From the NCBI RefSeq assembly GCF_036248275.1, contig NZ_CP109181.1, positions 5,642,001-5,706,000 of the forward strand: a stretch of DNA of 64,000 nt. Direction: 5' to 3'. The DNA comes from Streptomyces sp. NBC_01716. GTDB lineage: Bacteria; Actinomycetota; Actinomycetes; Streptomycetales; Streptomycetaceae. The notes beneath the pieces are model-generated. The model was given only the letters and a program-made list of their open reading frames with translations. It was not told the origin of the DNA and ran no database searches. A program made the translations under genes and the position numbers. Shown one piece after another: positions 1 through 64,000 of the stretch; the stretch's first letter is position 1; each line of letters opens with the position of its first letter.

Positions 1-624
1 GTGATGGACGCCGTCCAGGGAGGCGCGCCCGGCTGGACGCCGCGCTTCGTCGACCGCAGGATCGGCGACCGCGTCTACAAGGAACTGCTGCGCTTCGTCA
101 CGGAGATGCGTGACATGCCGAGCCACCCGGCGCGCGGCGCGATCGACCGCTTCCTCAAGGACTTCGCCTCCGACCTCCAGTCGGACACGGAGACGAGGGC
201 GCGCGTCGAGCGCCTCAAGTCGGAGCTGCTGGCCCGCCCCGAGGTGCAGGACATCATCGCGTCGGCGTGGTCCTCCGTACGGGCGATGATCATCGCGGCG
301 GCTGAGGACGACCGCAGCGAACTGCGCCTGCGCGCTCGTGCCTCCCTCCTCTCGCTCGGCGCCCGCCTGGCGACGGACGAGAGGCTCCAGCGGAAGCTGG
401 AGGGCTGGGTGGAGGACGCGGCGGACTACGTCGTGACGACGTACCGGGGCGAGATCACGTCACTGATCTCCGACACCGTCGCGAGCTGGGACGGCAAGCA
501 CACGTCGAAGAAGATCGAGGCGCACATCGGTCGTGACCTGCAATTCATCCGTATCAACGGCACGGTGGTGGGTGCGCTGGCGGGCCTGCTGATCTACACG
601 GTCTCGCACGCGCTGGGCGGCTGA
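1..624 (+). CDS. DUF445 family membrane protein, C-terminal part (cut by window edge)
   Basis: This is the C-terminal part of a DUF445 protein, a family of membrane-anchored proteins of unknown function. The visible 207 residues are mostly charged amphipathic helix with many Arg/Glu pairs. They end in a single membrane segment (VVGALAGLLIYTVSHAL) right at the C terminus, as DUF445 proteins do. Full-length members are about 400 residues, so roughly half lies before the window. The GTG at the first base is only the first in-frame start-like codon in view and should not be taken as the real start. Confidence 0.75.
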   Translation: MMDAVQGGAPGWTPRFVDRRIGDRVYKELLRFVTEMRDMPSHPARGAIDRFLKDFASDLQSDTETRARVERLKSELLARPEVQDIIASAWSSVRAMIIAAAEDDRSELRLRARASLLSLGARLATDERLQRKLEGWVEDAADYVVTTYRGEITSLISDTVASWDGKHTSKKIEAHIGRDLQFIRINGTVVGALAGLLIYTVSHALGG

Positions 625-725
625 CCGATGAGTTTCCGGGCGCTGCCCGGTCAGTCGGACAGAATCGCGGCACCCACGATCACCCACGATCACACACCAC
701 ACACCGGACACCCAGGAGACCTTCG

Positions 726-1298
726 ATGCGCACACTGATCACCACCGCCTTCGTCTCGCTCGACGGCGTCGTGGAGGCCCCGGGCGGCGAGCCGGGTTAC
801 CGGAACTCGGGCTGGACCTTCAAGGACGTGGAGTTCCTCCCGGAGGCGTACGAGATCAAGGGCCGGGAGCAGGAGGAAGCCGCGGCCATGCTGCTGGGGA
901 GAACGAGTTACGAGGCGTTCAGCCCGGTCTGGCCCGGCATGGAGGACTTCGCCCGGTACAAGGTGCTGCCGAAGTACGTGGTCTCCTCCACCCTCACCGA
1001 CGACAAGCTGGTCTCGGACTGGGGCCCGACCTCGATCCTGCGGTCGCTCGACGAGGTCGCCGCGCTGAAGAAGACCGAGGGCGGCCCGATCATCGTCCAC
1101 GGCAGCGCCACCCTGAACCGGAACCTCTCGGACGCCGGCCTGATCGACCGGTACCACCTGCTGGTCTTCCCGCTCCTGCTCGGCGCGGGCAAGCGCCTGT
1201 TCAGCGACAAGGACAAGGACGCCCAGAAGCTGCGGCTGGTCGAGCACGAGGTGTACGCCAACGGCCTGCAGAAGAACGTCTTCGACGTCGTCCACTGA
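726..1298 (+). CDS. dihydrofolate reductase family protein (RibD C-terminal fold)
   Basis: The 190-residue protein belongs to the RibD_C/dihydrofolate-reductase-like family of NAD(P)H-dependent reductases. Visible signatures are the N-terminal strand TTAFVSLDGVVEAPGG, the central MLLGRTSYEAF motif, and GGPIIVHGSATL followed by PLLLGAGKRLF. The length is typical of a single-domain member, and the substrate is unknown; it is not a proven folate enzyme. The ATG follows a good ribosome-binding site, AGGAGACCTTCG. It stands alone, with a hairpin terminator directly after it. Just upstream a short direct repeat (CACCCACGAT twice) has no evident function. Confidence 0.85.
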   Translation: MRTLITTAFVSLDGVVEAPGGEPGYRNSGWTFKDVEFLPEAYEIKGREQEEAAAMLLGRTSYEAFSPVWPGMEDFARYKVLPKYVVSSTLTDDKLVSDWGPTSILRSLDEVAALKKTEGGPIIVHGSATLNRNLSDAGLIDRYHLLVFPLLLGAGKRLFSDKDKDAQKLRLVEHEVYANGLQKNVFDVVH

Positions 1299-1326
1299 GG
1301 ACGGTCCCGGGCCGGGTGCGGCTCTG

Positions 1327-1367
1327 GCTGGGTGTGTGAACCGGACCGCCCGGCCCACACACCCAGC
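1327..1367 (+). terminator. hairpin terminator after the RibD-like gene
   Basis: GCTGGGTGTGTG (1327-1338) and CACACACCCAGC (1356-1367) form a perfect 12-bp stem with a 17-nt loop, starting 28 bases after the stop codon. There is no U-run, as is common for Streptomyces terminators. Confidence 0.75.
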
Positions 1368-1460
1368 AACCATGGGGGAGTGCCCTCAAGTACGTAGCTC
1401 GGTACGAAGGTGTTCAACGCGACCCGGTAAAAGGCGAACAGGTTCGGCACCCGACAGGAT

Positions 1461-1641
1461 CTAGGGCGTGTTTGAGAAGTCCCGTCTGGCCCACGACGCC
1501 TGGCACGCGCGCTCGCTGCGTTGTCGGAGTCATCCAAGTACGTCCAGTACGAGGCTGATCCTCCGCCTTGCGATCGCACGCACCAGACGCCGTGGGCCCC
1601 GCCCGATGGGCGGACGACGCTACTTCTCAAACACGCCCTAG
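1461..1641. mobile_element. MITE-like element, 181 bp, perfect 20-bp terminal inverted repeats
   Basis: The element begins ctagggcgtgtttgagaagt (1461-1480) and ends with its exact reverse complement (1622-1641). The interior has no coding capacity and the whole is short, so it looks like a non-autonomous transposable element mobilised in trans. The outermost CTAG is itself palindromic and may be either part of the repeat or a 4-bp target duplication. Ends reading GGGCGTGTTTGAGAAGT are, in my memory, common in Streptomyces genomes, but I could not search for sibling copies. The right end provides the stop codon of the neighbouring MarR gene. Confidence 0.8.
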
Positions 1642-2147
1642 CCGTCGCCGTCCTGGCTGTCCAGCCCCTGCTCGTACGCCTCAAGGGTGTCGACAAACAT
1701 GCGCCGCTGCGCGGGCGTCAGCGGCTCCAGCGCCTTGCGCCAGGCCCCGGCCCCGCGCGCCAGCCAGCCGTCGATGGCGGGCCGGTGCTCGTCGCTGATG
1801 CTGACGATGGTGCGACGCCGGTCTCTGTCGTCCGCCTCGCGCCGCAGAATCCCCTGCCTGCTCAGCTCGCCGACCATCAGGCTCACCGTCGCCGGGGCGA
1901 CCTCCAGGCGCGTCGCGAGCGTGTTGACGGTCATCGGACCGTCGAAGAGGAGGAAGGCGAAGAGGGACAGATGGCGGGGGGCGAGGGAGAACGACTCCAG
2001 TTCCGCGGGGATCCTGATCCGCTTCACGCGCCCGACCATCCGGGGCATGAGCAGCAACAACGTACGGATCCCGTCCTCGACGCCGAGGCCTTCGGGGCCT
2101 TCGGTGCCGTTGGGCTCGTCGTCGTGCCGCCGGCTGCCGGTTGACAT
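1638..2147 (-). CDS. MarR family transcriptional regulator
   Basis: This 169-residue winged-helix regulator has the MarR pattern: SLAPRHLSLFAFLLFDGPMTVNTLATRL, then the recognition helix ATVSLMVGELSRQGILRR and the wing DDRDRRRTIVSIS. The ATG was chosen because GAGAGG sits about 9 bases before it and the family homology begins soon after; an upstream ATG at 2165 is possible. It is divergent from the DUF385-hemerythrin gene, with palindromes between them that are probably its operators. Its stop codon TAG lies inside the end of the MITE, so insertion may have altered the last residues (GLDSQDGDG). Confidence 0.88.
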   Translation of the reverse strand: MSTGSRRHDDEPNGTEGPEGLGVEDGIRTLLLLMPRMVGRVKRIRIPAELESFSLAPRHLSLFAFLLFDGPMTVNTLATRLEVAPATVSLMVGELSRQGILRREADDRDRRRTIVSISDEHRPAIDGWLARGAGAWRKALEPLTPAQRRMFVDTLEAYEQGLDSQDGDG

Positions 2148-2176
2148 CCGTACCGCCCTCTCCATAGTTTTGAGTT

Positions 2177-2202
2177 CAAAGCATCTTTGCTTGCAAAGCA
2201 AA
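2177..2202. promoter_or_regulatory. candidate MarR operator (two overlapping palindromes)
   Basis: TTTGCTTGCAAAGCAAA (2186-2202) is a perfect 7-bp inverted repeat with a 3-bp centre. CAAAGCATCTTTG (2177-2189) is a second one overlapping it. Both lie in the AT-rich gap between the divergent MarR and DUF385-hemerythrin genes, where a MarR dimer would autoregulate and repress its neighbour. The operator role is inferred. Confidence 0.65.
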
Positions 2203-2247
2203 TGTGTCTGCTGGTCGAGCGCCGAGCGTATCCGGAGAGGCCACCCC

Positions 2248-3129
2248 ATGACCGACCCCGCACAGCACAGTGAGCACAGCACCCCGCAGAGCCTCACACC
2301 TCAGGAGTTCAACCAGCTGATCATCGAGGAGTTCCGGGCCAACGGCGGCCGGGTGGGCGGCATGTTCGAGGGTGCGCCGCTCGTCCTGCTGACGACACTG
2401 GGCGCGAGGACCGGCAAGCGCCGTACGAACCCCACCGCGTACGCGCGCGACGGCGAACGGCTCCTGGTCTTCGCGTCCAACGCGGGCGGCCCGACGCATC
2501 CGGGCTGGTACTTCAACCTGCTCGCGGACAACCGGGTGACCGTCGAGATCGGTACGGAGGAGGGCGGCGTCGATACGTTCTCGGCCCGCGCCGAACCGCT
2601 CCGGGGTGAGGAGCGCGACCGCCTGTTCGCCCTCCAGGCGGCGCGGGACCCGGGCTTCGCGGCGTACCAGGCAGGCACGGACCGGGCGATCCCGGTGATC
2701 GCCCTGTACCCGCTGAGCCTGACGGACCCCGCGCGGAACCGGGCGATAGCGGAGGAGCTCGTACGGGTCCACGCCCAGCTCCGGACCGAACTGACGGTCC
2801 TGCGCACGGCCCCCGCCCTCTCTTCCCCCGCCCTCGAAGAGGAACTGCTGCTGCACTGCCTGAGCTTCTGCGAGTCGCTGAGCATGCACCACACCGCCGA
2901 GGACGGCGCGTTCTCGGCCTTCGACCGGCAATTCCCGGAGCTCGCACCGGTGTTGGAGCGCCTGCGCGCGGAACACCGCGCGGTCTCGGCGGCGCTGACG
3001 AAGCTCCGGCTGGAGCCGCCGGCCTCGCCGGAGGCTCTGCGGGAGCAGCTGGAAAGGCTGGCCGCGGACTTGGAGGAGCACTTCGCGTACGAGGAGAAGC
3101 ATCTGCTCCCGGCGCTGAACGGGCACTGA
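2248..3129 (+). CDS. DUF385/F420-dependent nitroreductase-like domain fused to a hemerythrin HHE domain
   Basis: The 293-residue protein joins two domains. Residues ~15-150 are a DUF385-type split beta-barrel (LLTTLGARTGKRRTNPTAY, HPGWYFNLLADNRVTVEI), the family of deazaflavin-dependent nitroreductases. Residues ~165-290 form a four-helix hemerythrin-like HHE domain, with candidate iron ligands in SMHHTAEDG, LRAEHRAV and LEEHFAYEEKHLLP. The start ATG follows GGAGAGG at good spacing. Divergence from a MarR regulator suggests induction by a small molecule or by redox stress. The enzymatic substrate and the role of the di-iron domain are unknown. Confidence 0.88.
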   Translation: MTDPAQHSEHSTPQSLTPQEFNQLIIEEFRANGGRVGGMFEGAPLVLLTTLGARTGKRRTNPTAYARDGERLLVFASNAGGPTHPGWYFNLLADNRVTVEIGTEEGGVDTFSARAEPLRGEERDRLFALQAARDPGFAAYQAGTDRAIPVIALYPLSLTDPARNRAIAEELVRVHAQLRTELTVLRTAPALSSPALEEELLLHCLSFCESLSMHHTAEDGAFSAFDRQFPELAPVLERLRAEHRAVSAALTKLRLEPPASPEALREQLERLAADLEEHFAYEEKHLLPALNGH

Positions 3130-3206
3130 ACGCACCCCACACCACGCAAGGCAACAACATTCGGCGAATTCGGCTACACAGAGTCACAGGCGGGCAGAAC
3201 CTGCCC

Positions 3207-4187
3207 ATGCCGAAACCCACGACAGCGAACACCGAGGCGATCGACCGCCTGGCCCGTACCCAACTGCGGCTGGCGACCACCGGCCAGCTGTCCGCCACCG
3301 GTCTGGCCCCCAGTACGACAACACGCCGCTGCGCACCGGGCGGTCCCTGGCAACGGCTGCTGCCGGGCGTGGTCCTGATACAGACAGGCAAGCCGGACAT
3401 CTGGCAACAACTGCTGGCGGCGGTCCTGTTCGCGGCCAGGGGCGCCTCCGTCATGTCGGGCCACACTGCCGCACTGACGGGCGAGGCGGTCCTGGCCATC
3501 TACGGCGTGCGCGGCGCCCGCACCGACCGCGCCGACGTCCTGGTCGGCGCGGACCGCCGGCTCCGCGACCGCTCGTACGTCCGCCTCCACACCACCCGCC
3601 GCTGGCCACCGACCCTGCGCGGCGAAGGCATCCCCTGTGTCCGCGCGGTCCGCGCAGCCGCCGACTTCGCCGCCCACGAGCCCTCACCCGACCGGATCCG
3701 CGCACTCCTGGTCAGCACCGTCCAGCGGGGCCGCTGCCACCCGGACGACCTCCGCGCCGAACTCCACGCCTCCCACGCCCTGCGCAACCCGGCGGCCCGC
3801 GCGGTGCTGGACGACCTCCGCGTCGGCATCCGCTCCATCGCCGAGGGCGAAACCCGCGACACCCTCCTCCGCGCGGGCATCCCCGACCCCCTCTGGAACC
3901 CCACACTCCGCACCCCCACGGGCACCTTCCTGGCCCGCCCGGACGCCTACTGGCCCCACGAGGGCGTGGCCCTGGAGGTCGACTCGGCGGAATACCACCT
4001 GGGCATCACGGAATACCGCGCCACCCTCCGCCGCCGCCTCCTCCTGGAATCCCACGGCGTATCGGTCCTGAGCGTCACCCCGTCCCTGGTCCGCGACCAC
4101 CCGGAAGAACTGACCACAGCGGTCCGCACCAAACTCCACCTCGCCACGACCCGCACGACCCGCCCCACGGTCATCCTCCGCCCGTGA
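3207..4187 (+). CDS. AbiEi-like / DUF559-type protein of unknown function
   Basis: This 326-residue protein has an N-terminal region resembling AbiEi-type antitoxin winged helices (TTGQLSATGL, WQRLLPGVVLI). The C-terminal region resembles DUF559/Vsr-fold nucleases: RPDAYWPHEGVALEVDSAEYH followed by a helix and VLSVTPSLVRDHPEEL. Proteins of this architecture are scattered through actinomycete genomes and usually annotated hypothetical. No AbiEii toxin partner is next to it. The gene end overlaps the convergent methyltransferase by 17 bases. Nuclease activity is not established: an acidic pair is visible, but I see no clear ExK. Confidence 0.65.
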   Translation: MPKPTTANTEAIDRLARTQLRLATTGQLSATGLAPSTTTRRCAPGGPWQRLLPGVVLIQTGKPDIWQQLLAAVLFAARGASVMSGHTAALTGEAVLAIYGVRGARTDRADVLVGADRRLRDRSYVRLHTTRRWPPTLRGEGIPCVRAVRAAADFAAHEPSPDRIRALLVSTVQRGRCHPDDLRAELHASHALRNPAARAVLDDLRVGIRSIAEGETRDTLLRAGIPDPLWNPTLRTPTGTFLARPDAYWPHEGVALEVDSAEYHLGITEYRATLRRRLLLESHGVSVLSVTPSLVRDHPEELTTAVRTKLHLATTRTTRPTVILRP

Positions 4188-4860
4188 CGCCCGCGTTGCC
4201 GACTGTGGCCCGTACGACGAGTGTCCCGATGTGACCGGGCTCCGGGGCATCCAGAATCTCCGCCTCGGCATGCGCGAACCCGCTCCTCCTGAGCAGACCG
4301 ACCCACTTTCGAGGCGTATAGCTGTACCGATAGGTAAACATCGCCCTGCCCGCGAAGCCCCCCTTGTACATCCCCTGCGGTCCGTAGGCCCCGGGGATGG
4401 CCGGGGGATGCGAGAAGACGAGAACCCCTCCCGGGTTGAGACGCTCAGCGATCAGTGGAAGCAGCCGTACCGGATCGGTGAACCAGACAGCACCGAAGAT
4501 TGAGTAAATGGCGTCGTAGGCCTGCGTACTGTCCCGAAGATGGTCGAGCACACTGGCACAGACAAACCGCGCTCCCGTATGCCCCCACCGCTCCGCGACA
4601 CGCTCGACCATGACGGGAGAGAGATCAACCCCGGTTGCCTTCATACCCTCTTGAGCGAGGAAGGCCAGCGCTCGCCCGGTGCCACAACCGATCTCAAGAG
4701 CGGACTCGGGCTCCCCCAACAGCTCAACTCCGGGCCCGTGCCCGGAGTACTGAGTCCAGCGAAAGACGGGCTCGCCGTCGAGAACGTCACCCTTGGTGCT
4801 GCTCTCGGCGTAGGTGTTCCAGAGCTCGCGTTCCACGTCCATGTCGTGCCGTGCTGACAA
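4171..4860 (-). CDS. class I SAM-dependent methyltransferase
   Basis: A Rossmann-fold methyltransferase of 229 residues. The SAM-binding motif I is ALEIGCGTGRALAFL, followed by ATGVDLSP (motif II) and the post-motif LNPGGVLVFSHPP. I chose a TTG start (LSARHDMD) because AAGGA lies 7-8 bases before it; an internal ATG six codons later has no Shine-Dalgarno. The acceptor substrate cannot be predicted. It converges with the AbiEi-like gene and overlaps its 3' end. Confidence 0.82.
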   Translation of the reverse strand: MSARHDMDVERELWNTYAESSTKGDVLDGEPVFRWTQYSGHGPGVELLGEPESALEIGCGTGRALAFLAQEGMKATGVDLSPVMVERVAERWGHTGARFVCASVLDHLRDSTQAYDAIYSIFGAVWFTDPVRLLPLIAERLNPGGVLVFSHPPAIPGAYGPQGMYKGGFAGRAMFTYRYSYTPRKWVGLLRRSGFAHAEAEILDAPEPGHIGTLVVRATVGNAGVTGGG

Positions 4861-4944
4861 CGTGATTCCTTGGATCGTCGGTTGAAGTCGTAGGACTGCG
4901 CCCGACCTCATGAGGCAAGGGCAGGCGCAGGACACTAGTAGGTG

Positions 4945-5223
4945 TCAGTGGCTGTCAGGAACCTTGTCGTCACACGGGGAGCAGTCAGCTTCGTCTTTCG
5001 CCCAGAGCTCGTCATCGACGTCGAATCCGTTGTCCTTGAGCAATTCGGCGGTACGGAGCACGAGCCCATCGCAGCGTCGCCTGACGAGCGGCGCGTGGTG
5101 CTTGTACACACCGTTGTTGTACTCGGCACAGAAAGCCCAGTACAGCGGGGTGTCGAGGATGAGCTGGTGGACTGCCACGTCGACGGTGTAGCCGACGCCC
5201 ATGTCCACCCCACGCCGTTCCAT
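4945..5223 (-). CDS. small conserved-looking hypothetical protein, probably frameshifted near its start
   Basis: I do not recognise this 92-residue protein. It is rich in aromatic residues (TPLYWAFCAEYNNGVYKHH) and ends with an acidic stretch. The plausible start with a ribosome-binding site (GGGAG, 7 bases before an ATG at 5272) is in a different frame. The present frame stays open upstream with sensible sequence (LPSLGQAVAYTITAMERRG) until a stop at about 5266. A 1-base frameshift between 5223 and 5272 would join the two. The gene lies upstream of, and divergent to, the similarly frameshifted XRE regulator, so both may be decaying together. Confidence 0.5.
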   Translation of the reverse strand: MERRGVDMGVGYTVDVAVHQLILDTPLYWAFCAEYNNGVYKHHAPLVRRRCDGLVLRTAELLKDNGFDVDDELWAKDEADCSPCDDKVPDSH

Positions 5224-5431
5224 CGCGGTGATCGTGTACGCGACGGCCTGCCCGAGTGACGGCAGTGCTCATGGTGGAACTCCCGGATCAGTGCTGTGGA
5301 GACTGACAAACTCAAGAGAACCGCGCCCAGTTGGATTGCCCCACGGCATCGATGCGGCAGTCTTGACGCACAGTCGACGCACCGGGCGTATCACCTGGGT
5401 GAACGCGGTTTCTGGCGGGGAGGGGGCCGAC

Positions 5432-6689
5432 ATGGGACTCGCGGAGCAGCGGAAGGCGCTGGGCTACAGTCAAGAGGAGTTCGCTCATGCGCTCGATGTC
5501 GACCGGACCACGGTCGGACGCTGGGAGACCGGGCGGACTACGCCGCAGCCCGCGTTACGGCCGAGGCCGGCGCAGCTTCTGCAAGTCAGCCTCGGTGAAC
5601 TCAACACCTTGGTCGGCCGGTTGGCTGGTGTTGAGCGGCCCGCACGGATGTCATCGGCAAGCGACCACTACGGCTCGGGGGACATCGACGACATGATTCG
5701 ACGCGAGTTCCTGCGAGTGATCGCCGTGACGGGGGCTCTGTCCTCGTTGCCTTCCACCGACGTCCACGCCTTGGCCGAGAGCGCTCAGCGGGGCGCCTCC
5801 GAGGACTTCGGCCGGATGAACAGCCACCTTTGGCGGGTATACCAACTCGCCCGGTCCAAGAGCTCCGTCTATCCGATCGTCCAGGACCAACTCGCCACGC
5901 TCACACAGACCCTTGAGGCTGCTTCGGAGAGCGAGGCCGGCGCGCTCTGCGGTGCTGCGGGCGACCTCTTCCAACTCGCGGGCGAGTTGGCCTTCGACAA
6001 CAGTCGCTACACGGACGCGGCGGCGTCGTACACACTCGCGGCGTCGGCCGGCAAAGAGGCACGGTCCTATGACCTCTGGGCGTGCGCGCTTGTGCGCCAC
6101 GCATACGTGGGTATGGCCGGGAAGCAGTACAAGGAAGCCGCAGGCGTGCTCTCCGCCGCCGAAAGGCTCGCCAAGAGGGGCGATGGCACCCTCTCCACTC
6201 GCTACTGGGTGGCGTCCGTCCAAGCGGAGGCCTACGCGGGTATGGGCCAACTCACGTCCTGCGAGCGCGCCTTGGACGATGCCGAAAAGGTGGCCGACCT
6301 GACCGGTGTCACCGCCTCCAGCGGCTGGCTCCGCTTTGATGGCTCGCGGCTCGCCGAGGAGCGTGGGGCGCGTTACGTGCAAACTGGGCCGACTCGACCT
6401 GGCCGAGGCCGCACTGACGGGCGCGCTGAAACAGAACGCATTGGCCGAGGGACAGTCGTTCCGCCGCCGAGGCGCTGTTCTCACCGACCTGGCCGCCATC
6501 GGCGCGAAGCGACGCGACGCGGACCAGGTGGTCACGTTCGGCCGGGAAGCACTGGCACTCGCTCGCGCCTCTTCCTCCGGCTATGTCGCCCGTAGACTCC
6601 GAGGCCTACGAGCCGAGTTCGGCCCCCTCGCGCGCGACGGCCGAGTGGTAGAGCTGGGTACCGAGATCGACGCGTTGAGTACTTCGTAG
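5432..6689 (+). pseudogene. XRE family regulator with TPR-like C-terminal region, disrupted by a 1-base frameshift
   Basis: It begins with a good ribosome-binding site (GGGGAGGGGG) and an HTH: GLAEQRKALGYSQEEFAHAL, VDRTTVGRWETG. A long helical, TPR-like region follows, as in Streptomyces XRE/TPR regulators of about 410-420 residues. The frame breaks at GTG-C-AAA (6377-6383): removing C6380 restores KLGRLDLAEAALTGALKQN and runs on to DALSTS at the 3' end. Without that correction the protein gains about 70 unrelated Arg/Gly-rich residues. Either this is a true mutation or a sequencing error. The tail of this gene was also copied to about 9.87 kb. Confidence 0.8.
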
Positions 6690-6712
6690 TAGATCTGACG
6701 AGAGGCGTGGGC

Positions 6713-7087
6713 ATGCCCCAGACCGACGGTGCGCGACTGTTCCGGGAGACCTGGATCGCCGGAGTGCGCAAGCACTTCCCGGGCGAACCGAAGGCCGGCT
6801 ATGTCACCCCCTGGGACGAAACCCCGGAGTGGGAACGCCAGGCGGCGGGCGCCGTGCATGACCAGGTCAGCCAGTTCTTGCACGTGAGCGACGGCCACGC
6901 TTCCCGGCTGTCCAGGGAACAGAAGAGCCGCTTTGTCGCGACCTGCTGGACGGCCCAAATGTACAAGCAATTCGAAAACCCCAAGCCCGGCTACGTCGCG
7001 GACTGGTCCGATCTTCCGGACTGGCAGAAGGAGACAGACGCCGACATTTTCGAGGCGATCGAGGAATCCTCTACAACCCACAAATGA
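6713..7087 (+). CDS. small Trp-rich hypothetical protein downstream of the XRE/TPR gene
   Basis: The 124-residue protein has no family I recognise. Two similar segments can be seen, GEPKAGYVTPWDETPEWERQA and NPKPGYVADWSDLPDWQKE, suggesting an internal duplication of a G-Y-V-x-x-W-x-x-x-P-x-W unit. The ATG at 6713 was chosen because AGAGG is 7 bases upstream; a GTG two codons earlier is too close. It follows the XRE gene by 23 bases and probably shares its transcript. A decayed second copy, again preceded by an XRE tail, lies at 9.94-10.15 kb, so the pair moved or duplicated as a unit. Confidence 0.6.
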   Translation: MPQTDGARLFRETWIAGVRKHFPGEPKAGYVTPWDETPEWERQAAGAVHDQVSQFLHVSDGHASRLSREQKSRFVATCWTAQMYKQFENPKPGYVADWSDLPDWQKETDADIFEAIEESSTTHK

Positions 7088-7169
7088 TTGGGGCTCAGGA
7101 ACCACGGAATCTCAATCGGAGGCCGCCTTCACCTCGGCAACGGCGCTTGTTACGGGAGAGCGCAGGCGC

Positions 7170-7382
7170 TCAGGCGCCGTCCACGGGGGACGGCGCTTCA
7201 CGCAGACGCACCGCTTGGGCGTCGTACTCATCGAGAATCTGGTGGAGTTGTTCCAACGCCTCCGGAGGGATCTCGGGTGACGCGGAATCGGCCACCAACC
7301 GGGCGGCGGATACCAGCGCGGCGAACTCGTAAACGTGAGCCGTCGCCCGCACGACACCCGGCCGGGCCCACTCAAGGCGCAT
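7170..7382 (-). CDS. short helical hypothetical protein downstream of the CMD gene
   Basis: A 70-residue, mostly helical protein (HVYEFAALVSAARLVADSA, EALEQLHQILDEYDAQAV) with no recognised domain. Its ATG is 4 bases after the stop of the CMD-family gene, with GAAGGG about 8 bases upstream, so the two are translationally linked. Function unknown. Confidence 0.6.
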   Translation of the reverse strand: MRLEWARPGVVRATAHVYEFAALVSAARLVADSASPEIPPEALEQLHQILDEYDAQAVRLREAPSPVDGA

Positions 7383-7386
7383 GGTG

Positions 7387-7779
7387 TCAGCCCTTCGATG
7401 CCATGTAGTCCTTCATCTGCCCGAGCTCCTCCGCGAATTGGTCGTAGTCCTGACGCGTGCCGTTGAGGTAGACGCTCCAGCCGACACTGTTCTTCGCGTA
7501 GTGGACAGCTTCCTGAATCTCTTCATCGGTGGCCCCGAACATCTTCGCGGCCTCCGTGTGGAAGAGCGTGCAGTAACGGCACTTCGTCTCCGAGTGCAAC
7601 GCTATCCCCATCAGTTCCTTGTACTTGTTGGGGATGAGCGTCTCACCGAGTTCGATCTTCTTGAAGATCTCCCACTCGGCATCCAGCAGGTCCTCAGGAA
7701 TCTGTGCCAGGAAGTGCGGTACGAGACCTAGCGTCTCCTTGATCTCCGATTCGACCTCGCTTCGGCTCCGGCCCGCCAT
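7387..7779 (-). CDS. carboxymuconolactone decarboxylase (CMD/AhpD-like) family protein
   Basis: The 130-residue protein carries the CMD fold signature around the redox pair CRYCTLFHTEAAKMFGATDEEIQEAV; the CxxC and the following His match the AhpD-type active site. Such proteins are usually peroxidase-linked thiol reductases or decarboxylases, and which applies here is unknown. The start ATG follows GAGGAG with 8-base spacing; a GTG three codons earlier overlaps that site. It leads a two-gene operon with the short protein downstream. Confidence 0.85.
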   Translation of the reverse strand: MAGRSRSEVESEIKETLGLVPHFLAQIPEDLLDAEWEIFKKIELGETLIPNKYKELMGIALHSETKCRYCTLFHTEAAKMFGATDEEIQEAVHYAKNSVGWSVYLNGTRQDYDQFAEELGQMKDYMASKG

Positions 7780-7896
7780 GGCGATCACTCCTCTCAGCCA
7801 AGCGAACGGATATCCTCCCTTTCCAGCCTAAATCGCGCCGCAGGCCACGGCGACCGCCGCCGTACTGCTCACCGGAAGCACCGGAGTTGACCTTGG

Positions 7897-8094
7897 TCAG
7901 GCAAGCCGGGAGGCGCGCAGCGCGCCAACGAAGTCAGCCCATGCGGCGTGGGGTATGTCGATGCGGGGCCCGCCGGCCACCTTCGAGTCGCGCACGGCGG
8001 TGGCGCCGCCCAACTCGGCAACCTCGACACACTCTCCGCCGGTGCCGTTGCTGTAGCTGCTCTTGCGCCATTGGGGGGTGGGAAGCGATGTCAT
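7897..8094 (-). CDS. DUF397 domain-containing protein
   Basis: A 65-residue DUF397 protein with the family pattern WRKSSYSNGTGGECVEVAEL, VRDSKV and a closing WADFVGAL. Such proteins are partners of XRE regulators in actinomycetes, including the WhiJ and AbaA-type developmental clusters. Its ATG overlaps the stop of the XRE gene as ATGA, indicating coupled translation. It is expected to modulate or be controlled by that regulator. Confidence 0.93.
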   Translation of the reverse strand: MTSLPTPQWRKSSYSNGTGGECVEVAELGGATAVRDSKVAGGPRIDIPHAAWADFVGALRASRLA

Positions 8095-8939
8095 AGGGAG
8101 TGCTCCTCCATAGTTCTGCGGATCAGGGCGACTGATCGCTGAGGACTGAGGGCCAGGGCCCGGAGATGGTCGAAAGCCTTCGTGTAGAGACTCACATCCT
8201 CCGGGAGTTCGAGGTAGACGGAGTCGGTGAGGCCTTCTCGGTACACCATGTCCGGATCTTCCTGCTCTGGGAAGCCGAGAACCGTAAACGCGCCCGTCGC
8301 CGGATAGGCCCCGGCGTCGTACGGCAGGACCTGCACCGTCACACTCCTCAACTTCGCCATTTCCAGCATACGTTCGTGTTGCTCGGCCATGATCTGACGG
8401 CTGCCGACCTGATGCGTGAGTGCGCTCTGATGAATCACAGCCCAGAAGTCGGGCCCGGTTGGGTCAGCCAGCAACTGCTGCCGCCGCATGCGCACGTTCA
8501 CGAGGCGTTGAACCTCGTCATGAGGTTGATCGGAGGAGACTCGGCTCAGTTCGGTGGCGTACGCCTGTGTCTGCAACAGTCCCGGGATGAACTCGCCTTG
8601 GTAACTGCGCAAGTCGGATGCCGCCTGCTCCAAGCCCACGTACACCGAGAACCACGAGGGCACGGCATCACCGTGCGCGTGCCACCAACCCTTGGTCTTG
8701 GACTCCTTGGCCAGTCCCTTCAGCAGCTCTCGCAGCTCATCCGACGTGCTGTAGAAGCGGCACAGCGCGTCCACGTCCGACGGCTGTACGCGCCCCTGGC
8801 CCGTCTCCATCCTGTTGACCTTGGAACCGCTCCAATCCAGTTCCTTACCGACCTGGTTGCAGGTCATCCCGCTCTCATCGCGCAACTTCCGCAGCTCGAT
8901 CGCCAGGCGGCGGCGTCGTGCAGTGGGTGATCCGGCCAC
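8091..8939 (-). CDS. XRE family regulator with DUF5753 (WhiJ-like)
   Basis: This 282-residue protein has an N-terminal helix-turn-helix (RLAIELRKLRDESGMTCNQVG, WSGSKVNRMETGQ) followed by the DUF5753 region: WFSVYVGLEQAA, YQGEFIPGLLQTQAYA, VIHQSALTHQVG. It is the usual length for WhiJ-like proteins. The GTG start was chosen because AGAGGAG lies five bases upstream. It is coupled to the DUF397 gene and divergent from an ATPase gene. This trio is a standard Streptomyces signalling cassette, often linked to development or antibiotic control. Confidence 0.92.
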   Translation of the reverse strand: MAGSPTARRRRLAIELRKLRDESGMTCNQVGKELDWSGSKVNRMETGQGRVQPSDVDALCRFYSTSDELRELLKGLAKESKTKGWWHAHGDAVPSWFSVYVGLEQAASDLRSYQGEFIPGLLQTQAYATELSRVSSDQPHDEVQRLVNVRMRRQQLLADPTGPDFWAVIHQSALTHQVGSRQIMAEQHERMLEMAKLRSVTVQVLPYDAGAYPATGAFTVLGFPEQEDPDMVYREGLTDSVYLELPEDVSLYTKAFDHLRALALSPQRSVALIRRTMEEHSL

Positions 8940-9138
8940 TTCAACTCCTCTTGCGGTTACGGGGGTTCCATCCCATCGGAAGCGAGCGCTCACGCCAATC
9001 ACTCGTTCGGGGTAATCCCGCCGTGCACATTGCATATCGGGATGCGCGATGCCATTCTGTCACAGCGAGTGACGACCCGTCATCGTTTGCTCAATCGAGT
9101 GCGACGGCATGAGTCGCCCGGTGGGAGGGAGTAGGAGC

Positions 9139-9831
9139 ATGGCCATCTATCAGGAGAGTGGTTGCGTGCAACGGCGGCCGTGGGAAGTGCCGTTCACCGC
9201 GGAACCGTGCATGGCCACCCGAGTGCGCCGCGCGATGCGGCTGCATCTGTCGCTCTGGGGTCTGTCAGATCTTGAGGACGTGGCTCAGGTCTGCGTCTCG
9301 GAGCTGGTGGCAAACGTGATTAACCATGTTGGCCCTGGGACCCCGGTCACCCTCGCGGTCTCCACGGACGGCGCCCACCTCCGTATCGAGCTGACCGACC
9401 CGGACACCCGAGCGATGCCCACGCTCCTCGCTCCCAAGTCCGATGAGGAGTCGGGGCGCGGCTTGATGATCCTCGATGCGATGGCGGACCGCTGGGGTGT
9501 CATCTCTCGTGCGGACTCGAAGGTGGTGTGGTGCGAGTTGGCCACAGGACTGGAGGTCTGGAACGAGCACCCGAAGAACTGGCGCGTTGCGCGGGCCGAG
9601 AAGAGCATCGTCCGACATCGCTCGATTCAGTGCTCCCCATCGGAAGAGGGAAGCCCGCTTGCTCTGGCAGTGGCAGAGACATCGGCGATCGACCTCATCG
9701 CCGACGTCCTGCACTGGCTCCGCGCCCACGGCTGCGACCCGGACGAAGCCCTTGATCGCGCTCAAATGCACTTCGAAGCGGAACTGGAAGAGGCCGGCCG
9801 TAGCAAGGGCCCAAGTTTGCGAGTTCATTGA
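9139..9831 (+). CDS. HATPase (anti-sigma-factor-like) ATP-binding protein
   Basis: A 230-residue protein with a GHKL/HATPase_c_2 domain in residues ~20-140: the N-box region VCVSELVANVINH, ELTDPD, and the G box GRGLMILDAMADRWG. Proteins of this type act as serine-kinase anti-sigma factors or unpaired regulators. The C-terminal ~80 residues (LALAVAETSAIDLIADVLHWL) are an extension not typical of RsbW proteins. The ATG is preceded by GGAGGGAG at 7 bases. It is divergent from the XRE/DUF397 pair, with which it is commonly found. Confidence 0.85.
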   Translation: MAIYQESGCVQRRPWEVPFTAEPCMATRVRRAMRLHLSLWGLSDLEDVAQVCVSELVANVINHVGPGTPVTLAVSTDGAHLRIELTDPDTRAMPTLLAPKSDEESGRGLMILDAMADRWGVISRADSKVVWCELATGLEVWNEHPKNWRVARAEKSIVRHRSIQCSPSEEGSPLALAVAETSAIDLIADVLHWLRAHGCDPDEALDRAQMHFEAELEEAGRSKGPSLRVH

Positions 9832-9867
9832 ACCCCGGCCGTCAATGCGGCCTTCGCCCACGCTGTT

Positions 9868-10150
9868 GCATGGTCGAGTTGGGCGTCGAGATTGATGCGT
9901 TGAGCACTTCCAGGCAGGTCTGACGAGAGGCAAGGGCATGCCCCGGACCGACGGTGGGTGACTGTTCCGGGAGACCTTGCCGGAGTGCGCGAGCATTTCC
10001 CTGGCGAAGCTGAAGGCGGCTACGCCACCCCGTGGGCTGAGACCTCAGAACTGGGCGGCCCAGATGGAAGACCACAATAACGGTTACGTGGCGGACTGGT
10101 CCGAACTCCCGGACTGACCACGGGAGACGAGCGCGGACATCCTTCGGGGC
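9868..10150 (+). pseudogene. decayed second copy of the XRE tail plus the small Trp-rich gene
   Basis: GTCGAGTTGGGCGTCGAG through GCGTTGAGCACTTCC matches the 3' end of the XRE/TPR gene at about 6.65 kb. TCTGACGAGAGGCAAGGGC then ATGCCCCGGACCGACGGTG matches the start of the small gene at 6713. This copy hits a stop after seven codons (MPRTDGG*), lacks about 140 bases of the middle, and resumes similarity at TACGTGGCGGACTGGTCCGA before a premature stop. It cannot make the protein. The two copies flank the CMD and WhiJ-like genes as imperfect direct repeats. Confidence 0.75.
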
Positions 10151-10261
10151 AAACGGTGAGGCGCTTGATGTACGAGACATTCGATCTGGACCCCCACCCG
10201 ATGCGCCGGCGCCATCAAGGGTCCCGATGTCGGTGCTCCGGATCTTGGACGCCCCGCTACA

Positions 10262-10315
10262 CCCATGACCGAAGGGCGTGATGATCAGTCGATCATCACG
10301 CCCTTCGGTCATGGG
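10262..10315. terminator. perfect 25-bp-stem hairpin, probable bidirectional terminator
   Basis: Bases 10262-10286 and 10291-10315 are exact reverse complements around a 4-base loop (AGTC). The right arm ends 15 bases from the stop of the small minus-strand gene, which it would terminate. The stem is unusually long and perfect. A transposon-derived origin is possible, but no target duplication was identified. Confidence 0.7.
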
Positions 10316-10330
10316 CCTGATCGGGCCGTC

Positions 10331-10540
10331 TCAGGCTTCAGCGGGCTCCGGCGGATCCGCGTCGAGGCGATGACTGTCTGCCTCCCGTACGACGAACTCA
10401 CGGCGGGACCAGTCGTGATAGTGGGCGTCCTTGCATTCGATGGTGCATACGGTGCTACCGGGCGAGTGATTGAGCGAGACCGATGCCGTGCACTCGGCCG
10501 GAACCGAGACGCTGTACTCGACCATCTTCTTCGCGGCCAC
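10331..10540 (-). CDS. small hypothetical protein, 69 aa
   Basis: I do not recognise the family. The protein is beta-rich (VEYSVSVPAECTASVSLN, STVCTIECKDAHYHDW) and ends in an acidic, proline-rich tail. The GTG start was chosen because AAAGGA lies about 7 bases before it; the ATG further upstream has no such site. It sits between the decayed region and the defence island and ends at the long hairpin. Confidence 0.5.
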   Translation of the reverse strand: MAAKKMVEYSVSVPAECTASVSLNHSPGSTVCTIECKDAHYHDWSRREFVVREADSHRLDADPPEPAEA

Positions 10541-10934
10541 GCGTGAGTCCTTTCTGGAGCTCCATGAGGAGGGGGGTTCCGTGGAGAAACGATCGAACAT
10601 CTGCATCCACAGATCATTGCAATACGGACAAAAGCCTCTTCTCGTTCACGCTTCCCGCCCTCCTTCGCGACGCTGCACGCGAGGGTGGGGGTAGCCTCCA
10701 TCACCTCGGATTTTGATGGTGGTTGGCCGTGCTCCTGGCCGCCGATCGTACACGCGTTCCAGCCCTGGGCCACACTGATTGTCGTATCGACACGGCGCCT
10801 CGGATGGACCATCAACTCAATTTCTAGCGCTATGACCGTTTCGTCCGTCTGTCGATGACGGAATTCTTAATTTTATCTCCAGCGATGAACTTTGGTCTTG
10901 TACGCTGCTGGGACGGACAGCGAGAGGGGCTGGA
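10541..10934. other. AT-richer intergenic region upstream of the defence island
   Basis: I see no gene in this stretch. It includes AT-rich DNA unusual for the window (GAATTCTTAATTTTATC near 10860-10876) just before the first island gene, which probably holds its promoter. No integrase, tRNA or obvious attachment-site repeat is visible here. Confidence 0.4.
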
Positions 10935-13016
10935 GTGACTCAGGATTTCGCGGACTGGCTGATTGGCATGCTCAATCAACGCAACCTGACCCAGAAGGAG
11001 TTGGCCGCGATGGTGGAGGTGACGCCGGCGGCGGTCAACGCTTGGACGAACGGTCGGTCGGTGCCCCGGTACGCGAAGATAGCGTCGATAGCGGAGGCGT
11101 TGGGGGTCGCTGTCGAGGACGCAGTGAACCGGCGCCCCCCGGAGTCGTCAAGCTCTGAGCTGGAATGGGTCTTTCAGAAGGCACCCGAGGACGGCAGCAG
11201 GATCGGGGGCAACGCGGCTGCCTACGCCTTCGCCGCGAACCTTGAGGTACTCGCACGCGAGGCCACGCAGAACAGCCTCGACGAGAGGCACTTGGAGGAT
11301 CGGCCAGTCACCTCTCGTTTCGTGCTGCACGAGTTGACCGGCAGTCACTTGAACAGGTTCCTCTCGGCGCTGAGATGGGATTCGATCGAGCAGCACCTCC
11401 GGAAGGCCGCCGACGGCCGGCAGAAGGCCGGCCGGGTATTGCTCGACGGGTTGAATGAACTCGATCGAACCGGCCGTCTTGTTCTGCTCCGCATTGACGA
11501 CTACAACGCCAGCGGACTGACCGGACCCGAATATGGCGACGGTCGTTTCGCGCGCGTCGTCCGTCGCACCCTGGACAGCGGCAAGGCAGAGGCGCAGGGC
11601 GGCTCGTACGGACTTGGGAAGGCTGCCTTGTGGGCGACAAGTCGATTCGGGCTAGTCCTGGTCAACAGCACATTGTCCGAGAAGCAGGACGGCCGTCACG
11701 AACGGCGCATGGCCGGCCGGTTGGAACTCCCCTGGCATACCCTGGACAGCGAGGAGTTTGCCGGGCCTGCCTGGTTCGGCGCCGCTGACCACGAACGTAG
11801 CAACGCAGCACGATCCTGGTGGGCCGACGGCGCCACCACGGAGAGCTTGTACCTGGAGAGGAATGATCCCTCTCCTGGAACCTCGTTCCTTGTGGTGGGT
11901 GCCTATGACGGGACCGGGGACACTGAAGAACTGGAAGAGATGCAGGCGCAGTTGACCCTCGGTATCGCCAGTAACTTCTGGGCGTCGATGGTCGGCGGCG
12001 CGCAGGCCGGCCCCATGCTGCGAGCGTCCGTCGCGTCGTGGCGGAACGGCGTCGCGGTCAGTCCCGAGCGGTACATCGATCCCCACAGCCACGAACCCGC
12101 CAGATCTCGTGCAGTCAAGGCGTTCCTCGATGGGAGTACCACTTCGGAGTTGACCTCTCGCGAAGATGTTCTTCAGGCGTCGGTGCAGCTCAAGTTGCCC
12201 TCCCGCAAGCAATCGGGGAGGGGAACTGCTCAGCCTGCTCAGTTCCACGACGCGGTGCTGCTCGTTACTCCGACGCTTGAGACGGATGCGAAGCCGGACC
12301 ATATTTCCTACATGCGTGCCAACCGTATGGTTGTCAAGAACAAGCGTGTGAGCGATCTCCCCTTGGGACATCGCCGATTCCAGGCAGTCCTACTGGCTGG
12401 ACTGGCCACTGGGAACAGCGGGCCGGATGCGCTCGAAGCCGAACAGTTTCTGCGCACCGCCGAGCCTCCGGACCACAATGACTGGACGAGTACCGAAGAT
12501 CTGACGGCAACTTATGTTCGTGGTGCTCGACAGTGCATCCTGAACTTCAAGAAAGCGGCTGAGCAGGAAATACGTGACCTGCTGAAGGACCAGGAGGAGG
12601 AGAACGACGCCGACGAGGGTCCGCAAATCCTCAGGGACTTGTTGACCCTGGGAACACCGAAAAAAACGCGTACACAAGGCTTTCCTGTGGTGCATGCTGT
12701 CTCGGGGGAGGTGGCCAGCAACGGTGCTTGGCAGCTTCGGGTGACGGTTAAACTTCCGGAGCGAGAGGAACCGTGGGTGCTCTCACCCATTGCTCGCTTC
12801 GTTGTGCGCTCCGGAGTAAATATTCCCGTCGAGTGGGCAGGAATGTTGGTTCCCGAGCAGGCCTGTGAGCTGACAAGGAACGGGAATCTCCGATTCCAAG
12901 AAGGTGCGAGGCGGGGCGTCTTCAGGGGAGTAACCGACATGTCCAGTCATCCTGTGGCGGCCGACATGTCTTGCATCGAGGTCGACCTGCCCCGCGCCAA
13001 GGAGATCGTTGAGTGA
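10935..13016 (+). CDS. HTH (XRE)-GHKL/HSP90-like ATPase fusion, defence island
   Basis: This 693-residue protein has an XRE helix-turn-helix at residues ~8-62 (LTQKELAAMVEVTPAAVNAW). A GHKL-type ATP-binding domain follows: N-box-like EATQNSLDER (109-118), DDYNASGLTG (188-197) and the glycine-rich GGSYGLGKA (222-230). The remaining ~450 residues match no domain I know and end in a beta-rich region. The GTG start follows GAGAGGGGC. It overlaps the next gene by 4 bases (GTGA), opening a three-gene operon. A defence role is inferred from its position beside the restriction-type operon; the HTH may autoregulate or sense DNA. Confidence 0.75.
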   Translation: MTQDFADWLIGMLNQRNLTQKELAAMVEVTPAAVNAWTNGRSVPRYAKIASIAEALGVAVEDAVNRRPPESSSSELEWVFQKAPEDGSRIGGNAAAYAFAANLEVLAREATQNSLDERHLEDRPVTSRFVLHELTGSHLNRFLSALRWDSIEQHLRKAADGRQKAGRVLLDGLNELDRTGRLVLLRIDDYNASGLTGPEYGDGRFARVVRRTLDSGKAEAQGGSYGLGKAALWATSRFGLVLVNSTLSEKQDGRHERRMAGRLELPWHTLDSEEFAGPAWFGAADHERSNAARSWWADGATTESLYLERNDPSPGTSFLVVGAYDGTGDTEELEEMQAQLTLGIASNFWASMVGGAQAGPMLRASVASWRNGVAVSPERYIDPHSHEPARSRAVKAFLDGSTTSELTSREDVLQASVQLKLPSRKQSGRGTAQPAQFHDAVLLVTPTLETDAKPDHISYMRANRMVVKNKRVSDLPLGHRRFQAVLLAGLATGNSGPDALEAEQFLRTAEPPDHNDWTSTEDLTATYVRGARQCILNFKKAAEQEIRDLLKDQEEENDADEGPQILRDLLTLGTPKKTRTQGFPVVHAVSGEVASNGAWQLRVTVKLPEREEPWVLSPIARFVVRSGVNIPVEWAGMLVPEQACELTRNGNLRFQEGARRGVFRGVTDMSSHPVAADMSCIEVDLPRAKEIVE

Positions 13017-13987
13017 AAAACGTCTTTCCCTATCCAATACTTGCAGGGGATGTCGCGCTCCTTGTCGAAAAGGTTTGGGTGGACAATATTCCACTCTCGC
13101 TCAGTCTTGTGTCTGACGACGAGTCGGTGATCGCCCTTCATTCACTCAAGCGTGACTGGAACGAAATCCGTGTGAACGTGGTTGTCACGGCCGACGCGGA
13201 AGAAATTTCCTCTGACGAGTGGGTGAATCCCTCCTGTGTGGCGGTATTGCGCAACAGGAAAACGAATGTTCGTCTGACATTTCCCCTCCATGAGGAGGAA
13301 GCGGGTGTCTGGCGTGGCGAGATCGAGCTGCGCCAAGGGGAGCACCTCGGCCGTTGTGAGATCGACGCATGGGTGGTGGCCGAGGTCAGGGGGGTCGGAA
13401 GTCGATTGATCGGCCGTGCCGTACGACGCTGGAGCGCAGATTTCGAAGCCAGACAACCCACGAGGCAGAGAAGCATCAAGATGATCTGGAAAGATTTTGC
13501 GGACCATCCCTTTCTCAAGGAGTTTCGTGACGATCCGTGGATGCTGGATGCAGAGGTCGGAGAGCCAGTTCTCTATCTGAATTCTTCGATCGAAGGGTTT
13601 CGGGCCGTGCTGGATGCGCCTTCCAACTCCAGTGCGGAGCGGAAACTCGTTCGCGAAGTAATGGCCACCCAAATTGCCTCTGAGGCGTGGACGGCTATGT
13701 TCAATACCGCTCTGTACGCCAGTTCGGTGGATGCGAGTGGCACACCGCAGTGGCCGGGGGGCTGGCAGGAAGAGGTCCTCCGTAAGATGCTTCCCGACCT
13801 TTTTCCCGAGATAGCACCCGATGAGGCGTTGGCGGAGCTCGTCGCCCGTCGAGAAGGCGGGGAGAGCGGATCGGATCTCCATGCGCGACTCATGCACTCG
13901 GCCACTCTGAACTCCAAGAAACAGAAAACCGTGGCAGATACCGTCAGGACATTGACGCGGATGGCCAACGGGAGGGGGCAGGGATGA
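13013..13987 (+). CDS. unrecognised protein, second gene of the HTH-GHKL triad
   Basis: A 324-residue protein that I cannot assign. The first ~140 residues look like beta strands (EIRVNVVVTADAEEI, VRLTFPLHEEEAGVWRGEIEL). The rest is helical with a conserved-looking WKDFADHPFLKEFRDDPWML and GGWQEEVLRKMLPDLFPE. There is no signal peptide or membrane segment. It overlaps its neighbours by 4 bases on both sides (GTGA, ATGA), so its product is likely needed in stoichiometry with them. It probably works in a complex with the ATPase; this is inference from gene order. Confidence 0.6.
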   Translation: MKNVFPYPILAGDVALLVEKVWVDNIPLSLSLVSDDESVIALHSLKRDWNEIRVNVVVTADAEEISSDEWVNPSCVAVLRNRKTNVRLTFPLHEEEAGVWRGEIELRQGEHLGRCEIDAWVVAEVRGVGSRLIGRAVRRWSADFEARQPTRQRSIKMIWKDFADHPFLKEFRDDPWMLDAEVGEPVLYLNSSIEGFRAVLDAPSNSSAERKLVREVMATQIASEAWTAMFNTALYASSVDASGTPQWPGGWQEEVLRKMLPDLFPEIAPDEALAELVARREGGESGSDLHARLMHSATLNSKKQKTVADTVRTLTRMANGRGQG

Positions 13988-14859
13988 GCCCGGGAAAGGC
14001 TGTCGAAGAGCCGTCAAGAATAGGTAGACTGCCGGATCTGGTTGCTGCGCGAGCGATCACACCAGGTGTTCTGCAAGGCTACGAGAAACTCTCCTTCGCC
14101 TCGTTCAAGGAAAAAGTCGAGGATCCTGTCGACAACACGGCACGGTGGGACACGGAGCCCGTCAGGGAACTGTTGGTGGAGGCCCGCCGCCGATTCGCGG
14201 ACAGTGCACCGACAGCCAGCGACGCATGGCTGGCTCCCCGCCTGCACTACACGCTGCGTCTCACGAGAAGTGAGGCGTCGGACTCGGGGTCGTGGAACTT
14301 CCTGGCGCTGTGTGTCGCGCCCGAATTCGTTCATTGGCGGTGGGCCGGCGGCAAGAACGGGAAAGGGGTGGGACAGGCGGCGCGTTTCGCGGGCAGGTGG
14401 GACTTGCAGTGCTTCTCTCGACTGTGGTGGGCCGCGGAACTCTTCCGTGACGGTAGTAACTACGGTCCGGTCGAGGTCGCATGCGGCAATCAGGACATAC
14501 TCAACACAGTGTTGCGACAAGAGATGATCCAGCACCGTCCCGCTGCGCAGGCTTTGCTGAGACTCCAGAGAGGTCGTGTCGTCCGTACGGGCCGGGATGT
14601 GAACGCCGCCGCATCGGCGGCGAATGCCGCAGCAGCCACGTTGGTTTACGAAGCCATGGCGCCTGATGAACTTCAAGATTCAGATGCTCTGCGCGAGTGG
14701 GTACTCGCTGCTGGGGACGACGCGTCGATCCAGTACGAAACGCTGCCCCAAGGGCCCGGTGATGGAAGCGTCCCTCACCGTTCGGCGGAGATATTGGCTG
14801 AATGGTTCGAGAAGTTGTTCAAGGACGCACCAGTGCGAGGCAAGGTGAAAGCCGAGTAG
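13984..14859 (+). CDS. DUF6339-like protein, third gene of the HTH-GHKL triad
   Basis: The 291-residue protein resembles, from memory, the DUF6339 family: WNFLALCVAPEFVHWRW, then ARFAGRWDLQCFSRLWWAAELFRDGSNYGPVE and a helical C terminus. The Trp/Arg-rich core stands out. No catalytic motif is obvious. It ends the triad and is convergent with the first methyltransferase, leaving 33 bases between stops. DUF6339 proteins have no known biochemical function to my knowledge; an effector or adaptor role in defence is only a hypothesis. Confidence 0.55.
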   Translation: MSPGKAVEEPSRIGRLPDLVAARAITPGVLQGYEKLSFASFKEKVEDPVDNTARWDTEPVRELLVEARRRFADSAPTASDAWLAPRLHYTLRLTRSEASDSGSWNFLALCVAPEFVHWRWAGGKNGKGVGQAARFAGRWDLQCFSRLWWAAELFRDGSNYGPVEVACGNQDILNTVLRQEMIQHRPAAQALLRLQRGRVVRTGRDVNAAASAANAAAATLVYEAMAPDELQDSDALREWVLAAGDDASIQYETLPQGPGDGSVPHRSAEILAEWFEKLFKDAPVRGKVKAE

Positions 14860-14892
14860 CCCACGGTCGATGCGAGCGCCCGCAAACCTTGA

Positions 14893-16143
14893 TCAGCCGC
14901 GCAGCCGCTCATGAATGGCCTGAGCCAGTACTCGGCCAAGGCCGACGGGAACGGCGTTGCCGATCTGGCGGGCAATCTGCACCTTGCTGCCGAACCACTT
15001 GAAGTCGGCGGGGAATCCCTGAATGAGCGCTGCTTCGTAGTGGGTGATGGGACGATCAGCCACAGGGTGGAGGTAGCGCCCTTTCTCAGGCTTGTAGAAC
15101 TCTGTGCGGATAGTAACGGAAGGACGGTCCGCATGCATACGTCCCATCACATCGCCGGAACCAGAATTATGTTTGTCCCAGCTCTCCGTGGACAAATACG
15201 TCTGTTCGCCGAGGACCAAGGCTGATTTATTTCTGAGATCATGGCGATTGCCACCGGGACCGATTGCTCGGTATCTCGCCAGGGAAAGAGGCGTAGGACT
15301 TCGTCCGATGTGAAGCTCAGTGGTCTTGTAGGGGCCCGGCAGGACGACACCCAGAGGTTTGTCCGTGCGTTCCGGGAGGTTGATCCGGCTCGTGGTCTTC
15401 CGCGTATGCGAGAAAACGGCGTCACCGACCACCACCCAGGGCTGGAGGAGCCGAATCTCGTCAGATTCCTCATCGAGGGTGGCCTGTGCTCCGCCGGCGT
15501 TCCGCGCGTGGGTGGGGAGAGGGTGCTCCAGAGCTGTTCCCAAGTCATTCCGCGTCGCGATGACGATTGCCCGTCTGCGGGCCTGCGGGACACCGTAGTC
15601 CGCTGCGTTGAGAATTTTCCAGCGCAACGTGTAGTCATCCAGGTCCCCGCCGGGGTCGGTCGATGCTTTGAGATCCTCGAATTCCTGGGACTTCAAGAAG
15701 CGGTCGACGTTCTCCAGGACGAAAATCTTGGGCTTGATCCTGGTGACAACACGCATGTACTCGCGCCACAAAAGATTTCGTGGATCGTTTGCCTTCGGAG
15801 GCTTTTTTGCGGGATTGTCCCTGTTGAGCGCCGAAAAACCCTGGCACGGGGGGCCGCCCATGATGACATCGATCTTCTCTCCCTCGTAGGGGAGGGTGTC
15901 CCACTTGCTGATATCGATGTTGGCAACGTGTGCGGAGCCAAAATTGGCCGCGTAGGTTGCCGCCGCCGCCTCGTCGAATTCCACAGCAGCCACGGATTCG
16001 AACGGTGACGACCCCGACCCGGCGGGTTGGTAGGCGCGAAATCCCGCAGAGAATCCGCCCGCACCCGAGAACAGGTCAACCACCTTGATCGTGGGTTCGG
16101 CGTTTGTCGCTGCCGAGGCAGTACTGATCGAGGTGGTCACCAT
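14893..16143 (-). CDS. DNA (cytosine-5-)-methyltransferase, intact
   Basis: A 416-residue C5-cytosine methyltransferase with all main motifs: SAM-binding DLFSGAGGFSAGF (23-35), catalytic GGPPCQGFS with Cys100, ENV (144-146), QARRR (187-191) and C-terminal QIGNAVPVGLG. The target-recognition region lies between about 220 and 350. It is the last gene of the minus-strand operon and presumably provides the protective methylation for the linked nucleases. The ATG start has no clear Shine-Dalgarno. A 94-base gap separates it from the second methyltransferase upstream. Confidence 0.93.
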   Translation of the reverse strand: MVTTSISTASAATNAEPTIKVVDLFSGAGGFSAGFRAYQPAGSGSSPFESVAAVEFDEAAAATYAANFGSAHVANIDISKWDTLPYEGEKIDVIMGGPPCQGFSALNRDNPAKKPPKANDPRNLLWREYMRVVTRIKPKIFVLENVDRFLKSQEFEDLKASTDPGGDLDDYTLRWKILNAADYGVPQARRRAIVIATRNDLGTALEHPLPTHARNAGGAQATLDEESDEIRLLQPWVVVGDAVFSHTRKTTSRINLPERTDKPLGVVLPGPYKTTELHIGRSPTPLSLARYRAIGPGGNRHDLRNKSALVLGEQTYLSTESWDKHNSGSGDVMGRMHADRPSVTIRTEFYKPEKGRYLHPVADRPITHYEAALIQGFPADFKWFGSKVQIARQIGNAVPVGLGRVLAQAIHERLRG

Positions 16144-16237
16144 GTTGCGTGAGTGTACTTGCCGCGAAGATCCATTGGGACGCGGTCCCACCGATGCGGG
16201 GCTCTTCGGGCGACACGTGGGCACCAGGCCGGGTCCT

Positions 16238-17239
16238 TCAGAGAGTATCAGCGGACCGTCGGAGAGCGTCCATGATCTGTCGACCTAGCGCAGCGGACAC
16301 GGGTGGAGGCGTGGTCTGACTGATCTGTCGGTACGCCGATGTCTTCCCGCCGACGATCTGCCACTCGGTGGGAAAGCCTTGGAGCAGTGCGACTTGGTCG
16401 ACCGTTAGTTTCGGCAGACCGTGGCGCGGCTCGATGTCGAAGTCTCTTCGGAAGTCGGGTCCCGGTACCGAGTTGCCGATGCTCCCACCGTAGATGCCCC
16501 AACGGGCCCAAAGCGCCTTCGTGCGGCTGGCCCCGAGGTCGGCGCCCCCTCGGCCGGTGGCGCCGCCCATGATCAGAGGTGCCGGCTCCGAGGCGTTGGC
16601 GGCCCAGTCGGCAGCCTCGGGCCACCCCGCTGAGGCCATCGACTCGTAGAGGGTTTCGCCAAGGGTGGGACAGCGCTTCGAGGTGGGAGTGGGCCACGTG
16701 AAGTGGGTCATGTCCTCCGCGTGCATGGCGATCACGAATCCGTGCGTCCGGTGTTGCGGTACGCCGAAATCGGTGGCCGTCAGCGTGGACGACACCATTT
16801 CGTAGCCCAGGTCTTCGATCGACTCCCGAACTGCGGCCCGCTCGGATTCGAACCTCGGGGCACGGAGAAACGTTGGGATGTTCTCGATGACGAGAACTCG
16901 CGGCCTGATGTATGCGGCCATGTCGAGCGTCGCCCGAAGAACGTCGCGACGGTCATTCGTTGCGAGTTGTTTGCCCGCGATGCTGTAGGGGGATCGGGGG
17001 AGGCCGCAACTCAGAACGTCGGCGTAGTCCATGGGTTGATGACTCACCGGTTCGATGCGCTTGAGGTCGTCGCAGACCGTGTACCACCCCGGGCGGTTGC
17101 GAGCGAGGGTGGCGCAGGTGTTCGGATCGATGTCGACCGCAGCAACCACATCGAATCCTGCCTGCTCGAGCCCCAACGCCTGCCCGCCGACGCCCGCGCA
17201 CAACTCGATCGCGGTGAACCGTGCTTCCTGCGTGCGCAT
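16238..17239 (-). CDS. DNA cytosine methyltransferase homologue lacking catalytic residues (pseudo-enzyme)
   Basis: At 333 residues this has the fold of a C5-cytosine methyltransferase: AIELCAGVGGQALGLEQAGF, SIAGKQL, IEN (E119), and DFGVPQ. The motif IV Pro-Cys is replaced by Pro-Arg (GLPRSPYS, Arg82 encoded CGA). Motif VIII QxRxR reads QHRTH (162-166), and the motif X GN is lost (RQISQTTPPPV, 304-314). The reading frame is intact and not otherwise degraded, so the protein is probably made. It may act as a partner, DNA-recognition subunit or regulator. It lies between the Z1 gene and the intact methyltransferase in the operon. Confidence 0.85.
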   Translation of the reverse strand: MRTQEARFTAIELCAGVGGQALGLEQAGFDVVAAVDIDPNTCATLARNRPGWYTVCDDLKRIEPVSHQPMDYADVLSCGLPRSPYSIAGKQLATNDRRDVLRATLDMAAYIRPRVLVIENIPTFLRAPRFESERAAVRESIEDLGYEMVSSTLTATDFGVPQHRTHGFVIAMHAEDMTHFTWPTPTSKRCPTLGETLYESMASAGWPEAADWAANASEPAPLIMGGATGRGGADLGASRTKALWARWGIYGGSIGNSVPGPDFRRDFDIEPRHGLPKLTVDQVALLQGFPTEWQIVGGKTSAYRQISQTTPPPVSAALGRQIMDALRRSADTL

Positions 17240-17279
17240 GTCTCCCCCGACATCGACAACGAACTCCGTGTACCGACTG

Positions 17280-20207
17280 TCACGTGTCCTTGGAATCGAT
17301 CGTAGTGAATCGAATCACCTTCCCGTCACGACTGCGTGCGGTCGCCGGAGCGACAAATGTGAACGCCATCACAACCCTGCTCGGATCCATTCGGCCAGAG
17401 GCTTCGAATTCGGGCCGGTGCTCAGGTTCCACCACGGGGTAGAGGGATACGACTCCACGACGTTCCGCGACGTACTGCTCGGTTGTCGTGTTTCCTCCAT
17501 GGGGCAATGCGCCCGCGATGCGCAGTGCGGCCGCGCGATGCTTGGGCTCGCTGATGGCGCCGAAGACGTCACCGCGCCGGCGCCGGCGGCCGAACCAGGA
17601 GAAGGGCCGTGAGGAAGTGCCCACGGGAAGCCGCTTGTTCATGGAAGAGTGCTGGGGAGCCAGGACGACCCAGTCGTCCACCTTGGCCGGTGAGGCGAGA
17701 GTGATGTCTTCGAGGTAGGTGAGATGCGGGTCGAACCTTCCCGCAGCATCCCATTTGAGCGCTCGTAGCAGAGTCAGGAGTTCGTCGGAGGAGATTGTTC
17801 CGGAGAGGGCGTCGAAGCGGTGGTGTGTCGTCGCCTCGTCGTCGAAGTGGTACGCGAACGTACTCGGTTCGCTCGACAACGACTCCAGGATCGGCATCCA
17901 CAACTGAGTGTTGTGCCGTAGGGCGGGTGTTCCGGAGGGGTACGCGGTCGGTTCCTCCCACTTGCCCGGTGAATGGATCTCCACCAGGCGGGAGTTGTAC
18001 ATTTTATTGGTGCTCGCGGGGCGGAGCCAGGCCAGGTGCTGTGACACGAGGGGAGGCACTTGCGCGGGCGTGACCTGGGACTCGCCGTCGATCCGGGCCG
18101 AGTATTGCTGCAACTGGTCCCTGAAGCTCTCTTCGTCGCGGCAGATTGCCTCGAAGGCTTCGTACAGGTCGATGTCGCGCGTGCCCATCGTCTCCTCCCG
18201 ACCCAGATAGAGGCGGACCAGATCCTGATATCCCTTGCGGAAACCGAACCACCGGCCCATTTGCATGAGGGTGGAGGCGTTGTTGGTGCGGCGGCGGTAG
18301 TACGTGACGGTCAGGCCTTCGACAGTGAAGCCGCGGGCGAGCTTCTGGCCGCCGATAAGGACTTTCCACAGGGGCCGCTTGTCGAAGTCCGCTTCGCCGT
18401 TCTCGATGTCCGTGTCGCCGTTGACCACGACGATCGGTTGATCGTCGCCGCCGATACGGATGGCCGCAGCGCCGACGTACGGCGAAAGTTCCTCGTACGA
18501 CGCCGGCACGGGGAATCCGTCGGCTCGTACGCGCGAGACCGGAGCGACGTCCTTCTCGAAGAGGTCGCGCAATCGGGCATGACCGTTCGGACCGGTGTAA
18601 CCGGCGGACCACCACATTTTGTGGACCCGGCCCCGCAGCGCGCGGTGGTCGGCCGTACGGACCGACTCGTGGATCAGCATGGTGTGGTGCTGGAAGTAGC
18701 GGTCTCCCAGCCCGTTGCTCTCACGGTAGAGCTTCATGGCCGCAGTGAGCACGAACATGTCCATCGCCTGCTGAAGAGCGGTGTCGTCTTCCTCCGACTC
18801 CAGATGGATGTCGCGGACATGTGCCTTCTCGTTGGAGTTGGCGAAGCTGCGATCATCCAGAGGGATCGGAGAGTCCAAGTCGTGGAAGTCCTGGACACCC
18901 ATGTACCCGGCGGGTCGCGGCAGGGAAACGATGAAATCCTTGGGGAAAATGTCCTCGGCGTCGCTGGGGTCGATGAAGACATTCGCAAAGGGGGTCGCTG
19001 TATAGCCGACGTACTGGGCGCGGGGGAGAAGGCGGAGGAGTTCCGAGATCTTGTCGTTGATCGCGGTGCGTTCGGAGTCCTGCTTGTTGGGATTCGCGGT
19101 GTTGACCGATGCTTCGTCGGACTCGTCGTCGATGATCAGGACCGGGATCTCGGAGAGCGGCGTCTTGATCTTGTTGAGGTCTTTGACAAGTTTTCCGAGC
19201 ACGCTCTTGTTCTTCTTGACCACCATCAAGCGGGCGGATGAACGGTGGAGATTGCGCGGATCGTGCAGAGGCAGTGCGGGTTCCTGTTTCTCGAATTCCA
19301 GCGCCACGATTCCTTGGAGCAGACTCTTGTAGTCGTTGTCCCGTGTAGTCATACGGACGATGTCGAAACCGCCCAGGGCGGAGGGCAGTCCGCCGTGGGA
19401 CAGGAATTTACCCTGGGGCCATGCCGGGTCGTCGGCGTAGTCGGACTCGTACTCGGAGGCCCCACGCAGGATGTTCTCGCGGCCGACGAGTTCCATGTCC
19501 AACCTGCGCTGTGTCTGTGCCCTCAGGAGGTTGAGAGTGCCACCGAGGACGATGACCAGGCGGTACCCCGAGTCCACTGCCTTGGCGATGACGCCGGTGA
19601 AGTTGGCGGTCTTTCCCGACTGGACGTATCCCACAACCAGGCCCTTGGACTGGTAGGCGCTGCGAGCCGTGGGGTCCGCCAGGCGCTCCACGACGCGGTC
19701 GGAAGCCGCGTCCAGGCTTGCGACCGCAGTCTCGGACCAGCCCTTCTCCGAAAGGAGTTGACGGTATGCGGGCCAATACCAACTGCGGCCTTGCTGCGAC
19801 TGAGGTGTGTACCAGGGTTTGAAGATCTCGCTGATGACAACCGGTCCCGTCTCCTTGGGAACGGGGATCAGGGAATTGAGGATCTTCCCGGTTGCTTCTG
19901 CCAGCCCCAGGAGCGTCAGGACGGATCCGCGGCGTTCCTCTGTGCGCGGCTCGGTCTCCGTCCATGTGGGGTTCTCCGAGTAGTCCCACTGCGTCATCTG
20001 TTTGCGCCACAGTTCCACGAACTGGTCCGTGGCGTGGGCAGCATTGAGAGTCTCGAAGAAGTCGGCCTCGGTGGCGAGCAGTTCAGCCTCCGGCCCCTCC
20101 TCCTCGGATTGATACTCCAAGGCGCGGAGGAGATTCTTGGGTCGGCTGTCCATCCCGGCAAGGGCTGAGGTGTGCAGGGTGAGCCGCAGCAGTTCGGAGC
20201 TGTTCAT
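17280..20207 (-). CDS. Z1 domain-containing helicase-like ATPase
   Basis: This 975-residue protein has a P-loop GYVQSGKTANFTGVIAKA at about residues 193-210, a Walker B-like VLIIDDESDEASVN at about 360, and the Z1-type C-terminal half (ARGFTVEGLTVTYYRRRTNNASTLMQMGRWFGFRKGY). Z1 proteins are superfamily-2-type ATPases found in operons with MORC-like ATPases, cytosine methyltransferases and nucleases. Here it would power DNA translocation or remodelling for restriction. Of three consecutive ATGs the third is best placed relative to GAGG. It follows the PD-(D/E)XK gene by 14 bases. Confidence 0.9.
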   Translation of the reverse strand: MNSSELLRLTLHTSALAGMDSRPKNLLRALEYQSEEEGPEAELLATEADFFETLNAAHATDQFVELWRKQMTQWDYSENPTWTETEPRTEERRGSVLTLLGLAEATGKILNSLIPVPKETGPVVISEIFKPWYTPQSQQGRSWYWPAYRQLLSEKGWSETAVASLDAASDRVVERLADPTARSAYQSKGLVVGYVQSGKTANFTGVIAKAVDSGYRLVIVLGGTLNLLRAQTQRRLDMELVGRENILRGASEYESDYADDPAWPQGKFLSHGGLPSALGGFDIVRMTTRDNDYKSLLQGIVALEFEKQEPALPLHDPRNLHRSSARLMVVKKNKSVLGKLVKDLNKIKTPLSEIPVLIIDDESDEASVNTANPNKQDSERTAINDKISELLRLLPRAQYVGYTATPFANVFIDPSDAEDIFPKDFIVSLPRPAGYMGVQDFHDLDSPIPLDDRSFANSNEKAHVRDIHLESEEDDTALQQAMDMFVLTAAMKLYRESNGLGDRYFQHHTMLIHESVRTADHRALRGRVHKMWWSAGYTGPNGHARLRDLFEKDVAPVSRVRADGFPVPASYEELSPYVGAAAIRIGGDDQPIVVVNGDTDIENGEADFDKRPLWKVLIGGQKLARGFTVEGLTVTYYRRRTNNASTLMQMGRWFGFRKGYQDLVRLYLGREETMGTRDIDLYEAFEAICRDEESFRDQLQQYSARIDGESQVTPAQVPPLVSQHLAWLRPASTNKMYNSRLVEIHSPGKWEEPTAYPSGTPALRHNTQLWMPILESLSSEPSTFAYHFDDEATTHHRFDALSGTISSDELLTLLRALKWDAAGRFDPHLTYLEDITLASPAKVDDWVVLAPQHSSMNKRLPVGTSSRPFSWFGRRRRRGDVFGAISEPKHRAAALRIAGALPHGGNTTTEQYVAERRGVVSLYPVVEPEHRPEFEASGRMDPSRVVMAFTFVAPATARSRDGKVIRFTTIDSKDT

Positions 20208-20221
20208 CATCATTCCTCGGC

Positions 20222-21193
20222 TTACGGGATACGGATCTCGTGCAGTTCAAAGGGGAATTCGGCCGGTTGCGGCAGGCCACTCACATCGAGTGTGTATGTC
20301 ACGTCGCGCACCCGATCCCGCACGTGCGCCGGCACCGTTCTCATGTCGAGACGCGGTAGTCGGTCGTCGACCGGAAGCACGACGGGGTCATTGCGCATGT
20401 GCCAGCGCTCGTCGTCCGGCAGTTCGGGATCCCAACCCGATGCGGAGAGTTGTTCGTCGAAGAGATCGAGAGACTCCGGAGCCTGTTCTGTGATCTCGTG
20501 GCGTACGGCTTGAACGGAGTCCCGCAGCGAACGCCCCTGGGCGCCACCTCGTGTGACCTGCAAAGAGAGAAGCCACAAAGGGCGCTCATCGGTCGGTGTC
20601 AATTGGCCGAGACCGTGGACCGTGTGGCTGCGTTGCTCGGAAGCGGTCGTTTTCACTTCGAGGTCGAAGTCCGGAAGCCCGAAGTCGTGTTCTTCGCCGT
20701 ACGGGCCCTTCCAAGCCTGCACGGCGGCGGACCAGTCGCGGGCGTGGGCGATGGAGACAAGGACGCAGAGCTCACCGAGGATACCGATACGTTTCTGCAT
20801 TCCGAGGCCCCTCGGACGTTCCAGGAGAGCGCTCCAGGCTCTTACTGTTTCGGCGAAGGCCTGATCCAACGTGCGCTCATGAGTGACGATCCGGTCGGCC
20901 ACGGCGTTCAAGAGATCGTGGAAGTCACGGACGAGGGCGGCCTGGGTGGTTCTGATGCGAGCCATACGCATGCCCCGCTCGGCGATCTGATCGATGCGGA
21001 TCAGTGGTAGGGGCGACGTCGGGGGCTTGTGACGACTGTCCAGTTCCACGTAGAGGGCGATTTCCTCGTTGCCGCCGACCACATAGGAGACTTCGGGATG
21101 AGCCGAGGGCGCGGACAACCGGTAGGTTGTCGCCTGGTTTTCGCCGAGGTAGTACTCGACAGAGCGCCATGGAACGAACGGCTCGTCAGTCAT
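20222..21193 (-). CDS. PD-(D/E)XK motif protein (DUF4420), predicted nuclease
   Basis: The 323-residue protein carries a nuclease-like active site: GELCVL with Glu141, then LPDFDLEVKTT with Asp175/Asp177, Glu179 and Lys181, matching PD-(D/E)XK. This is the DUF4420 family that accompanies Z1 and MORC-like genes in predicted restriction systems. It is the likely DNA-cleaving subunit, together with Vsr. Its start overlaps the end of the MORC-like gene by 8 bases, implying coupling. Confidence 0.87.
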   Translation of the reverse strand: MTDEPFVPWRSVEYYLGENQATTYRLSAPSAHPEVSYVVGGNEEIALYVELDSRHKPPTSPLPLIRIDQIAERGMRMARIRTTQAALVRDFHDLLNAVADRIVTHERTLDQAFAETVRAWSALLERPRGLGMQKRIGILGELCVLVSIAHARDWSAAVQAWKGPYGEEHDFGLPDFDLEVKTTASEQRSHTVHGLGQLTPTDERPLWLLSLQVTRGGAQGRSLRDSVQAVRHEITEQAPESLDLFDEQLSASGWDPELPDDERWHMRNDPVVLPVDDRLPRLDMRTVPAHVRDRVRDVTYTLDVSGLPQPAEFPFELHEIRIP

Positions 21194-22721
21194 GGTCTCC
21201 CACTCTGTCGAGCTCGGCTCGCGCGGCCGAGACGAGGATCGACTGCCAGAGCTGCAAGTTGTCCCGTTCGCGGCTGCCGCTGTACTCCTTCTCGAACACG
21301 TCGTGCAGCAGCACGTACATCAGGGACTTGATCAACGGCGCGTCGTTGAGTCCACCGCGGCGCCCACCCAGAATCGCTGCCCGGTAGTGCTGATTGAGGA
21401 CGATCGAACGAGTTGGCCGATCGACCTCGAAAAAGAGTTCGTTGTCGAGTCGTTGCCAGCGGAGTGCGATCGCATCCTCGTGCGGGATGATCGGAAGTTC
21501 CTCCTCGATCGTTTCTCGTACGGCGCGGTCGAGGCCCTTGCCCGGAGGCAGTACCGGCTTGCGCGCAGTGCCGGCGCGTTTACGCGCATCCCGATAGGTC
21601 GTGTCGCTCGATGTCAGGTAGTCGAGGAAGGTGCGTCCGTCGCCGTCTGCCGCCGATTCGAGCGCGGAGGCGAACTGCGGGGCTGCCTCGACGCCGGATT
21701 TCTTCACGGTGAGACGGAAGGCATCACCGGGGGAGTTCGGAAGATCGATGGCGACGCGTGCCAATGAAAGATGTTGTTCGGGCTGACGAAAAGTGTTCCA
21801 ACCTCCGGCCTGGACGAGCCGGTTGTGCCGGTAGAAGTAGAAGCCCTGACGCTCCATGACCGAACCGACGGCTTTGTACTCGTCGAGGTTCGACTTGGGC
21901 GTCCAGACGTGGGCGTCCAACGTGACGTCACCGAACGAGGGCAGGGACGCGGTGAATTTCCGGGGGTAGTCGGGATGGCCCGAGACCGGATAGCCGAAGG
22001 GATCGAGAGGTTCGACACCGAAGTTCATGTAGATCGTTCCGGTCCGCACGTCCTCCACGGCGATGGTGATGTTGAAGTCGTCGCGGGCCAGGAATCGGTG
22101 CAGATGGAGGCCGAGGTGAAGGCCCAACTTGTTGATTGTCCTGTGGAGGTAACGGTCGGTCTGGCCTCCGCCCCCGTGCTTGGGGAAATCCTTGACACCG
22201 TCCCAGCGAACCACGGTGCCCTGCCACTCGATGGGGCGTTTGTTGTCGTAGCGATCGATCAACGTCTGGGCGTAGTAGGGATCGACGATGTCGCAGTGGA
22301 ATCCCGAGAGGGCGCGTTCCATCATCCAACGGCGGCCGGCTGTGCGAGTGCGTTTGGTGGTGCTGACGACGGTGACGGCAGACGCGTGGCTGAGCGAGGC
22401 GGACTTGAGCCCCGTACCGAACATGCCGAGCGCGTCGACGGCATAGTCGCGTCGTCCACCCACGGTCATCGCGACGTCGAGGGCCGTCTCGTCCATGCCG
22501 CGGCCGTCGTCCACGACCAGGAGGCTGACGAGCTGATCGCCATCACGGAGGAAGTGGATGACGACATCGTTCGCCCCGGCGTCGATTGAGTTGTCGACCA
22601 GGTCGGCAATGGCGATCTCGAAGCCGTACCCCTGGCTGCTGAGTGCCTCCATGTATCTCGCGTCGGGCGGCAGGCGCTTGCTCCCCACGGTGGGGACGTC
22701 AAACTTCCAGTCGTGGGTCAT
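21186..22721 (-). CDS. MORC/MutL-like GHKL ATPase of the restriction operon
   Basis: A 511-residue ATPase with textbook GHKL motifs: EIAIADLVDNSIDAGA (35-50, N44 for Mg2+ binding), VVDDGRGMD (69-77) and GMFGTGLKSASLS (99-111). An S5-like domain and a helical C terminus follow. Such MORC-like proteins in bacterial restriction-type operons were described by Iyer, Abhiman and Aravind as relatives of eukaryotic MORC ATPases. ATP-driven dimer closure would clamp DNA for the linked nuclease. I chose the ATG with GAGG just upstream; an alternative start is eight codons earlier. Confidence 0.9.
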   Translation of the reverse strand: MTHDWKFDVPTVGSKRLPPDARYMEALSSQGYGFEIAIADLVDNSIDAGANDVVIHFLRDGDQLVSLLVVDDGRGMDETALDVAMTVGGRRDYAVDALGMFGTGLKSASLSHASAVTVVSTTKRTRTAGRRWMMERALSGFHCDIVDPYYAQTLIDRYDNKRPIEWQGTVVRWDGVKDFPKHGGGGQTDRYLHRTINKLGLHLGLHLHRFLARDDFNITIAVEDVRTGTIYMNFGVEPLDPFGYPVSGHPDYPRKFTASLPSFGDVTLDAHVWTPKSNLDEYKAVGSVMERQGFYFYRHNRLVQAGGWNTFRQPEQHLSLARVAIDLPNSPGDAFRLTVKKSGVEAAPQFASALESAADGDGRTFLDYLTSSDTTYRDARKRAGTARKPVLPPGKGLDRAVRETIEEELPIIPHEDAIALRWQRLDNELFFEVDRPTRSIVLNQHYRAAILGGRRGGLNDAPLIKSLMYVLLHDVFEKEYSGSRERDNLQLWQSILVSAARAELDRVGDHD

Positions 22722-22823
22722 TTCCTCGCCTTGGAGAACCTGCAACTAATACGATGATTAGTGACCGTAGCGGTTGGGGCTGACAGTGGGTGTGGAAACC
22801 CGCCACGAGAAGTGCGGGGAGGA

Positions 22824-23270
22824 TCACGTTCCGCTTTTCGGTGGCCGATGTGGCGACGAAGTCGCCTCTCTGGTCCGGGCGACGGTACGTGAAATGTCCT
22901 TCGGATCCTCGTGTTCCCAGAATCGTAGGACCGTCCATCCCTCGGCTTCGAGGTGCTCGGTGGTTTCCTGATCCCGAGCGATGTTCTTGTCCAACTTCGC
23001 GCGCCACCACTCGGCGTTCGACTTGGGTCGGGTCGCGTGCTCGGGGCAGCCGTGCCAGAAGCAACCATCGAGGAAGACTGCGATCTTGGCCGGGCCGAAG
23101 ACGATGTCGATCGTTCGGCGAGGCATGCCCGGGACGGGTACGTTCACGCGGTAGCGCAACCCGGCCGCGTGGAGGATCTTGCGCACAGCGACCTCCGGGG
23201 CCGTGTCGCGAGAAGCCTGACGGCTCATACGGGCCGAGACAGCGGCGGACGAGGGAACGACTTTGGGCAT
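22824..23270 (-). CDS. vsr: very short patch repair endonuclease (Vsr family)
   Basis: The 148-residue Vsr-family nuclease has the conserved core RRTIDIVFGPAKIAVFLDGCFWHGCPEH; Asp55 and Asp68 are probable metal ligands and Cys/His residues form the zinc-binding part. Classical Vsr nicks T:G mismatches left by deaminated 5-methylcytosine; in these operons it may instead be part of the restriction machinery. It is the first gene of the operon, 102 bases before the MORC-like gene. A second start at Met15 (MSRQASRDT) is possible because homologues usually begin near there. Confidence 0.92.
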   Translation of the reverse strand: MPKVVPSSAAVSARMSRQASRDTAPEVAVRKILHAAGLRYRVNVPVPGMPRRTIDIVFGPAKIAVFLDGCFWHGCPEHATRPKSNAEWWRAKLDKNIARDQETTEHLEAEGWTVLRFWEHEDPKDISRTVARTREATSSPHRPPKSGT

Positions 23271-23370
23271 CTGGGCATTGTGCCGGCCGCCCCGCGCAGC
23301 GAGATACGAAGTCCGGTCGAACGCGACGCCGTGACTTGGTTCGTTCCCCGTCCCCGACTCTTCCCCCGGG

Positions 23371-24369
23371 TCAACCCGCCCCGTGGCACTCCCTGTACGC
23401 CTTCCCCGAGCCGCACCAGCACGTGGCGTTGCGGGCCGGGGGCCAAGGGGTGGCGCGGCCGCGGGCCGCCAAGGTGGTGGCGTATTGGGGGAGCAGCGTC
23501 GGGTCCGACGGGGAAGCCGACTCCGAGGCTGCGAAGGCCTCGTAGGAGGGGACCGTGCCCGTCACGATGCCCAGGTTGGGGGTGCCCGTGGAGGCCAGTT
23601 CGCGGAGGGAGGACTCCAGTTGGGCGAGGTGGGCCTCGCGGGAGGGGTATTCGGTGCGGAGGGCCGGGTACGCCGTGAGGAGTTCGGTCAGTTCCGCCTC
23701 CGGCCAGTGCAGGACCGCGACCGGGAACGGGCGGGAGAGAGCCGAGCGGTACGAGCCCAGTTCGGCGCGCAGGCGGACGATCTCGGCCTGGAGTTCGGCC
23801 GGGTTGTCGGAGCCGAGGGCCCAGAGGCGTTTGGGGTCGTGGAGTTCGTCCAGGGGCACGGACGTCTTGTTCACCTGGTCGCCCAGGGCGTCCCAGTCGT
23901 CGTGCTCCAGGCCCAGCAGGCGGCGCAGGCGGTGGCGGCCGAGGAGGAGGGACCCGGCGGAGTACGGGACTTCCTCGCCGGGGGTCAGGAGCAGGTTGAG
24001 GGCCGTGGTGTAGGAGTCGTGGGCCGCTTCGAGTTCGTCGTGGGCCTCCAGCGTCTCCGCCACGATCTCCCACGGCGCCGGTTCCAGCGGTTCGGCGATG
24101 CGCAGGCCGTCGATGATCGCGCGGGCCTCGGCCTCGTGGCCGTACTCCCACAGGTTGGCGGCCTTCAGCGCCTTCACCAGGTGGGGGTGGTCCGGGGTGC
24201 CGGCGAGGAGGTCGTCGTAGAGGCCGGTGGCGCGGTCGCGGGCGCCGGCCAGTTCCAGATGGGCGGCGGCCTGGAGAAGCAGGGGCTCGCGGTCCTCGGG
24301 GTACCGGGAGGCCGTGCGGAGCAGGCGCTCGGCCTCGGTGGTGTGGTCGGCAGGGATGTCGGGGCGCAT
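23371..24369 (-). CDS. TPR-like protein with C-terminal SEC-C zinc motif
   Basis: A 332-residue protein with helical TPR-like repeats in the first half (AERLLRTASRYPEDREPLLLQAAAHLELAG). It ends in a SEC-C zinc-binding motif, CWCGSGKAYRECHG. SEC-C is found at the end of SecA and in many unrelated proteins, where it binds zinc and partners; no export role follows from it here. The second ATG (MRPDIP) was taken as start. The gene marks the right edge of the defence island and has the GC-rich codon use of core genes. Confidence 0.82.
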   Translation of the reverse strand: MRPDIPADHTTEAERLLRTASRYPEDREPLLLQAAAHLELAGARDRATGLYDDLLAGTPDHPHLVKALKAANLWEYGHEAEARAIIDGLRIAEPLEPAPWEIVAETLEAHDELEAAHDSYTTALNLLLTPGEEVPYSAGSLLLGRHRLRRLLGLEHDDWDALGDQVNKTSVPLDELHDPKRLWALGSDNPAELQAEIVRLRAELGSYRSALSRPFPVAVLHWPEAELTELLTAYPALRTEYPSREAHLAQLESSLRELASTGTPNLGIVTGTVPSYEAFAASESASPSDPTLLPQYATTLAARGRATPWPPARNATCWCGSGKAYRECHGAG

Positions 24370-24433
24370 GGTCCACACCGTACTGCTGTACGCCGGTCGG
24401 GGCGGAGGGTGTTCGGGCTACGGGAACCGGGCG

Positions 24434-25867
24434 TCACCCGCCGTCACCGCGGGGGCCGGGCCGCAGCGCCAGCATGATCGCCGCACCCAGTACCGTCACC
24501 GCCGCCGACACCGTGATCGCCAGGTCCGTGCCCCGCTGAGGGGTGTCCGCCGAGGTCGCCACCGCGATCATCAGCGCGACGCCGGCCGCGGAGCCGATGT
24601 ACCGGGCCGTGTTGTTCGCGCCCGAGCCCATCGCCGCGCGCTCCTGCGGGACGGACTCGACGGAGAGGCGGGGCAGCGCGGCGTTCAGCAGGCCGCTGCC
24701 CACGCCACCGACGACGAGCCCCGGTACGAGCCGCCCCCACGACCCCGCGCCCACCGCGCCCAGCATCGACAGGGCGCCGGCCGCGTGCAGGAGGAAGCCG
24801 AGCGCCAGTTGGTGGCGGGCGGCCACGCGGTGCGCGATACGGCGGGTCTGGAGGGCGACCAGGAAGCCCGTGCCCGACCAGAGCACGAACAGGCCCGCCG
24901 CGCCCATCGGGGAGATGCCGAGCGTGCGCTGGAGCAGCGCGGGCAGATAGCTGAACAGCCCGATCACCGCGAGCCCCGTGAACAGCGCCCCCGACGTGGC
25001 CGCCTGGAACGGCCGCCGTCCCAGCAGCCCCAGATCGATCAGCGGAGCGCCACCGCGCCGCTCCACGACGGCGAAGACCCCGGTCAGTACGGCGGCGGCC
25101 ACCAGCAGCAGGATCACCGGCGTACGCAGCCACCCGTCGCGGCCCAGCGTCAGCGCGCCGACCAGTGAGGTCATGGCCAGCCCCAGCACGACCGCGCCCA
25201 GCAGGTCGGGCCGTCCGCCGCGCGGCGCGCGGGACTCGGTGAGCGTACGGAAGGCGAGGACCGCGGTGACGAGGGCCGCCGCGGCGAGTACGGCGTACGG
25301 CAGCTGCCAGCCGTACGAGCCGAGGCCGCCGGCCAGCAGCGGCCCCGTGGCGATCCCCGCGCTCACGAACGCGCCCCAGACGCCGGTCGCCCTGACGCGC
25401 GCGGACCCCGCCGGGAAAGCGTGGACGAGGAGGCCGAGGCTGCTGGCGATGATCGCGGCGCTGGCGGCGCCCTGCGCGACGCGGGCGAGGGTGAAGGTGA
25501 GGGTGGAGTCGGCGAGCGCGCCGAGTCCGGTCGTGAGCGCGAGGCCGAGCGTGCCCGCGAGGAAGAGCCGACGTCTGCCGTAGTCGTCGGCGAGGCTGCC
25601 CGCGACGAGCAGAAGGGCCGCGAGGCCGAGCGGGGCGCCGTTGAGGAGCCAGGCCTGCGCGGATATGGCGGTGCCGAAGTCGGCGGCCAGGTCCGGGAGC
25701 GCGAGCATCGGGACCGTGTAGTTCATGAGCGCGACGGTCGTGGCCGCGCTGGTCACGGCGAGCGTCGCGGCGGGGTGGGGGCCGGAGCGGCGGGGCGTAC
25801 CGCCGCCCCTGCCGCCATCGCCCGTGGTGGAGGTGGCAGGACTCGCGGACGCGGGCGTCGGGGACAT
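24434..25867 (-). CDS. MFS drug-efflux-type transporter
   Basis: A membrane transporter of 477 residues with about 12-14 hydrophobic segments. It has MFS signatures such as ADDYGRRRLFLAGTLGLAL (loop 2-3) and TGVWGAFVSAGIATGPLLAGGL, and is closest in pattern to QacA/EmrB-type multidrug exporters. The ATG (MSPTPAS) follows AAAGG by 11 bases. It is divergent from an HxlR-type regulator, with a large inverted repeat between them, so expression is probably induced by a compound sensed by that regulator. Confidence 0.88.
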   Translation of the reverse strand: MSPTPASASPATSTTGDGGRGGGTPRRSGPHPAATLAVTSAATTVALMNYTVPMLALPDLAADFGTAISAQAWLLNGAPLGLAALLLVAGSLADDYGRRRLFLAGTLGLALTTGLGALADSTLTFTLARVAQGAASAAIIASSLGLLVHAFPAGSARVRATGVWGAFVSAGIATGPLLAGGLGSYGWQLPYAVLAAAALVTAVLAFRTLTESRAPRGGRPDLLGAVVLGLAMTSLVGALTLGRDGWLRTPVILLLVAAAVLTGVFAVVERRGGAPLIDLGLLGRRPFQAATSGALFTGLAVIGLFSYLPALLQRTLGISPMGAAGLFVLWSGTGFLVALQTRRIAHRVAARHQLALGFLLHAAGALSMLGAVGAGSWGRLVPGLVVGGVGSGLLNAALPRLSVESVPQERAAMGSGANNTARYIGSAAGVALMIAVATSADTPQRGTDLAITVSAAVTVLGAAIMLALRPGPRGDGG

Positions 25868-25882
25868 GCGAGACGACACCTT

Positions 25883-25951
25883 TCAAGGTTCGGTGAATGA
25901 ACTCGTGCTCGCGCAGACTGTAACATGGTGAGTTCGTTCATTGAACCTTGA
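25883..25951. promoter_or_regulatory. imperfect 22-bp inverted repeat, likely HxlR operator
   Basis: Arm 1 (25883-25904, tcaaggttcggtgaatgaac...) pairs with arm 2 (25930-25951, ...gttcattgaaccttga), mismatching at only two positions. The arms flank the promoter region of the divergent MFS and HxlR genes and their centres lie about 47 bases apart. Binding of HxlR dimers to each arm would control both genes. Confidence 0.75.
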
Positions 25952-25969
25952 GCTTGTTAAGGTGACCCC

Positions 25970-26500
25970 ATGGCCCTCGGGAAGGACTACGCCAACCAGC
26001 AGTGCTCGATTGCCCGCGCACTGGAGATCGTCGGCGAGCGCTGGACACTGCTCGTCGTACGCGACGCCTTCTACGGAGTCCGCCGCTACAACGACTTCCT
26101 CGTCCATCTCGGCGTCCCCCGCGCGGTCCTCGCCACCCGCCTCAAGAGCCTCGAACAGGCCGGCATCCTGGAGAAGCGGCGCTATCAGGAGTCGCCGCCG
26201 CGCGACGAGTACGTCCTGACCGAGCGCGGCGTCGCCCTCTGGCCCGTCGTGCGCTCCCTCGGCTTCTGGGGCCGCGAACACATCGAAGGCGTCCTCCCGA
26301 TGCGGGTGTTCACCCACGCCGCCTGCGGGACGGAACTGGGCTCCTACGGCGAGTGCCCGGCCTGCGGCACCGCCGTACCGCCGCGCGATGTGGAGATGCT
26401 GCCGGGGCGCGGGCTGGATCCGGACCCGGACGATCCGGTGAGCCGGGCGCTGCTCGGCCCCCGGCGTCTCCTTCTGCCCATCGAAACGGATCGTGTATAA
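25970..26500 (+). CDS. HxlR family winged-helix transcriptional regulator
   Basis: The 176-residue regulator has an HxlR domain in residues ~12-105: CSIARALEIVGERWTLLVVRDAFYGVRRYNDF, then VLATRLKSLEQAGILEKRRY. The conserved early Cys12, a redox sensor in some HxlR members, is present. The C-terminal ~60 residues add a small zinc-ribbon-like piece (CGTELGSYGECPACG). AAGGTG precedes the ATG. It almost certainly regulates the divergent MFS exporter and itself. Confidence 0.9.
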   Translation: MALGKDYANQQCSIARALEIVGERWTLLVVRDAFYGVRRYNDFLVHLGVPRAVLATRLKSLEQAGILEKRRYQESPPRDEYVLTERGVALWPVVRSLGFWGREHIEGVLPMRVFTHAACGTELGSYGECPACGTAVPPRDVEMLPGRGLDPDPDDPVSRALLGPRRLLLPIETDRV

Positions 26501-26610
26501 CGGCTGGAGGGAGCGGAACGGGGTCTGACGCACCCGGCGGCACGACGCAGACGCCGGGGACAGGCGCCGGGACCGGACGCCAGGCACACGACACCAGGAA
26601 GGGGCAGGCC

Positions 26611-26931
26611 ATGATCCGACGCGCGACCCGGCCACCGCGCCCCGCCGCCCCGGTGTTCTTCCTGCTCGTCGCACTCCTCCAGGTCCTGCTCCTCGACGCC
26701 GGCAGCCTCTCCGCCGCAGTCGCACTCGCCGCAACCGCCGCGGCCTCCACCGCGTTCGCCGCCTCCGCGGTCATCTCGGCCCGGTGTGCCCCCGCCGTAC
26801 CGCACACCCGCGTCCGTACGGCGATCCGCGACCGCGAGCATCGAACGGCCTTCCTGCCCCAGCGAGATCCCGACGCGCGGGGCCGCACCAGGCCCCGGGC
26901 TCCAGGGCGTCCCGTCCTGACGACCGCGTAG
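26611..26931 (+). CDS. DUF6412 family small membrane protein
   Basis: A 106-residue protein with two hydrophobic segments (APVFFLLVALLQVLLLDAG and LSAAVALAATAAASTAFAASAV) and a basic, proline-rich tail (RTAFLPQRDPDARGRTRPRAPGR). The pattern matches my memory of DUF6412, found in front of the second YidC homologue in Streptomyces. AGGAAGGGG precedes the ATG. It probably forms an operon with yidC2; its function is unknown. Confidence 0.75.
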   Translation: MIRRATRPPRPAAPVFFLLVALLQVLLLDAGSLSAAVALAATAAASTAFAASAVISARCAPAVPHTRVRTAIRDREHRTAFLPQRDPDARGRTRPRAPGRPVLTTA

Positions 26932-27070
26932 GGCCGGTTCGCCGCTTCACCCACCCTTGAACCTCTGAGCGATCCGACCCCACGCGGGTCGTCATGCCGA
27001 GCCGCGCCGTGCCGCACCACCGGCGCCGCGCATCCCATCCGGCACGACGAGACCCTCGGAGGGCTCACCC

Positions 27071-27835
27071 ATGTCCGTCTTCCTGTCCGGCTTCGCCTCC
27101 CTGGTCGGGCACTTCGCCGATCTGCTCGACCCGCTCTTCCACGGCGGCGCGACCGCGGTGGCGATCATCCTCTTCACCGCCTGCGTACGGCTCGCGGTCC
27201 ACCCGCTCTCCCGGGCGGCGGCCCGCGGCCAGAAGGCCCGCACCCGGCTCTCGCCGCAGATTGCCGAGCTGCGCAAGAAGCACCGCAAGAACCCCGAGCG
27301 CCTCCAGAAGGCGATCATGGAGCTGCACGCGAAGGAGAAGGTCTCGCCGCTCTCCGGCTGTCTGCCGAGCCTGCTCCAGCTGCCCGCGTTCTTCCTGATG
27401 TACCACCTCTTCTCCAGCCGGGAGATCGGCGGCGAGCCGAACGAACTGCTCGGCCACTCCCTCGGCGCCGCGCCGCTCGGCGACCGCTGGAAGGACGCCC
27501 TCGCCGATGGCGGGATCTTCGGCGGGGCGGGCCTGGTGTACGTCGCCCTCTTCGCGGTCGTCGTGGCCGTCGCCACCTTCAACTACCGCCGTACGAAGCG
27601 GCAGATGGCGGCCATGCCGGTGCCGGCGGCAGGTGCCGACGGGCAGCCGATGCCGGGCATGGGCGCGATGACCAAGTTGATGCCGCTGCTCTCCTTCGCG
27701 ACGCTGCTCACTGTGGGCGTGGTCCCGCTCGCCGCCGCGCTGTACGTCGTGACGAGCACCACATGGACCGCCGTCGAACGGGCCTTCCTCTACCGGGACG
27801 TACCGGCGCCAGGCGCGCTGGCCACCGCCGCGTGA
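27071..27835 (+). CDS. YidC/Oxa1 family membrane protein insertase (second paralogue type)
   Basis: The 254-residue protein has the YidC2 core: a first membrane segment with a conserved Arg (VAIILFTACVRLAVHPLSR), the charged cytoplasmic hairpin (LSPQIAELRKKHRKNPERLQKAIMELH), SPLSGCLPSLLQLPAFFLMYHLF and two or three further membrane segments. It inserts and folds membrane proteins, alone or with SecYEG. It is much shorter than the main actinomycete YidC and not beside rnpA/rpmH, so it is the accessory paralogue. Confidence 0.88.
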   Translation: MSVFLSGFASLVGHFADLLDPLFHGGATAVAIILFTACVRLAVHPLSRAAARGQKARTRLSPQIAELRKKHRKNPERLQKAIMELHAKEKVSPLSGCLPSLLQLPAFFLMYHLFSSREIGGEPNELLGHSLGAAPLGDRWKDALADGGIFGGAGLVYVALFAVVVAVATFNYRRTKRQMAAMPVPAAGADGQPMPGMGAMTKLMPLLSFATLLTVGVVPLAAALYVVTSTTWTAVERAFLYRDVPAPGALATAA

Positions 27836-28010
27836 GTCCGTACCGGCGTCTCGGCGCCGACGCGGGTGCCGACGCGGTCCAGGGTGTGAACGGGGTCTTG
27901 CGGAGTGATCCGATGTCTTGGACGATCGGCCAACACCCCGATGGCCGCAACCCGTCGGTGTGGCCCCCGCTCGACCAGGTCGATCCGCTCGACCAGAGGG
28001 AGAACAGACC

Positions 28011-28868
28011 ATGAAGCTGCTGCGTGTCGGTACGGCGGGTGCGGAGCGCCCGGCGCTGCTCGACCGGGACGGGACCCTGCGGGACCTGTCCGGACTGGTC
28101 ACGGACATCGACGGCGCGCTGCTCGCCGACGAGGCCGCGCTCGACCGGGTACGGGCCGCCGCCGCGTCCGGCGAGCTGCCCGTCGTCGACTCGGCGGGAC
28201 TGCGCACCGGGCCGCCGGTCGGCCGGATCGGCAAGATCGTGTGCATCGGGCTGAATTACCACGACCACGCGCGCGAGACGGGCGCGGACATCCCGTCCGA
28301 GCCGATCATCTTCTTCAAGGCCGCGGACACGGTCGTGGGGCCGGACGACACCGTCCTCGTACCGCGCAAGAGCGTCAAGACGGACTGGGAGGTGGAGCTG
28401 GCCGTCGTCATCGGCCGCACCGCCCGCTACCTGGGCTCCCACGAGGAGGCCCTGGCGCACGTCGCGGGCTACGCCGTCTCGCACGACGTCTCCGAGCGCG
28501 AGTTCCAGATCGAGCGCGGCGGCCAGTGGGACAAGGGCAAGAACTGCGAGACGTTCAACCCGCTCGGCCCCTGGCTCGTGACCGCCGACGAAGTGCCTGA
28601 CCCGCAGGCGCTGTCGCTCAAGCTGTCCGTCAACGGGGAACCGAAGCAGGACGGGACGACGGCCGAGCAGATCTTCCCGGTGGCCGAAGTGGTGCGCTAC
28701 GTCAGTCAGTTCATGACGCTCTACCCGGGCGACGTCATCAACACCGGTACGCCGGCGGGTGTGGCGCTCGGGCAGCCCGAGCCGAAGCCGTATCTGCGGG
28801 CGGGCGATGTCGTGGAGCTGGAGATCGCGGGACTGGGGCGGCAGCGCCAGGAGCTCAAGGACGCGTGA
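28011..28868 (+). CDS. fumarylacetoacetate hydrolase (FAH) family protein
   Basis: A 285-residue FAH-family enzyme with VCIGLNYHDHARETG, FFKAADTVVGPDD and DWEVELAVVIG supplying the usual metal-binding Glu/Asp residues, then YAVSHDVSEREFQ and INTGTPAGVALGQ. Relatives include acylpyruvate hydrolases, oxaloacetate decarboxylases and 2-hydroxyhepta-dienedioate isomerases; the substrate cannot be told. The ATG follows AGAGGGAG. The next gene starts within 60 bases and is probably co-transcribed. Confidence 0.88.
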   Translation: MKLLRVGTAGAERPALLDRDGTLRDLSGLVTDIDGALLADEAALDRVRAAAASGELPVVDSAGLRTGPPVGRIGKIVCIGLNYHDHARETGADIPSEPIIFFKAADTVVGPDDTVLVPRKSVKTDWEVELAVVIGRTARYLGSHEEALAHVAGYAVSHDVSEREFQIERGGQWDKGKNCETFNPLGPWLVTADEVPDPQALSLKLSVNGEPKQDGTTAEQIFPVAEVVRYVSQFMTLYPGDVINTGTPAGVALGQPEPKPYLRAGDVVELEIAGLGRQRQELKDA

Positions 28869-28924
28869 CTCCCCTTCCGGGGGAGGGGCTTGACGAGGGG
28901 TCGGACCGGCGAGGGGAGCGCTTC

Positions 28925-29524
28925 GTGGTGGCCACCGCAGACCGCCGGACCGTCGACTTCTGGTTCGACCCCGCCTGCCCGCTCAGCCGCGTCACCGCGT
29001 CCTGGATCGTCACGGTCGCGGAGCGGCGGCCGATCGACATCCGGTGGCGGGTGATGAGTCTCGCGGTGCTGAACGAGGGCAGGGACGTCGACCCCGAGGG
29101 CGACGAGGAGGGCTACCTCTGGATCCCCGCCCGCGTGTGCGCCGCGATCCAGAGGGCGCACGGGCACGCGGCGCTCGGCAGGTTCTACGACGCCCTGTGG
29201 ACCACGCCGGACGGCGGGCAGCGCGAGTGGATCGGCGACATCGCCGAGGCCCTGAGCACCGCGGGGCTGCCGGCGGCGCTGGCCGGGGCCGGCTCCATCG
29301 CTGACCAGGACGAGGCGCTGCGCGCCTCGCACGCGGAGGCGATGAGCCTGGTCGTGGGGGAGGTGGGCACGCCGATCCTGGCCGTCACCCACCCCTCCGG
29401 CGCCCGGCACGCGTTCTTCGGGCCCGTGATCGGCGAGACGCCGGGCCCTGAGGACGCGCTGCGTCTGTGGGACGGGACGCTTCTTGTCACGAGTGTCCCG
29501 GGCTTCCTGGAGCTGAAGAGCTGA
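28925..29524 (+). CDS. DsbA/thioredoxin-fold protein (Rv2466c-like), one active-site Cys
   Basis: This 199-residue protein resembles mycothiol-dependent nitroreductases of the Rv2466c/DsbA group (VDFWFDPACPLSRVTASWI, VGTPILAV with the cis-Pro, FFGPVI). The redox motif is CPLS (18-21), so only the first cysteine remains of the usual CxxC. That is enough for a monothiol mechanism with mycothiol. A GTG at 28925 was chosen since GGGGAG lies 7 bases before it; an upstream GTG overlapping the FAH stop is the alternative. Confidence 0.75.
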   Translation: MVATADRRTVDFWFDPACPLSRVTASWIVTVAERRPIDIRWRVMSLAVLNEGRDVDPEGDEEGYLWIPARVCAAIQRAHGHAALGRFYDALWTTPDGGQREWIGDIAEALSTAGLPAALAGAGSIADQDEALRASHAEAMSLVVGEVGTPILAVTHPSGARHAFFGPVIGETPGPEDALRLWDGTLLVTSVPGFLELKS

Positions 29525-29579
29525 GGCGAGTTCACGTAGCTCGCGCGGGCTCACGGAGCCCACCACGTCCCCGCCCCGG

Positions 29580-30068
29580 CTACGACATCCGCCCCAGCAG
29601 CCACCCCAGCGCCTCCACCACCAGTGCGTGGTCCTCCTCCTGGGGGAGGCCCGACACCGTCACCGTGCCGACAACTCCCGCCCCCTTCACCGCGATCGGG
29701 AACGAGCCGCCGTGGGCCGCGTACCTGTCCGGGTCGAGGCGGGAGGAGTCCTCGAACGTGCTGCCCTTCGCGCGGAAGCGCGTACCGACCAGGAACGAGC
29801 TCGCGCCGTACCGTTCCACCACCCGCCGCTTGCGGTCGATCCAGGCGTCGTTGTCCGCCGACGAGCCCGGCAGCGCGCAGTGGAACAGCTGCTGGCCACC
29901 CCGCCGGATGTCGATCGCGACCGGCGCCTCGCGCTCGCGCGACAGCTCGGCGAGCAGACTGCCGAGCGCCCACGCGTCGTCGTACGTGAAGTGCGGCAGG
30001 ACCAACCGGGCCTCCTGCGCCTCCAGTTCGTCCACCGTCGGCAGGGCCCGGCCCTCGCCCGCCGTCAT
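29580..30068 (-). CDS. HbpS/UPF0303-like heme-degrading-domain protein
   Basis: The 162-residue protein belongs to the HbpS-like (PF03928-type) family: HFTYDDAWALGSLLAELSRE, VAIDIRRGGQQLF, and GGSFPIAVKGAGVVGTVTVSGLPQEEDH. Family members include the extracellular heme-binding HbpS of Streptomyces; no signal peptide is seen here, so this one is likely cytoplasmic. The ATG overlaps the stop of the upstream oxidoreductase gene (ATGA), indicating coupled translation. Confidence 0.83.
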   Translation of the reverse strand: MTAGEGRALPTVDELEAQEARLVLPHFTYDDAWALGSLLAELSREREAPVAIDIRRGGQQLFHCALPGSSADNDAWIDRKRRVVERYGASSFLVGTRFRAKGSTFEDSSRLDPDRYAAHGGSFPIAVKGAGVVGTVTVSGLPQEEDHALVVEALGWLLGRMS

Positions 30069-31165
30069 GACGAGGCCCCGATCGTGACCGTGACACCCTC
30101 GCGGGCGGAGCGCCGCGCCGCCTCCAGGACGTCCAGCGCCGCGGCTGCCTCGCGCGCGGTCACCGGCGGCGCCGTACCCTCGCGCAGTGCCCGCGCGACA
30201 CCCGCGTAGAACGCGGGGTAGTCGCCGGGCGTGCTCTCCACCGGATGGCCGCCGCCGGTCGCCGGAGACTCGCCGGCCCCGATCCGGCCCCACAGCGACT
30301 CGGGCTCCACACCCCAATTTCCGGCCATTTCCTGGGTGTTGGGCCGCTTGCCGTCCCGGAGGTCGGCCTCCTGGGGGTCCAGGCCGTACTTCACATAGCC
30401 CGCCTTCGAGCCCAGCACCCGGAAGCGCGGGCCGAGTTGGGCCGTGGTGGCGCTCACGTACAGATGCGAGCGGACACCGTTCGTGTGGGTGAGCGCGAGG
30501 AACGTGTCGTCGTCGGCCGCGGCACCCGGCCTGCGTACGTCGGACTCCGCGTACACCGACGCCACCGGACCGAACAGCACCAGCGCCTGATCCACGACGT
30601 GGCTGCCCAGATCGTAGAGCAGCCCTCCGATCTCTTCGGGCGCTCCCGACTCGCGCCAGCCGCCCTTGGTCTCGGGACGCCACCGCTCGAACCGCGATTC
30701 GAAGCGCTGTACGTCACCCAGCTCGCCGCCCGCGATGAGGCGGGCCAGGGTGAGGAAGTCGTTGTCCCAGCGGCGGTTCTGGAAGACCGAGAGCAGCAGG
30801 CCCCGCTCCTCGGCGAGAGAGGCCAGGTCGCGCGCCTCGGCGGCGGTACCGGCGATTGGCTTGTCCACGACCACCGCGAGACCGGCCTTGAGCGCGGCCG
30901 TCGCGATCGGGACATGCGTCTTGTTCGGCGACGCGATCACGACCAGGTCCAGCTCGCCGGCCCGCTCCCAGAGCTCGTCCGGCGACGCCGCGAAGCGGAC
31001 GTCGGGGAACTCGGCGCGCGTCTGCGCCTGCCGCTCGGGGTTGGAGGTGACGACCGTGTCGAGGACGAGGCCTTCGGTCGTGGAGATCAGCGGGGCGTGG
31101 AAGACGGAGCCCGCGAGGCCGTATCCCACAAGTGCGACGCGCAGAGGCGTACCGGTGCCAGTCAT
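30065..31165 (-). CDS. Gfo/Idh/MocA family NAD(P)-dependent oxidoreductase
   Basis: A 366-residue sugar- or cyclitol-type dehydrogenase. The N-terminal Rossmann motif is VALVGYGLAGSVFH, followed by VVIASPNKTHVPIATAALKAGLAVVVDKPI, which contains the signature Lys, and the C-terminal GGLLYDLGSHVVDQAL with the catalytic-type His. The start ATG is the one directly before TGTGTPLRVAL. It forms an operon with the HbpS-like gene and is divergent from a ROK regulator that probably controls it. Confidence 0.9.
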   Translation of the reverse strand: MTGTGTPLRVALVGYGLAGSVFHAPLISTTEGLVLDTVVTSNPERQAQTRAEFPDVRFAASPDELWERAGELDLVVIASPNKTHVPIATAALKAGLAVVVDKPIAGTAAEARDLASLAEERGLLLSVFQNRRWDNDFLTLARLIAGGELGDVQRFESRFERWRPETKGGWRESGAPEEIGGLLYDLGSHVVDQALVLFGPVASVYAESDVRRPGAAADDDTFLALTHTNGVRSHLYVSATTAQLGPRFRVLGSKAGYVKYGLDPQEADLRDGKRPNTQEMAGNWGVEPESLWGRIGAGESPATGGGHPVESTPGDYPAFYAGVARALREGTAPPVTAREAAAALDVLEAARRSAREGVTVTIGASS

Positions 31166-31178
31166 GAGTTCCACTTAA

Positions 31179-31191
31179 GCAACGGTGTTGC
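31179..31191. promoter_or_regulatory. small palindrome between the oxidoreductase and ROK genes
   Basis: GCAAC-GGT-GTTGC is a perfect 5-bp inverted repeat in the 56-base gap between the divergent starts. It is the right size and place for a ROK repressor operator, but this is inference from position only. Confidence 0.4.
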
Positions 31192-31221
31192 CATAGTGCA
31201 AGCGCGCGGGACAATGAGACC

Positions 31222-32499
31222 GTGGGCAACAGTGACGCCGCCCTCGGCGGCAACAGAGACGGCAGCAGAGGCAGTGACGGCTCGGGCGACGGCGTACCGG
31301 CGGTGCGCGGAGTCCGTACGGGCGTGCACCCGACCCCGCGCGCACCGCACACCGGCGTGAATCTGCCGTCCCTGCGCAGCCACAACTCCGCCCTGGTGCT
31401 CGACCTCCTCCGTACGGCGGGCGAGGGCGGCATCAGCCGGCTGGAACTCGCGGAGTCCACCGGCCTCACCCCGCAGGCCGTCAGCAAGATCACGGCCAGG
31501 CTCCGTACGGAGGGCCTGGCGGCCGGAGCCGGCCAACGGGCGTCCACCGGCGGCAAACCCAGGACCGTCCTCTGCCTGGTCCCCTCCGCCGCGCACGCGG
31601 TCGGCCTGCATCTGGACCGCGACGAGCTGACAGCCGTCGTGGTCGACCTGGCGGGCACGCAGGTCGCGGCCCGCACGGTGCCGTTCGACCTGGGCGCCGG
31701 GGCGGCCGAGGTCGTGGAGACCGCGGCGGCCCAGGTGGAGTCGGTACGGGCGGAGGCGGCGTCCCACGCGGCTACCCAGTCGGCGGCCCGCGAGGCAGCC
31801 CACGCGCCGGCTGCCGGGGCATCGGGCCCCGGCGGCATGCTGGGCGTCGGGGTCGCCATGCCCGGCCCGCTCGACCACGCCACCGGCGTGCCCCAGCGGG
31901 TCACCGGCTTCCCTCAGTGGGACGGCTTCCCGCTGCGGGACGCCCTCGCCGCCCGCCTCGGTCTGCCCGTCGTCCTCGACAAGGACACCAACGCCGCAGC
32001 CCTGGGCCTCGCGCTGAGCGGGCCGGGCGACTCCTTCGCCTATCTCCACCTCGGTACGGGCCTGGGCGCCGGCCTCGTACTCGGTGGCGCCCTCTACCGG
32101 GGCGACCGCACCGGCGCGGGCGAGTTCGGGCACCAGGTCATCCAGCTCGACGGGCCGCTCTGCGACTGCGGGAACCGTGGCTGCATCGAGGCGCTCTGCA
32201 TGGCGGCGGTGGCGCGCGGAGACCTTGCCGAGGCCGCGCGGGTGCTGGGCGCCGGGGCGGCGAATCTGGTCGGGCTGCTCGACATCGACCGGGTGCTGCT
32301 CGGGGGCCGTGCCGTGGCCGCCGCCGAGGAAGAGTTCGTCACGGGAGTCGGAGCCGTACTCGAAGAGCGGGCGCGTGGCCCCGTCGTCCCGGTGGCCGTG
32401 GCATGCGGCGGCGCGCACTCGGTCGCGGAGGGGGCGGCGCAGCTGGTGCTCGCGCCCGTGTTCGGGCACGCGCGGGTCTTCGGCCGGGGGCGTCCGTAG
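31222..32499 (+). CDS. ROK family transcriptional regulator
   Basis: The 425-residue protein has an N-terminal winged helix (LRTAGEGGISRLELAESTGLTPQAVSKITARL) and a ROK sugar-kinase-like domain: LDKDTNAAALG, HLGTGLGAGLVLGG, GEFGHQ and the zinc motif CDCGNRGCIEALC. An alanine-rich insert (residues ~170-205) interrupts the domain. The GTG start lacks a Shine-Dalgarno, so the mRNA may be leaderless. It probably represses the divergent oxidoreductase operon in response to a sugar. Confidence 0.9.
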   Translation: MGNSDAALGGNRDGSRGSDGSGDGVPAVRGVRTGVHPTPRAPHTGVNLPSLRSHNSALVLDLLRTAGEGGISRLELAESTGLTPQAVSKITARLRTEGLAAGAGQRASTGGKPRTVLCLVPSAAHAVGLHLDRDELTAVVVDLAGTQVAARTVPFDLGAGAAEVVETAAAQVESVRAEAASHAATQSAAREAAHAPAAGASGPGGMLGVGVAMPGPLDHATGVPQRVTGFPQWDGFPLRDALAARLGLPVVLDKDTNAAALGLALSGPGDSFAYLHLGTGLGAGLVLGGALYRGDRTGAGEFGHQVIQLDGPLCDCGNRGCIEALCMAAVARGDLAEAARVLGAGAANLVGLLDIDRVLLGGRAVAAAEEEFVTGVGAVLEERARGPVVPVAVACGGAHSVAEGAAQLVLAPVFGHARVFGRGRP

Positions 32500-32668
32500 G
32501 GTCCTGGCGGCTCCGTCGGGCGGAGCCGTTGAGGTGCACTTGTATGACTTTCGGACCATGGCTGGGATGTGGCTCCCCGGTCGGGCGGACGGTCCGTGGC
32601 AGCGTCGGAGTTCTCCCGCGCCCTGCCCCGTCCTCCCGACCTCTTCGCGATCAGCAAAGGTCCCCGCC

Positions 32669-33610
32669 ATGCGATCCATGCGATCCACGCGCCTGCGCCC
32701 CGCCCTCGTCACCGGAATCCTCGGCGCCACCGGAGCTGTCGGTGTCGCCGTCGGCACGATCGTGCCCACCGCGCTGCCCGCGACGACGGCGAACGCGACG
32801 GCAGTCGTGGCGGAGACGGACGACGAATCGGGCGACGGCCCCGAAAAGGCCGACCGGCAGCCGACCTGCGGCAAGGCGTCCGCCCCGGACTTCCCCATCG
32901 ACACCCGTATCCACGGCGGCCCCGACGCGTACCGCCCCGGCGGCCCGCCCGGAGTCTGGTCCATCGATCTCACCAACAGCACGGACGAGGCCTGCCACAA
33001 CATCCACCCGGTCATCGTCCTCAGCGACCGGCACCGGTCCCTCGCCGAGAACCAGGTGCGGCTCCAACTCACCGACGACAAGGGCCGTTGGCGGACCATG
33101 TCGCTGGAGAAGTCGGACGAGGACGAGACGATCGCCGTTCTCGAAGGCGGCTTCTCCGGCTTCGCCGTCCCGGCCCGGGAGACCGTCACCGTACGGGCGA
33201 GGCTGGCCTTCACGGCAGCGGCCGACGCCAACAGGATCGTGGCGAACGCGGCCACCGTGCAGCGGCGCGGCGGTGACGGCGACTGGGTGGGCGAGTCGAA
33301 CGACTACCGCTTCTCCGTGGGCGATGCGAACGGCGACGCCGACACGGACGCCGAAGCGGACCCCACCACGGAGGCGGAAACGGACGCCGCCCCCGGCTCA
33401 CCCGCCCCCCACACGACCCCCGCCACCACCCGGGCCCCCACCCCCAACTCCCCGAGCCCAGGCGAGAAATCCTCCCTCCCCCTCGGCATCGGCTCCCTCG
33501 CCGACACCGGCTCCGGCTCCCTCCGCGGCCCCGCGATCGGCGCCGTACTGCTCGTACTCTCCGGTGGCGCCCTGCTTTTCGGCCTCCGCCGCGCCCGCAA
33601 CCGTTCCTGA
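32669..33610 (+). CDS. secreted cell-wall protein with LAxTG sortase signal
   Basis: The 313-residue protein starts with a signal peptide (residues ~1-43, ending near ATTANA). It has a beta-rich extracellular domain (TCGKASAPDFPIDTRIHGG to about 220), then an acidic, Thr/Pro-rich spacer, and a C-terminal LADTG motif followed by a membrane segment and RRARNRS. LAxTG is the motif recognised by class E sortases in Streptomyces, so it is probably covalently anchored to peptidoglycan. AAAGG precedes the ATG. The ectodomain's function is unknown. Confidence 0.78.
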   Translation: MRSMRSTRLRPALVTGILGATGAVGVAVGTIVPTALPATTANATAVVAETDDESGDGPEKADRQPTCGKASAPDFPIDTRIHGGPDAYRPGGPPGVWSIDLTNSTDEACHNIHPVIVLSDRHRSLAENQVRLQLTDDKGRWRTMSLEKSDEDETIAVLEGGFSGFAVPARETVTVRARLAFTAAADANRIVANAATVQRRGGDGDWVGESNDYRFSVGDANGDADTDAEADPTTEAETDAAPGSPAPHTTPATTRAPTPNSPSPGEKSSLPLGIGSLADTGSGSLRGPAIGAVLLVLSGGALLFGLRRARNRS

Positions 33611-33870
33611 CCCTGTCTCGATCCGTGCACACACGCTGTCAGGCGGCCCTGCGGGCGGTAATCTCATCGTCGTCCTGGGCCTGAACGAAGCGATTCCGGA
33701 GTCCGGTCACCCCCGCGACCCACGAAGTCGCGTGCGTGGCCCTCGATATCGTTATTTCCGCGGGTCCCTATGTGATCTACGGGGTGGTGAGTCGGCATGT
33801 TCGTGCACAGCCGTACGGGACGCTCCCGGCTCCGCCCCGTGCCACCTCCCGCTAGGAGATACGAACCGTC
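33611..33870. other. intergenic region upstream of the solute-binding lipoprotein
   Basis: No gene seen. The run ATATCGTTATTTCC near 33750 is AT-rich for this window and may belong to the promoter of the lipoprotein gene. A Shine-Dalgarno-like CTAGGAG stands about 15 bases before its ATG. Confidence 0.35.
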
Positions 33871-34941
33871 ATGCCCCGCAACTCCCGTACCCCCTTCATT
33901 CCGCTCACCGCCGTCGCCGGCAGCCTCGTCCTCACCGCCTCGCTCGCCGGATGCGGCGGTGGCTCGGGTGCCTCGGAGGAGAAGGTTGTCACGGTCTACA
34001 GCGCCGACGGGCTCAAGGGTGTCGAGGACGACGGCTGGTACGACAAGGTCTTCGCCGAGTTCGAGAAGGAGACCGGCATCAAGGTGAAGTACCAGGAGGC
34101 CGGTTCGGGCGAGATAGTGGACCGGGCGCTGCGCGAGAAGGACGATCCCCGCGCCGATCTCCTGGTCGCCCTGCCGCCGTACATCCAACACGCGGAGCGC
34201 AAGGGGCTGTTGGCGTCGTACGACCCGAAGGGCTCCGACAAGGTGCACGGTTCGGTGAAGTCCTCGGACGACCGGTGGACCTCCGTCGTCAACAACTACT
34301 TCGGCTTCATATACAACAAGAAGGAACTGAAGGACCCTCCGACGACCTGGGAGGAGCTGCTGGACACCAAGTACAAGGACAAGATCCAGTACTCCACCCC
34401 CGGAGTCGCCGGCGACGGCACCGGCCTTCTCATCAAGGCGATGCGGGACTTCGGCGGCGAGGCCCCGGCCATGGACTATCTGCGGAAGCTCGAAGACAAC
34501 AACGTCGGCCCCACCCCCTCCACGTTCAAGCTCGCGGCCAAGGTGGACAAGGGCGAGATCCTCGTCGCGAACGGTGACGTCCAGACGAACTTCGCGCAGT
34601 CCAAGAGCATGTCGAACCTCGGCATCTGGTTCCCGGCGAGGGAGGGCGGCAAGCCGACCACGTTCGCCATGTACTACGGGGCGGGTCTGGTGGACGGCGC
34701 CCCGCACAGCGCGAACGGCAAGAAGCTGCTCGACTACCTGCTCACCGAGAAGGCGCAGAAGCAGGTCAGCGGCATCGGCGGCGGCTTCCCCGCGCGTACG
34801 GACGTCAGACCCACCGACGAGAACGCCATCGAGCTGGCCCGGGTGATCGACGGCGTCACGCTCTTCGAGCCCAACTGGCAGCGCATCGAGCCCAGCCTCG
34901 ACGGCTACGTGGACTCCTGGAAGGAAGCCACCGGTCACTGA
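33871..34941 (+). CDS. extracellular solute-binding lipoprotein (2-aminoethylphosphonate/iron-binding type)
   Basis: A 356-residue lipoprotein: the signal peptide ends in the lipobox SLAGC (Cys near residue 28). The mature part is a class-1/6 binding fold (VVTVYSADGLKGV, FEKETGIKVKYQEAGSGEI, GFIYNKKELKDPPTTWEELLDTKYKDKIQYSTP). The pattern resembles 2-aminoethylphosphonate and ferric-iron binding proteins. No permease or ATPase gene is adjacent, so it is an orphan in this window. The next gene is a HAD phosphatase, which fits organophosphorus use, though this link is inferred. Confidence 0.82.
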   Translation: MPRNSRTPFIPLTAVAGSLVLTASLAGCGGGSGASEEKVVTVYSADGLKGVEDDGWYDKVFAEFEKETGIKVKYQEAGSGEIVDRALREKDDPRADLLVALPPYIQHAERKGLLASYDPKGSDKVHGSVKSSDDRWTSVVNNYFGFIYNKKELKDPPTTWEELLDTKYKDKIQYSTPGVAGDGTGLLIKAMRDFGGEAPAMDYLRKLEDNNVGPTPSTFKLAAKVDKGEILVANGDVQTNFAQSKSMSNLGIWFPAREGGKPTTFAMYYGAGLVDGAPHSANGKKLLDYLLTEKAQKQVSGIGGGFPARTDVRPTDENAIELARVIDGVTLFEPNWQRIEPSLDGYVDSWKEATGH

Positions 34942-35039
34942 GGGATCATCGCAAGCTGATTAGGCTGGGGAACGCCGGGCGGTACGGAGCAGTGCTCCCC
35001 GGACCCACCAGCAGACTGCGTACGGCAGGAGTCCGTCAC

Positions 35040-35819
35040 ATGTCAGAGCGCAAGCCGATCGATTCCTGGCTCACCGACATGGACGGTGTTCTCGTCCACG
35101 AAGGCATCCCCATCCCCGGCGCCGGCAGCTTCATCAAGCGCCTGCGGGACTCGGGCAAGCCCTTCCTCGTCCTCACCAACAACTCCATCTACACCCCGCG
35201 CGACCTACAGGCACGGCTGGCCCGGATGGGGCTCGCCGTGCCCGTGGACAACATCTGGACCTCGGCGCTGGCGACCGCCAAGTTCCTCGATGCCCAGCGC
35301 CCCGGCGGCACGGCGTACGTCATCGGCGAAGCCGGCCTCACCACCGCGCTGCACGACATCGGTTACATCCTCACCGACCAGGAACCCGACTACGTGGTGC
35401 TCGGGGAGACCCGTACGTACAGCTTCGAATCCCTCACCAAGGCGATCCGGCTGATCAACGACGGCGCGCGGTTCATCTGCACCAACCCCGACGAGACGGG
35501 TCCGTCGGCCGACGGACCGCTGCCCGCAGCCGGTTCCGTCGCCGCGCTGATCACCAAGGCGACCGGCAAGGCCCCGTACTTCGCGGGCAAGCCGAACCCG
35601 CTGATGATGCGCACCGGGCTGAACGCCATCGGGGCGCACTCCGAGACCAGCGCGATGATCGGCGACCGGATGGACACCGACGTCCTGGCCGGTCTTGAGG
35701 CGGGCATGGAGACCTTCCTGGTGCTGACCGGTCTGACAAAGCCGGAGGACATCGACCGCTATCCGTTCCGGCCGTCCACGATCGTCGACTCGATCGCCGA
35801 TCTGGTGGATCTGATCTGA
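35040..35819 (+). CDS. HAD-IIA (NagD-like) phosphatase
   Basis: The 259-residue hydrolase has HAD motifs WLTDMDGVLVHEG (nucleophile Asp, DxD variant), LVLTNNS (motif II), GKPNPLMM (motif III Lys) and MIGDRMDTDVLAGLEAG (motif IV), with the C2-type cap of the NagD group. Substrates of such enzymes are small phosphates such as nucleotides or sugar phosphates. AGGAG is placed 10 bases before the ATG. It is 98 bases after the binding-protein gene and may be co-transcribed. Confidence 0.88.
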   Translation: MSERKPIDSWLTDMDGVLVHEGIPIPGAGSFIKRLRDSGKPFLVLTNNSIYTPRDLQARLARMGLAVPVDNIWTSALATAKFLDAQRPGGTAYVIGEAGLTTALHDIGYILTDQEPDYVVLGETRTYSFESLTKAIRLINDGARFICTNPDETGPSADGPLPAAGSVAALITKATGKAPYFAGKPNPLMMRTGLNAIGAHSETSAMIGDRMDTDVLAGLEAGMETFLVLTGLTKPEDIDRYPFRPSTIVDSIADLVDLI

Positions 35820-35932
35820 CCGGATCTGACTGAATAACCGCAGGTCGCAGCCGCGTGTCGGACATTCCGACGCGCGCTGCGGATGCGAGATACGACGAGA
35901 CGCGTGAGGCTTCCTTCATCAGGAGGTTCACG

Positions 35933-36880
35933 ATGCGTTCAGGCTTGCTCGCTCTCCGTGCCGCCGGGCTGGTGGCCGCCATGGTGGCGGTCCCCGTCCT
36001 CGGCACCACCGCCGCCGACGCCCACGACTCCGTGAACGCGACGGTCAGCCCGTCGGACGTCCGCCCCGGCGGTGAGGTGAGGCTCAAGGTCAGGGGCTGC
36101 GCGAACCCGCGCTCGGTCGCCGCCCGGTCCGATGTCTTCGTCGCCGACTCCGAGCTCGCGGCCCGCAAGGGCGACGACGAGAAGCCGGCGCTGCTCGGCG
36201 AGGCGAAGATCAAGTCCTCGACCAAGGACGGCACGTACAAGGTCGACGTCTGGTGCGACGGGCACGATCACCGCGGCGCGGCGGCCTTCACGGTGGACCG
36301 CGACGCGAAGCAGAAGGCTTCTAAGAAGCCCTCACCGAAGGCTTCTGCGAAAGCGTCTCCGAAGGACTCGGCGAAGCCCAAGCCCAAGCCGTCCACCAAG
36401 CCGTCCACCAAGCCGTCCACCAAGGCTTCGAGCAAGCCACCCGCCAAGCCCTCGGCCAAGCCCTCGGCGAAGACCTCCGCCAAGCCGGAGTCCTCCCCGA
36501 AGTCCGAGAAGGCCACACCCGAGAAGTCCGAGAGGGCCAACCCGGACAGGGCGAAGCCCGAGGGGAAGACCCATTCGGCGTCCGCCCCGCCGCCGCGGAA
36601 CCTGATGCCCGCGCCCCTCCGGAACGGCAGGCAGTCCCCGGCACCCTGGACGCCGCGGTCCGCCCAGCCCCAGCCCCACCCGAGCGAGCGGCAGGCCTCG
36701 CCCGTCGCGCCGGTGCGCGCCGGCGGTGGCGGCAGGACGAGCACGGTTCTCGCCGGGGACGAGGCCGGCCCCAGCACCCCCCACACCGTGATCGGTCTCG
36801 TCCTCGCCGGCGTCGCCGCCGTGGCCGTGGCGATCCGCAGTGTGCGCCGGAGACGTTCCGCCGCGCGGGACTCCGACTGA
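35933..36880 (+). CDS. surface-anchored protein with Lys/Pro/Ser repeat stalk, upstream of sortase
   Basis: The 315-residue protein has a signal peptide (cleaved near ADA-HDS), a ~90-residue beta domain with two Cys, and a long stalk rich in Lys, Pro, Ser and Ala (repeats such as KPSTKPSTKPSTK, residues ~125-215). A second proline-rich part, a membrane segment (VIGLVLAGVAAVAVAI) and RRRRS follow. AGGAGG precedes the ATG. The next gene is a class F sortase 18 bases downstream, so this is its likely substrate, but no LPxTG is visible; TPHT just before the membrane segment is the only similar spot. Confidence 0.75.
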   Translation: MRSGLLALRAAGLVAAMVAVPVLGTTAADAHDSVNATVSPSDVRPGGEVRLKVRGCANPRSVAARSDVFVADSELAARKGDDEKPALLGEAKIKSSTKDGTYKVDVWCDGHDHRGAAAFTVDRDAKQKASKKPSPKASAKASPKDSAKPKPKPSTKPSTKPSTKASSKPPAKPSAKPSAKTSAKPESSPKSEKATPEKSERANPDRAKPEGKTHSASAPPPRNLMPAPLRNGRQSPAPWTPRSAQPQPHPSERQASPVAPVRAGGGGRTSTVLAGDEAGPSTPHTVIGLVLAGVAAVAVAIRSVRRRRSAARDSD

Positions 36881-36898
36881 GAGGCGGAGACGGCTGAC

Positions 36899-37588
36899 AT
36901 GGGTGACAAGGCCGAGGCGCCGACCACCGACCGCCCGAGCGGATCGGGCCGACTGCTGACCGGGGTGGCCTGGGCCGTGCTGCTGCTCGGCCTCTGGGGC
37001 TGGGGCCACGACGGCATCGTCGGCGCCTCCGCGCCCATGACCGGCGACGTCGCCGCCGTGGGCCGCCCGATGGAGAAGCGGCCACCGCCGGCCCGCGACC
37101 CGCGACAGCCCGCCGAACCGCGCGGTATCGAGGTTCCCTCCGTCGGCATAAAGGCACCCGTCGTCTCCCGTGGCCTCGACTCCGCGGGGGCGGTCGAGCC
37201 GCCGCCGTACGAACTCCCGGAGACCGTCGGCTGGTACGGCGGCGGCGCCCGGCCCGGCGCCACGGGCACCGCGCTCTTCGTCGGCCACGTCGACACCCGC
37301 ACCGAACCCGCCGTCTTCTACGACCTGAGCGCCACCCGGCCCGGCGAGAAGATCCGGGTGACCCGGGCCGACGGCTCGATCGCCGAGTTCACGATCGACG
37401 ACGTACGGGTCTACAGCCGGGAGAAGTTCGACGCGCGGAAGGTGTACGGCCCCCACGAGCCGGACCGCGCCGAACTGCGACTGATCACCTGCGGCGGGAC
37501 CTTCGACCGCGAGAGCCGTACGTACACGGCGAACGTCGTCGTCTCGGCGTACCTCACCGATGTGAAAGAGGCACCTCGCCATGGCTGA
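36899..37588 (+). CDS. class F sortase
   Basis: A 229-residue membrane-anchored transpeptidase. It has one N-terminal membrane segment (GVAWAVLLLGLWGW) and a sortase domain with catalytic His130 (FVGHVDTR), Cys198 (LITCGGTFD) and Arg207 (SRTYTANVVV). Its compact size and HVDT/TCGG motifs are those of actinobacterial class F sortases. It follows the stalk protein closely and probably attaches it to the wall. Confidence 0.88.
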   Translation: MGDKAEAPTTDRPSGSGRLLTGVAWAVLLLGLWGWGHDGIVGASAPMTGDVAAVGRPMEKRPPPARDPRQPAEPRGIEVPSVGIKAPVVSRGLDSAGAVEPPPYELPETVGWYGGGARPGATGTALFVGHVDTRTEPAVFYDLSATRPGEKIRVTRADGSIAEFTIDDVRVYSREKFDARKVYGPHEPDRAELRLITCGGTFDRESRTYTANVVVSAYLTDVKEAPRHG

Positions 37589-37700
37589 TCCGGCGTCACC
37601 GGGACCCCGCTGTCACAGCTCGCACACGAAGCCGAAGAGGCTCCGTTACGGCCCCGGCCCGTGTGCCAGGATGGCTTGGACGGGCACCGAGGGGGAGTGG

Positions 37701-38720
37701 ATGTACGGCAGCAATTCCGGCCGCGGTCTTCGAGTGACGGCGTGCGCGGCGGCCACGGGGGCGGCTCTGCTCATCGCGGGCTGCTCGTCCGACGGCGAGG
37801 ACAAGGGCGAGAAGAACCCGGCGACGAGCCAGCAGCCCAAGGCGACCGATCCGTACTGGGTCAACCCCGACGGCAACGCGGCCAAGCAGGTCGCCGGTTA
37901 CACGAAGGACGGCGACGACAAGAACGCCGACCTCATCAAGAAGATCGCCTCGCAGCCCGTTGGCGAGTGGATCGGCCCGGACAGCCCCGAGGAGGAGGCC
38001 CGCGGTTTCACCGAGGCCGCCGCCAAGGCCGACCGGGACGCGCTGCTGGTCCTCTACAACGTCCCGCACCGTGACTGCGGCCAGTTCTCGAAGGGCGGCG
38101 CCTCCGACGGCAACGCGTACCGGGAGTGGGTCGACAAGGTCGCCAAGGGCATCGGCGACCGGCGGGCCACGGTCGTCCTGGAACCCGACGCGCTGCTGCA
38201 CCTGGTGGACGGGTGCACGCCCCAGGAGTTCCACGAGGAGCGTTTCGACCTGCTGAAGGGCGCCGTCGAACGGCTCAAGCAGCAGCCGGCCACCACGGTC
38301 TACGTGGACGCGGGCAATGCCGGCTGGCAGTCGCCCGACGCGCTCTTCGAGCCGCTCCAGCGGGCGGGCGTCGACAAGGCGGACGGTTTCTCGGTCAACG
38401 TATCCAACTTCTTCCCGACCGACATGAGCCAGGAGTTCGGCAAGAAGCTGTCGGCCAAGGTCGGCGGCAAGCCGTTCGTGATCGACACCAGCCGTAACGG
38501 CAACGGTCCTTACACGGAAGGCGATCCGGCCGAGAACTGGTGCAACCCGCCGGGCCGCGCGCTCGGCGAGCCGCCGACCACGAAGACCGGCGACCCGCTG
38601 GTGAAGGCGTATCTCTGGGTCAAGCGCCCGGGGGAGTCGGACGGCGACTGCAAGGGCGGGCCCAAGGCCGGCGACTGGTATCCGGAGTACGCGCTGGAGC
38701 TGGCGCGCAACGCCAAGTAG
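37701..38720 (+). CDS. cslZ: GH6-family secreted glycosidase, CslZ-like
   Basis: The 339-residue lipoprotein-type enzyme has a signal with lipobox LLIAGCSS. Its GH6 catalytic domain shows LLVLYNVPHRDCGQFS, VVLEPDALLHLVDGC, TTVYVDAGNAGW, FSVNVSNFF and FVIDTSRNGNGPY. GH6 enzymes cleave beta-1,4-glucan with acid Asp residues in the RDC and EPD regions. It converges on glxA-cslA, and in Streptomyces the linked GH6 (CslZ) trims the tip glycan made by CslA. Start chosen at the ATG after GAGGGGG; an ATG 29 bases upstream is possible. Confidence 0.85.
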   Translation: MYGSNSGRGLRVTACAAATGAALLIAGCSSDGEDKGEKNPATSQQPKATDPYWVNPDGNAAKQVAGYTKDGDDKNADLIKKIASQPVGEWIGPDSPEEEARGFTEAAAKADRDALLVLYNVPHRDCGQFSKGGASDGNAYREWVDKVAKGIGDRRATVVLEPDALLHLVDGCTPQEFHEERFDLLKGAVERLKQQPATTVYVDAGNAGWQSPDALFEPLQRAGVDKADGFSVNVSNFFPTDMSQEFGKKLSAKVGGKPFVIDTSRNGNGPYTEGDPAENWCNPPGRALGEPPTTKTGDPLVKAYLWVKRPGESDGDCKGGPKAGDWYPEYALELARNAK

Positions 38721-38740
38721 AGGCGCGGGCAGGAGCGCGA

Positions 38741-38768
38741 GGCGGGCCCGTACGCGTACGGGCCCGCC
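38741..38768. terminator. bidirectional terminator between cslZ and glxA
   Basis: GGCGGGCCCGTACG and CGTACGGGCCCGCC form a perfect 28-base palindrome centred between the two convergent stop codons, able to fold from either strand. Confidence 0.8.
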
Positions 38769-38813
38769 CACTCAGCTCTAGGTCCTGTCCCGCGAAGATC
38801 CGCCGGGCCCGCC

Positions 38814-40766
38814 CTACGGCACCTCGACCCACACACCCTCGGACGGGGTCCCCTTGTCGTCCGTCACGAAGAGCATGTACCAGCCCGCCGGCACCAGCGC
38901 CCGGTTCTTCGGCACCGTCACCTTGATCCCGTCCGCCGTCTTCTCCATGTCCAGCGCGATGGACCGCTGTTCGACATCCGTGACATGCGTGACGGCGCTC
39001 GGCCGCAGCAGCTTCGCGGACGTGAGCGAGGCGGAGTCCTTCGTCTTGAAGGTCCCCGAGTCACCGTGGTCGATCCGCTTCGGTCCGTCGGTCAGCTCCG
39101 GCTTCGAGTCCCGGAAGAGATACGGCGGGGTGTAGATCTCGATCCGCTGATCGAAGACGCCCGGCTTGGTGTTCGCCTTGTCGGCGTAGAGCGAGTCGGA
39201 GCCGAAGATCATGACGCGGCCGTCGGGCAGCAGGACCGAGCCCGAGTGGTAGTTGCGCCCGACCTGGGGGTCGGCGACGCGCGTGTACTCGCCCGACTTC
39301 GGGTCGTACGTACGCGCTTCGAGGATGTTGGAGCCGCCGCGGCCCCGGTAGTCCTGGGCGCCGCCCGTCACCAGGACCGTGTCGTCCGGCATCAGGGACG
39401 CGCTGGGGTAGCGGGTGCCCTTGTCGAGCGACGCGCCGTCCTTGAACTCCGGCTTGTCCTCCTTGAGATTGACCAGCCGGGACTTCTCACTGGACTTCTC
39501 GGACTCGCCGACGCCGCCGCCACCGATGACCATGAACCTCTGGTCCTGCGCGGGCGGCAGCATGACGGTCGCCGACGTCTCCATCGTGTCCGCGTCGCTC
39601 AGGCCCGGGATGTTCTTGAACTTGTTGGTCTCCAGGTCCCAGATGCCGGGCTTGCGGCCGACGTCGGCGGGGCCGTAACCGGCGTTGGAGCCGCTGTAGA
39701 AGAGCTTGCCGTTGTCCATCAGGAAGATCGCCGGGTACGTGGGGAACTTCCGGATGATGCCGGTGTACTCCCACTCCTTGGTCTCCGGGTCGTAGATCTC
39801 GTCCTTGCCGGGGACGATCTGGCCGATCTCGTCCAGGCCCGACAGCGCGAGGACCTTGCCGTCCTCCAGCGTCGTGAGCGTCGGATACCAGCGGGCCTCG
39901 TTCATCGGGTCGACTTTGATGTACTTCTCGGCCACCGGGTCGAACTCGAAGGCGTCCTTGATGCCTTGGAAGTCCTTCTTGTCGAGCGCGAGCTTCTGCG
40001 CGATGCCGTAGACATTGCGGGCGTCGGAGCCCTTCATGCCCTGCACCCGGTAGTTGTCCTCGGTGCCGGTCTCGTACTTCTTCCCGGACTTCGCGGCCTC
40101 CACGTAGATACGGCCAAGACCGGGCTCGGTCCGCAGAAAGGCGCCGGTCGCCGGGTCGAATATCTTCTTCGCCTTCTCGACCAGGACCGGGTCCTTGGAC
40201 TCGAAAGTCTTGCCGTTCTTCTTGCCGGTGAACATCGTGCCCGCCGGCAGCGTCATCGGCTTGTCGGGGTCCTCGTTGTGGACCACCATCAGACCGCCGG
40301 CCTTGGTGGTGTCGCCCTTGAGCTTCTCGTACCGCTTGGTGCCGCCGGCCACCAGGAGCTTGCCGTCGGGCAGTTGGGTGTGCCCGGAGCAGAACATGTC
40401 CTTGGGCGTCGGGATCATCTTGAAGTCGTTGGTCGCCGGGTCCCAGAGGACGGACTCGAACTTGTTCGCGTCGAAGTTCTTCTGGTTGTTTCCCGACCCG
40501 GCTATCAGCAGCACCTTGCCGGTGTGCAGAAGCGACGCGTGAATTGAATTGATCTTGTACTTGGACGGGATGTCGAGAAAGTCCCAATGACCGTTCTCGG
40601 CCTTGTAATCGGGCCGGTTGATCTTGTAATCGTGGTACTGCTCCGAACCGAACCGCCACATCGCAGGCCCGTTCATCCCGGCCACCACGACGACCACCGC
40701 CGCGCCTATCGCGAGGCGACGGGCGCGGTTCCTGCGGTGGTTCGGCCGGACGGGAAGCGCACTCAT
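38814..40766 (-). CDS. glxA: GlxA, mono-copper radical oxidase (galactose-oxidase family)
   Basis: A 650-residue membrane-anchored copper oxidase, with one N-terminal membrane segment (LAIGAAVVVVVAGM). The kelch-type beta-propeller includes MFCSGHTQLPDGK; Cys126 corresponds to the cysteine of the Tyr-Cys cofactor. Later sections show NEARWYPTLTTLEDGKVL, GRNYHSGSVLLPDGRV (Tyr/His copper ligands) and a C-terminal domain with SAVTHVTD (His ligand). In Streptomyces GlxA acts with CslA at hyphal tips in making or modifying an extracellular glycan and is needed for normal development. Its ATG overlaps the cslA stop (ATGA). Confidence 0.95.
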   Translation of the reverse strand: MSALPVRPNHRRNRARRLAIGAAVVVVVAGMNGPAMWRFGSEQYHDYKINRPDYKAENGHWDFLDIPSKYKINSIHASLLHTGKVLLIAGSGNNQKNFDANKFESVLWDPATNDFKMIPTPKDMFCSGHTQLPDGKLLVAGGTKRYEKLKGDTTKAGGLMVVHNEDPDKPMTLPAGTMFTGKKNGKTFESKDPVLVEKAKKIFDPATGAFLRTEPGLGRIYVEAAKSGKKYETGTEDNYRVQGMKGSDARNVYGIAQKLALDKKDFQGIKDAFEFDPVAEKYIKVDPMNEARWYPTLTTLEDGKVLALSGLDEIGQIVPGKDEIYDPETKEWEYTGIIRKFPTYPAIFLMDNGKLFYSGSNAGYGPADVGRKPGIWDLETNKFKNIPGLSDADTMETSATVMLPPAQDQRFMVIGGGGVGESEKSSEKSRLVNLKEDKPEFKDGASLDKGTRYPSASLMPDDTVLVTGGAQDYRGRGGSNILEARTYDPKSGEYTRVADPQVGRNYHSGSVLLPDGRVMIFGSDSLYADKANTKPGVFDQRIEIYTPPYLFRDSKPELTDGPKRIDHGDSGTFKTKDSASLTSAKLLRPSAVTHVTDVEQRSIALDMEKTADGIKVTVPKNRALVPAGWYMLFVTDDKGTPSEGVWVEVP

Positions 40767-42688
40767 TGCTTAGGTCCCCCAAGGGATATCTGTATGGTCT
40801 GGTCGACGGCTCCGGGCGGCGTCCGCGGCGAGGTCTCAGGGGTTCGCGGAGGTGTGTTCCCGCGGCCCCGGTGCGACCCGTGCTTTCCGCGCTTCTTCTT
40901 CTCCGCGCGCATCCCCAGTCGCCAGACGATGATCGGCGCGGCCGTGATCAGGGTCGCCAGCGTCGCCCAGGTGATCATCGCCGGATGGTCGTGCCCGAGG
41001 AAGAAGGACGAGACCAGCGATCCGGCGAAGACGAGAATGAAGAACAGATGGATCCGGAACGTCCCGAACAGCGTGTCCGGGCTGGACGAGTCGCCCTTCG
41101 GCGTCACCACGAAGCTGCTCTTGCGGCGCAGGACGGCGTCGAGCAGCGAGCGCGCGTAGATGGGCGCGGAGAGCGCGGACATCGCCATGCCGGCCAGACC
41201 GCCGGACCCCTCGGGCTCGTGCGGCGAGACGTTGTGCCGCCGGTTCCAGATGTAGAGGCCGATCTGGAGGGCCGACGCGTTGCCGTACAGCATCATCCAG
41301 ATCGCCGGGTCGATCTGCACACCCGAGGCGCCCATGCCCAGGAACAGGGCGCAACTCAGCGCCGCCAGGATCCAGTTGAGCGCTGACATCGGGTAGAAGA
41401 TGATCATCATCGTGTAGTTGAAGAGCTTGCCGGGCGGCAGCGTGGCGAAGCCCCGCCAGTACTGCTTGAGGATCGTCTCGTACGTCCCCCGCGACCAGCG
41501 CAGCTGCTGGGTGAAGAAGTCCGTCCAGGCGGTGGGGCCTTCACCGACGGCGAGCACGTCCGGCGTGTAGACCGAGCGCCACTTGTTGCCCGTCTGCGGG
41601 TTCCTGGCGCGGTGCATCTCGAAGCCCGTCGCCATGTCCTCGGTGATCGAGTCGTACAGCCCGCCGATCTGCTTGAGCGCCGAGATCCGTACGGCGTTGC
41701 TCGTGCCGACGAACATGGGCGAGCCGTAGCGGTTGCCCGCGCGCTGGATCAGGGCGTGGAAGAGGAACTGCTGCGACTCGGCGGCCTTCGTGACGAACGT
41801 GTCGTAGTTGCCGTACACCTGCGGGCCGATGACGAAGCCGACGTCCGGGTCGCGGAAGTAACCGAGCATCCGCTCCAGGTAGTTGGCCATCGGGACATGG
41901 TCGGTGTCGACGGAGGCGAAGAAGTCGTAGTCGTCGCCGTGTGCGTCGAGCCAGGCGTTGTAGTTCCCGTGCTTGGTCTTGGCGCGGTGCGCGCCCTTCG
42001 TCTGATTCCACTTCGCGACGCCCTTGCGCGAGAAGTGGTGCACACCGAGACGGGCGCAGACCTCCTTGACGGCCGGGTCGTCGCCCTCGTCGAGGAGCCA
42101 GACGTGCATCAGCCCGCGGTGCCGGATCTTGACCGCGGCCTCCAGCGTCTTCGTCACCATTTCGAGGGGCTCCTTGCCCGGCACGAAGGAGGTGAGGAAG
42201 GCGACGCGGGTGCCGCTCGCGGGCACGACGGGGACGGGGTCACGCGCCACCAGCGTCGCGTGGGCGTTGGAGAGCACGTTCATCGTGCGGAACAGCTCGA
42301 TCAGTCCGATGGAGACGAGCATCACGATGTCGAGGATGAGCAGCGTGTCGTTCTTCAGGTTCGGGTCGCGCTCGGTCCAGTGCTGAGGCTGCATCAGCCA
42401 GGCGAAGAGACCGAGGGAGAGCAGCGGGGCGGCGCCGAGCAGCAGGGCGGCGCGGATCCGGTGCGGCTCCTGCGAGAGCAGTGAGCGGTACTGCACCTTG
42501 TACGGCTTGTCCGGGGCGGGCTGGGTGAGCGGCCCGGCGAGCCGGCTGTAGTGCTCGTAGTCGTACTTGGGCAGTTCGGCCTTGGGCCGGAACCGGGCCC
42601 TGGCGTTCCTGAGCTGAGAGGGGACCCGGAGCTGGGTGGTCCGGGACGCGTCGTTGTTCGGCCGCTCGCCGTTCGGCGTCGACGTCAT
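40763..42688 (-). CDS. cslA: CslA, cellulose-synthase-like glycosyltransferase (GT2)
   Basis: The 641-residue GT2 enzyme has two N-terminal membrane segments, the catalytic domain with WLLDEGDD, FFASVDTDHVP, ITEDMATG and QQLRWSRGTYE (the D, DxD, TED and QxxRW motifs), then four or more C-terminal membrane segments and a basic, proline-rich tail. It polymerises a beta-glycan at the hyphal tip with GlxA. The gene order cslA-glxA with coupled overlap is the standard Streptomyces operon. Its upstream 430-base gap must hold the promoter. Confidence 0.95.
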   Translation of the reverse strand: MTSTPNGERPNNDASRTTQLRVPSQLRNARARFRPKAELPKYDYEHYSRLAGPLTQPAPDKPYKVQYRSLLSQEPHRIRAALLLGAAPLLSLGLFAWLMQPQHWTERDPNLKNDTLLILDIVMLVSIGLIELFRTMNVLSNAHATLVARDPVPVVPASGTRVAFLTSFVPGKEPLEMVTKTLEAAVKIRHRGLMHVWLLDEGDDPAVKEVCARLGVHHFSRKGVAKWNQTKGAHRAKTKHGNYNAWLDAHGDDYDFFASVDTDHVPMANYLERMLGYFRDPDVGFVIGPQVYGNYDTFVTKAAESQQFLFHALIQRAGNRYGSPMFVGTSNAVRISALKQIGGLYDSITEDMATGFEMHRARNPQTGNKWRSVYTPDVLAVGEGPTAWTDFFTQQLRWSRGTYETILKQYWRGFATLPPGKLFNYTMMIIFYPMSALNWILAALSCALFLGMGASGVQIDPAIWMMLYGNASALQIGLYIWNRRHNVSPHEPEGSGGLAGMAMSALSAPIYARSLLDAVLRRKSSFVVTPKGDSSSPDTLFGTFRIHLFFILVFAGSLVSSFFLGHDHPAMITWATLATLITAAPIIVWRLGMRAEKKKRGKHGSHRGRGNTPPRTPETSPRTPPGAVDQTIQISLGGPKQ

Positions 42689-43075
42689 CAGTCATCCCCC
42701 CGCACGCATGCTGGTGCGTGATTGGTCGGTCGGTTCGTCGGGTCGCGCACCACCGTGAGTACAGACACGCATCGGGACCTATCCGGTTGCATGATGCCGT
42801 TTGCGACATCGGCTCCTGAGCGGGGACCCCCACCCCACTCGGTATGCAAACCGGAGCAAATTCTTCGGCTGCCCCAACTGCTGTGAACGCGTGCCTCTTT
42901 GGACCCGTCGGCTTCAGGATAGGTTCTACGACCCCAGCCATGATCGCAAGGAAGAAAGATGCTACTTGCGTGTCATATGCCCTGATTGAAGGCTTGCTGG
43001 AGGTGGAGCTGTGGCCGGACTGTGAAGTTCCCGCGAAGGTGATCCCTGCTCGCGGCGCGAAATCGGGGAACGAGC
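42689..43075. other. intergenic region between cslA promoter side and tRNA-Lys terminator
   Basis: No gene is supported. The part next to 42689 should carry the cslA promoter. A short open frame at 42844-43092 has no Shine-Dalgarno, overlaps the tRNA terminator and is not believed. Confidence 0.4.
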
Positions 43076-43108
43076 GAGGCCCCCTCGCATGAATTGCGAG
43101 GGGGCCTC
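43076..43108 (-). terminator. terminator of the first tRNA-Lys
   Basis: GAGGCCCCCTCGCA and TGCGAGGGGGCCTC form a perfect 14-bp stem with a 5-base loop, 10 bases downstream of the tRNA 3' end. Confidence 0.85.
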
Positions 43109-43118
43109 TGCCGTGCGT

Positions 43119-43191
43119 GCGCCGCCAGGGACTCGAACCCCGGACCCGCTGATTAAGAGTCAGCTGCTCTAACCAACTGAGCTAGCGGCGC
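43119..43191 (-). tRNA. tRNA-Lys (anticodon CTT)
   Basis: On the minus strand the sequence starts GCGCCGCTAGCTCAG and ends CCTGGCGGCGC, giving a 7-bp acceptor stem. The D arm is AGCTCAGTTGGTTAGAGC, the anticodon loop CTCTTAA gives CTT (Lys, AAG codons), and the T arm has GGTTCGAGTCC. CCA is not encoded. It is identical to the copy at 62.4 kb. Confidence 0.97.
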
Positions 43192-43371
43192 CTGCTGACC
43201 TGGAGAACTCTACCCGACGCTCCGGAGTGCTCCCAACCATTTGATGAGCGATGTGGCCTGTCGCATGGTCGTTTTTTACCTTTGATCCGTCAAAATGTGA
43301 TTAGTCAGGACTGTTGGGCCTGGCACCCGTGCAACACCGCACAGCACCTTGTCGAGTGTGGAGGGGATCGC

Positions 43372-44718
43372 ATGACCGCACCGGTCTTCGAGGAGTACGA
43401 ACCCGCTGGTGACTGCCCCTGTGGCGGTTGCGCCGAGCGGCGCCGCCTGCTGGCCCGGGGCCTGCCCCTGCGCGCGGGCGGCCACCCCGCCGCCCACGGC
43501 GCGCGCCGCGCCCTGGTCCTCGTCACCGCGGCCGGAGTCGCCCTCGCCGCCACGGGCGTGGGCGCGGGTGAGGCCGACGCGGACACCGGCGGGCCCGCGC
43601 CCGGTGCCGCGCTCGGCACCGGACGAGCGGGCACCGCGGCGGTGGCCGAGCCGGATCCGGAGACCCCGCAGGGCGTACGCGGCCCGCTGTACGGGCCGCC
43701 GTCGGCCGGGCCTTCGTCCAACCACTCGGTCGAGGGGCTGCGCGCGACCAGCCGCGCCGACATCATCAACCGCGCCAAGCGGTGGGTGAACGCGAAGGTC
43801 CCCTACTCGATGACGAAGTACTGGTCCGACGGCTACCGCCAGGACTGCTCCGGCTATGTCTCCATGGCCTGGAACCTGGAAGGCAACGAGTGGACGGGCA
43901 GCCTGTCCCGCTTCGGCACCCGCATCGCCAGGGAGGAACTCCAGCCCGGCGACATGCTGCTGTTCCACAACTCGTCCGACCCCACCAAGGGGTCGCACGT
44001 GACGATCTTCGGCGGCTGGACCGACTACACGCACTCGTACTACCTCGCGTACGAGCAGACGAAGCCGGCCACGCGGGCGCAGGCCACGCCCATGGCGTAC
44101 TGGAACAATTCGGCGAGTTACGTGGCGTACCGCTACAAAGGCGTGACCGGAGGAAACAGCGGCAGCACGCCGGAGACGGCGAAGCCGACGGCCTTCCCCG
44201 GTGCGAAGTCGTTCGGGCCAGGGGCCGACGGCGCGCACGTCACCGAGCTCGGCCGGATGCTCGTCGCCCGGGGCGGCGCACGCTTCTACTCCGTCGGTCC
44301 CGGCCCCCGCTGGAGCGAGTCGGACCGGCGCGCCACCGAAGCCTTCCAGCGGGCGCAGGGCTGGCGGGGCGCGGAGGCCGACGGGCTGCCGGGGCCGGAC
44401 ACCTGGCGCTATCTGACGGACGGGCTCGGTAAGAACATCCCGGCGAAGCGGGCGAGCCGCCCCGGCGGTACGGGCGCGCGGCCCGCGTACCCCGGCAAGG
44501 GGCAGTTCCGGCCGGGGAGGTCGGGCGAGTACGTCACCCAACTCGGCAAGCGGCTGGTGAAGCGCGGCTACGGCAGCCATTACGTCACCGGCCCCGGCCC
44601 GCGGTGGGGCGAGGCCGACCGGCGCAACGTCGAAGCCTTCCAACGGGCGCAGGGCTGGCGCGGCAGCGCGGCCGACGGGTACCCCGGCCCCGAGACTTGG
44701 CGACGACTCTTCGCATGA
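43372..44718 (+). CDS. NlpC/P60-like amidase with two peptidoglycan-binding repeats
   Basis: The 448-residue protein has an odd Cys-rich N terminus (CPCGGCAERR), then a membrane/signal segment (residues ~46-66). An NlpC/P60-like cysteine-peptidase domain follows (YRQDCSGYVSMAWNL, Cys159; GDMLLFHN; SHVTIFGGW, His209). Two C-terminal peptidoglycan-binding repeats read GPGPRWSESDRRATEAFQRAQGWRG and GPGPRWGEADRRNVEAFQ. It probably cleaves wall peptides at the cell surface. GGAGGGG precedes the ATG. Location next to the SPFH, LPMO and CslA genes suggests a role in wall opening at the growing tip. Confidence 0.82.
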   Translation: MTAPVFEEYEPAGDCPCGGCAERRRLLARGLPLRAGGHPAAHGARRALVLVTAAGVALAATGVGAGEADADTGGPAPGAALGTGRAGTAAVAEPDPETPQGVRGPLYGPPSAGPSSNHSVEGLRATSRADIINRAKRWVNAKVPYSMTKYWSDGYRQDCSGYVSMAWNLEGNEWTGSLSRFGTRIAREELQPGDMLLFHNSSDPTKGSHVTIFGGWTDYTHSYYLAYEQTKPATRAQATPMAYWNNSASYVAYRYKGVTGGNSGSTPETAKPTAFPGAKSFGPGADGAHVTELGRMLVARGGARFYSVGPGPRWSESDRRATEAFQRAQGWRGAEADGLPGPDTWRYLTDGLGKNIPAKRASRPGGTGARPAYPGKGQFRPGRSGEYVTQLGKRLVKRGYGSHYVTGPGPRWGEADRRNVEAFQRAQGWRGSAADGYPGPETWRRLFA

Positions 44719-44733
44719 AAGACGGAGGCAAGG

Positions 44734-46734
44734 ATGACCACACAGACATCGCAACCGAACGGTGACGGGCAGCTGCTGCGCGGGGCCCAGGCGCTCCGGT
44801 TGGCGGCACGCAACGCGCTGACGGCACGAGGACCGGTGGAGCCGGCGGAGCCCGTGGAACCTGAGCAGCACGCGGAGGCCGAAGTCCCGGCGGCGCCAGC
44901 CGCGGTCGCGGCGGTCGCCCCGGCCGGCTGGAGCGAGACCGGCTGGCACCAGAACGTACGCCTGCTGACAGCGCCGCCGGCCGAGCCCGATCCACCGCAC
45001 GAGGGGGAGCCGCCGCCGGGGCCGATGGCCACGCCGGAGCGCGTGGACCTGTTCGCGAAAGCGCCCGCGGAGCCGGAGCGTGTCGCGGAGCCCGAGCCCG
45101 AGCCCGAACACGGCTTCGCGGACGGGCCGGAGGCCTGCTACGGCGGTACGGCGTCCGAGGTCGCGGACATCGTGGAGTGGGCGTCGGCCGAGAGGGACCG
45201 GGAGCGGCAGCCGGAGTTCGTGTCGGTTGAGCTGCCGGTGGAGTCGGGCACCTCGCTGTTCACGGCCGCCGCGGAGTCCCCGGCCGAGCCGCGGGCCATG
45301 GCGGTCGATGTCCTGGAGCCACCGGCGGCCGAGGCTGGACCGTCCGCCCCGGCCGCGTACGCCGAGCCGGCGTCGATGCCGGAGACGGAGGAGCGCCCCG
45401 AGGTGGCGGCCGAGCCCGAGCCGGACCTCTACGCGGAGGTGCCCGAGACCGACGCCCCGTGGCCGGACGATGGGGACGATGAAGACGAAGCGGCGGTCGC
45501 GGCAAGCATTGATGACGACCCGTCAGATCACGGACCCGGCGTATCGAGCGGGATCCCCGCGCCCGTGTGGAACGTCACCGTGCCGGCCGGGTCCGGCTCC
45601 GTCGTCCCCACGCGTGCGGCCCTCACCTTCGACAGCCGGCGCTGGAGCCCGCTCATCGTCGGCGAGGCCACCCACGAGATCCCCGTCCATCTCCTCTTCC
45701 GCGAAGAGGGGGTGGCGAGTGCCCCGACGGCCGGACGTCCGCAGCTCCGGCGCGGACCCGCCGTCGCCACTCCGCCCGCGCCGCCCGTGCTGGCCCCCGC
45801 CGCGGTCTCGCGGCCCGCGACACCCGTGGACACGAAGCTGGTCGAGCGGCCCGGCCCCACGCTGCCCGGCTGGACGGCGGCGCTCGCCGGCGTGGCCGGG
45901 CTGTTCAGCTGTCTGACGGTGCTCTGGTGGGTCGGGGCGGTGCCCGAGGCGCTGACGGAGATGTTCGGGCTCGGCTCGAATCCTTACAACGGCATCGGCA
46001 TCGGTATGTGGGCGCTGCTCGCCCTCGCCGTGACGCTCACGCTCTTCGCCTTCGGCGGGCTCGGCCGCGGCCGGGTCGGGCACGCGTGGGTGCTGACGCT
46101 CTTCGGTGAGTACCGGGGGAGCGTGCGCCGTACGGGACTTCTCTGGGTCAGCCCGCTCCTGCTGCGCCGCCGCGTCGACGTACGGCTGCGGCACTGGCGC
46201 AGCGAGCCGATGCCCGCCGTCGACGCGAACGGTACGGCGCTGCGGGTCGTGGTCCTGGTGGTCTGGCGGGTCAGGGACACCGTCCGGGCGGCGCTCGGGG
46301 TGCGCGACCACGAGGAGTATCTGCGCGAGCAGGTCGAGGCGGCGATGGCGCGCGTGCTCTCGCAGCTGCCCGCCGACGCGTTCAACGAGACCGCGCCGAC
46401 GCTGCGTAACGCCGAGCTGGTCGGCGAGGCGCTGACCCGGATGCTCTCCGCCGAGTGCCGGCCCGTCGGGCTGGACATCTTCTCGGCGCAGCCGACACGG
46501 ATCGAGTACGCCCCCGAGATCTCGGCGGCCATGCAGCGCAGCCGGATCGCGGCGATCGACGCCAGACACCGGGACACCGTGCTGACGTCGGTGGTGGACG
46601 CGGTGGACGACACGGTGCACCGGCTGACGTCGCGGGGGCTCGTGGAGCTGGACGACTACGAGCGCAAGGTCCTCGTGAAGGATCTGACCGTGGCCTTCTA
46701 CACCGGCAGGCATGGTCTGAACGAGGGGAGCTGA
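44734..46734 (+). CDS. SPFH/band 7 (flotillin-like) domain protein with long acidic N terminus
   Basis: This 666-residue protein has ~350 residues of disordered, Glu/Ala/Pro-rich sequence, two membrane segments (WTAALAGVAGLFSCLTVLWWV; GIGMWALLALAVTLTLFAFGGL), then an SPFH domain (VGHAWVLTLFGEYRGSVRRTGLLWVSPLL, RVVVLVVWRVRDTVRAAL) and a coiled-coil-like end (AAMQRSRIAAIDARHRDTVL). SPFH proteins organise membrane microdomains. It lies between the wall hydrolase and LPMO genes; a scaffold role for the tip glycan machinery is inferred. Confidence 0.85.
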   Translation: MTTQTSQPNGDGQLLRGAQALRLAARNALTARGPVEPAEPVEPEQHAEAEVPAAPAAVAAVAPAGWSETGWHQNVRLLTAPPAEPDPPHEGEPPPGPMATPERVDLFAKAPAEPERVAEPEPEPEHGFADGPEACYGGTASEVADIVEWASAERDRERQPEFVSVELPVESGTSLFTAAAESPAEPRAMAVDVLEPPAAEAGPSAPAAYAEPASMPETEERPEVAAEPEPDLYAEVPETDAPWPDDGDDEDEAAVAASIDDDPSDHGPGVSSGIPAPVWNVTVPAGSGSVVPTRAALTFDSRRWSPLIVGEATHEIPVHLLFREEGVASAPTAGRPQLRRGPAVATPPAPPVLAPAAVSRPATPVDTKLVERPGPTLPGWTAALAGVAGLFSCLTVLWWVGAVPEALTEMFGLGSNPYNGIGIGMWALLALAVTLTLFAFGGLGRGRVGHAWVLTLFGEYRGSVRRTGLLWVSPLLLRRRVDVRLRHWRSEPMPAVDANGTALRVVVLVVWRVRDTVRAALGVRDHEEYLREQVEAAMARVLSQLPADAFNETAPTLRNAELVGEALTRMLSAECRPVGLDIFSAQPTRIEYAPEISAAMQRSRIAAIDARHRDTVLTSVVDAVDDTVHRLTSRGLVELDDYERKVLVKDLTVAFYTGRHGLNEGS

Positions 46735-46754
46735 CCGCCTCCAACCCCTGGGGA

Positions 46755-47318
46755 TTGGTCTGGACCGTGGCGGGCGTGTCCCTGCTCGCCACCGGCAGCG
46801 CGACCGGTCACGGCTACACCGACTCACCGATCAGCCGTCAGAAGCTGTGCCAGAACGGCACCGTCACCGGATGCGGAAACATCCAGTGGGAGCCGCAGAG
46901 TGTCGAGGGCCCGAAGGGCTTCCCGGCCGCGGGTCCCGCCGACGGAAAGATCTGCGCGGGCGGCAACGGCCAGTTCGCGCAGCTCGACGACCCGCGTGGC
47001 GGCAACTGGCCCGCCACCAGCGTCTCGGGCGGGCAGTCCTACAGCTTCCGCTGGCAGTTCACCGCCCGGCACTCCACGTCCGACTTCCGGTACTACATCA
47101 CCAAGAACGGATGGGACCCGAACCAGCCGCTCACCCGCGCGGCCCTCGACCCCCAGCCGTTCATGACCGTGCCGTACAACAACATGCAGCCGCCGGCCAC
47201 GCTCGTCCACCAGGGCACGATGCCGGCCGGGAAGACCGGCAAGCACATCGTCCTGGCGGTCTGGAACGTCGCGGACACGTCCAACGCGTTCTACGCCTGC
47301 TCGGACGTCACGTTCTGA
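46755..47318 (+). CDS. lpmP: AA10 lytic polysaccharide monooxygenase (LpmP-like)
   Basis: An AA10 LPMO. The mature enzyme begins at HGYTDSPISRQ, where the N-terminal His is one arm of the copper histidine brace; a second His lies in TARHSTSDFRYYIT and the axial Phe region is VWNVADTSNAFYAC. Family features GPKGFPAAGPADGKICAG and NGWDPNQPLTRAAL are present. The homologue near cslA in S. lividans (LpmP) takes part in tip-glycan deposition. The start is uncertain: no ATG, no well-spaced Shine-Dalgarno, and a signal peptide lacking basic residues; the TTG chosen is tentative. Confidence 0.88.
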   Translation: MVWTVAGVSLLATGSATGHGYTDSPISRQKLCQNGTVTGCGNIQWEPQSVEGPKGFPAAGPADGKICAGGNGQFAQLDDPRGGNWPATSVSGGQSYSFRWQFTARHSTSDFRYYITKNGWDPNQPLTRAALDPQPFMTVPYNNMQPPATLVHQGTMPAGKTGKHIVLAVWNVADTSNAFYACSDVTF

Positions 47319-47439
47319 TCCACCTGATCGAGATCCATCAGCATGTGACCGGCGAGGGTCTGCTTCATCGCTGACGGGCCGGGCCGTCGTACGTGGGGTG
47401 TGTGCCGCACCCCGCCTGCGGCGGTCCGGTCCGAACGTC

Positions 47440-48198
47440 CTAGATCGCCAGCGAGAGCACCACCGGGGCCGCGCCCCTGTTGAGCGTGTCCGCCGCCGAG
47501 CGCAGCCGGTGCGCGTGCTCGATCGGCATCGACAGCGCCAGACAGCCGACCGACGAGCCCGCCGTCAGCGGCACCGCCGCGCAGACCGTGCCCACCGCGT
47601 ACTCCTGGAGATCCAGTATCGGCACCGTCGGCGGCTGGCTGTCCAGCTTGGAGAACAGCACCCGCTCGCTGGTGATGGTCCGTGAGGTGAGACGGGCGAT
47701 CTTGTGCCGGGAGAGATGGTCCCGGCGGCTGTTCTGGTCGAGCTGGGTCAGCAGGCACTTGCCGACGGCGCTCGCGTGCGCCGCCGAACGGAAGTCCACC
47801 CACTCGTTGACCGCGGGCGCGTCAGGGCCGTCGGCGATCTGCGTGATCTTGACCTCGCCGTCGATGTACCGGCTGATGTAGACCGCCGCCCCGACCGAGT
47901 CGCGCAGCTCGCGGAGCGTGTCCTGGAGCTTGGTCTCCAGGGCCTCCTCGCGGGTGGCGCCGGAGCCGAGCAGCACCAGCGAGTCCCCCACCACGTACGC
48001 CCCGTCCGCGAGCTGCTCCACATAGCCCTCGCGGCACAACATCGCCAGCAGCGGGGCGAGATGGCCGGTCGGCAGGCCCGTCTCGCGGGCGATCTGGGCG
48101 TCGGTGACGCCACCGGTGTGGTTGGAAACCGTTTCGAGGACGCGCAGGACGTATTGCACCGAGTGGAACGGCGCGGTCGGCTCCGGCTTCAGCGCCAC
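47440..48198 (-). CDS. IclR family transcriptional regulator
   Basis: A 252-residue regulator with an N-terminal winged helix (VLRVLETVSNHTGGVTDAQIARETGLPTGHLAPLLAML) and an IclR effector domain (AHASAVGKCLLTQLD, VPILDLQEYAVGTVCAAVPL). The GTG start follows AGGGGG. It stands beside the Ehu-type transporter operon, in the same direction but separated by a terminator, and is the obvious candidate regulator of transporter and catabolic genes; the ligand would be the imported compound or a product. Confidence 0.9.
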   Translation of the reverse strand: MALKPEPTAPFHSVQYVLRVLETVSNHTGGVTDAQIARETGLPTGHLAPLLAMLCREGYVEQLADGAYVVGDSLVLLGSGATREEALETKLQDTLRELRDSVGAAVYISRYIDGEVKITQIADGPDAPAVNEWVDFRSAAHASAVGKCLLTQLDQNSRRDHLSRHKIARLTSRTITSERVLFSKLDSQPPTVPILDLQEYAVGTVCAAVPLTAGSSVGCLALSMPIEHAHRLRSAADTLNRGAAPVVLSLAI

Positions 48199-48369
48199 GG
48201 TTTCCCCCTAGCAGGTTGTGACCGCAAGCTTCTTTACCACGATAACCGTCAAGAGCCCTTTCCGGGGCGGCTGTTGAGCAGAATCACAACCCGTCCGGCC
48301 CGCCCATCTGGGGCGTATCGCATGGGCATATGCCAGCGTCACTACCTTCGTTCGGGAGGCCGGGAAAAC

Positions 48370-48407
48370 GGGGGAACCCGGTCCGCTTGATCGGACCGGG
48401 TTCCCCC
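48370..48407 (-). terminator. terminator of the ABC transporter operon
   Basis: GGGGGAACCCGGTCCG and CGGACCGGGTTCCCCC form a perfect 16-bp stem with a 6-base loop about 47 bases downstream of the ATPase gene stop. Confidence 0.88.
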
Positions 48408-48453
48408 GAATTCGGCGCGCCCGTCGCCTGCGTGAACGCGCCGGGCGTACGCC

Positions 48454-49278
48454 CTACAGCACCGCGCTCAGGAACTCCCTCGTGCGCTCGTGTTCCGGTT
48501 CGCTGAAGATCTTCTCCGGCGGTCCCGACTCGATGACATGGCCGGCGTCGAACATCAGTACGTCGTCGGAGATGTCCCGCGCGAAGTTCATCTCGTGCGT
48601 CACGCACAGCATCGTGATGTCCGTCGTGTGGGCGATGTCCCTCAGTACGTCGAGGACGCCCGCGACCAGTTCCGGGTCGAGCGCGGACGTGACCTCGTCC
48701 AGGAGCAGGACCTGCGGCCGCATCGCGAGCGCCCGCGCGATCGCCACCCGCTGCTGCTGCCCGCCCGAGAGCTGACTCGGGTACGCGTCGCAGCGGTCCC
48801 CGAGCCCCACCAGGTCGAGCAGACCGCGCGCCCGCTCCTCGGCCTCGTCGGGGGAGAGGCCGAGCACATGCACCGGCGCCTCGGTGACGTTCCGCAGCAC
48901 CTTCATGTTCGGGAAGAGGTTGAACTGCTGGAAGACCATGCCTATCTTCTTGCGCACCTCACGGACATGGCGGTCGCCGGCGGGGACGAGCCTGCCGTCC
49001 TTCTCCTCGTGCGTGAGGTAGTCGCCGGCCACCTTGATGGTGCCCTCCTCCGGCTTGATCAGCGTCATCAGGAGTCTGAGGATCGTCGTCTTGCCAGATC
49101 CGGAGGCGCCGATCAGCGTCACGTGCTTGCCGGAGTTGACCGTGAAGTCCAGTGAGTCCAGGACCGTGTTGGCCCCGAAGCGTTTGGTGACCTTGTCGAA
49201 GCGGATCAGCTCGCTGCCGTCGGCGACGGGATTGGCCGTTTCCTTCGAGGTGTTGAGGGGAGTGCTGTCAGCGGACAA
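48454..49278 (-). CDS. amino-acid-type ABC transporter ATP-binding protein (EhuA-like)
   Basis: The 274-residue ATPase has Walker A GASGSGKTT, Q-loop FQQFNLFPNM, signature LSGGQQQRVAIARAL and Walker B VLLLDEVTSALD, then the H-loop VTHEM. It belongs to the polar amino acid group that includes EhuA. A TTG start was selected because GGAG is 7 bases upstream; it overlaps the end of the permease gene by 11 bases. It is the last gene of the four-gene importer operon. Confidence 0.9.
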   Translation of the reverse strand: MSADSTPLNTSKETANPVADGSELIRFDKVTKRFGANTVLDSLDFTVNSGKHVTLIGASGSGKTTILRLLMTLIKPEEGTIKVAGDYLTHEEKDGRLVPAGDRHVREVRKKIGMVFQQFNLFPNMKVLRNVTEAPVHVLGLSPDEAEERARGLLDLVGLGDRCDAYPSQLSGGQQQRVAIARALAMRPQVLLLDEVTSALDPELVAGVLDVLRDIAHTTDITMLCVTHEMNFARDISDDVLMFDAGHVIESGPPEKIFSEPEHERTREFLSAVL

Positions 49279-49918
49279 GGCGACGCTCCAATGCTCGCAT
49301 GAGAAGGGATGCCGGATAGGAGATGACGATGAAGGCCACACCCACGACGGTGAAGACCTCGACCGTCAGGAAGGTCTGGGAGGCGAACTGGCGTGCCTCG
49401 CCCAGCATTTCCAGTACTCCGATGACGAACAGCATCGGAGTGTCCTTCAGCATCGCGATGACGTAGTTGCCCAGCGCGGGCACGACGCGCCGGATCGCCT
49501 GGGGCAGGATCACCGCGCCCCAGGTGCGTGACCTCGGCAGGCTGAGCGCCGTGGCCGCCTCCCACTGGCCGACCGGGACGCCGTCGATACCGGCGCGGTA
49601 GACCTCGGCGGTGTACGTCGAGTAGTGCAGGCCCAGGCCGACCACACCGGTGACCATCGCGCTGAGCGTGAGACCCCACTCGGGGAGCACGTAGTAGAGG
49701 AAGAACAGCTGCACCAGCAGCGGGGTGTTGCGGACGAACTCGGTGATGACGTTCACCGGCCAGCGCACCACCGCCAGGCTGGAGCGCTGGGCCATGGCCC
49801 ACACGAGACCGAGCGCGAAGGCGAGCAGCGCGCCCAGGACCAGCGCCTGGAGCGTGACGAGCAGGCCGTCCCAGAACATCGGCATGAAGTCGCCGACCGC
49901 GGACCAGTCCCAGTTCAT
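49268..49918 (-). CDS. ABC transporter permease (EhuD-like)
   Basis: A 216-residue permease of the His/Glu/Gln family with about five membrane segments and the EAA-type loop GQWEAATALSLPRSRTWGAVILPQAIRRVVPALGNY that contacts the ATPase. The ATG overlaps the stop of the preceding permease gene by ATGA. It pairs with the adjacent permease to form the channel of an Ehu-type importer. Confidence 0.9.
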   Translation of the reverse strand: MNWDWSAVGDFMPMFWDGLLVTLQALVLGALLAFALGLVWAMAQRSSLAVVRWPVNVITEFVRNTPLLVQLFFLYYVLPEWGLTLSAMVTGVVGLGLHYSTYTAEVYRAGIDGVPVGQWEAATALSLPRSRTWGAVILPQAIRRVVPALGNYVIAMLKDTPMLFVIGVLEMLGEARQFASQTFLTVEVFTVVGVAFIVISYPASLLMRALERRLVR

Positions 49919-50661
49919 CGGCCCTCACCTCCGGCGGTCGCGGGGGTGGCGTCCTGCCGGGGGATCTCGATCTTCCGGCCGAGCAGCCGGGACCTCTTCT
50001 CCGGGCGTTGCCCGATCCCGGCCTTCGCCTGCCGTTCGAGGACACGCATCCCGCGCGTGAGGACAAAGGCGAGCACGAAGTACATCAGCAGGATGACCGT
50101 GTAGACGGGGGCGCTCTCACCCGTCGCGTTGCGCACCAGTGACGCGCCGAAGGCGATGTCGGCCACGCCCATGACGGAGACCAGTGCCGTGCCCTTGAGG
50201 AGCTCGATCAGGAGATTGTTGAACGGCGGGATCATCTCCGGCCAGGCCTGCGGCAGGATGATCTTCCGCAGCTGCTGCGCGGGCGTGAAGCTCAGCGCGA
50301 TCCCCGCCTCGCGCTGGGCGGGAGCCACGGCCCGCACCGCGCCCCGGACGACCTCGGAGCCGTACGCCCCGTAGGTGAGCCCGAGCGCCAGCGTCGCCGC
50401 CCACAGCGGGACGAGCTGCCAGCCGAAGCCCAGCGGGAGCACGAAGAAGATCCAGAACATCAGGATCAGCGCGGACGTGCCGCGGAATATCTCGAAGTAC
50501 GCCCCGGACACGAAGCGCACGATCCACAGCCGGTGGGAGCGGGCGAGTCCGACGGTCAGCGCGACCACCGCGGCCAGCGCCGCGCTGAAGACGGTCAGCT
50601 GGACGGTGATCCAGACGCCGTTGAGGAGTATTTCCCAGAGACCCCAGGTCATTTCGCTCAT
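49915..50661 (-). CDS. ABC transporter permease (EhuC-like)
   Basis: The 248-residue permease is of the same family, with EAA loop AQREAGIALSFTPAQQLRKIILPQAWPEMIPPFNNL and about five membrane segments, plus a longer basic C-terminal tail (QAKAGIGQRPEKRSRLLGRKIEIPRQD). The ATG at 50661 overlaps the end of the binding-protein gene; GGAG lies 11 bases before it. A GTG three codons upstream is the alternative start. Confidence 0.9.
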   Translation of the reverse strand: MSEMTWGLWEILLNGVWITVQLTVFSAALAAVVALTVGLARSHRLWIVRFVSGAYFEIFRGTSALILMFWIFFVLPLGFGWQLVPLWAATLALGLTYGAYGSEVVRGAVRAVAPAQREAGIALSFTPAQQLRKIILPQAWPEMIPPFNNLLIELLKGTALVSVMGVADIAFGASLVRNATGESAPVYTVILLMYFVLAFVLTRGMRVLERQAKAGIGQRPEKRSRLLGRKIEIPRQDATPATAGGEGR

Positions 50662-51581
50662 GGCGCGCACTTCTCCTTGGCGGTGATGGTCGTCATCTGG
50701 TCCTTCGTGAAGCCGAAGGGCCGCATGATCTCCAGGAGTTCACCGCTCTTCTTGAGCTTGTGCAGCTCGCGGTTGAAGGAGTCACGGAGGTTGGTCTCCG
50801 GTGAGCGGAAGGCGAAGCCGCCGACGTCGATGACGGGCTTGCCGTCCACGATCGGCGTGACCTCCTTGGTCGCCTCGGCCTTCGTGCTCTCGGTCTCCTC
50901 GATGACGTTGAACACCGTGACCGCCGTACCGGCGAAGACGTCGACGCGGCCCTGTTCGACGGCGAGCAGTCCGGCCAGCTGGTCGGGCAGGGTCGTGATG
51001 CTCTTGACCCCGGCCTCCTCCGCATAACCGATCTCCGCGTAACCGACGCCCGTCGCCATTCTGGCGCCGGCCTCGGCGATGTCCTGGTAGCTGTTCAGAT
51101 TCTTCGGATTCCCCTTCGGCACGATGAACGCGTCGAGCATCTGGTATTCGGGGTCGGCGAAGATCACCTGTTCACAGCGTTCCGGGTTGATGTACATCCC
51201 GGCGGCGACCACATCGAACTGGAGCGAGTTCAGTCCGGTGATCAGCGAACCGAACTCGGTGGCGAAGGGCTGGACATTGTCCACGCCCAGCTCCTTGAAA
51301 ATGCGCGACGCGATCGCCGGGGCCGAGCCCGTCATCTCGCCGTCCTTGCCGATGTAGCTGTACGGCTGCTCACCGGCCAGCCCGAGGCGCACCGTCCCCT
51401 TGGCGCGCAGCTGGTCCAGGAGGGTTCCCCCGTCCCCGGCGTCGGCGGTGGCCACGCGGCTGCATCCGCTGGTGGCTCCGACGGCCCCCGCGACACCGAG
51501 TGCCGCGGCACCCGCGAGCAGCGAACGGCGCCGGAGCCCGCTTCCTGTGCTTCGTGTGTTGTTCCCCTTTAGTGGAGCCAT
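50658..51581 (-). CDS. substrate-binding lipoprotein (EhuB-like, Tat signal)
   Basis: A 307-residue class-3 solute-binding protein. It starts with a twin-arginine type signal (GLRRRSLLAGAAALGVAGA) ending in lipobox TSGC, then VRLGLAGEQPYSYIGKDGEMTGSAPAIASRIFKELG, FDVVAAGMYINPERCEQVIFADPEY and GYAEIGYAEEAG. The pattern is that of EhuB, binder of ectoine/hydroxyectoine, but ligand identity cannot be read from sequence alone. It opens the minus-strand transporter operon and is divergent from the DUF3830 gene. Confidence 0.88.
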   Translation of the reverse strand: MAPLKGNNTRSTGSGLRRRSLLAGAAALGVAGAVGATSGCSRVATADAGDGGTLLDQLRAKGTVRLGLAGEQPYSYIGKDGEMTGSAPAIASRIFKELGVDNVQPFATEFGSLITGLNSLQFDVVAAGMYINPERCEQVIFADPEYQMLDAFIVPKGNPKNLNSYQDIAEAGARMATGVGYAEIGYAEEAGVKSITTLPDQLAGLLAVEQGRVDVFAGTAVTVFNVIEETESTKAEATKEVTPIVDGKPVIDVGGFAFRSPETNLRDSFNRELHKLKKSGELLEIMRPFGFTKDQMTTITAKEKCAP

Positions 51582-51753
51582 AGGCGCGCGGCTACCCGGA
51601 TCGTCCGAGGGTATGCGGATCATTTTCGGACCGATATGCCTATCGTTACCCGCGGGGAGGCGGGTCCGTCCGGCCCGGCATTCGCGCGGCCGGGGCGGGT
51701 ATTCATGGCCGGACACCGGCTGTACCGAACCGACGAGAAGGGCGCGAAGACCA

Positions 51754-52254
51754 ATGAGCGAGCGCTTCATCGAAGTCTCCCTGGACAAGCGCGGAGTGCG
51801 CTGCACCGCCAAGCTCCTCGACGAACTGGCCCCGATCACCTGCGCCGCGGTGTGGGACGCGCTGCCGCTGGGGGGTGACGTCTACCACGCCAAGTACGCG
51901 CGCAACGAGATCTACGCGCTGATGCCCGGGTTCGCGGCGGAGGAGCCGCCGCTGGAGAATCCGACGGTCACTCCCATCCCGGGCGATCTGTGCTATTTCA
52001 CCTTCTCGGACGTGGTGCTCGGCACCACGTCGTACGGGTACGAGGAGAAGGCCGCCCACCGGGGCCGCCGTACCGTCGTCGACCTCGCGCTGTTCTACGA
52101 GCGCAACAACCTGCTGATCAACGGCGATACGGGGTGGATCCCCGGCATCGTCTGGGGCTCGGTGGTCGAGGGGCTGGACGAGATGGCGGAGGCGTGCCAG
52201 GACCTGTGGCGCGCGGGCGCGACGGGGGAAACGCTGAATTTCAGGCGCGCCTGA
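51754..52254 (+). CDS. DUF3830 family protein (cyclophilin-like fold)
   Basis: The 166-residue DUF3830 protein has IEVSLDKRGVRCTAKLLDELAP, TCAAVWDALPLGGDVYHAKYARNEIY, and PGDLCYFTF; the fold is expected to be a cyclophilin-like beta barrel, without known activity. Proteins of this family occur next to Ehu-type transporters and amidases. It is divergent from the binding protein and convergent with the amidase. A weak AGAAGGGCG precedes the ATG. Confidence 0.85.
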   Translation: MSERFIEVSLDKRGVRCTAKLLDELAPITCAAVWDALPLGGDVYHAKYARNEIYALMPGFAAEEPPLENPTVTPIPGDLCYFTFSDVVLGTTSYGYEEKAAHRGRRTVVDLALFYERNNLLINGDTGWIPGIVWGSVVEGLDEMAEACQDLWRAGATGETLNFRRA

Positions 52255-52283
52255 GCGCGGGGCGACTGCCCGCAGGACGGGGC

Positions 52284-53693
52284 CTACGCGCCGGTGGGAG
52301 CCGGGAGCGATGCCGCGCCCGACTCGTACAGCGCGTGTGCCGCCCGCATCACCAGCGCGTCCGCGTGACGGGCACCGATCAGCTGGAGGCCGATCGGCAG
52401 CCCGTCCGCGTCCACCCCGCACGGCACGGTCGCCGCGGGCTGCTGGGTCAGATTGAAGGGGTACGTGAACGGGGTCCAGCCGGTCCAGCGGTGGTGCCCC
52501 GAGCCCTTCGGCACCTCGGCGCCCGCCTCGAAGGCGGTGATCGGCAGGGTCGGCGTGACCAGCAGGTCGTACGTCTCGTGGAACCGGCCGAGCCGCCGGC
52601 CCAGCTCCATCCGCGCGTCCACGGCCGCCAGATAGTCCAGCGCGCTCGCCCCGGAACCCGTCGCGACGATCTCCTTCAGCCCCGGGTCGAGCAGCTCGCG
52701 CTGCGCGTCGCCGAGCGACTGCGTCACCCGGGCCGCGCCCGTGAACCACAGCGTGTGGAACGCCTCCACCGGGTCCGAGATGTCCGGGTCGGCCTCCTCG
52801 ATGTACGCGCCCAGCTCCGCGAGCCGCGCCACCCCGCGCCGTACCGCCGCCGCCACGTCCGGCCGCACCGCGACCTGGCCGCCGAACGACGGCGAGTACC
52901 CGATCCGCAGCCCCGCCACCCCGTCGGCCAGGACGGCGCCGATGCCCGGCGCCGGGGCGAGCTGCGACCAGTCCCGCCAGTCCGGGCCGCTGATGACGTC
53001 GAGCAGCAGCGCGGCGTCGGCGGCGTCCCGCGCCATCGGACCGGCGTGCGCCAGCGTGCCGAACGCGCTGGACGGGAAGAGCGGGATCCGCCCGTAGGTG
53101 GGCTTGAGCCCGAAAATGCCGCAGAAGGACGCGGGGATCCGGACCGAGCCGCCGCCGTCGGTACCGATCGACAGCGGAGCCGCGCCGAGCGCCACCGCCG
53201 TCGCGCTGCCGCCGCTGGACCCGCCGGCGGTCCTGGACAGGTCGTACGGATTACGGGTCACCCCGCTCAGCGGCGAGTCCGTGACACCCTTCCAGCCGAA
53301 CTCCGGTGTCGTGGTCTTGCCGACGAGGACCGCGCCGTGCTCGCGCAGCCGCGCCACCGCGGGCGCGTCGTCGTTCCAGGGACCGGCCGGATCGACCGTC
53401 CGGCTCCCGCGTAGGGTCGGCCCGCCACGCTGGAGGAACATGTCCTTCACCGAGACGGGGACCCCGTCGAGCAGCCCCCGGGGCTCCTTCCCGCGCCACC
53501 GGACGGTGGACTCCTCGGCGGCGGCCAGCGCCGCATCGGCGTCGACCCGGACGAAGGCGTTGACGAGCGGTTCGATCGCCTCGATCCGGTCCAGCGTGGC
53601 ACGCGCCACGTCGACCGGTGAGAAGTCGCCTCTCTCGTAGCCGGCCAGCAGCTGTCGAGCGGTGAGATCGGTCAGGAACATGGACTCAGTCAT
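52284..53693 (-). CDS. amidase (amidase signature family)
   Basis: A 469-residue amidase-signature enzyme with the Ser-cisSer-Lys triad: Lys in VPVSVKDMF, cis-Ser in TDGGGSVRIPASFCG, and the nucleophile Ser in TAGGSSGGSATAVALG. It hydrolyses an amide to acid and ammonia; substrate unknown. The start overlaps the end of the hydroxyacid dehydrogenase gene by 8 bases, so the two are co-translated, suggesting successive steps in breakdown of the compound imported by the neighbouring transporter. Confidence 0.92.
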   Translation of the reverse strand: MTESMFLTDLTARQLLAGYERGDFSPVDVARATLDRIEAIEPLVNAFVRVDADAALAAAEESTVRWRGKEPRGLLDGVPVSVKDMFLQRGGPTLRGSRTVDPAGPWNDDAPAVARLREHGAVLVGKTTTPEFGWKGVTDSPLSGVTRNPYDLSRTAGGSSGGSATAVALGAAPLSIGTDGGGSVRIPASFCGIFGLKPTYGRIPLFPSSAFGTLAHAGPMARDAADAALLLDVISGPDWRDWSQLAPAPGIGAVLADGVAGLRIGYSPSFGGQVAVRPDVAAAVRRGVARLAELGAYIEEADPDISDPVEAFHTLWFTGAARVTQSLGDAQRELLDPGLKEIVATGSGASALDYLAAVDARMELGRRLGRFHETYDLLVTPTLPITAFEAGAEVPKGSGHHRWTGWTPFTYPFNLTQQPAATVPCGVDADGLPIGLQLIGARHADALVMRAAHALYESGAASLPAPTGA

Positions 53694-54636
53694 GCATGGG
53701 GACGTACCCACGTTTCTTGTCCACCACGTTAGGCAATGGCTTTCCGGACGCCCAGATGTCGTAAAGCTCGACGAACTGCTCGCCCAGTCGGTCGCGCCAG
53801 CCCACGGTGTCGCCGCTCATGTGCGGCGACACGATCAGGCCGGGCACGTCCCACAGACGGCTCTGCGGATCGAGCGGCTCGGCCTCGAAGACATCGAGGG
53901 CCGCGCCCGCGATCCAGCGCTTGGACACGGCGTCCACGAGCGCGTTCTCGTCCACGAGCTGACCGCGCCCCACATTGATGAAGCGCGCGGACGGCTGCAT
54001 CAGACCGAAGAGACGCGCGCCGAACATGCCGCGCGTGCTCTCCGTGAGCGGCGCCGCGCAGATCACCCAGTCGGACCGGGTCAGCAGCCGGTCCAGCTCG
54101 TCGGCGCCGTGGATACCCGGGCGCGCCGTGCGGCCGGTGACCGCCACTGTCAGGCCGAGCGCCCTCAGCGTGTCGGCGACCGCCCGGCCGATCGGACCCG
54201 CGCCGACGACGGTCGCACGGCTGCCGGCGACCCGCAGTCCCTCACGGTGGCGCCAGCGCCGCTGGCGCTGGAGTTCGAGAGTTCCCGGCAGATCCTTGGC
54301 CATGGCAAGGACCAGAGCCGCCACGTATTCGGCAATGGGCTCCTCGAAGATGCCACGGGCGTTAGTCACCAATGTTTCGGAGTTGATCAGCTCGGGACTG
54401 AGCAGCCGGTCCACACCGGCGCTCGCCGTGTGGACCCAGACCGGCCGTGGGCCGTCCCCCGGCCAGGCGAGCCGGATCGCGTCCGAAGTGAAGTCCCACG
54501 CCAACAGGACGTCGGCCAGGGGGAGTTGAGCGGCGAGGGTGGAGTCGTCCGCGTACACGACCCGGGCTCGGCCGGTCAGCCGGCCGAGGCGCGGCGGCGG
54601 ATCGGCACCCAGGACGAGAAGGGTTGGTTCGGCCAT
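53686..54636 (-). CDS. D-2-hydroxyacid dehydrogenase
   Basis: The 316-residue NAD-dependent dehydrogenase has substrate-loop SAGVDRLLSPEL, the Rossmann motif VVGAGPIGRAVADTL, the catalytic Arg region INVGRGQLVDENAL, Glu in FEAEPLDPQSRLW and catalytic His in VSPHMSGDT. It would reduce a 2-keto acid or oxidise a D-2-hydroxy acid. AAGGG precedes the chosen ATG by 8 bases. It leads the operon with the amidase and is divergent from the maleate-isomerase-like pair. Confidence 0.9.
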   Translation of the reverse strand: MAEPTLLVLGADPPPRLGRLTGRARVVYADDSTLAAQLPLADVLLAWDFTSDAIRLAWPGDGPRPVWVHTASAGVDRLLSPELINSETLVTNARGIFEEPIAEYVAALVLAMAKDLPGTLELQRQRRWRHREGLRVAGSRATVVGAGPIGRAVADTLRALGLTVAVTGRTARPGIHGADELDRLLTRSDWVICAAPLTESTRGMFGARLFGLMQPSARFINVGRGQLVDENALVDAVSKRWIAGAALDVFEAEPLDPQSRLWDVPGLIVSPHMSGDTVGWRDRLGEQFVELYDIWASGKPLPNVVDKKRGYVPMHD

Positions 54637-54706
54637 CGGGAGTGCCCTTCTGAGCGGGGCGGGGATTTCCCCGAGGAAAACTCTTGCAACGTATTTCCTG
54701 TGCGGA

Positions 54707-54736
54707 TTGACCACGCTCGCATTTACCTCCTACCGT
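54707..54736 (+). promoter_or_regulatory. candidate promoter of the maleate-isomerase-like operon
   Basis: TTGACC (54707-54712) and TACCGT (54731-54736) are separated by 18 bases and lie about 30 bases before the ATG. The -35 match is good and the -10 weak, in the usual Streptomyces range. Confidence 0.45.
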
Positions 54737-54767
54737 CGTCAACAACAGCCAAAAGGGGGGCCGTGCC

Positions 54768-55769
54768 ATGGATGTCTCCTTTCTGGGCGGACCGCAGCCG
54801 CAGCGTGGTGTCGGTGTGGTCGCCCCATTCGATTTCGCTCTTGATCGTGAACTCTGGCGTTGGATGCCGGACGAGATCTCGCTGCGCCTGACGAGGACGC
54901 CCTACGTCCCCGTCGAGGTGTCGCTGGACCTTGCCCGCCTCGTGAGTGAGCACGAGACCCTCGGAGAAGCGGTGCGGGCCCTGGGAGCGTCCGAACCGGA
55001 GGTGATCGCGTACGCCTGCACGTCCGGCAGCTTCGTCGGCGGTGTCGTCGGCGAGCGGGCCATGACCGAGGCGATGACCAGGGCGGGCGAGGTGCCCTCG
55101 CTCACCACGTCGGGCGCGCTCCTCGAAGCGCTGGAGGAGCTGGGCGCGAAACGGATCGCCCTGGTCACGCCCTATACGGAGTCGGTCACCGAGTCGCTGG
55201 AGGACTACCTGGCGGAGGCCGGGGTAACCGTCACGGGTCGCGCCTTCCTGGGGCTGACCCGGCACATCTGGAAGGTGCCGTACCGGTCGGTCGTGGACAT
55301 GGCGCGGCAGGCCGTCGTCGGTGCGGCCGACGCGCTGTTCATCAGCTGCACGAACCTGCCGACGTACGACGCGATCCCCCAGTTGGAGGCTGAGCTGAGG
55401 ATGCCGGTGCTGTCGGCGAACCAGGTCACGATGTGGGCGGCCCTGCGCAGAATCGGCGCGCACGCGGTCGGCCCGTATCAGGGCCTGCTGCTCGACCCGC
55501 CTCCGGTGCGCCACGTGCCTACGCTGGAAGTAATGGGAGACCTCTCCGAGATCTCGGACATTCCCGTGGTCCCGATCTCCGAGATCGCCCGGATCAACGA
55601 GATCTCCGAGATCGGCGACATCCCCGGCATGGCGGAGATGGAGCGGGCGGAGAAGGAGCGGATGGAACCGGTCCAGCAGATGCAGGACAGCCAGCCGGGC
55701 CAGCCCGGTGAGTGGGCGCAGCCCTCCCAGCCGGACGCTCCGACCGAGGAACAGGAAGGGTGGACATGA
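54768..55769 (+). CDS. maleate isomerase / EutA-like Asp-Glu racemase family protein with repetitive tail
   Basis: The 333-residue protein has the racemase-family core in residues ~15-235, with both cysteines of the family: AYACTSGSF and FISCTNLPTYDAI, then LSANQVTMWAALR. Related enzymes isomerise maleate to fumarate or decarboxylate arylmalonates; EutA of ectoine operons belongs here. The last ~80 residues are a low-complexity tail with recurring SEI/DIP units followed by Gln/Pro-rich sequence, not found in the family core. It overlaps the next, paralogous gene by ATGA. Confidence 0.85.
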   Translation: MDVSFLGGPQPQRGVGVVAPFDFALDRELWRWMPDEISLRLTRTPYVPVEVSLDLARLVSEHETLGEAVRALGASEPEVIAYACTSGSFVGGVVGERAMTEAMTRAGEVPSLTTSGALLEALEELGAKRIALVTPYTESVTESLEDYLAEAGVTVTGRAFLGLTRHIWKVPYRSVVDMARQAVVGAADALFISCTNLPTYDAIPQLEAELRMPVLSANQVTMWAALRRIGAHAVGPYQGLLLDPPPVRHVPTLEVMGDLSEISDIPVVPISEIARINEISEIGDIPGMAEMERAEKERMEPVQQMQDSQPGQPGEWAQPSQPDAPTEEQEGWT

Positions 55770-56485
55770 CGACCGTCGGACTTCTCTACCCCGGCCACTC
55801 CGCCGAGGACGACTACCCCCGGCTGGAGATGCTCTTCGACAGCGACATCAGACTGCCCCTCGTCCACACCGACATCGGCGAGGACGCCCACCGCGTGGAC
55901 GCGCTCCTGGAAATGGGCTCGGCGCGGCGGCTGGCGGACGGTGTCGAGGAGCTGCGGATGGCGGGCGCCGAGTCCGTGGTCTGGGCGTGCACGAGCGGCA
56001 GCTTCGTGTACGGCTGGGACGGCGCGCACGAGCAGGCCCGCACGCTGGCGATGGAGGCGGGACTGCCGGCTTCGAGCACGTCCTTCGCCTTCGCGCACGC
56101 GGTCCAGGCGCTGGGCGCCCGGAAGGTCGCGGTCGCCGCGACGTATCCGGAGGACGTCGCTGGCTACTTCGCCGCCTTCCTGAAGTCGGCGGGCATCGAG
56201 GTGGTCTCCACGCGCGGCAGCGGCATCATCACGGCGGCCGAGGTCGGCACCTGGGGCCGGGACGAGGTACTGGCCCTGGCCCGGGAGGGTGACCACCCGG
56301 ACGCGGAAGTCCTTCTCCTGCCGGACACGGCGCTGCACACCGTGGCGTATCTGCCGGAGCTGGAGGAGGCCGTGGGCAAGCCGGTCCTCACCGCGAACCA
56401 GGTCACGGTCTGGGAGGGCCTGCGCCTGGTCGAGCGGCACGCGTGGGCCCCGAAGCTGGGGACGCTCTTCGCGAGCCGGGAGTAG
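55766..56485 (+). CDS. maleate isomerase-like paralogue lacking the second catalytic Cys
   Basis: This 239-residue paralogue shares the family core (VVWACTSGSFVYGWDGA; LTANQVTVWEGLRL). The second active-site cysteine is missing: where the upstream paralogue has ISCTNLPTYD this has LPDTALHTVAYL. With one Cys a racemase-type two-base mechanism is unlikely; a decarboxylase- or isomerase-like reaction or a heteromer with the upstream protein is possible. The ATG overlaps the previous stop, with AGGAAGGG upstream. Confidence 0.82.
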   Translation: MTTVGLLYPGHSAEDDYPRLEMLFDSDIRLPLVHTDIGEDAHRVDALLEMGSARRLADGVEELRMAGAESVVWACTSGSFVYGWDGAHEQARTLAMEAGLPASSTSFAFAHAVQALGARKVAVAATYPEDVAGYFAAFLKSAGIEVVSTRGSGIITAAEVGTWGRDEVLALAREGDHPDAEVLLLPDTALHTVAYLPELEEAVGKPVLTANQVTVWEGLRLVERHAWAPKLGTLFASRE

Positions 56486-56646
56486 GCGCGGATCTTGGGG
56501 CTCACCGGGTCCGGTCCTCGGCCTGGTGCCGGGTGCGGGTGCGGTCTTGGTCTGGTGCGGTCCTGGTCCGGTCCCGGGAATAAAACGGAGCCGTCCTCCT
56601 GTTGGCGGGAGTCGTACTTGATTTCCGCTCAGGAGGGCTCCCACCG

Positions 56647-57708
<1,062 letters not shown>

Positions 57709-57734
57709 CCACGGGACGTACCGCGCGTCCGGAC

Positions 57735-57764
57735 CCGGGCTCCCACCCACAGGTGGGAGCCCGG
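57735..57764 (+). terminator. terminator after the LLM oxidoreductase
   Basis: CCGGGCTCCCACC and GGTGGGAGCCCGG form a perfect 13-bp stem with a CACA loop, 26 bases after the stop codon. Confidence 0.87.
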
Positions 57765-57855
57765 CGCGCGGTACGCGAGGATGCTCGGTGACACGCCCGA
57801 CGGCCGCTCGCGGACCCGCCGGGCACGCACCGGGATACGGAACAGAGGTCGAGCC

Positions 57856-58785
57856 ATGTCGCTGCATGTCGTCGTCGGCGCGGGTCCCGTGGGCACGGCC
57901 ACCGCCCGCCTGCTCGCCGACTCGGGCGACCGAGTCCGCCTGATCACCCGCTCCGGCGGCGGCCCCGAGCACGAGGGCATCGAGCGGGTCGCGGCCGACG
58001 CCTCCGACGCGGCCACCCTCACCCGCCACACCGCGGACGCCACCACTCTCTTCAGCTGCGGCGGCCCGGCCTACCACCGGTGGGCGACCGACTGGCCGCC
58101 GCTGGGCGCGGCGCTGATCGGCGCCGCCGAAGCCAGTGGCGCCGTGCTGGTCACCACCGGGAACCTCTACGGGTACGGACCCGTGGACGCCCCGATGACC
58201 GAGCAGACGCCCCAGCGGCCGAACTCCGTCAAGGGCCGGGTCCGCGCGAAGCTGTGGGCGGACGCGCTCGCCGCCCACGAGGCGGGCCGGATCCGTACCG
58301 CCGAGGTGCGCGGCTCCGACTACCTCGGCGCCGGAGTGACCTCCACCGCCACCGTCCTGCTCCTGCCGAAGGTGCTGGCCGGGAAGAAGGCGTCGGCGCC
58401 CGGGGACCTGGACGCGCCGCACAGCTGGACGTACGTGGGTGACGTCGCCCGCACCCTGGTGGCGGTCGCGGCGGACGAGAGCGCCTGGGGCAGGCCCTGG
58501 CACGTACCGTCCCCGCCGCCGGTGTCCGTGCGCGCCCTGGCCGTCCGCGCCGCCGAACTGATCGGGGCCCCGGCCCCGCGCCTGGCGGCGATTCCCGCGC
58601 CGCTGCTCAGGATCGCCGGGCTGTTCAACACCGACGCCCGCGAGGTCTGGGAGATCCGCTACCAGAGCGCGGCGCCGTTCGTGCTCGACTCGTCGGCGGC
58701 CACGGCGGCTTTCGGCATCACGCCCGCCTCCACCGACGACGCGCTCCTGGAGACCATGAAGGACCTGCGGGCCCGCGCCGCCTGA
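57856..58785 (+). CDS. NAD-dependent epimerase/dehydratase-like protein
   Basis: The 309-residue protein begins with a Rossmann motif (VVVGAGPVGTATARLLADSG) and continues as an extended short-chain dehydrogenase: VLVTTGNLYGYGP, with a YxxxK-like region altered to VKGRVRAKLWADAL, and HSWTYVGDVARTLVAVA. The classical catalytic Tyr-Lys pair is not evident, so it may be an NAD(P)-binding protein with changed activity. AGAGGTCGAGCC precedes the ATG. The substrate is unknown. Confidence 0.8.
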   Translation: MSLHVVVGAGPVGTATARLLADSGDRVRLITRSGGGPEHEGIERVAADASDAATLTRHTADATTLFSCGGPAYHRWATDWPPLGAALIGAAEASGAVLVTTGNLYGYGPVDAPMTEQTPQRPNSVKGRVRAKLWADALAAHEAGRIRTAEVRGSDYLGAGVTSTATVLLLPKVLAGKKASAPGDLDAPHSWTYVGDVARTLVAVAADESAWGRPWHVPSPPPVSVRALAVRAAELIGAPAPRLAAIPAPLLRIAGLFNTDAREVWEIRYQSAAPFVLDSSAATAAFGITPASTDDALLETMKDLRARAA

Positions 58786-58806
58786 CCGCAAGTGGCGGGG
58801 CCCGAG

Positions 58807-60717
58807 TCAGACCTTCAGCGGTCCTGCCCCGATCATCTCCGCGATCAGCTCCGGCCCCACCGCCCGCGAGTACAGCCAGCCCTGCCCGGTGTCGCACCCG
58901 ATCCTGCGCAGGCGCGCCGCCTGCCCCGCCGTCTCCACGCACTCCGCCGTGACCGTCAGGCCCAGCCGGTGGGCGAGATGGACCAGCGTCTCGACGATCG
59001 TCTCGTCCGCCGGATTGGGGTGCGCGCCCCCGTCGTAACGGAAGCCCCGTACGAAGGAGCCGTCCAGCTTCAGTACGGAGACGGGCAGCCGGCTCAGATA
59101 GGCGAGGTTCGAATAGCCGGTCCCGAAGTCGTCGATGGCGATCCGCACGCCCATGTCGCTCAGCGCCTGGAGTGCCTGGAGCGGCCGGCCCGCCGAGCCC
59201 ATCACCGCGGACTCGGTCAGCTCCAGTTGCAGCAGACACGGCGCCAGACCTGTCTCGGCGAGGATCGCGGCCACATCGGCCACCAGGTCGGAGTCCCAGA
59301 CCTGCCGTACGGCGACGTTGACGCTCACGAACAGCGGGCGCTCCGCCGGGTGGTCCCGCTGCCACTGCCGGGCCTGGAGACACGCTGTACGCAGCACCCA
59401 CCGCCCGAGCTGCACGATCGAGCCGTCCTCCTCGGCGATCCCGATGAAGCGGTCGGGCGCGAGGACACCGAACTGCGGATGGCTCCAGCGCACCAGCGCC
59501 TCCACGCCCTGGACCGCTCCGTCGGCCATCCCCACCAGCGGCTGGTACTGGAGCACGAACTCCTCACGCTCGACCGCCGGACGCAGCGTGGACGACAGCG
59601 CCTGGCGGGTCATCCGGTGCGCGTTGCGCTCCGGGTCGAAAAGGGTCCAGCGTGCCTTGCCGTCCGCCTTCGCCCAGTAGAGCGTCGTGTCGGCGACCTG
59701 CATCAGACCGGTGGGAGTGGTGCCGTCGGCGGCCCGTTCGACGACGCCGATGGACGCCGAGACCGAGAGCCGCTGGCCGGCCAGGTCGAAGGGGAGCTGG
59801 AGCGCGGCGAGTACGGTGCGGGCGAGGTCGGCGAGCTGTTCCGTACCGGCCGAGTCCTCGACCAGGACCGCGAACTCGTCGCCGCCGAGGCGTGCCACGA
59901 GATGGCTGCCGCCGCGGCTGTGGCCGTCGCTGTCGGCGCACTCGGTGAGCCGGCTCGCGACGGCGGCGAGCAGCCGGTCGCCGACCCGGTGCCCGAGGGT
60001 GTCGTTGACGGCCTTGAACCCGTCCAGATCGAGGTAGCAGAGACCGATCCGCCCTGTTCTGCCATGGTCGTACGACGATTCGAGCGCGGCGGAGAGCCGC
60101 TCGAAGAACAGCGTGCGGTTGGGGAGCCGGGTCACCGGGTCGTGCATCTGGAGGTGCCGGATCCTGGCCTGGAGTTCGCGCCGCTCGCTGATGTCCGAGA
60201 GGGAGAGCAGCACGGTGCCGCCGTCGGGCAGGGGCGCGACGGTGACCTCGGCCCAGAGCGTGCGGCCGTCGGGGTGCTTGAGGCGGCGGGTGCAGCGGAA
60301 GCGGGAGCGGCGCCCGCGCAGCACTTCGTGGTACGCGTGCCAGGTCCGGTCGTCCGAGGCGAGGTCGACCAGGTCGGCGGCGGCCCGGTCGCGCAGCTCG
60401 GCGCGCTCGCTGCCGACCAGTTCCGCGAGGGCGTCGTTGGCGGTGACGACCGTCCCGCGGCGGTCCACGACGGCCATGGGGAGCCGGGCGGCGTTGAAGG
60501 CCGCGCGGTAGTCGCGCAGGTCGCGGTCGGCGCGGTCGGCGCGGTGGCCGGCGGGGGTGGGCTGGACGGGCGCGGGGCGGGTGAGTGCCCGCAGCTCACC
60601 GAGGGCGAAGCCCGTACCGTCCAGCATGGCCAGAGCATCACGTTCCGTAACCGAGGGTGCGCCGGAATCGGGTGCCGCGACTGCCGCGGCCCGCGGCCTT
60701 TCGGAGATTCCGCTCAC
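58807..60717 (-). CDS. cdgA: PAS-GGDEF-EAL c-di-GMP protein, CdgA-like
   Basis: A 636-residue cytoplasmic protein with a PAS domain (~65-185), GGDEF domain with intact RLGGDEFAVL (278-282 GGDEF), and EAL domain (from ~370) with EALVRW, IDDFGTGYSNLAYL, and VKLDGSF-like VLKLDGSF. No RxxD inhibitory site precedes GGDEF (RGGS instead). Domain order, no membrane segments and the genomic neighbourhood match S. coelicolor CdgA, a BldD-controlled protein influencing c-di-GMP and development. Whether it makes or degrades c-di-GMP here needs assay; both sites look intact. Confidence 0.88.
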   Translation of the reverse strand: MSGISERPRAAAVAAPDSGAPSVTERDALAMLDGTGFALGELRALTRPAPVQPTPAGHRADRADRDLRDYRAAFNAARLPMAVVDRRGTVVTANDALAELVGSERAELRDRAAADLVDLASDDRTWHAYHEVLRGRRSRFRCTRRLKHPDGRTLWAEVTVAPLPDGGTVLLSLSDISERRELQARIRHLQMHDPVTRLPNRTLFFERLSAALESSYDHGRTGRIGLCYLDLDGFKAVNDTLGHRVGDRLLAAVASRLTECADSDGHSRGGSHLVARLGGDEFAVLVEDSAGTEQLADLARTVLAALQLPFDLAGQRLSVSASIGVVERAADGTTPTGLMQVADTTLYWAKADGKARWTLFDPERNAHRMTRQALSSTLRPAVEREEFVLQYQPLVGMADGAVQGVEALVRWSHPQFGVLAPDRFIGIAEEDGSIVQLGRWVLRTACLQARQWQRDHPAERPLFVSVNVAVRQVWDSDLVADVAAILAETGLAPCLLQLELTESAVMGSAGRPLQALQALSDMGVRIAIDDFGTGYSNLAYLSRLPVSVLKLDGSFVRGFRYDGGAHPNPADETIVETLVHLAHRLGLTVTAECVETAGQAARLRRIGCDTGQGWLYSRAVGPELIAEMIGAGPLKV

Positions 60718-61054
60718 GGCTCGCTCCCGCGGTGCTGTGGTGTCGTACAGGGGGTGATTCGGGATGGTCGGCGCAGATAAGTCTGCCGATCATAGAGGCC
60801 GGGCGGCAGGCCGTTCCAGCTCCCGGCGGTGAACCCGGGCGCGCGAGGTCGACGCCGGGGCGCCGGACGATCGTTTCTGCGCGGCTGCGGCGCGGGATGT
60901 ACGAGGGATGTCTCCGGCCTGACCGATTGTGACTTTCCGTGGTCCACCGGGGGTGTCGCCCCGCTCACCCAACCGGTCCAGGGAAACAGGGCGTTCTCCG
61001 GCGAAAAGGCACAAGGTGGGTGAGCTGTCCCGCATTCCACAGCCGGAGGTCCAC
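60718..61054. other. divergent intergenic region between cdgA-like gene and M6 protease
   Basis: No gene supported. It must contain both promoters. On the cdgA strand ATCACCCCCTGTACGACAC holds one TNACNC-like half of a BldD box, but the second half does not fit well, so I do not call a site. Confidence 0.4.
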
Positions 61055-62299
61055 GTGGAGCGTCGCCCGACACGCGGGGGAGTGGAACGGCCACGCCTGC
61101 GCAGTACCGCCGCGGCCTTCACCTCCCTCGTCGCGGTCGCCGCCACCTCACTGGTGGCCGGCCCCGCCGTGGCGGCGAACTCCGCCGGACCGTGCGCCCT
61201 GCCCCGTACCGCGGCGCACCACTCGCTCGGCCTCGACACCTGGAACGCCTCCTACCCGCGCCCGGCCACGACCCTCGACGCGGTCATGGTCTTCCTGTCC
61301 TTCCCGGACTCGGAGCCACGGCTCGACCCGGCCGAGCTGGTCTCCGACCACTTCCCGGCGACCAGCAGATTCTTCGAGCGGGCCTCGTACGGGAAGTTCG
61401 TCCTGCGCCCGCACCCCCGCCTCCGGTGGATCGACATGCCCCGCCCCTCCACGGACTACGCCATAAGACGCGACTGGGAGCCGGAGATGCGCACCACGTA
61501 TCTCCGGGACGCGCTGGCGGTCGCCGATCCGGTGATCGACTTCTCGCGGTACGACCTCGTCTATCTGGTCGCCGATCCGGACGCGCCCGGCGTGGACTCG
61601 GACGCGACGAAAGTGGTCAACTTCGACCGTCCGCTCACCGCGGACGGCACGGACATCAAGCGCGTCGTCACCGTCTTCGAGCGCCATCCCCCGGACCGCA
61701 ACGTGCTGGCCCATGAGACCGGACACGTATTCGACCTGCCCGACCTCTACCACCGGCCGACCGACGGCAAGGGCGACTGGGACACCCACGTCGGCGACTG
61801 GGACGTGATGGGCAGCCAGTTCGGGCTGGCTCCCGATCTGTTCGGCTGGCACAAATGGAAGCTGGGCTGGCTCGAAAGACGGCAGGTCAGCTGTGTGAAG
61901 CCGACCGGCACCAGCATGCTCACCCTGGAACCGCTGGACACCGCGCCCCCGGTCGGCGCGAGCGCCGGGACGCGGCTCGCGGTGGTCAGGACGGGCGAGA
62001 ACTCGGCCCTGGCGATCGAGGCGCGCGGCTCCACCGGGAACGACTCCACCACCTGCACCGAGGGGGTGCTGATCTACCGGGTGCGGGGCGAGGCCGAGTC
62101 GGGCGGCGGTCCCATCGAGGTGGTGGACGCCCACCCGGACAGCGAGGCCTGCTGGGACCAGTCGGTCTACCCGCCGCTGGCGGACGCGCCGCTGGGGGTC
62201 GGGGAGACGTTCACGGTGCCGGGGGAGGGCACGAAGGTGGAGGTGGCCGACCGTACGCCGGCCGGCGCGTGGACCGTGAAGGTCACGACGGGGGTCTGA
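61055..62299 (+). CDS. secreted M6-type zinc metalloprotease
   Basis: The 414-residue protein has a signal peptide (AAAFTSLVAVAATSLVAGPAVAA) and a metzincin-like catalytic site NVLAHETGHVFDLPDLY, with HExxH and a downstream Asp/His ligand, followed by WDVMGSQFG, the Met-turn seen in M6 (immune inhibitor A-type) proteases. The C-terminal ~150 residues are a beta-sandwich. A GTG start follows GGAGG at 5 bases. It is expected to act outside the cell. Confidence 0.82.
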   Translation: MERRPTRGGVERPRLRSTAAAFTSLVAVAATSLVAGPAVAANSAGPCALPRTAAHHSLGLDTWNASYPRPATTLDAVMVFLSFPDSEPRLDPAELVSDHFPATSRFFERASYGKFVLRPHPRLRWIDMPRPSTDYAIRRDWEPEMRTTYLRDALAVADPVIDFSRYDLVYLVADPDAPGVDSDATKVVNFDRPLTADGTDIKRVVTVFERHPPDRNVLAHETGHVFDLPDLYHRPTDGKGDWDTHVGDWDVMGSQFGLAPDLFGWHKWKLGWLERRQVSCVKPTGTSMLTLEPLDTAPPVGASAGTRLAVVRTGENSALAIEARGSTGNDSTTCTEGVLIYRVRGEAESGGGPIEVVDAHPDSEACWDQSVYPPLADAPLGVGETFTVPGEGTKVEVADRTPAGAWTVKVTTGV

Positions 62300-62349
62300 G
62301 GCCACGGGGGTCTGAGGTCACGACGAGGTCTGACGTCCGTACGTACGAA

Positions 62350-62377
62350 AAAGCCCCCCGCTCTCGCGAGGGGCTTT
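62350..62377 (-). terminator. terminator of the second tRNA-Lys
   Basis: AAAGCCCC and GGGGCTTT form a stem with further pairing inside (CTCGCGAG), 10 bases downstream of the tRNA 3' end on the minus strand. It may also end the convergent M6 protease transcript. Confidence 0.8.
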
Positions 62378-62387
62378 CCCTGTCTGT

Positions 62388-62460
62388 GCGCCGCCAGGGA
62401 CTCGAACCCCGGACCCGCTGATTAAGAGTCAGCTGCTCTAACCAACTGAGCTAGCGGCGC
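62388..62460 (-). tRNA. tRNA-Lys (anticodon CTT), second identical copy
   Basis: All 73 bases equal those of the tRNA at 43.1 kb, with the same acceptor stem, CTT anticodon and T arm. The identity continues for about 8 bases beyond the 5' end of the tRNA (CTGCTGAC as read on the plus strand) and then stops. Its downstream terminator differs from that of the other copy. Confidence 0.97.
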
Positions 62461-62543
62461 CTGCTGACGTCGTAGACCTTAGCACCAGGATCGGTGCGAA
62501 GAAAAATCGATATGACAGGCCCCGAATGGCGCTGGTGCGCTGC

Positions 62544-63206
62544 TCAGGGGCGGGAACCCGGCAGGCTCGTCACCGCCTCGGCGCGGGGGCGGGTGACCGC
62601 CGTCCGTAACGTGGGACGGCCCGCCCGCACACACGCCCACAGCAGCACCTCCGGGCCCGGCAGCCATGGATGACGGGTGTCGGGGGCGACCACCCAGCGC
62701 GGCGCCGCGCCATTGCCGGGGACCAGCGGCGGTACGGTCACGGCGTCGCCGGAGCCGTGGCAGAGCAGCGGCGGTACGGTCGGCGCGCGGCCCTCCGGCG
62801 CCGAGCGCCCCCACTCCTCCCAGGCCAGCAGCGACGGCAGACGCTGGGCGGTGCCGGGGGCCGCGAACAGCATCATCCGGCCCCGGTGCGTGGCGACCGG
62901 CCCGGAGCCCGGACCGTCGGACCACAGCCGGTCGAGCATGCGCCTGCCGAAGATGGCGGGCACGTTGACGACGTCGAAGACGGTGCCGCAGGGCAGTACG
63001 CCGGGCGCGGTCGGCCGGGCCTCCCAGAGGGCGAGCGTGGAGCGGGGGTACGGCTCGGCGGAGGCGAGCCATCCGGCGCCGGTCGCGGTGACCTGCGCCG
63101 CGTGGTGGCGGCCTTCCTCGCGGAGAAAATCGAAGATGTCGGTCCGGCGCTCGTCGTCGCAAGCGCCCGGACTCAAAGGGGATTCATCTCGCAGCCATGC
63201 GCTCAT
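62544..63206 (-). CDS. prim-pol-like protein (bifunctional DNA primase/polymerase family, Streptomyces type)
   Basis: A 220-residue protein matching the short Streptomyces family often labelled bifunctional DNA primase/polymerase: TATGAGWLASAEPYPRSTLALWEARPTAPGVLPCGTVFDVVNVP near the N terminus. The later section GGDEF-unrelated RWVVAPDTRHPWLPGPEVLLWACVR is typical of the same family. The length is shorter than plasmid prim-pols and the catalytic acidic pair is not clear, so replication activity is doubtful. The ATG begins MSAWLRDESP. Confidence 0.6.
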   Translation of the reverse strand: MSAWLRDESPLSPGACDDERRTDIFDFLREEGRHHAAQVTATGAGWLASAEPYPRSTLALWEARPTAPGVLPCGTVFDVVNVPAIFGRRMLDRLWSDGPGSGPVATHRGRMMLFAAPGTAQRLPSLLAWEEWGRSAPEGRAPTVPPLLCHGSGDAVTVPPLVPGNGAAPRWVVAPDTRHPWLPGPEVLLWACVRAGRPTLRTAVTRPRAEAVTSLPGSRP

Positions 63207-63350
63207 GACACTTATATCTACCTGGAGTAACCGGCCGAATCCCGGTAGTTGCCGGAAACCGGGACAGGGTGGTGCGGGAGGGCGTAACCTGCGGCCCGGC
63301 ATATGCCAGGTGATCGGCCGGCAGGGGCCCGCCGGATGTCCGGTAAGGGG

Positions 63351-63698
63351 TCACTCCCCCGGCGCGCGCCCGTTGCGGAGCAGATCGCGCCCGAACTCCA
63401 CCATCTTCTTGGCGTAGTCCTCGGTCCACTCCGCCCGTGCGGCGATGTCCGCGGCCGTGAGCCGGTCGAACCGCCGCGGGTCGGCGAGCTGGGCGGCGGC
63501 GAGGGCCTGGAACTCCACGGCCCGGTCGGTCGCGGCCCGGAAGGCGAGCGTCAGCTCGGTGGCCCGGTCCAGCAGCGTGCCCGGGTCGTCGATCGACTCC
63601 AGGTCGAAGAAGTGCTCCGGATCGGAGACCGCCTCCGACGGCTCGAACAGCAGCGGGGCGGGCCGCAGCCGCCGCTGACCCGACTCGGATTCCGCCAT
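63351..63698 (-). CDS. small helical hypothetical protein, 115 aa
   Basis: I do not recognise a family. The protein is mainly helical (PGTLLDRATELTLAFRAATDRAVEFQALAAAQL; AADIAARAEWTEDYAKKMVEFGRDLL), soluble and acidic at the N terminus. The start is clear: AGGAGGAACAC precedes the ATG. It is downstream of the gene running off the right edge and may be co-transcribed with it. Confidence 0.7.
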   Translation of the reverse strand: MAESESGQRRLRPAPLLFEPSEAVSDPEHFFDLESIDDPGTLLDRATELTLAFRAATDRAVEFQALAAAQLADPRRFDRLTAADIAARAEWTEDYAKKMVEFGRDLLRNGRAPGE

Positions 63699-63834
63699 GT
63701 GTTCCTCCTGCTTGCTCCTGGTGCGGGTGCCTGGGATGTCGTACGTGCCGCCTCGGCCACCGTCCATTGTCCCGCCCCGCGCAAGTGGGCCTCCGCAGCT
63801 TCCGGCGGCTCGGCCTCGTGGCCACTGTCCGGCC

Positions 63835-64000
63835 TCAGGGCTGCCAGGGCACGCGGTGTTCCGCCAGGTGGGAGAGGACCGCGTGGTTCGCCTCCCAGCC
63901 ATCGGGGCTGTGTCTGTTTGCCGCCTCCGGCGGCGTGCCGGACTCCGTCCGGCGTTCGGGTCCCGCTGGGCCGGCTTCAGGGTTGCCAGGGCACGCGGTG
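63835..64000 (-). CDS. C-terminal end of a gene entering from the right edge, with duplicated tail
   Basis: On the minus strand a frame is open from the window edge to a stop at 63835, ending ANHAVLSHLAEHRVPWQP. A near-copy of the last bases (CACCGCGTGCCCTGGCA-CCCTGA) occurs at the very edge in another frame, where it also reads HRVPWQP followed by a stop at 63977. Either the gene ends at 63977 and the nearer copy is a leftover, or the longer frame is real. The family cannot be named from so short a piece. Confidence 0.35.
   Translation of the reverse strand, partial: TACPGNPEAGPAGPERRTESGTPPEAANRHSPDGWEANHAVLSHLAEHRVPWQP

Follow-up and report, generated by a model that had tools for sequence, protein, structure and literature searches.

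A dead methylase paralogue that stands beside a live one is familiar from eukaryotes, where DNMT3L and METTL14 each form a stable heterodimer with one fixed partner. DNMT3L, for example, is a dead partner that gives the live DNMT3A contacts with DNA or activates it. How restriction-like systems distinguish unmarked target sites from self is best seen where the reading and the writing are done by a single enzyme, BREX being an example. There, according to the available excerpts of one study (PMC11842806), the BrxX/PglX methylase senses unmethylated sites for the defence complex, its binding to the site is enhanced by SAM, and this binding is proposed to start defence; mutation of the BrxX active site abolishes defence as well as methylation. 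In DndH, an inactive adenine-methylase domain occurs together with a target-recognition domain within a defence system, as described in the available passages of PMC10853773. Also, C5 methylases made of two polypeptides exist, such as M.AquI and M.EcoHK31I (PMC3404938, available in part).

The gene considered here lies in a stretch of 64,000 nucleotides from Streptomyces sp. NBC_01716, referred to as the window. On the minus strand at 16238-17239, an open reading frame runs uninterrupted from an ATG for 333 codons; frame 1 of the plus strand over the same interval is broken by stops. The product of 333 aa is a dead C5 DNA methyltransferase (a pseudo-Dcm), assigned from PF00145, Arg82, His166, the SQ of motif X, its place in a dead clade, and omega. 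PF00145 covers residues 8-323 (E 2.4e-42, 145.9 bits against a cut-off of 22) and model positions 1-323 of 324, placing the protein in the C5 fold family. The original prediction was that this second cytosine methyltransferase keeps its SAM-binding motif I and an uninterrupted frame and has lost its catalytic residues, and alignment with homologues bears it out in each particular. Motif IV reads GLP-R82-SPY, with Arg, encoded by CGA at 16994-16996 of the minus strand, in place of the catalytic Cys. Motif VIII reads QHRTH, in which the Q and the first R of QxRxR are present and the second R is replaced by H166, and the motif X sequence is RQISQ, against RQIGN in active-type relatives. Still present are motif I (ELCAGVGG) and motif VI (EN), and motif IX is readable. 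The window protein therefore lacks what marks an active C5 methyltransferase, both the motif IV Cys (present in none of the 109 dead-clade members) and QxRxR with GN. Since the nucleophile is replaced by Arg, no covalent intermediate is possible, and since CGA is two substitutions away from either Cys codon, a single base error is ruled out for Arg82.

The dead gene belongs to a minus-strand operon with, in order of transcription, a Vsr-type mismatch endonuclease (22824-23270; PF03852, E 8e-18, and TIGR00632 above cut-off), a MORC/MutL-type ATPase resembling MzaB (21186-22745; PF13589, E 3.5e-20), a DUF4420 protein resembling MzaD, a putative PD-(D/E)XK protein or nuclease (20222-21193; PF14390, E 4.5e-44), a Z1-domain protein of 977 aa resembling MzaC (17280-20213; PF10593, E 3.9e-51; NF041933, 260.8 bits against a cut-off of 1500), the dead methylase, and an intact C5 methyltransferase, or Dcm (14893-16143; GGPPCQGFS and PF00145). 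The Dcm adjoins the dead gene downstream and has 416 aa from the ATG at 16143, or 443 aa if the GTG at 16224 is used. Three plus-strand genes converge on this operon. These are M33A (10935-13016), an HTH protein (PF01381) and possible GHKL-type ATPase with a partial match to the PADLOC profile PDC-M33A (E 6.8e-23, residues 94-245); M33B (13013-13987, 324 aa), which matched no known family in the profile scans; and M33C, a DUF6339 protein (13984-14859; PF19866, E 2.1e-11). For the PADLOC candidate system PDC-M33, the matches are partial, to PDC-M33A and to PDC-M33C (E 4.9e-5).

In our own reading of its invariant residues, E109, N113, D116, and G222-K229 of M33A resemble GHKL ATPase motifs; hhalign against a MORC alignment gave a probability of 0.2%, and a PDB sequence search returned no relative. 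Two M33A homologues (L050:12656-16162 and L053:12531-16127; L numbers denote fetched stretches and G numbers genomes) were called at 1168 and 1198 aa against about 700, perhaps reflecting an extra domain or a gene-calling artefact. M33B was modelled by AlphaFold2 as strands followed by helices (pLDDT 74), and its fold search gave generic beta-sandwich matches only, none of them informative. For DUF6339, a PDB sequence search gave no relatives, and the predicted structure, with a pLDDT of 42.6, was not used. Among openly licensed papers, no description of DUF6339 or PDC-M33 was found, and the dead clade is not described in the available portions of such papers on inactive, two-chain, or mutant cytosine methylases.

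The spread of the dead form was traced in 392 genomes of the same genus, 264 of which gave matches (the weaker ones examined in part). Around the stronger matches, 120 stretches were fetched, one for each genome, with genes from a simple codon-usage caller. The motif IV residue of the 230 C5 methylases in 124 stretches (the window, L004-L006, and L037-L156) is Cys in 126 and Arg in 104, with no other residue. Other genera of the class were searched in 394 genomes; 43 gave matches, and 20 stretches from these were added. When the family of the window protein is taken as the C5 methylases scoring above 150 bits against it, residue 82 is Arg in 106 members (window included), Cys in 40, Ser in three, and nothing else. 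The Ser members come from one other family-level group (f17), which has Arg members as well; they are L186:9119-10090, L188:9348-10325, and L187:9386-10363, and two of the three also lack the motif VI Asn (ETT for ENV). Nine further mid-range matches in the same genus all have Cys, and two more genomes (G017 and G224) have Arg. The G224 copy (L233) is split between two frames by a frameshift. Counting these two with 101 others, at least 103 of the 392 same-genus genomes carry the dead form, one copy being frameshifted.

Arg at this site is no passing accident. The original prediction had foreseen that Pro-Arg might be shared by homologues from other Z1/MORC operons, or else that homologues in the same position might all have Pro-Cys, indicating a recent inactivating mutation or a sequencing error. 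Pro-Arg proved to be shared: GLPRSPY is found at the corresponding operon position in Streptomyces ipomoeae, which has the closest named relative of the gene and of the operon as a whole, syntenic and with the same gene order (74% identity), and in two further same-genus loci (69-75% identity). Each of the six codons for Arg occurs at this position (n = 104: CGG 42, CGC 27, CGT 14, CGA 12, AGG 8, AGA 1). Two maximum-likelihood trees were built with the motif IV columns excluded, both of them quick, without bootstrap, and with some long branches flagged: in the first, a branch with an SH-aLRT of 94 set the 104 Arg rows apart, and the enlarged one separated 106 Arg and 3 Ser members from 40 Cys members and 3 outgroup sequences with an SH-aLRT of 99. 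Arg and Ser interchange inside the dead side of the tree, and the Arg label needs three changes. The window protein belongs to a subclade of four in which an ancestral-looking catalytic loop is mostly intact (SPYSIAGKQ); most other members resemble VKSSAT. Among mobile elements, relatives of the dead methylase occur in 21 plasmid records at 27-41% identity (motif IV was checked in two, both Cys) and twice in phages at 39-42%, and a pattern scan of viral contigs gave relatives of neither the dead methylase nor DUF6339. The substitution of the catalytic Cys is old and fixed, not a recent mutation.

The pattern of conservation separates what the protein has kept from what it has let go. Conservation within the Arg group is 100% for glycines 16 and 18 of motif I, for the Asn of motif VI, and for the Gln and first Arg of motif VIII; for the motif VI Glu it is 99%. 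In M.HhaI, the second Arg of motif VIII makes contact with the target cytosine (PMC4802922, available in part). None of the 106 Arg members has this residue, and its place is taken by Gln (60), Ser (22), His (12), or others (12); the Asn of motif X is found in 12 members, and 87 have His. Over the catalytic loop, residues 83-100, the commonest residue has a share of 0.61 in the Arg group against 0.88 in the Cys relatives, and no difference between the groups exceeds 0.05 in any of the other four regions. Most of the 19 group-specific positions lie in motif IV and the catalytic loop with its end (80, 82-85, 89, 91, 92, 99, and 101); the others are in motif VIII (165 and 166), in motif X (310), in the recognition domain (229, 230, and 239), and at 31, 36, and 133. 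The Nei-Gojobori omega of the dead methylase has a median of 0.146 and a range of 0.06-0.27 over 41 independent close pairs, with medians of 0.196 for the adjacent Dcm (38 pairs) and 0.18 for DUF6339 (32 pairs). Purifying selection maintains the dead methylase. A decaying pseudogene is ruled out by the low omega. The fixed Arg, the single dead clade, and the low dN/dS together strongly support the idea, put forward from the window alone, that the protein has a non-enzymatic role after catalytic loss.

Adjacency at first pointed to a dedicated pair with the Dcm next door. In 100 of the 106 Arg cases and in two of the three Ser cases, the gene directly after the dead one, no more than 400 bp away and in the same orientation, is an intact Dcm; L005, where a partner with Cys lies just downstream by tblastn and motif, makes a 101st adjacent Arg case. 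In L103 and L114, the intact Dcm lies 1.8-2.8 kb off, and L129 reaches a contig end. In L094, L098, and L187, the intact C5 methylase, whose Cys was checked, is at a distance of about 17 kb, and the M33 genes are on the same island. A solitary reader without a partner Dcm was considered for these three and dropped, since the wider stretches contain the intact methylase. DrmA and DrmB are matched in L094 and L187, and in L098 by tblastn at 84-86%. Stretches L204-L209 (in G340, G051, and G621) are islands in which DISARM-type DrmA/DrmB, genes for a helicase or large proteins, and an intact C5 methylase are combined with M33 genes, and the dead methylase lies at the far end. The partner Dcms fall into two classes of 76 and 24 members (mean identity 28%), and the class changes at least six times on the dead-methylase tree (100 rows). 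Two Cys members, L048:8937-11243 and L066:5234-7540, hold the same paired position beside a Dcm of the class seen in the window, in stretches without M33 genes; these are possibly a picture of the pair before catalytic loss.

M33A and DUF6339 are found in 106 of 109 dead loci (103 of 109 without the widening of three stretches) against 0 of 35 Cys loci, the latter in stretches 9-20 kb long, none of them widened. The exceptions are L045 and L114, which have the dead methylase without the module, and L075, whose genome (G344) has DUF6339 elsewhere on the same contig. When DUF6339 was searched alone, it was found in 108 of the 392 genomes: 99 genomes had both it and the dead methylase, two the dead methylase alone, nine DUF6339 alone, and 282 neither, with a Fisher p of 2.5e-79 that is overstated because the genomes are related and the dead state was sought only in fetched matches. 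After a recheck of the genomes with DUF6339 alone, the count with both rose to 101 and that for DUF6339 alone fell to seven, the others staying at two and 282. In addition, all 20 long dead methylases (575-660 aa) have an N-terminal DUF6339 domain, as checked with Pfam on one of them. Across the 67 loci that have all five genes and a class 0 partner, compared by pairwise distances that are not independent, the divergence of the dead methylase has a rank correlation of 0.56 with that of M33A, 0.49 with M33B, and 0.47 with DUF6339 against 0.15 with the adjacent Dcm; among themselves the M33 genes are correlated at 0.90-0.93. These observations point to a dead state that tracks the M33A/M33B/DUF6339 module more than the adjacent Dcm. 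The dead methylase belongs with these convergent genes, a point that the original prediction had missed.

The module also occurs without the dead methylase. In the 20 kb fetched from each, G025 and G322 have the M33 module and an intact Dcm with no dead methylase, and G137 (L225) has the full M33 module with no C5 methylase. In four other genomes (G012, G167, G256, and G265), the only DUF6339 match is a distant one scoring under 45, and the fetched stretches lack a dead methylase. Outside the class, four haloarchaeal plasmids match DUF6339, and three of them (L220, L221, and L222) have relatives of M33A, M33B, and DUF6339, together with one Cys methylase each and no dead methylase within about 24 kb. 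Helicase and phospholipase D genes resembling DISARM are seen in L221 and L222, and one of the haloarchaeal plasmids has an annotated Zn-binding protein. Since G025, G322, and G137 have the module without it, the dead methylase is not indispensable; these genomes and the haloarchaeal plasmids indicate that the module is older or more widespread than a dead reader, which would have been added to it and is not universal.

The target-recognition region spans residues 176-282 or so (16394-16714, minus strand; boundaries approximate, from alignment and conservation) and carries the signature RGGADLG, with HGG for RGG in active-type relatives. This domain and the core are equally conserved among dead methylases, with mean identities of 0.56 and 0.57. 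The recognition domains form one cluster for the dead methylases and one for each partner Dcm class; all 76 partners of class 0, 18 of the 24 in class 1, and 99 of the 100 dead methylases could be split for this comparison. Free shuffling of recognition domains among the partner Dcms would speak against a reader matched to its protector, and it was rejected because each class forms one cluster. The domain has not stood still, and H230 of the Cys relatives has become R in 97 of 106 Arg members and R239 has become G in 99 of 106; the window protein has R230 and has kept R239.

A hint about the site comes from the C5 methylases associated with NgoMIV in an E. coli plasmid and in N. gonorrhoeae, which are 39-40% identical to the window protein over 97-98% of the query and have the recognition-domain pattern APxxxGGxxxxGGxDLG in common with it. 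They differ in having Cys and QxRxR, whereas the window protein has Arg82, H166, and R230. The E. coli plasmid methylase (39%) adjoins an annotated NgoMIV-family endonuclease, whereas the window gene sits with M33, MORC, and Z1 genes. NgoMIV cuts GCCGGC, and it is a guess that the site of the dead methylase might be related to this sequence. Among the Cys members of the family in same-genus loci, 22 of 24 have no second methylase alongside.

Taking these lines together, we propose with moderate confidence that the dead methylase is a putative sequence-specific DNA reader of an M33A/M33B/DUF6339 defence machine, with the intact Dcm protecting the host. Of the three roles first offered, DNA recognition fits best and a regulatory subunit of the intact Dcm fits less well; a SAM sensor is conceivable, as motif I is kept. 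With its SAM-binding motif and target-recognition domain in place, the dead methylase would bind its site in incoming DNA and mark nothing as self. It would then deliver such sites to DUF6339 and M33A/B, and these in turn might engage variable effectors, a coupling that is a guess because DUF6339 has no usable structure model. The candidate effectors vary: MORC, Z1, and DUF4420 in the window, DISARM proteins elsewhere, or M33 alone. The adjacent intact Dcm would protect host sites, and Vsr would repair deaminated 5-methylcytosine. A reader of unmodified sites would gain from catalytic loss, and its preference for the site would survive if it still bound SAM and DNA. Extended to the Actinomycetes, the same idea becomes a split between reader and writer, in which the dead copy flags unmethylated foreign sites for M33/DUF6339, an exchangeable live methylase protects, and several effector sets are served; this broader version we hold more tentatively, as a plausible picture that could well be wrong. 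Some observations count against a DNA reader. The changes at H230 and R239 could mean that the site differs or that specific binding is lost, the module occurs without the dead methylase in the three genomes and three haloarchaeal loci above and the dead methylase without the module in L045 and L114, and adjacency to a Dcm in 100 of 106 Arg cases would suit a Dcm subunit too.

That last role, in which the dead chain pairs with the adjacent Dcm in a heterodimer as its specificity or allosteric subunit and gives DNA contacts or activation, is the main rival, and we regard it as unlikely. The near-constant adjacency in Arg and Ser cases is what it would predict, the equally paired Cys members of L048 and L066 suggest that the pair may predate catalytic loss, and two-polypeptide C5 methylases such as M.AquI and M.EcoHK31I offer a model (PMC3404938, in its available part). 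It has to accommodate, however, two partner classes with at least six class changes on the tree, a divergence correlation of only 0.15, three loci with the intact Dcm about 17 kb distant, and two window chains that, unlike those of split enzymes, match PF00145 nearly end to end. A dedicated subunit of the Dcm is the less fitting account because divergence tracks the DUF6339 module and the Dcm class is repeatedly exchanged. It is quite improbable that the protein is instead a shield or competitor, which would occupy sites as a dominant negative against the host Dcm or phage methylases. A recognition domain and SAM motif kept while catalysis is lost would suit such a role, and the authors of the DndH study proposed it for their inactive adenine-methylase domain (PMC10853773, available passages), yet it leaves the tie and fusion to DUF6339 unexplained unless there is a sensing complex, in which case it merges with the DNA reader.

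Still less probable is an operon regulator, which would repress the restriction genes by binding DNA and would sense SAM too. The invariant glycines of motif I suggest that SAM binding may persist, and some C5 methylases do control transcription; in the available part of PMC3978073, M.SsoII does so by way of an added N-terminal region, and the window protein has no such region before motif I. The dead gene persists where the effector genes around it differ, and an HTH is already present in M33A. An enzyme that still works, on another substrate or with another nucleophile, is very improbable. The motif VI Glu and motif I are kept, and the window's subclade of four has Cys78, four residues before Arg82, but at position 78 the remaining 102 of the 106 Arg members have Ala (74) or Gly (28), the cytosine-contacting Arg of motif VIII is missing from all 106, and the catalytic loop is relaxed. 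A nucleophile shifted by four residues was accordingly set aside, with Cys there in 4 of 106 only. As for a recently dead relic or a sequencing error, the losses are few in number, which speaks for it, and we give it next to no weight given a codon two changes from Cys, Arg in 106 family members, and an omega of 0.06-0.27 over 41 pairs; Arg in syntenic homologues refutes both a recent mutation and an error.

If the DNA reader is the right account, the presence of the dead methylase in about a quarter of the sampled same-genus genomes would be a natural separation of reading from writing. The protein also gives a handle on DUF6339. On the practical side, counts of PF00145 genes overstate the cytosine-methylating capacity of these bacteria, and the motif IV residue needs checking before such counts are used. 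Defence genes of Streptomyces are of further interest for strain engineering and transformation.

The operon resembles several known systems and differs from them in its details. Its MzaB-, MzaC-, and MzaD-like proteins score 124, 261, and 97 bits against MZA family cut-offs of 850, 1500, and 420; no MzaA or MzaE is among the matches listed for the nine operon proteins (the best 25 families for the two methylases). Druantia type II consists of DruE, DruF, and DruG beside DruM. Among the nine proteins, only DruM-type matches were seen, to both methylases (best 25 families each; complete lists for the other seven). DrmA and DrmB, which DISARM would have, gave no match in the window operon, and a CglI/NgoAVII-type system is represented by the Z1 protein, with no PLD or B3 domain in the nine proteins. 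Both window methylases being near end-to-end matches to PF00145, the pair is not a split two-chain C5 methylase either.

The survey of MORC/paraMORC neighbourhoods by Iyer, Abhiman and Aravind in 2008 (PMC2292703) describes a MORC-type ATPase, a superfamily II helicase, Vsr, a predicted nuclease, and a cytosine methylase together, an arrangement resembling that of the window; in the available portion of the paper, the dead methylase and DUF6339 are not described, and the word "inactive" is absent from its main text. BrxX of BREX is a live adenine methylase with both roles, whereas in the window the reading would sit on a dead cytosine-methylase paralogue, and BREX, the nearest precedent for sensing, is no precedent for a dead reader because, in the available excerpts (PMC11842806), mutation of the BrxX active site abolishes defence too. 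The DndH domain is inactive. It is of the adenine type, though, with an eroded SAM motif and as part of a larger protein (PMC10853773, available passages), whereas the window protein is a separate C5-type protein in which the SAM motif is kept and Arg is fixed. DNMT3L and METTL14 keep one fixed partner, and the partner class of the window's system is exchanged.
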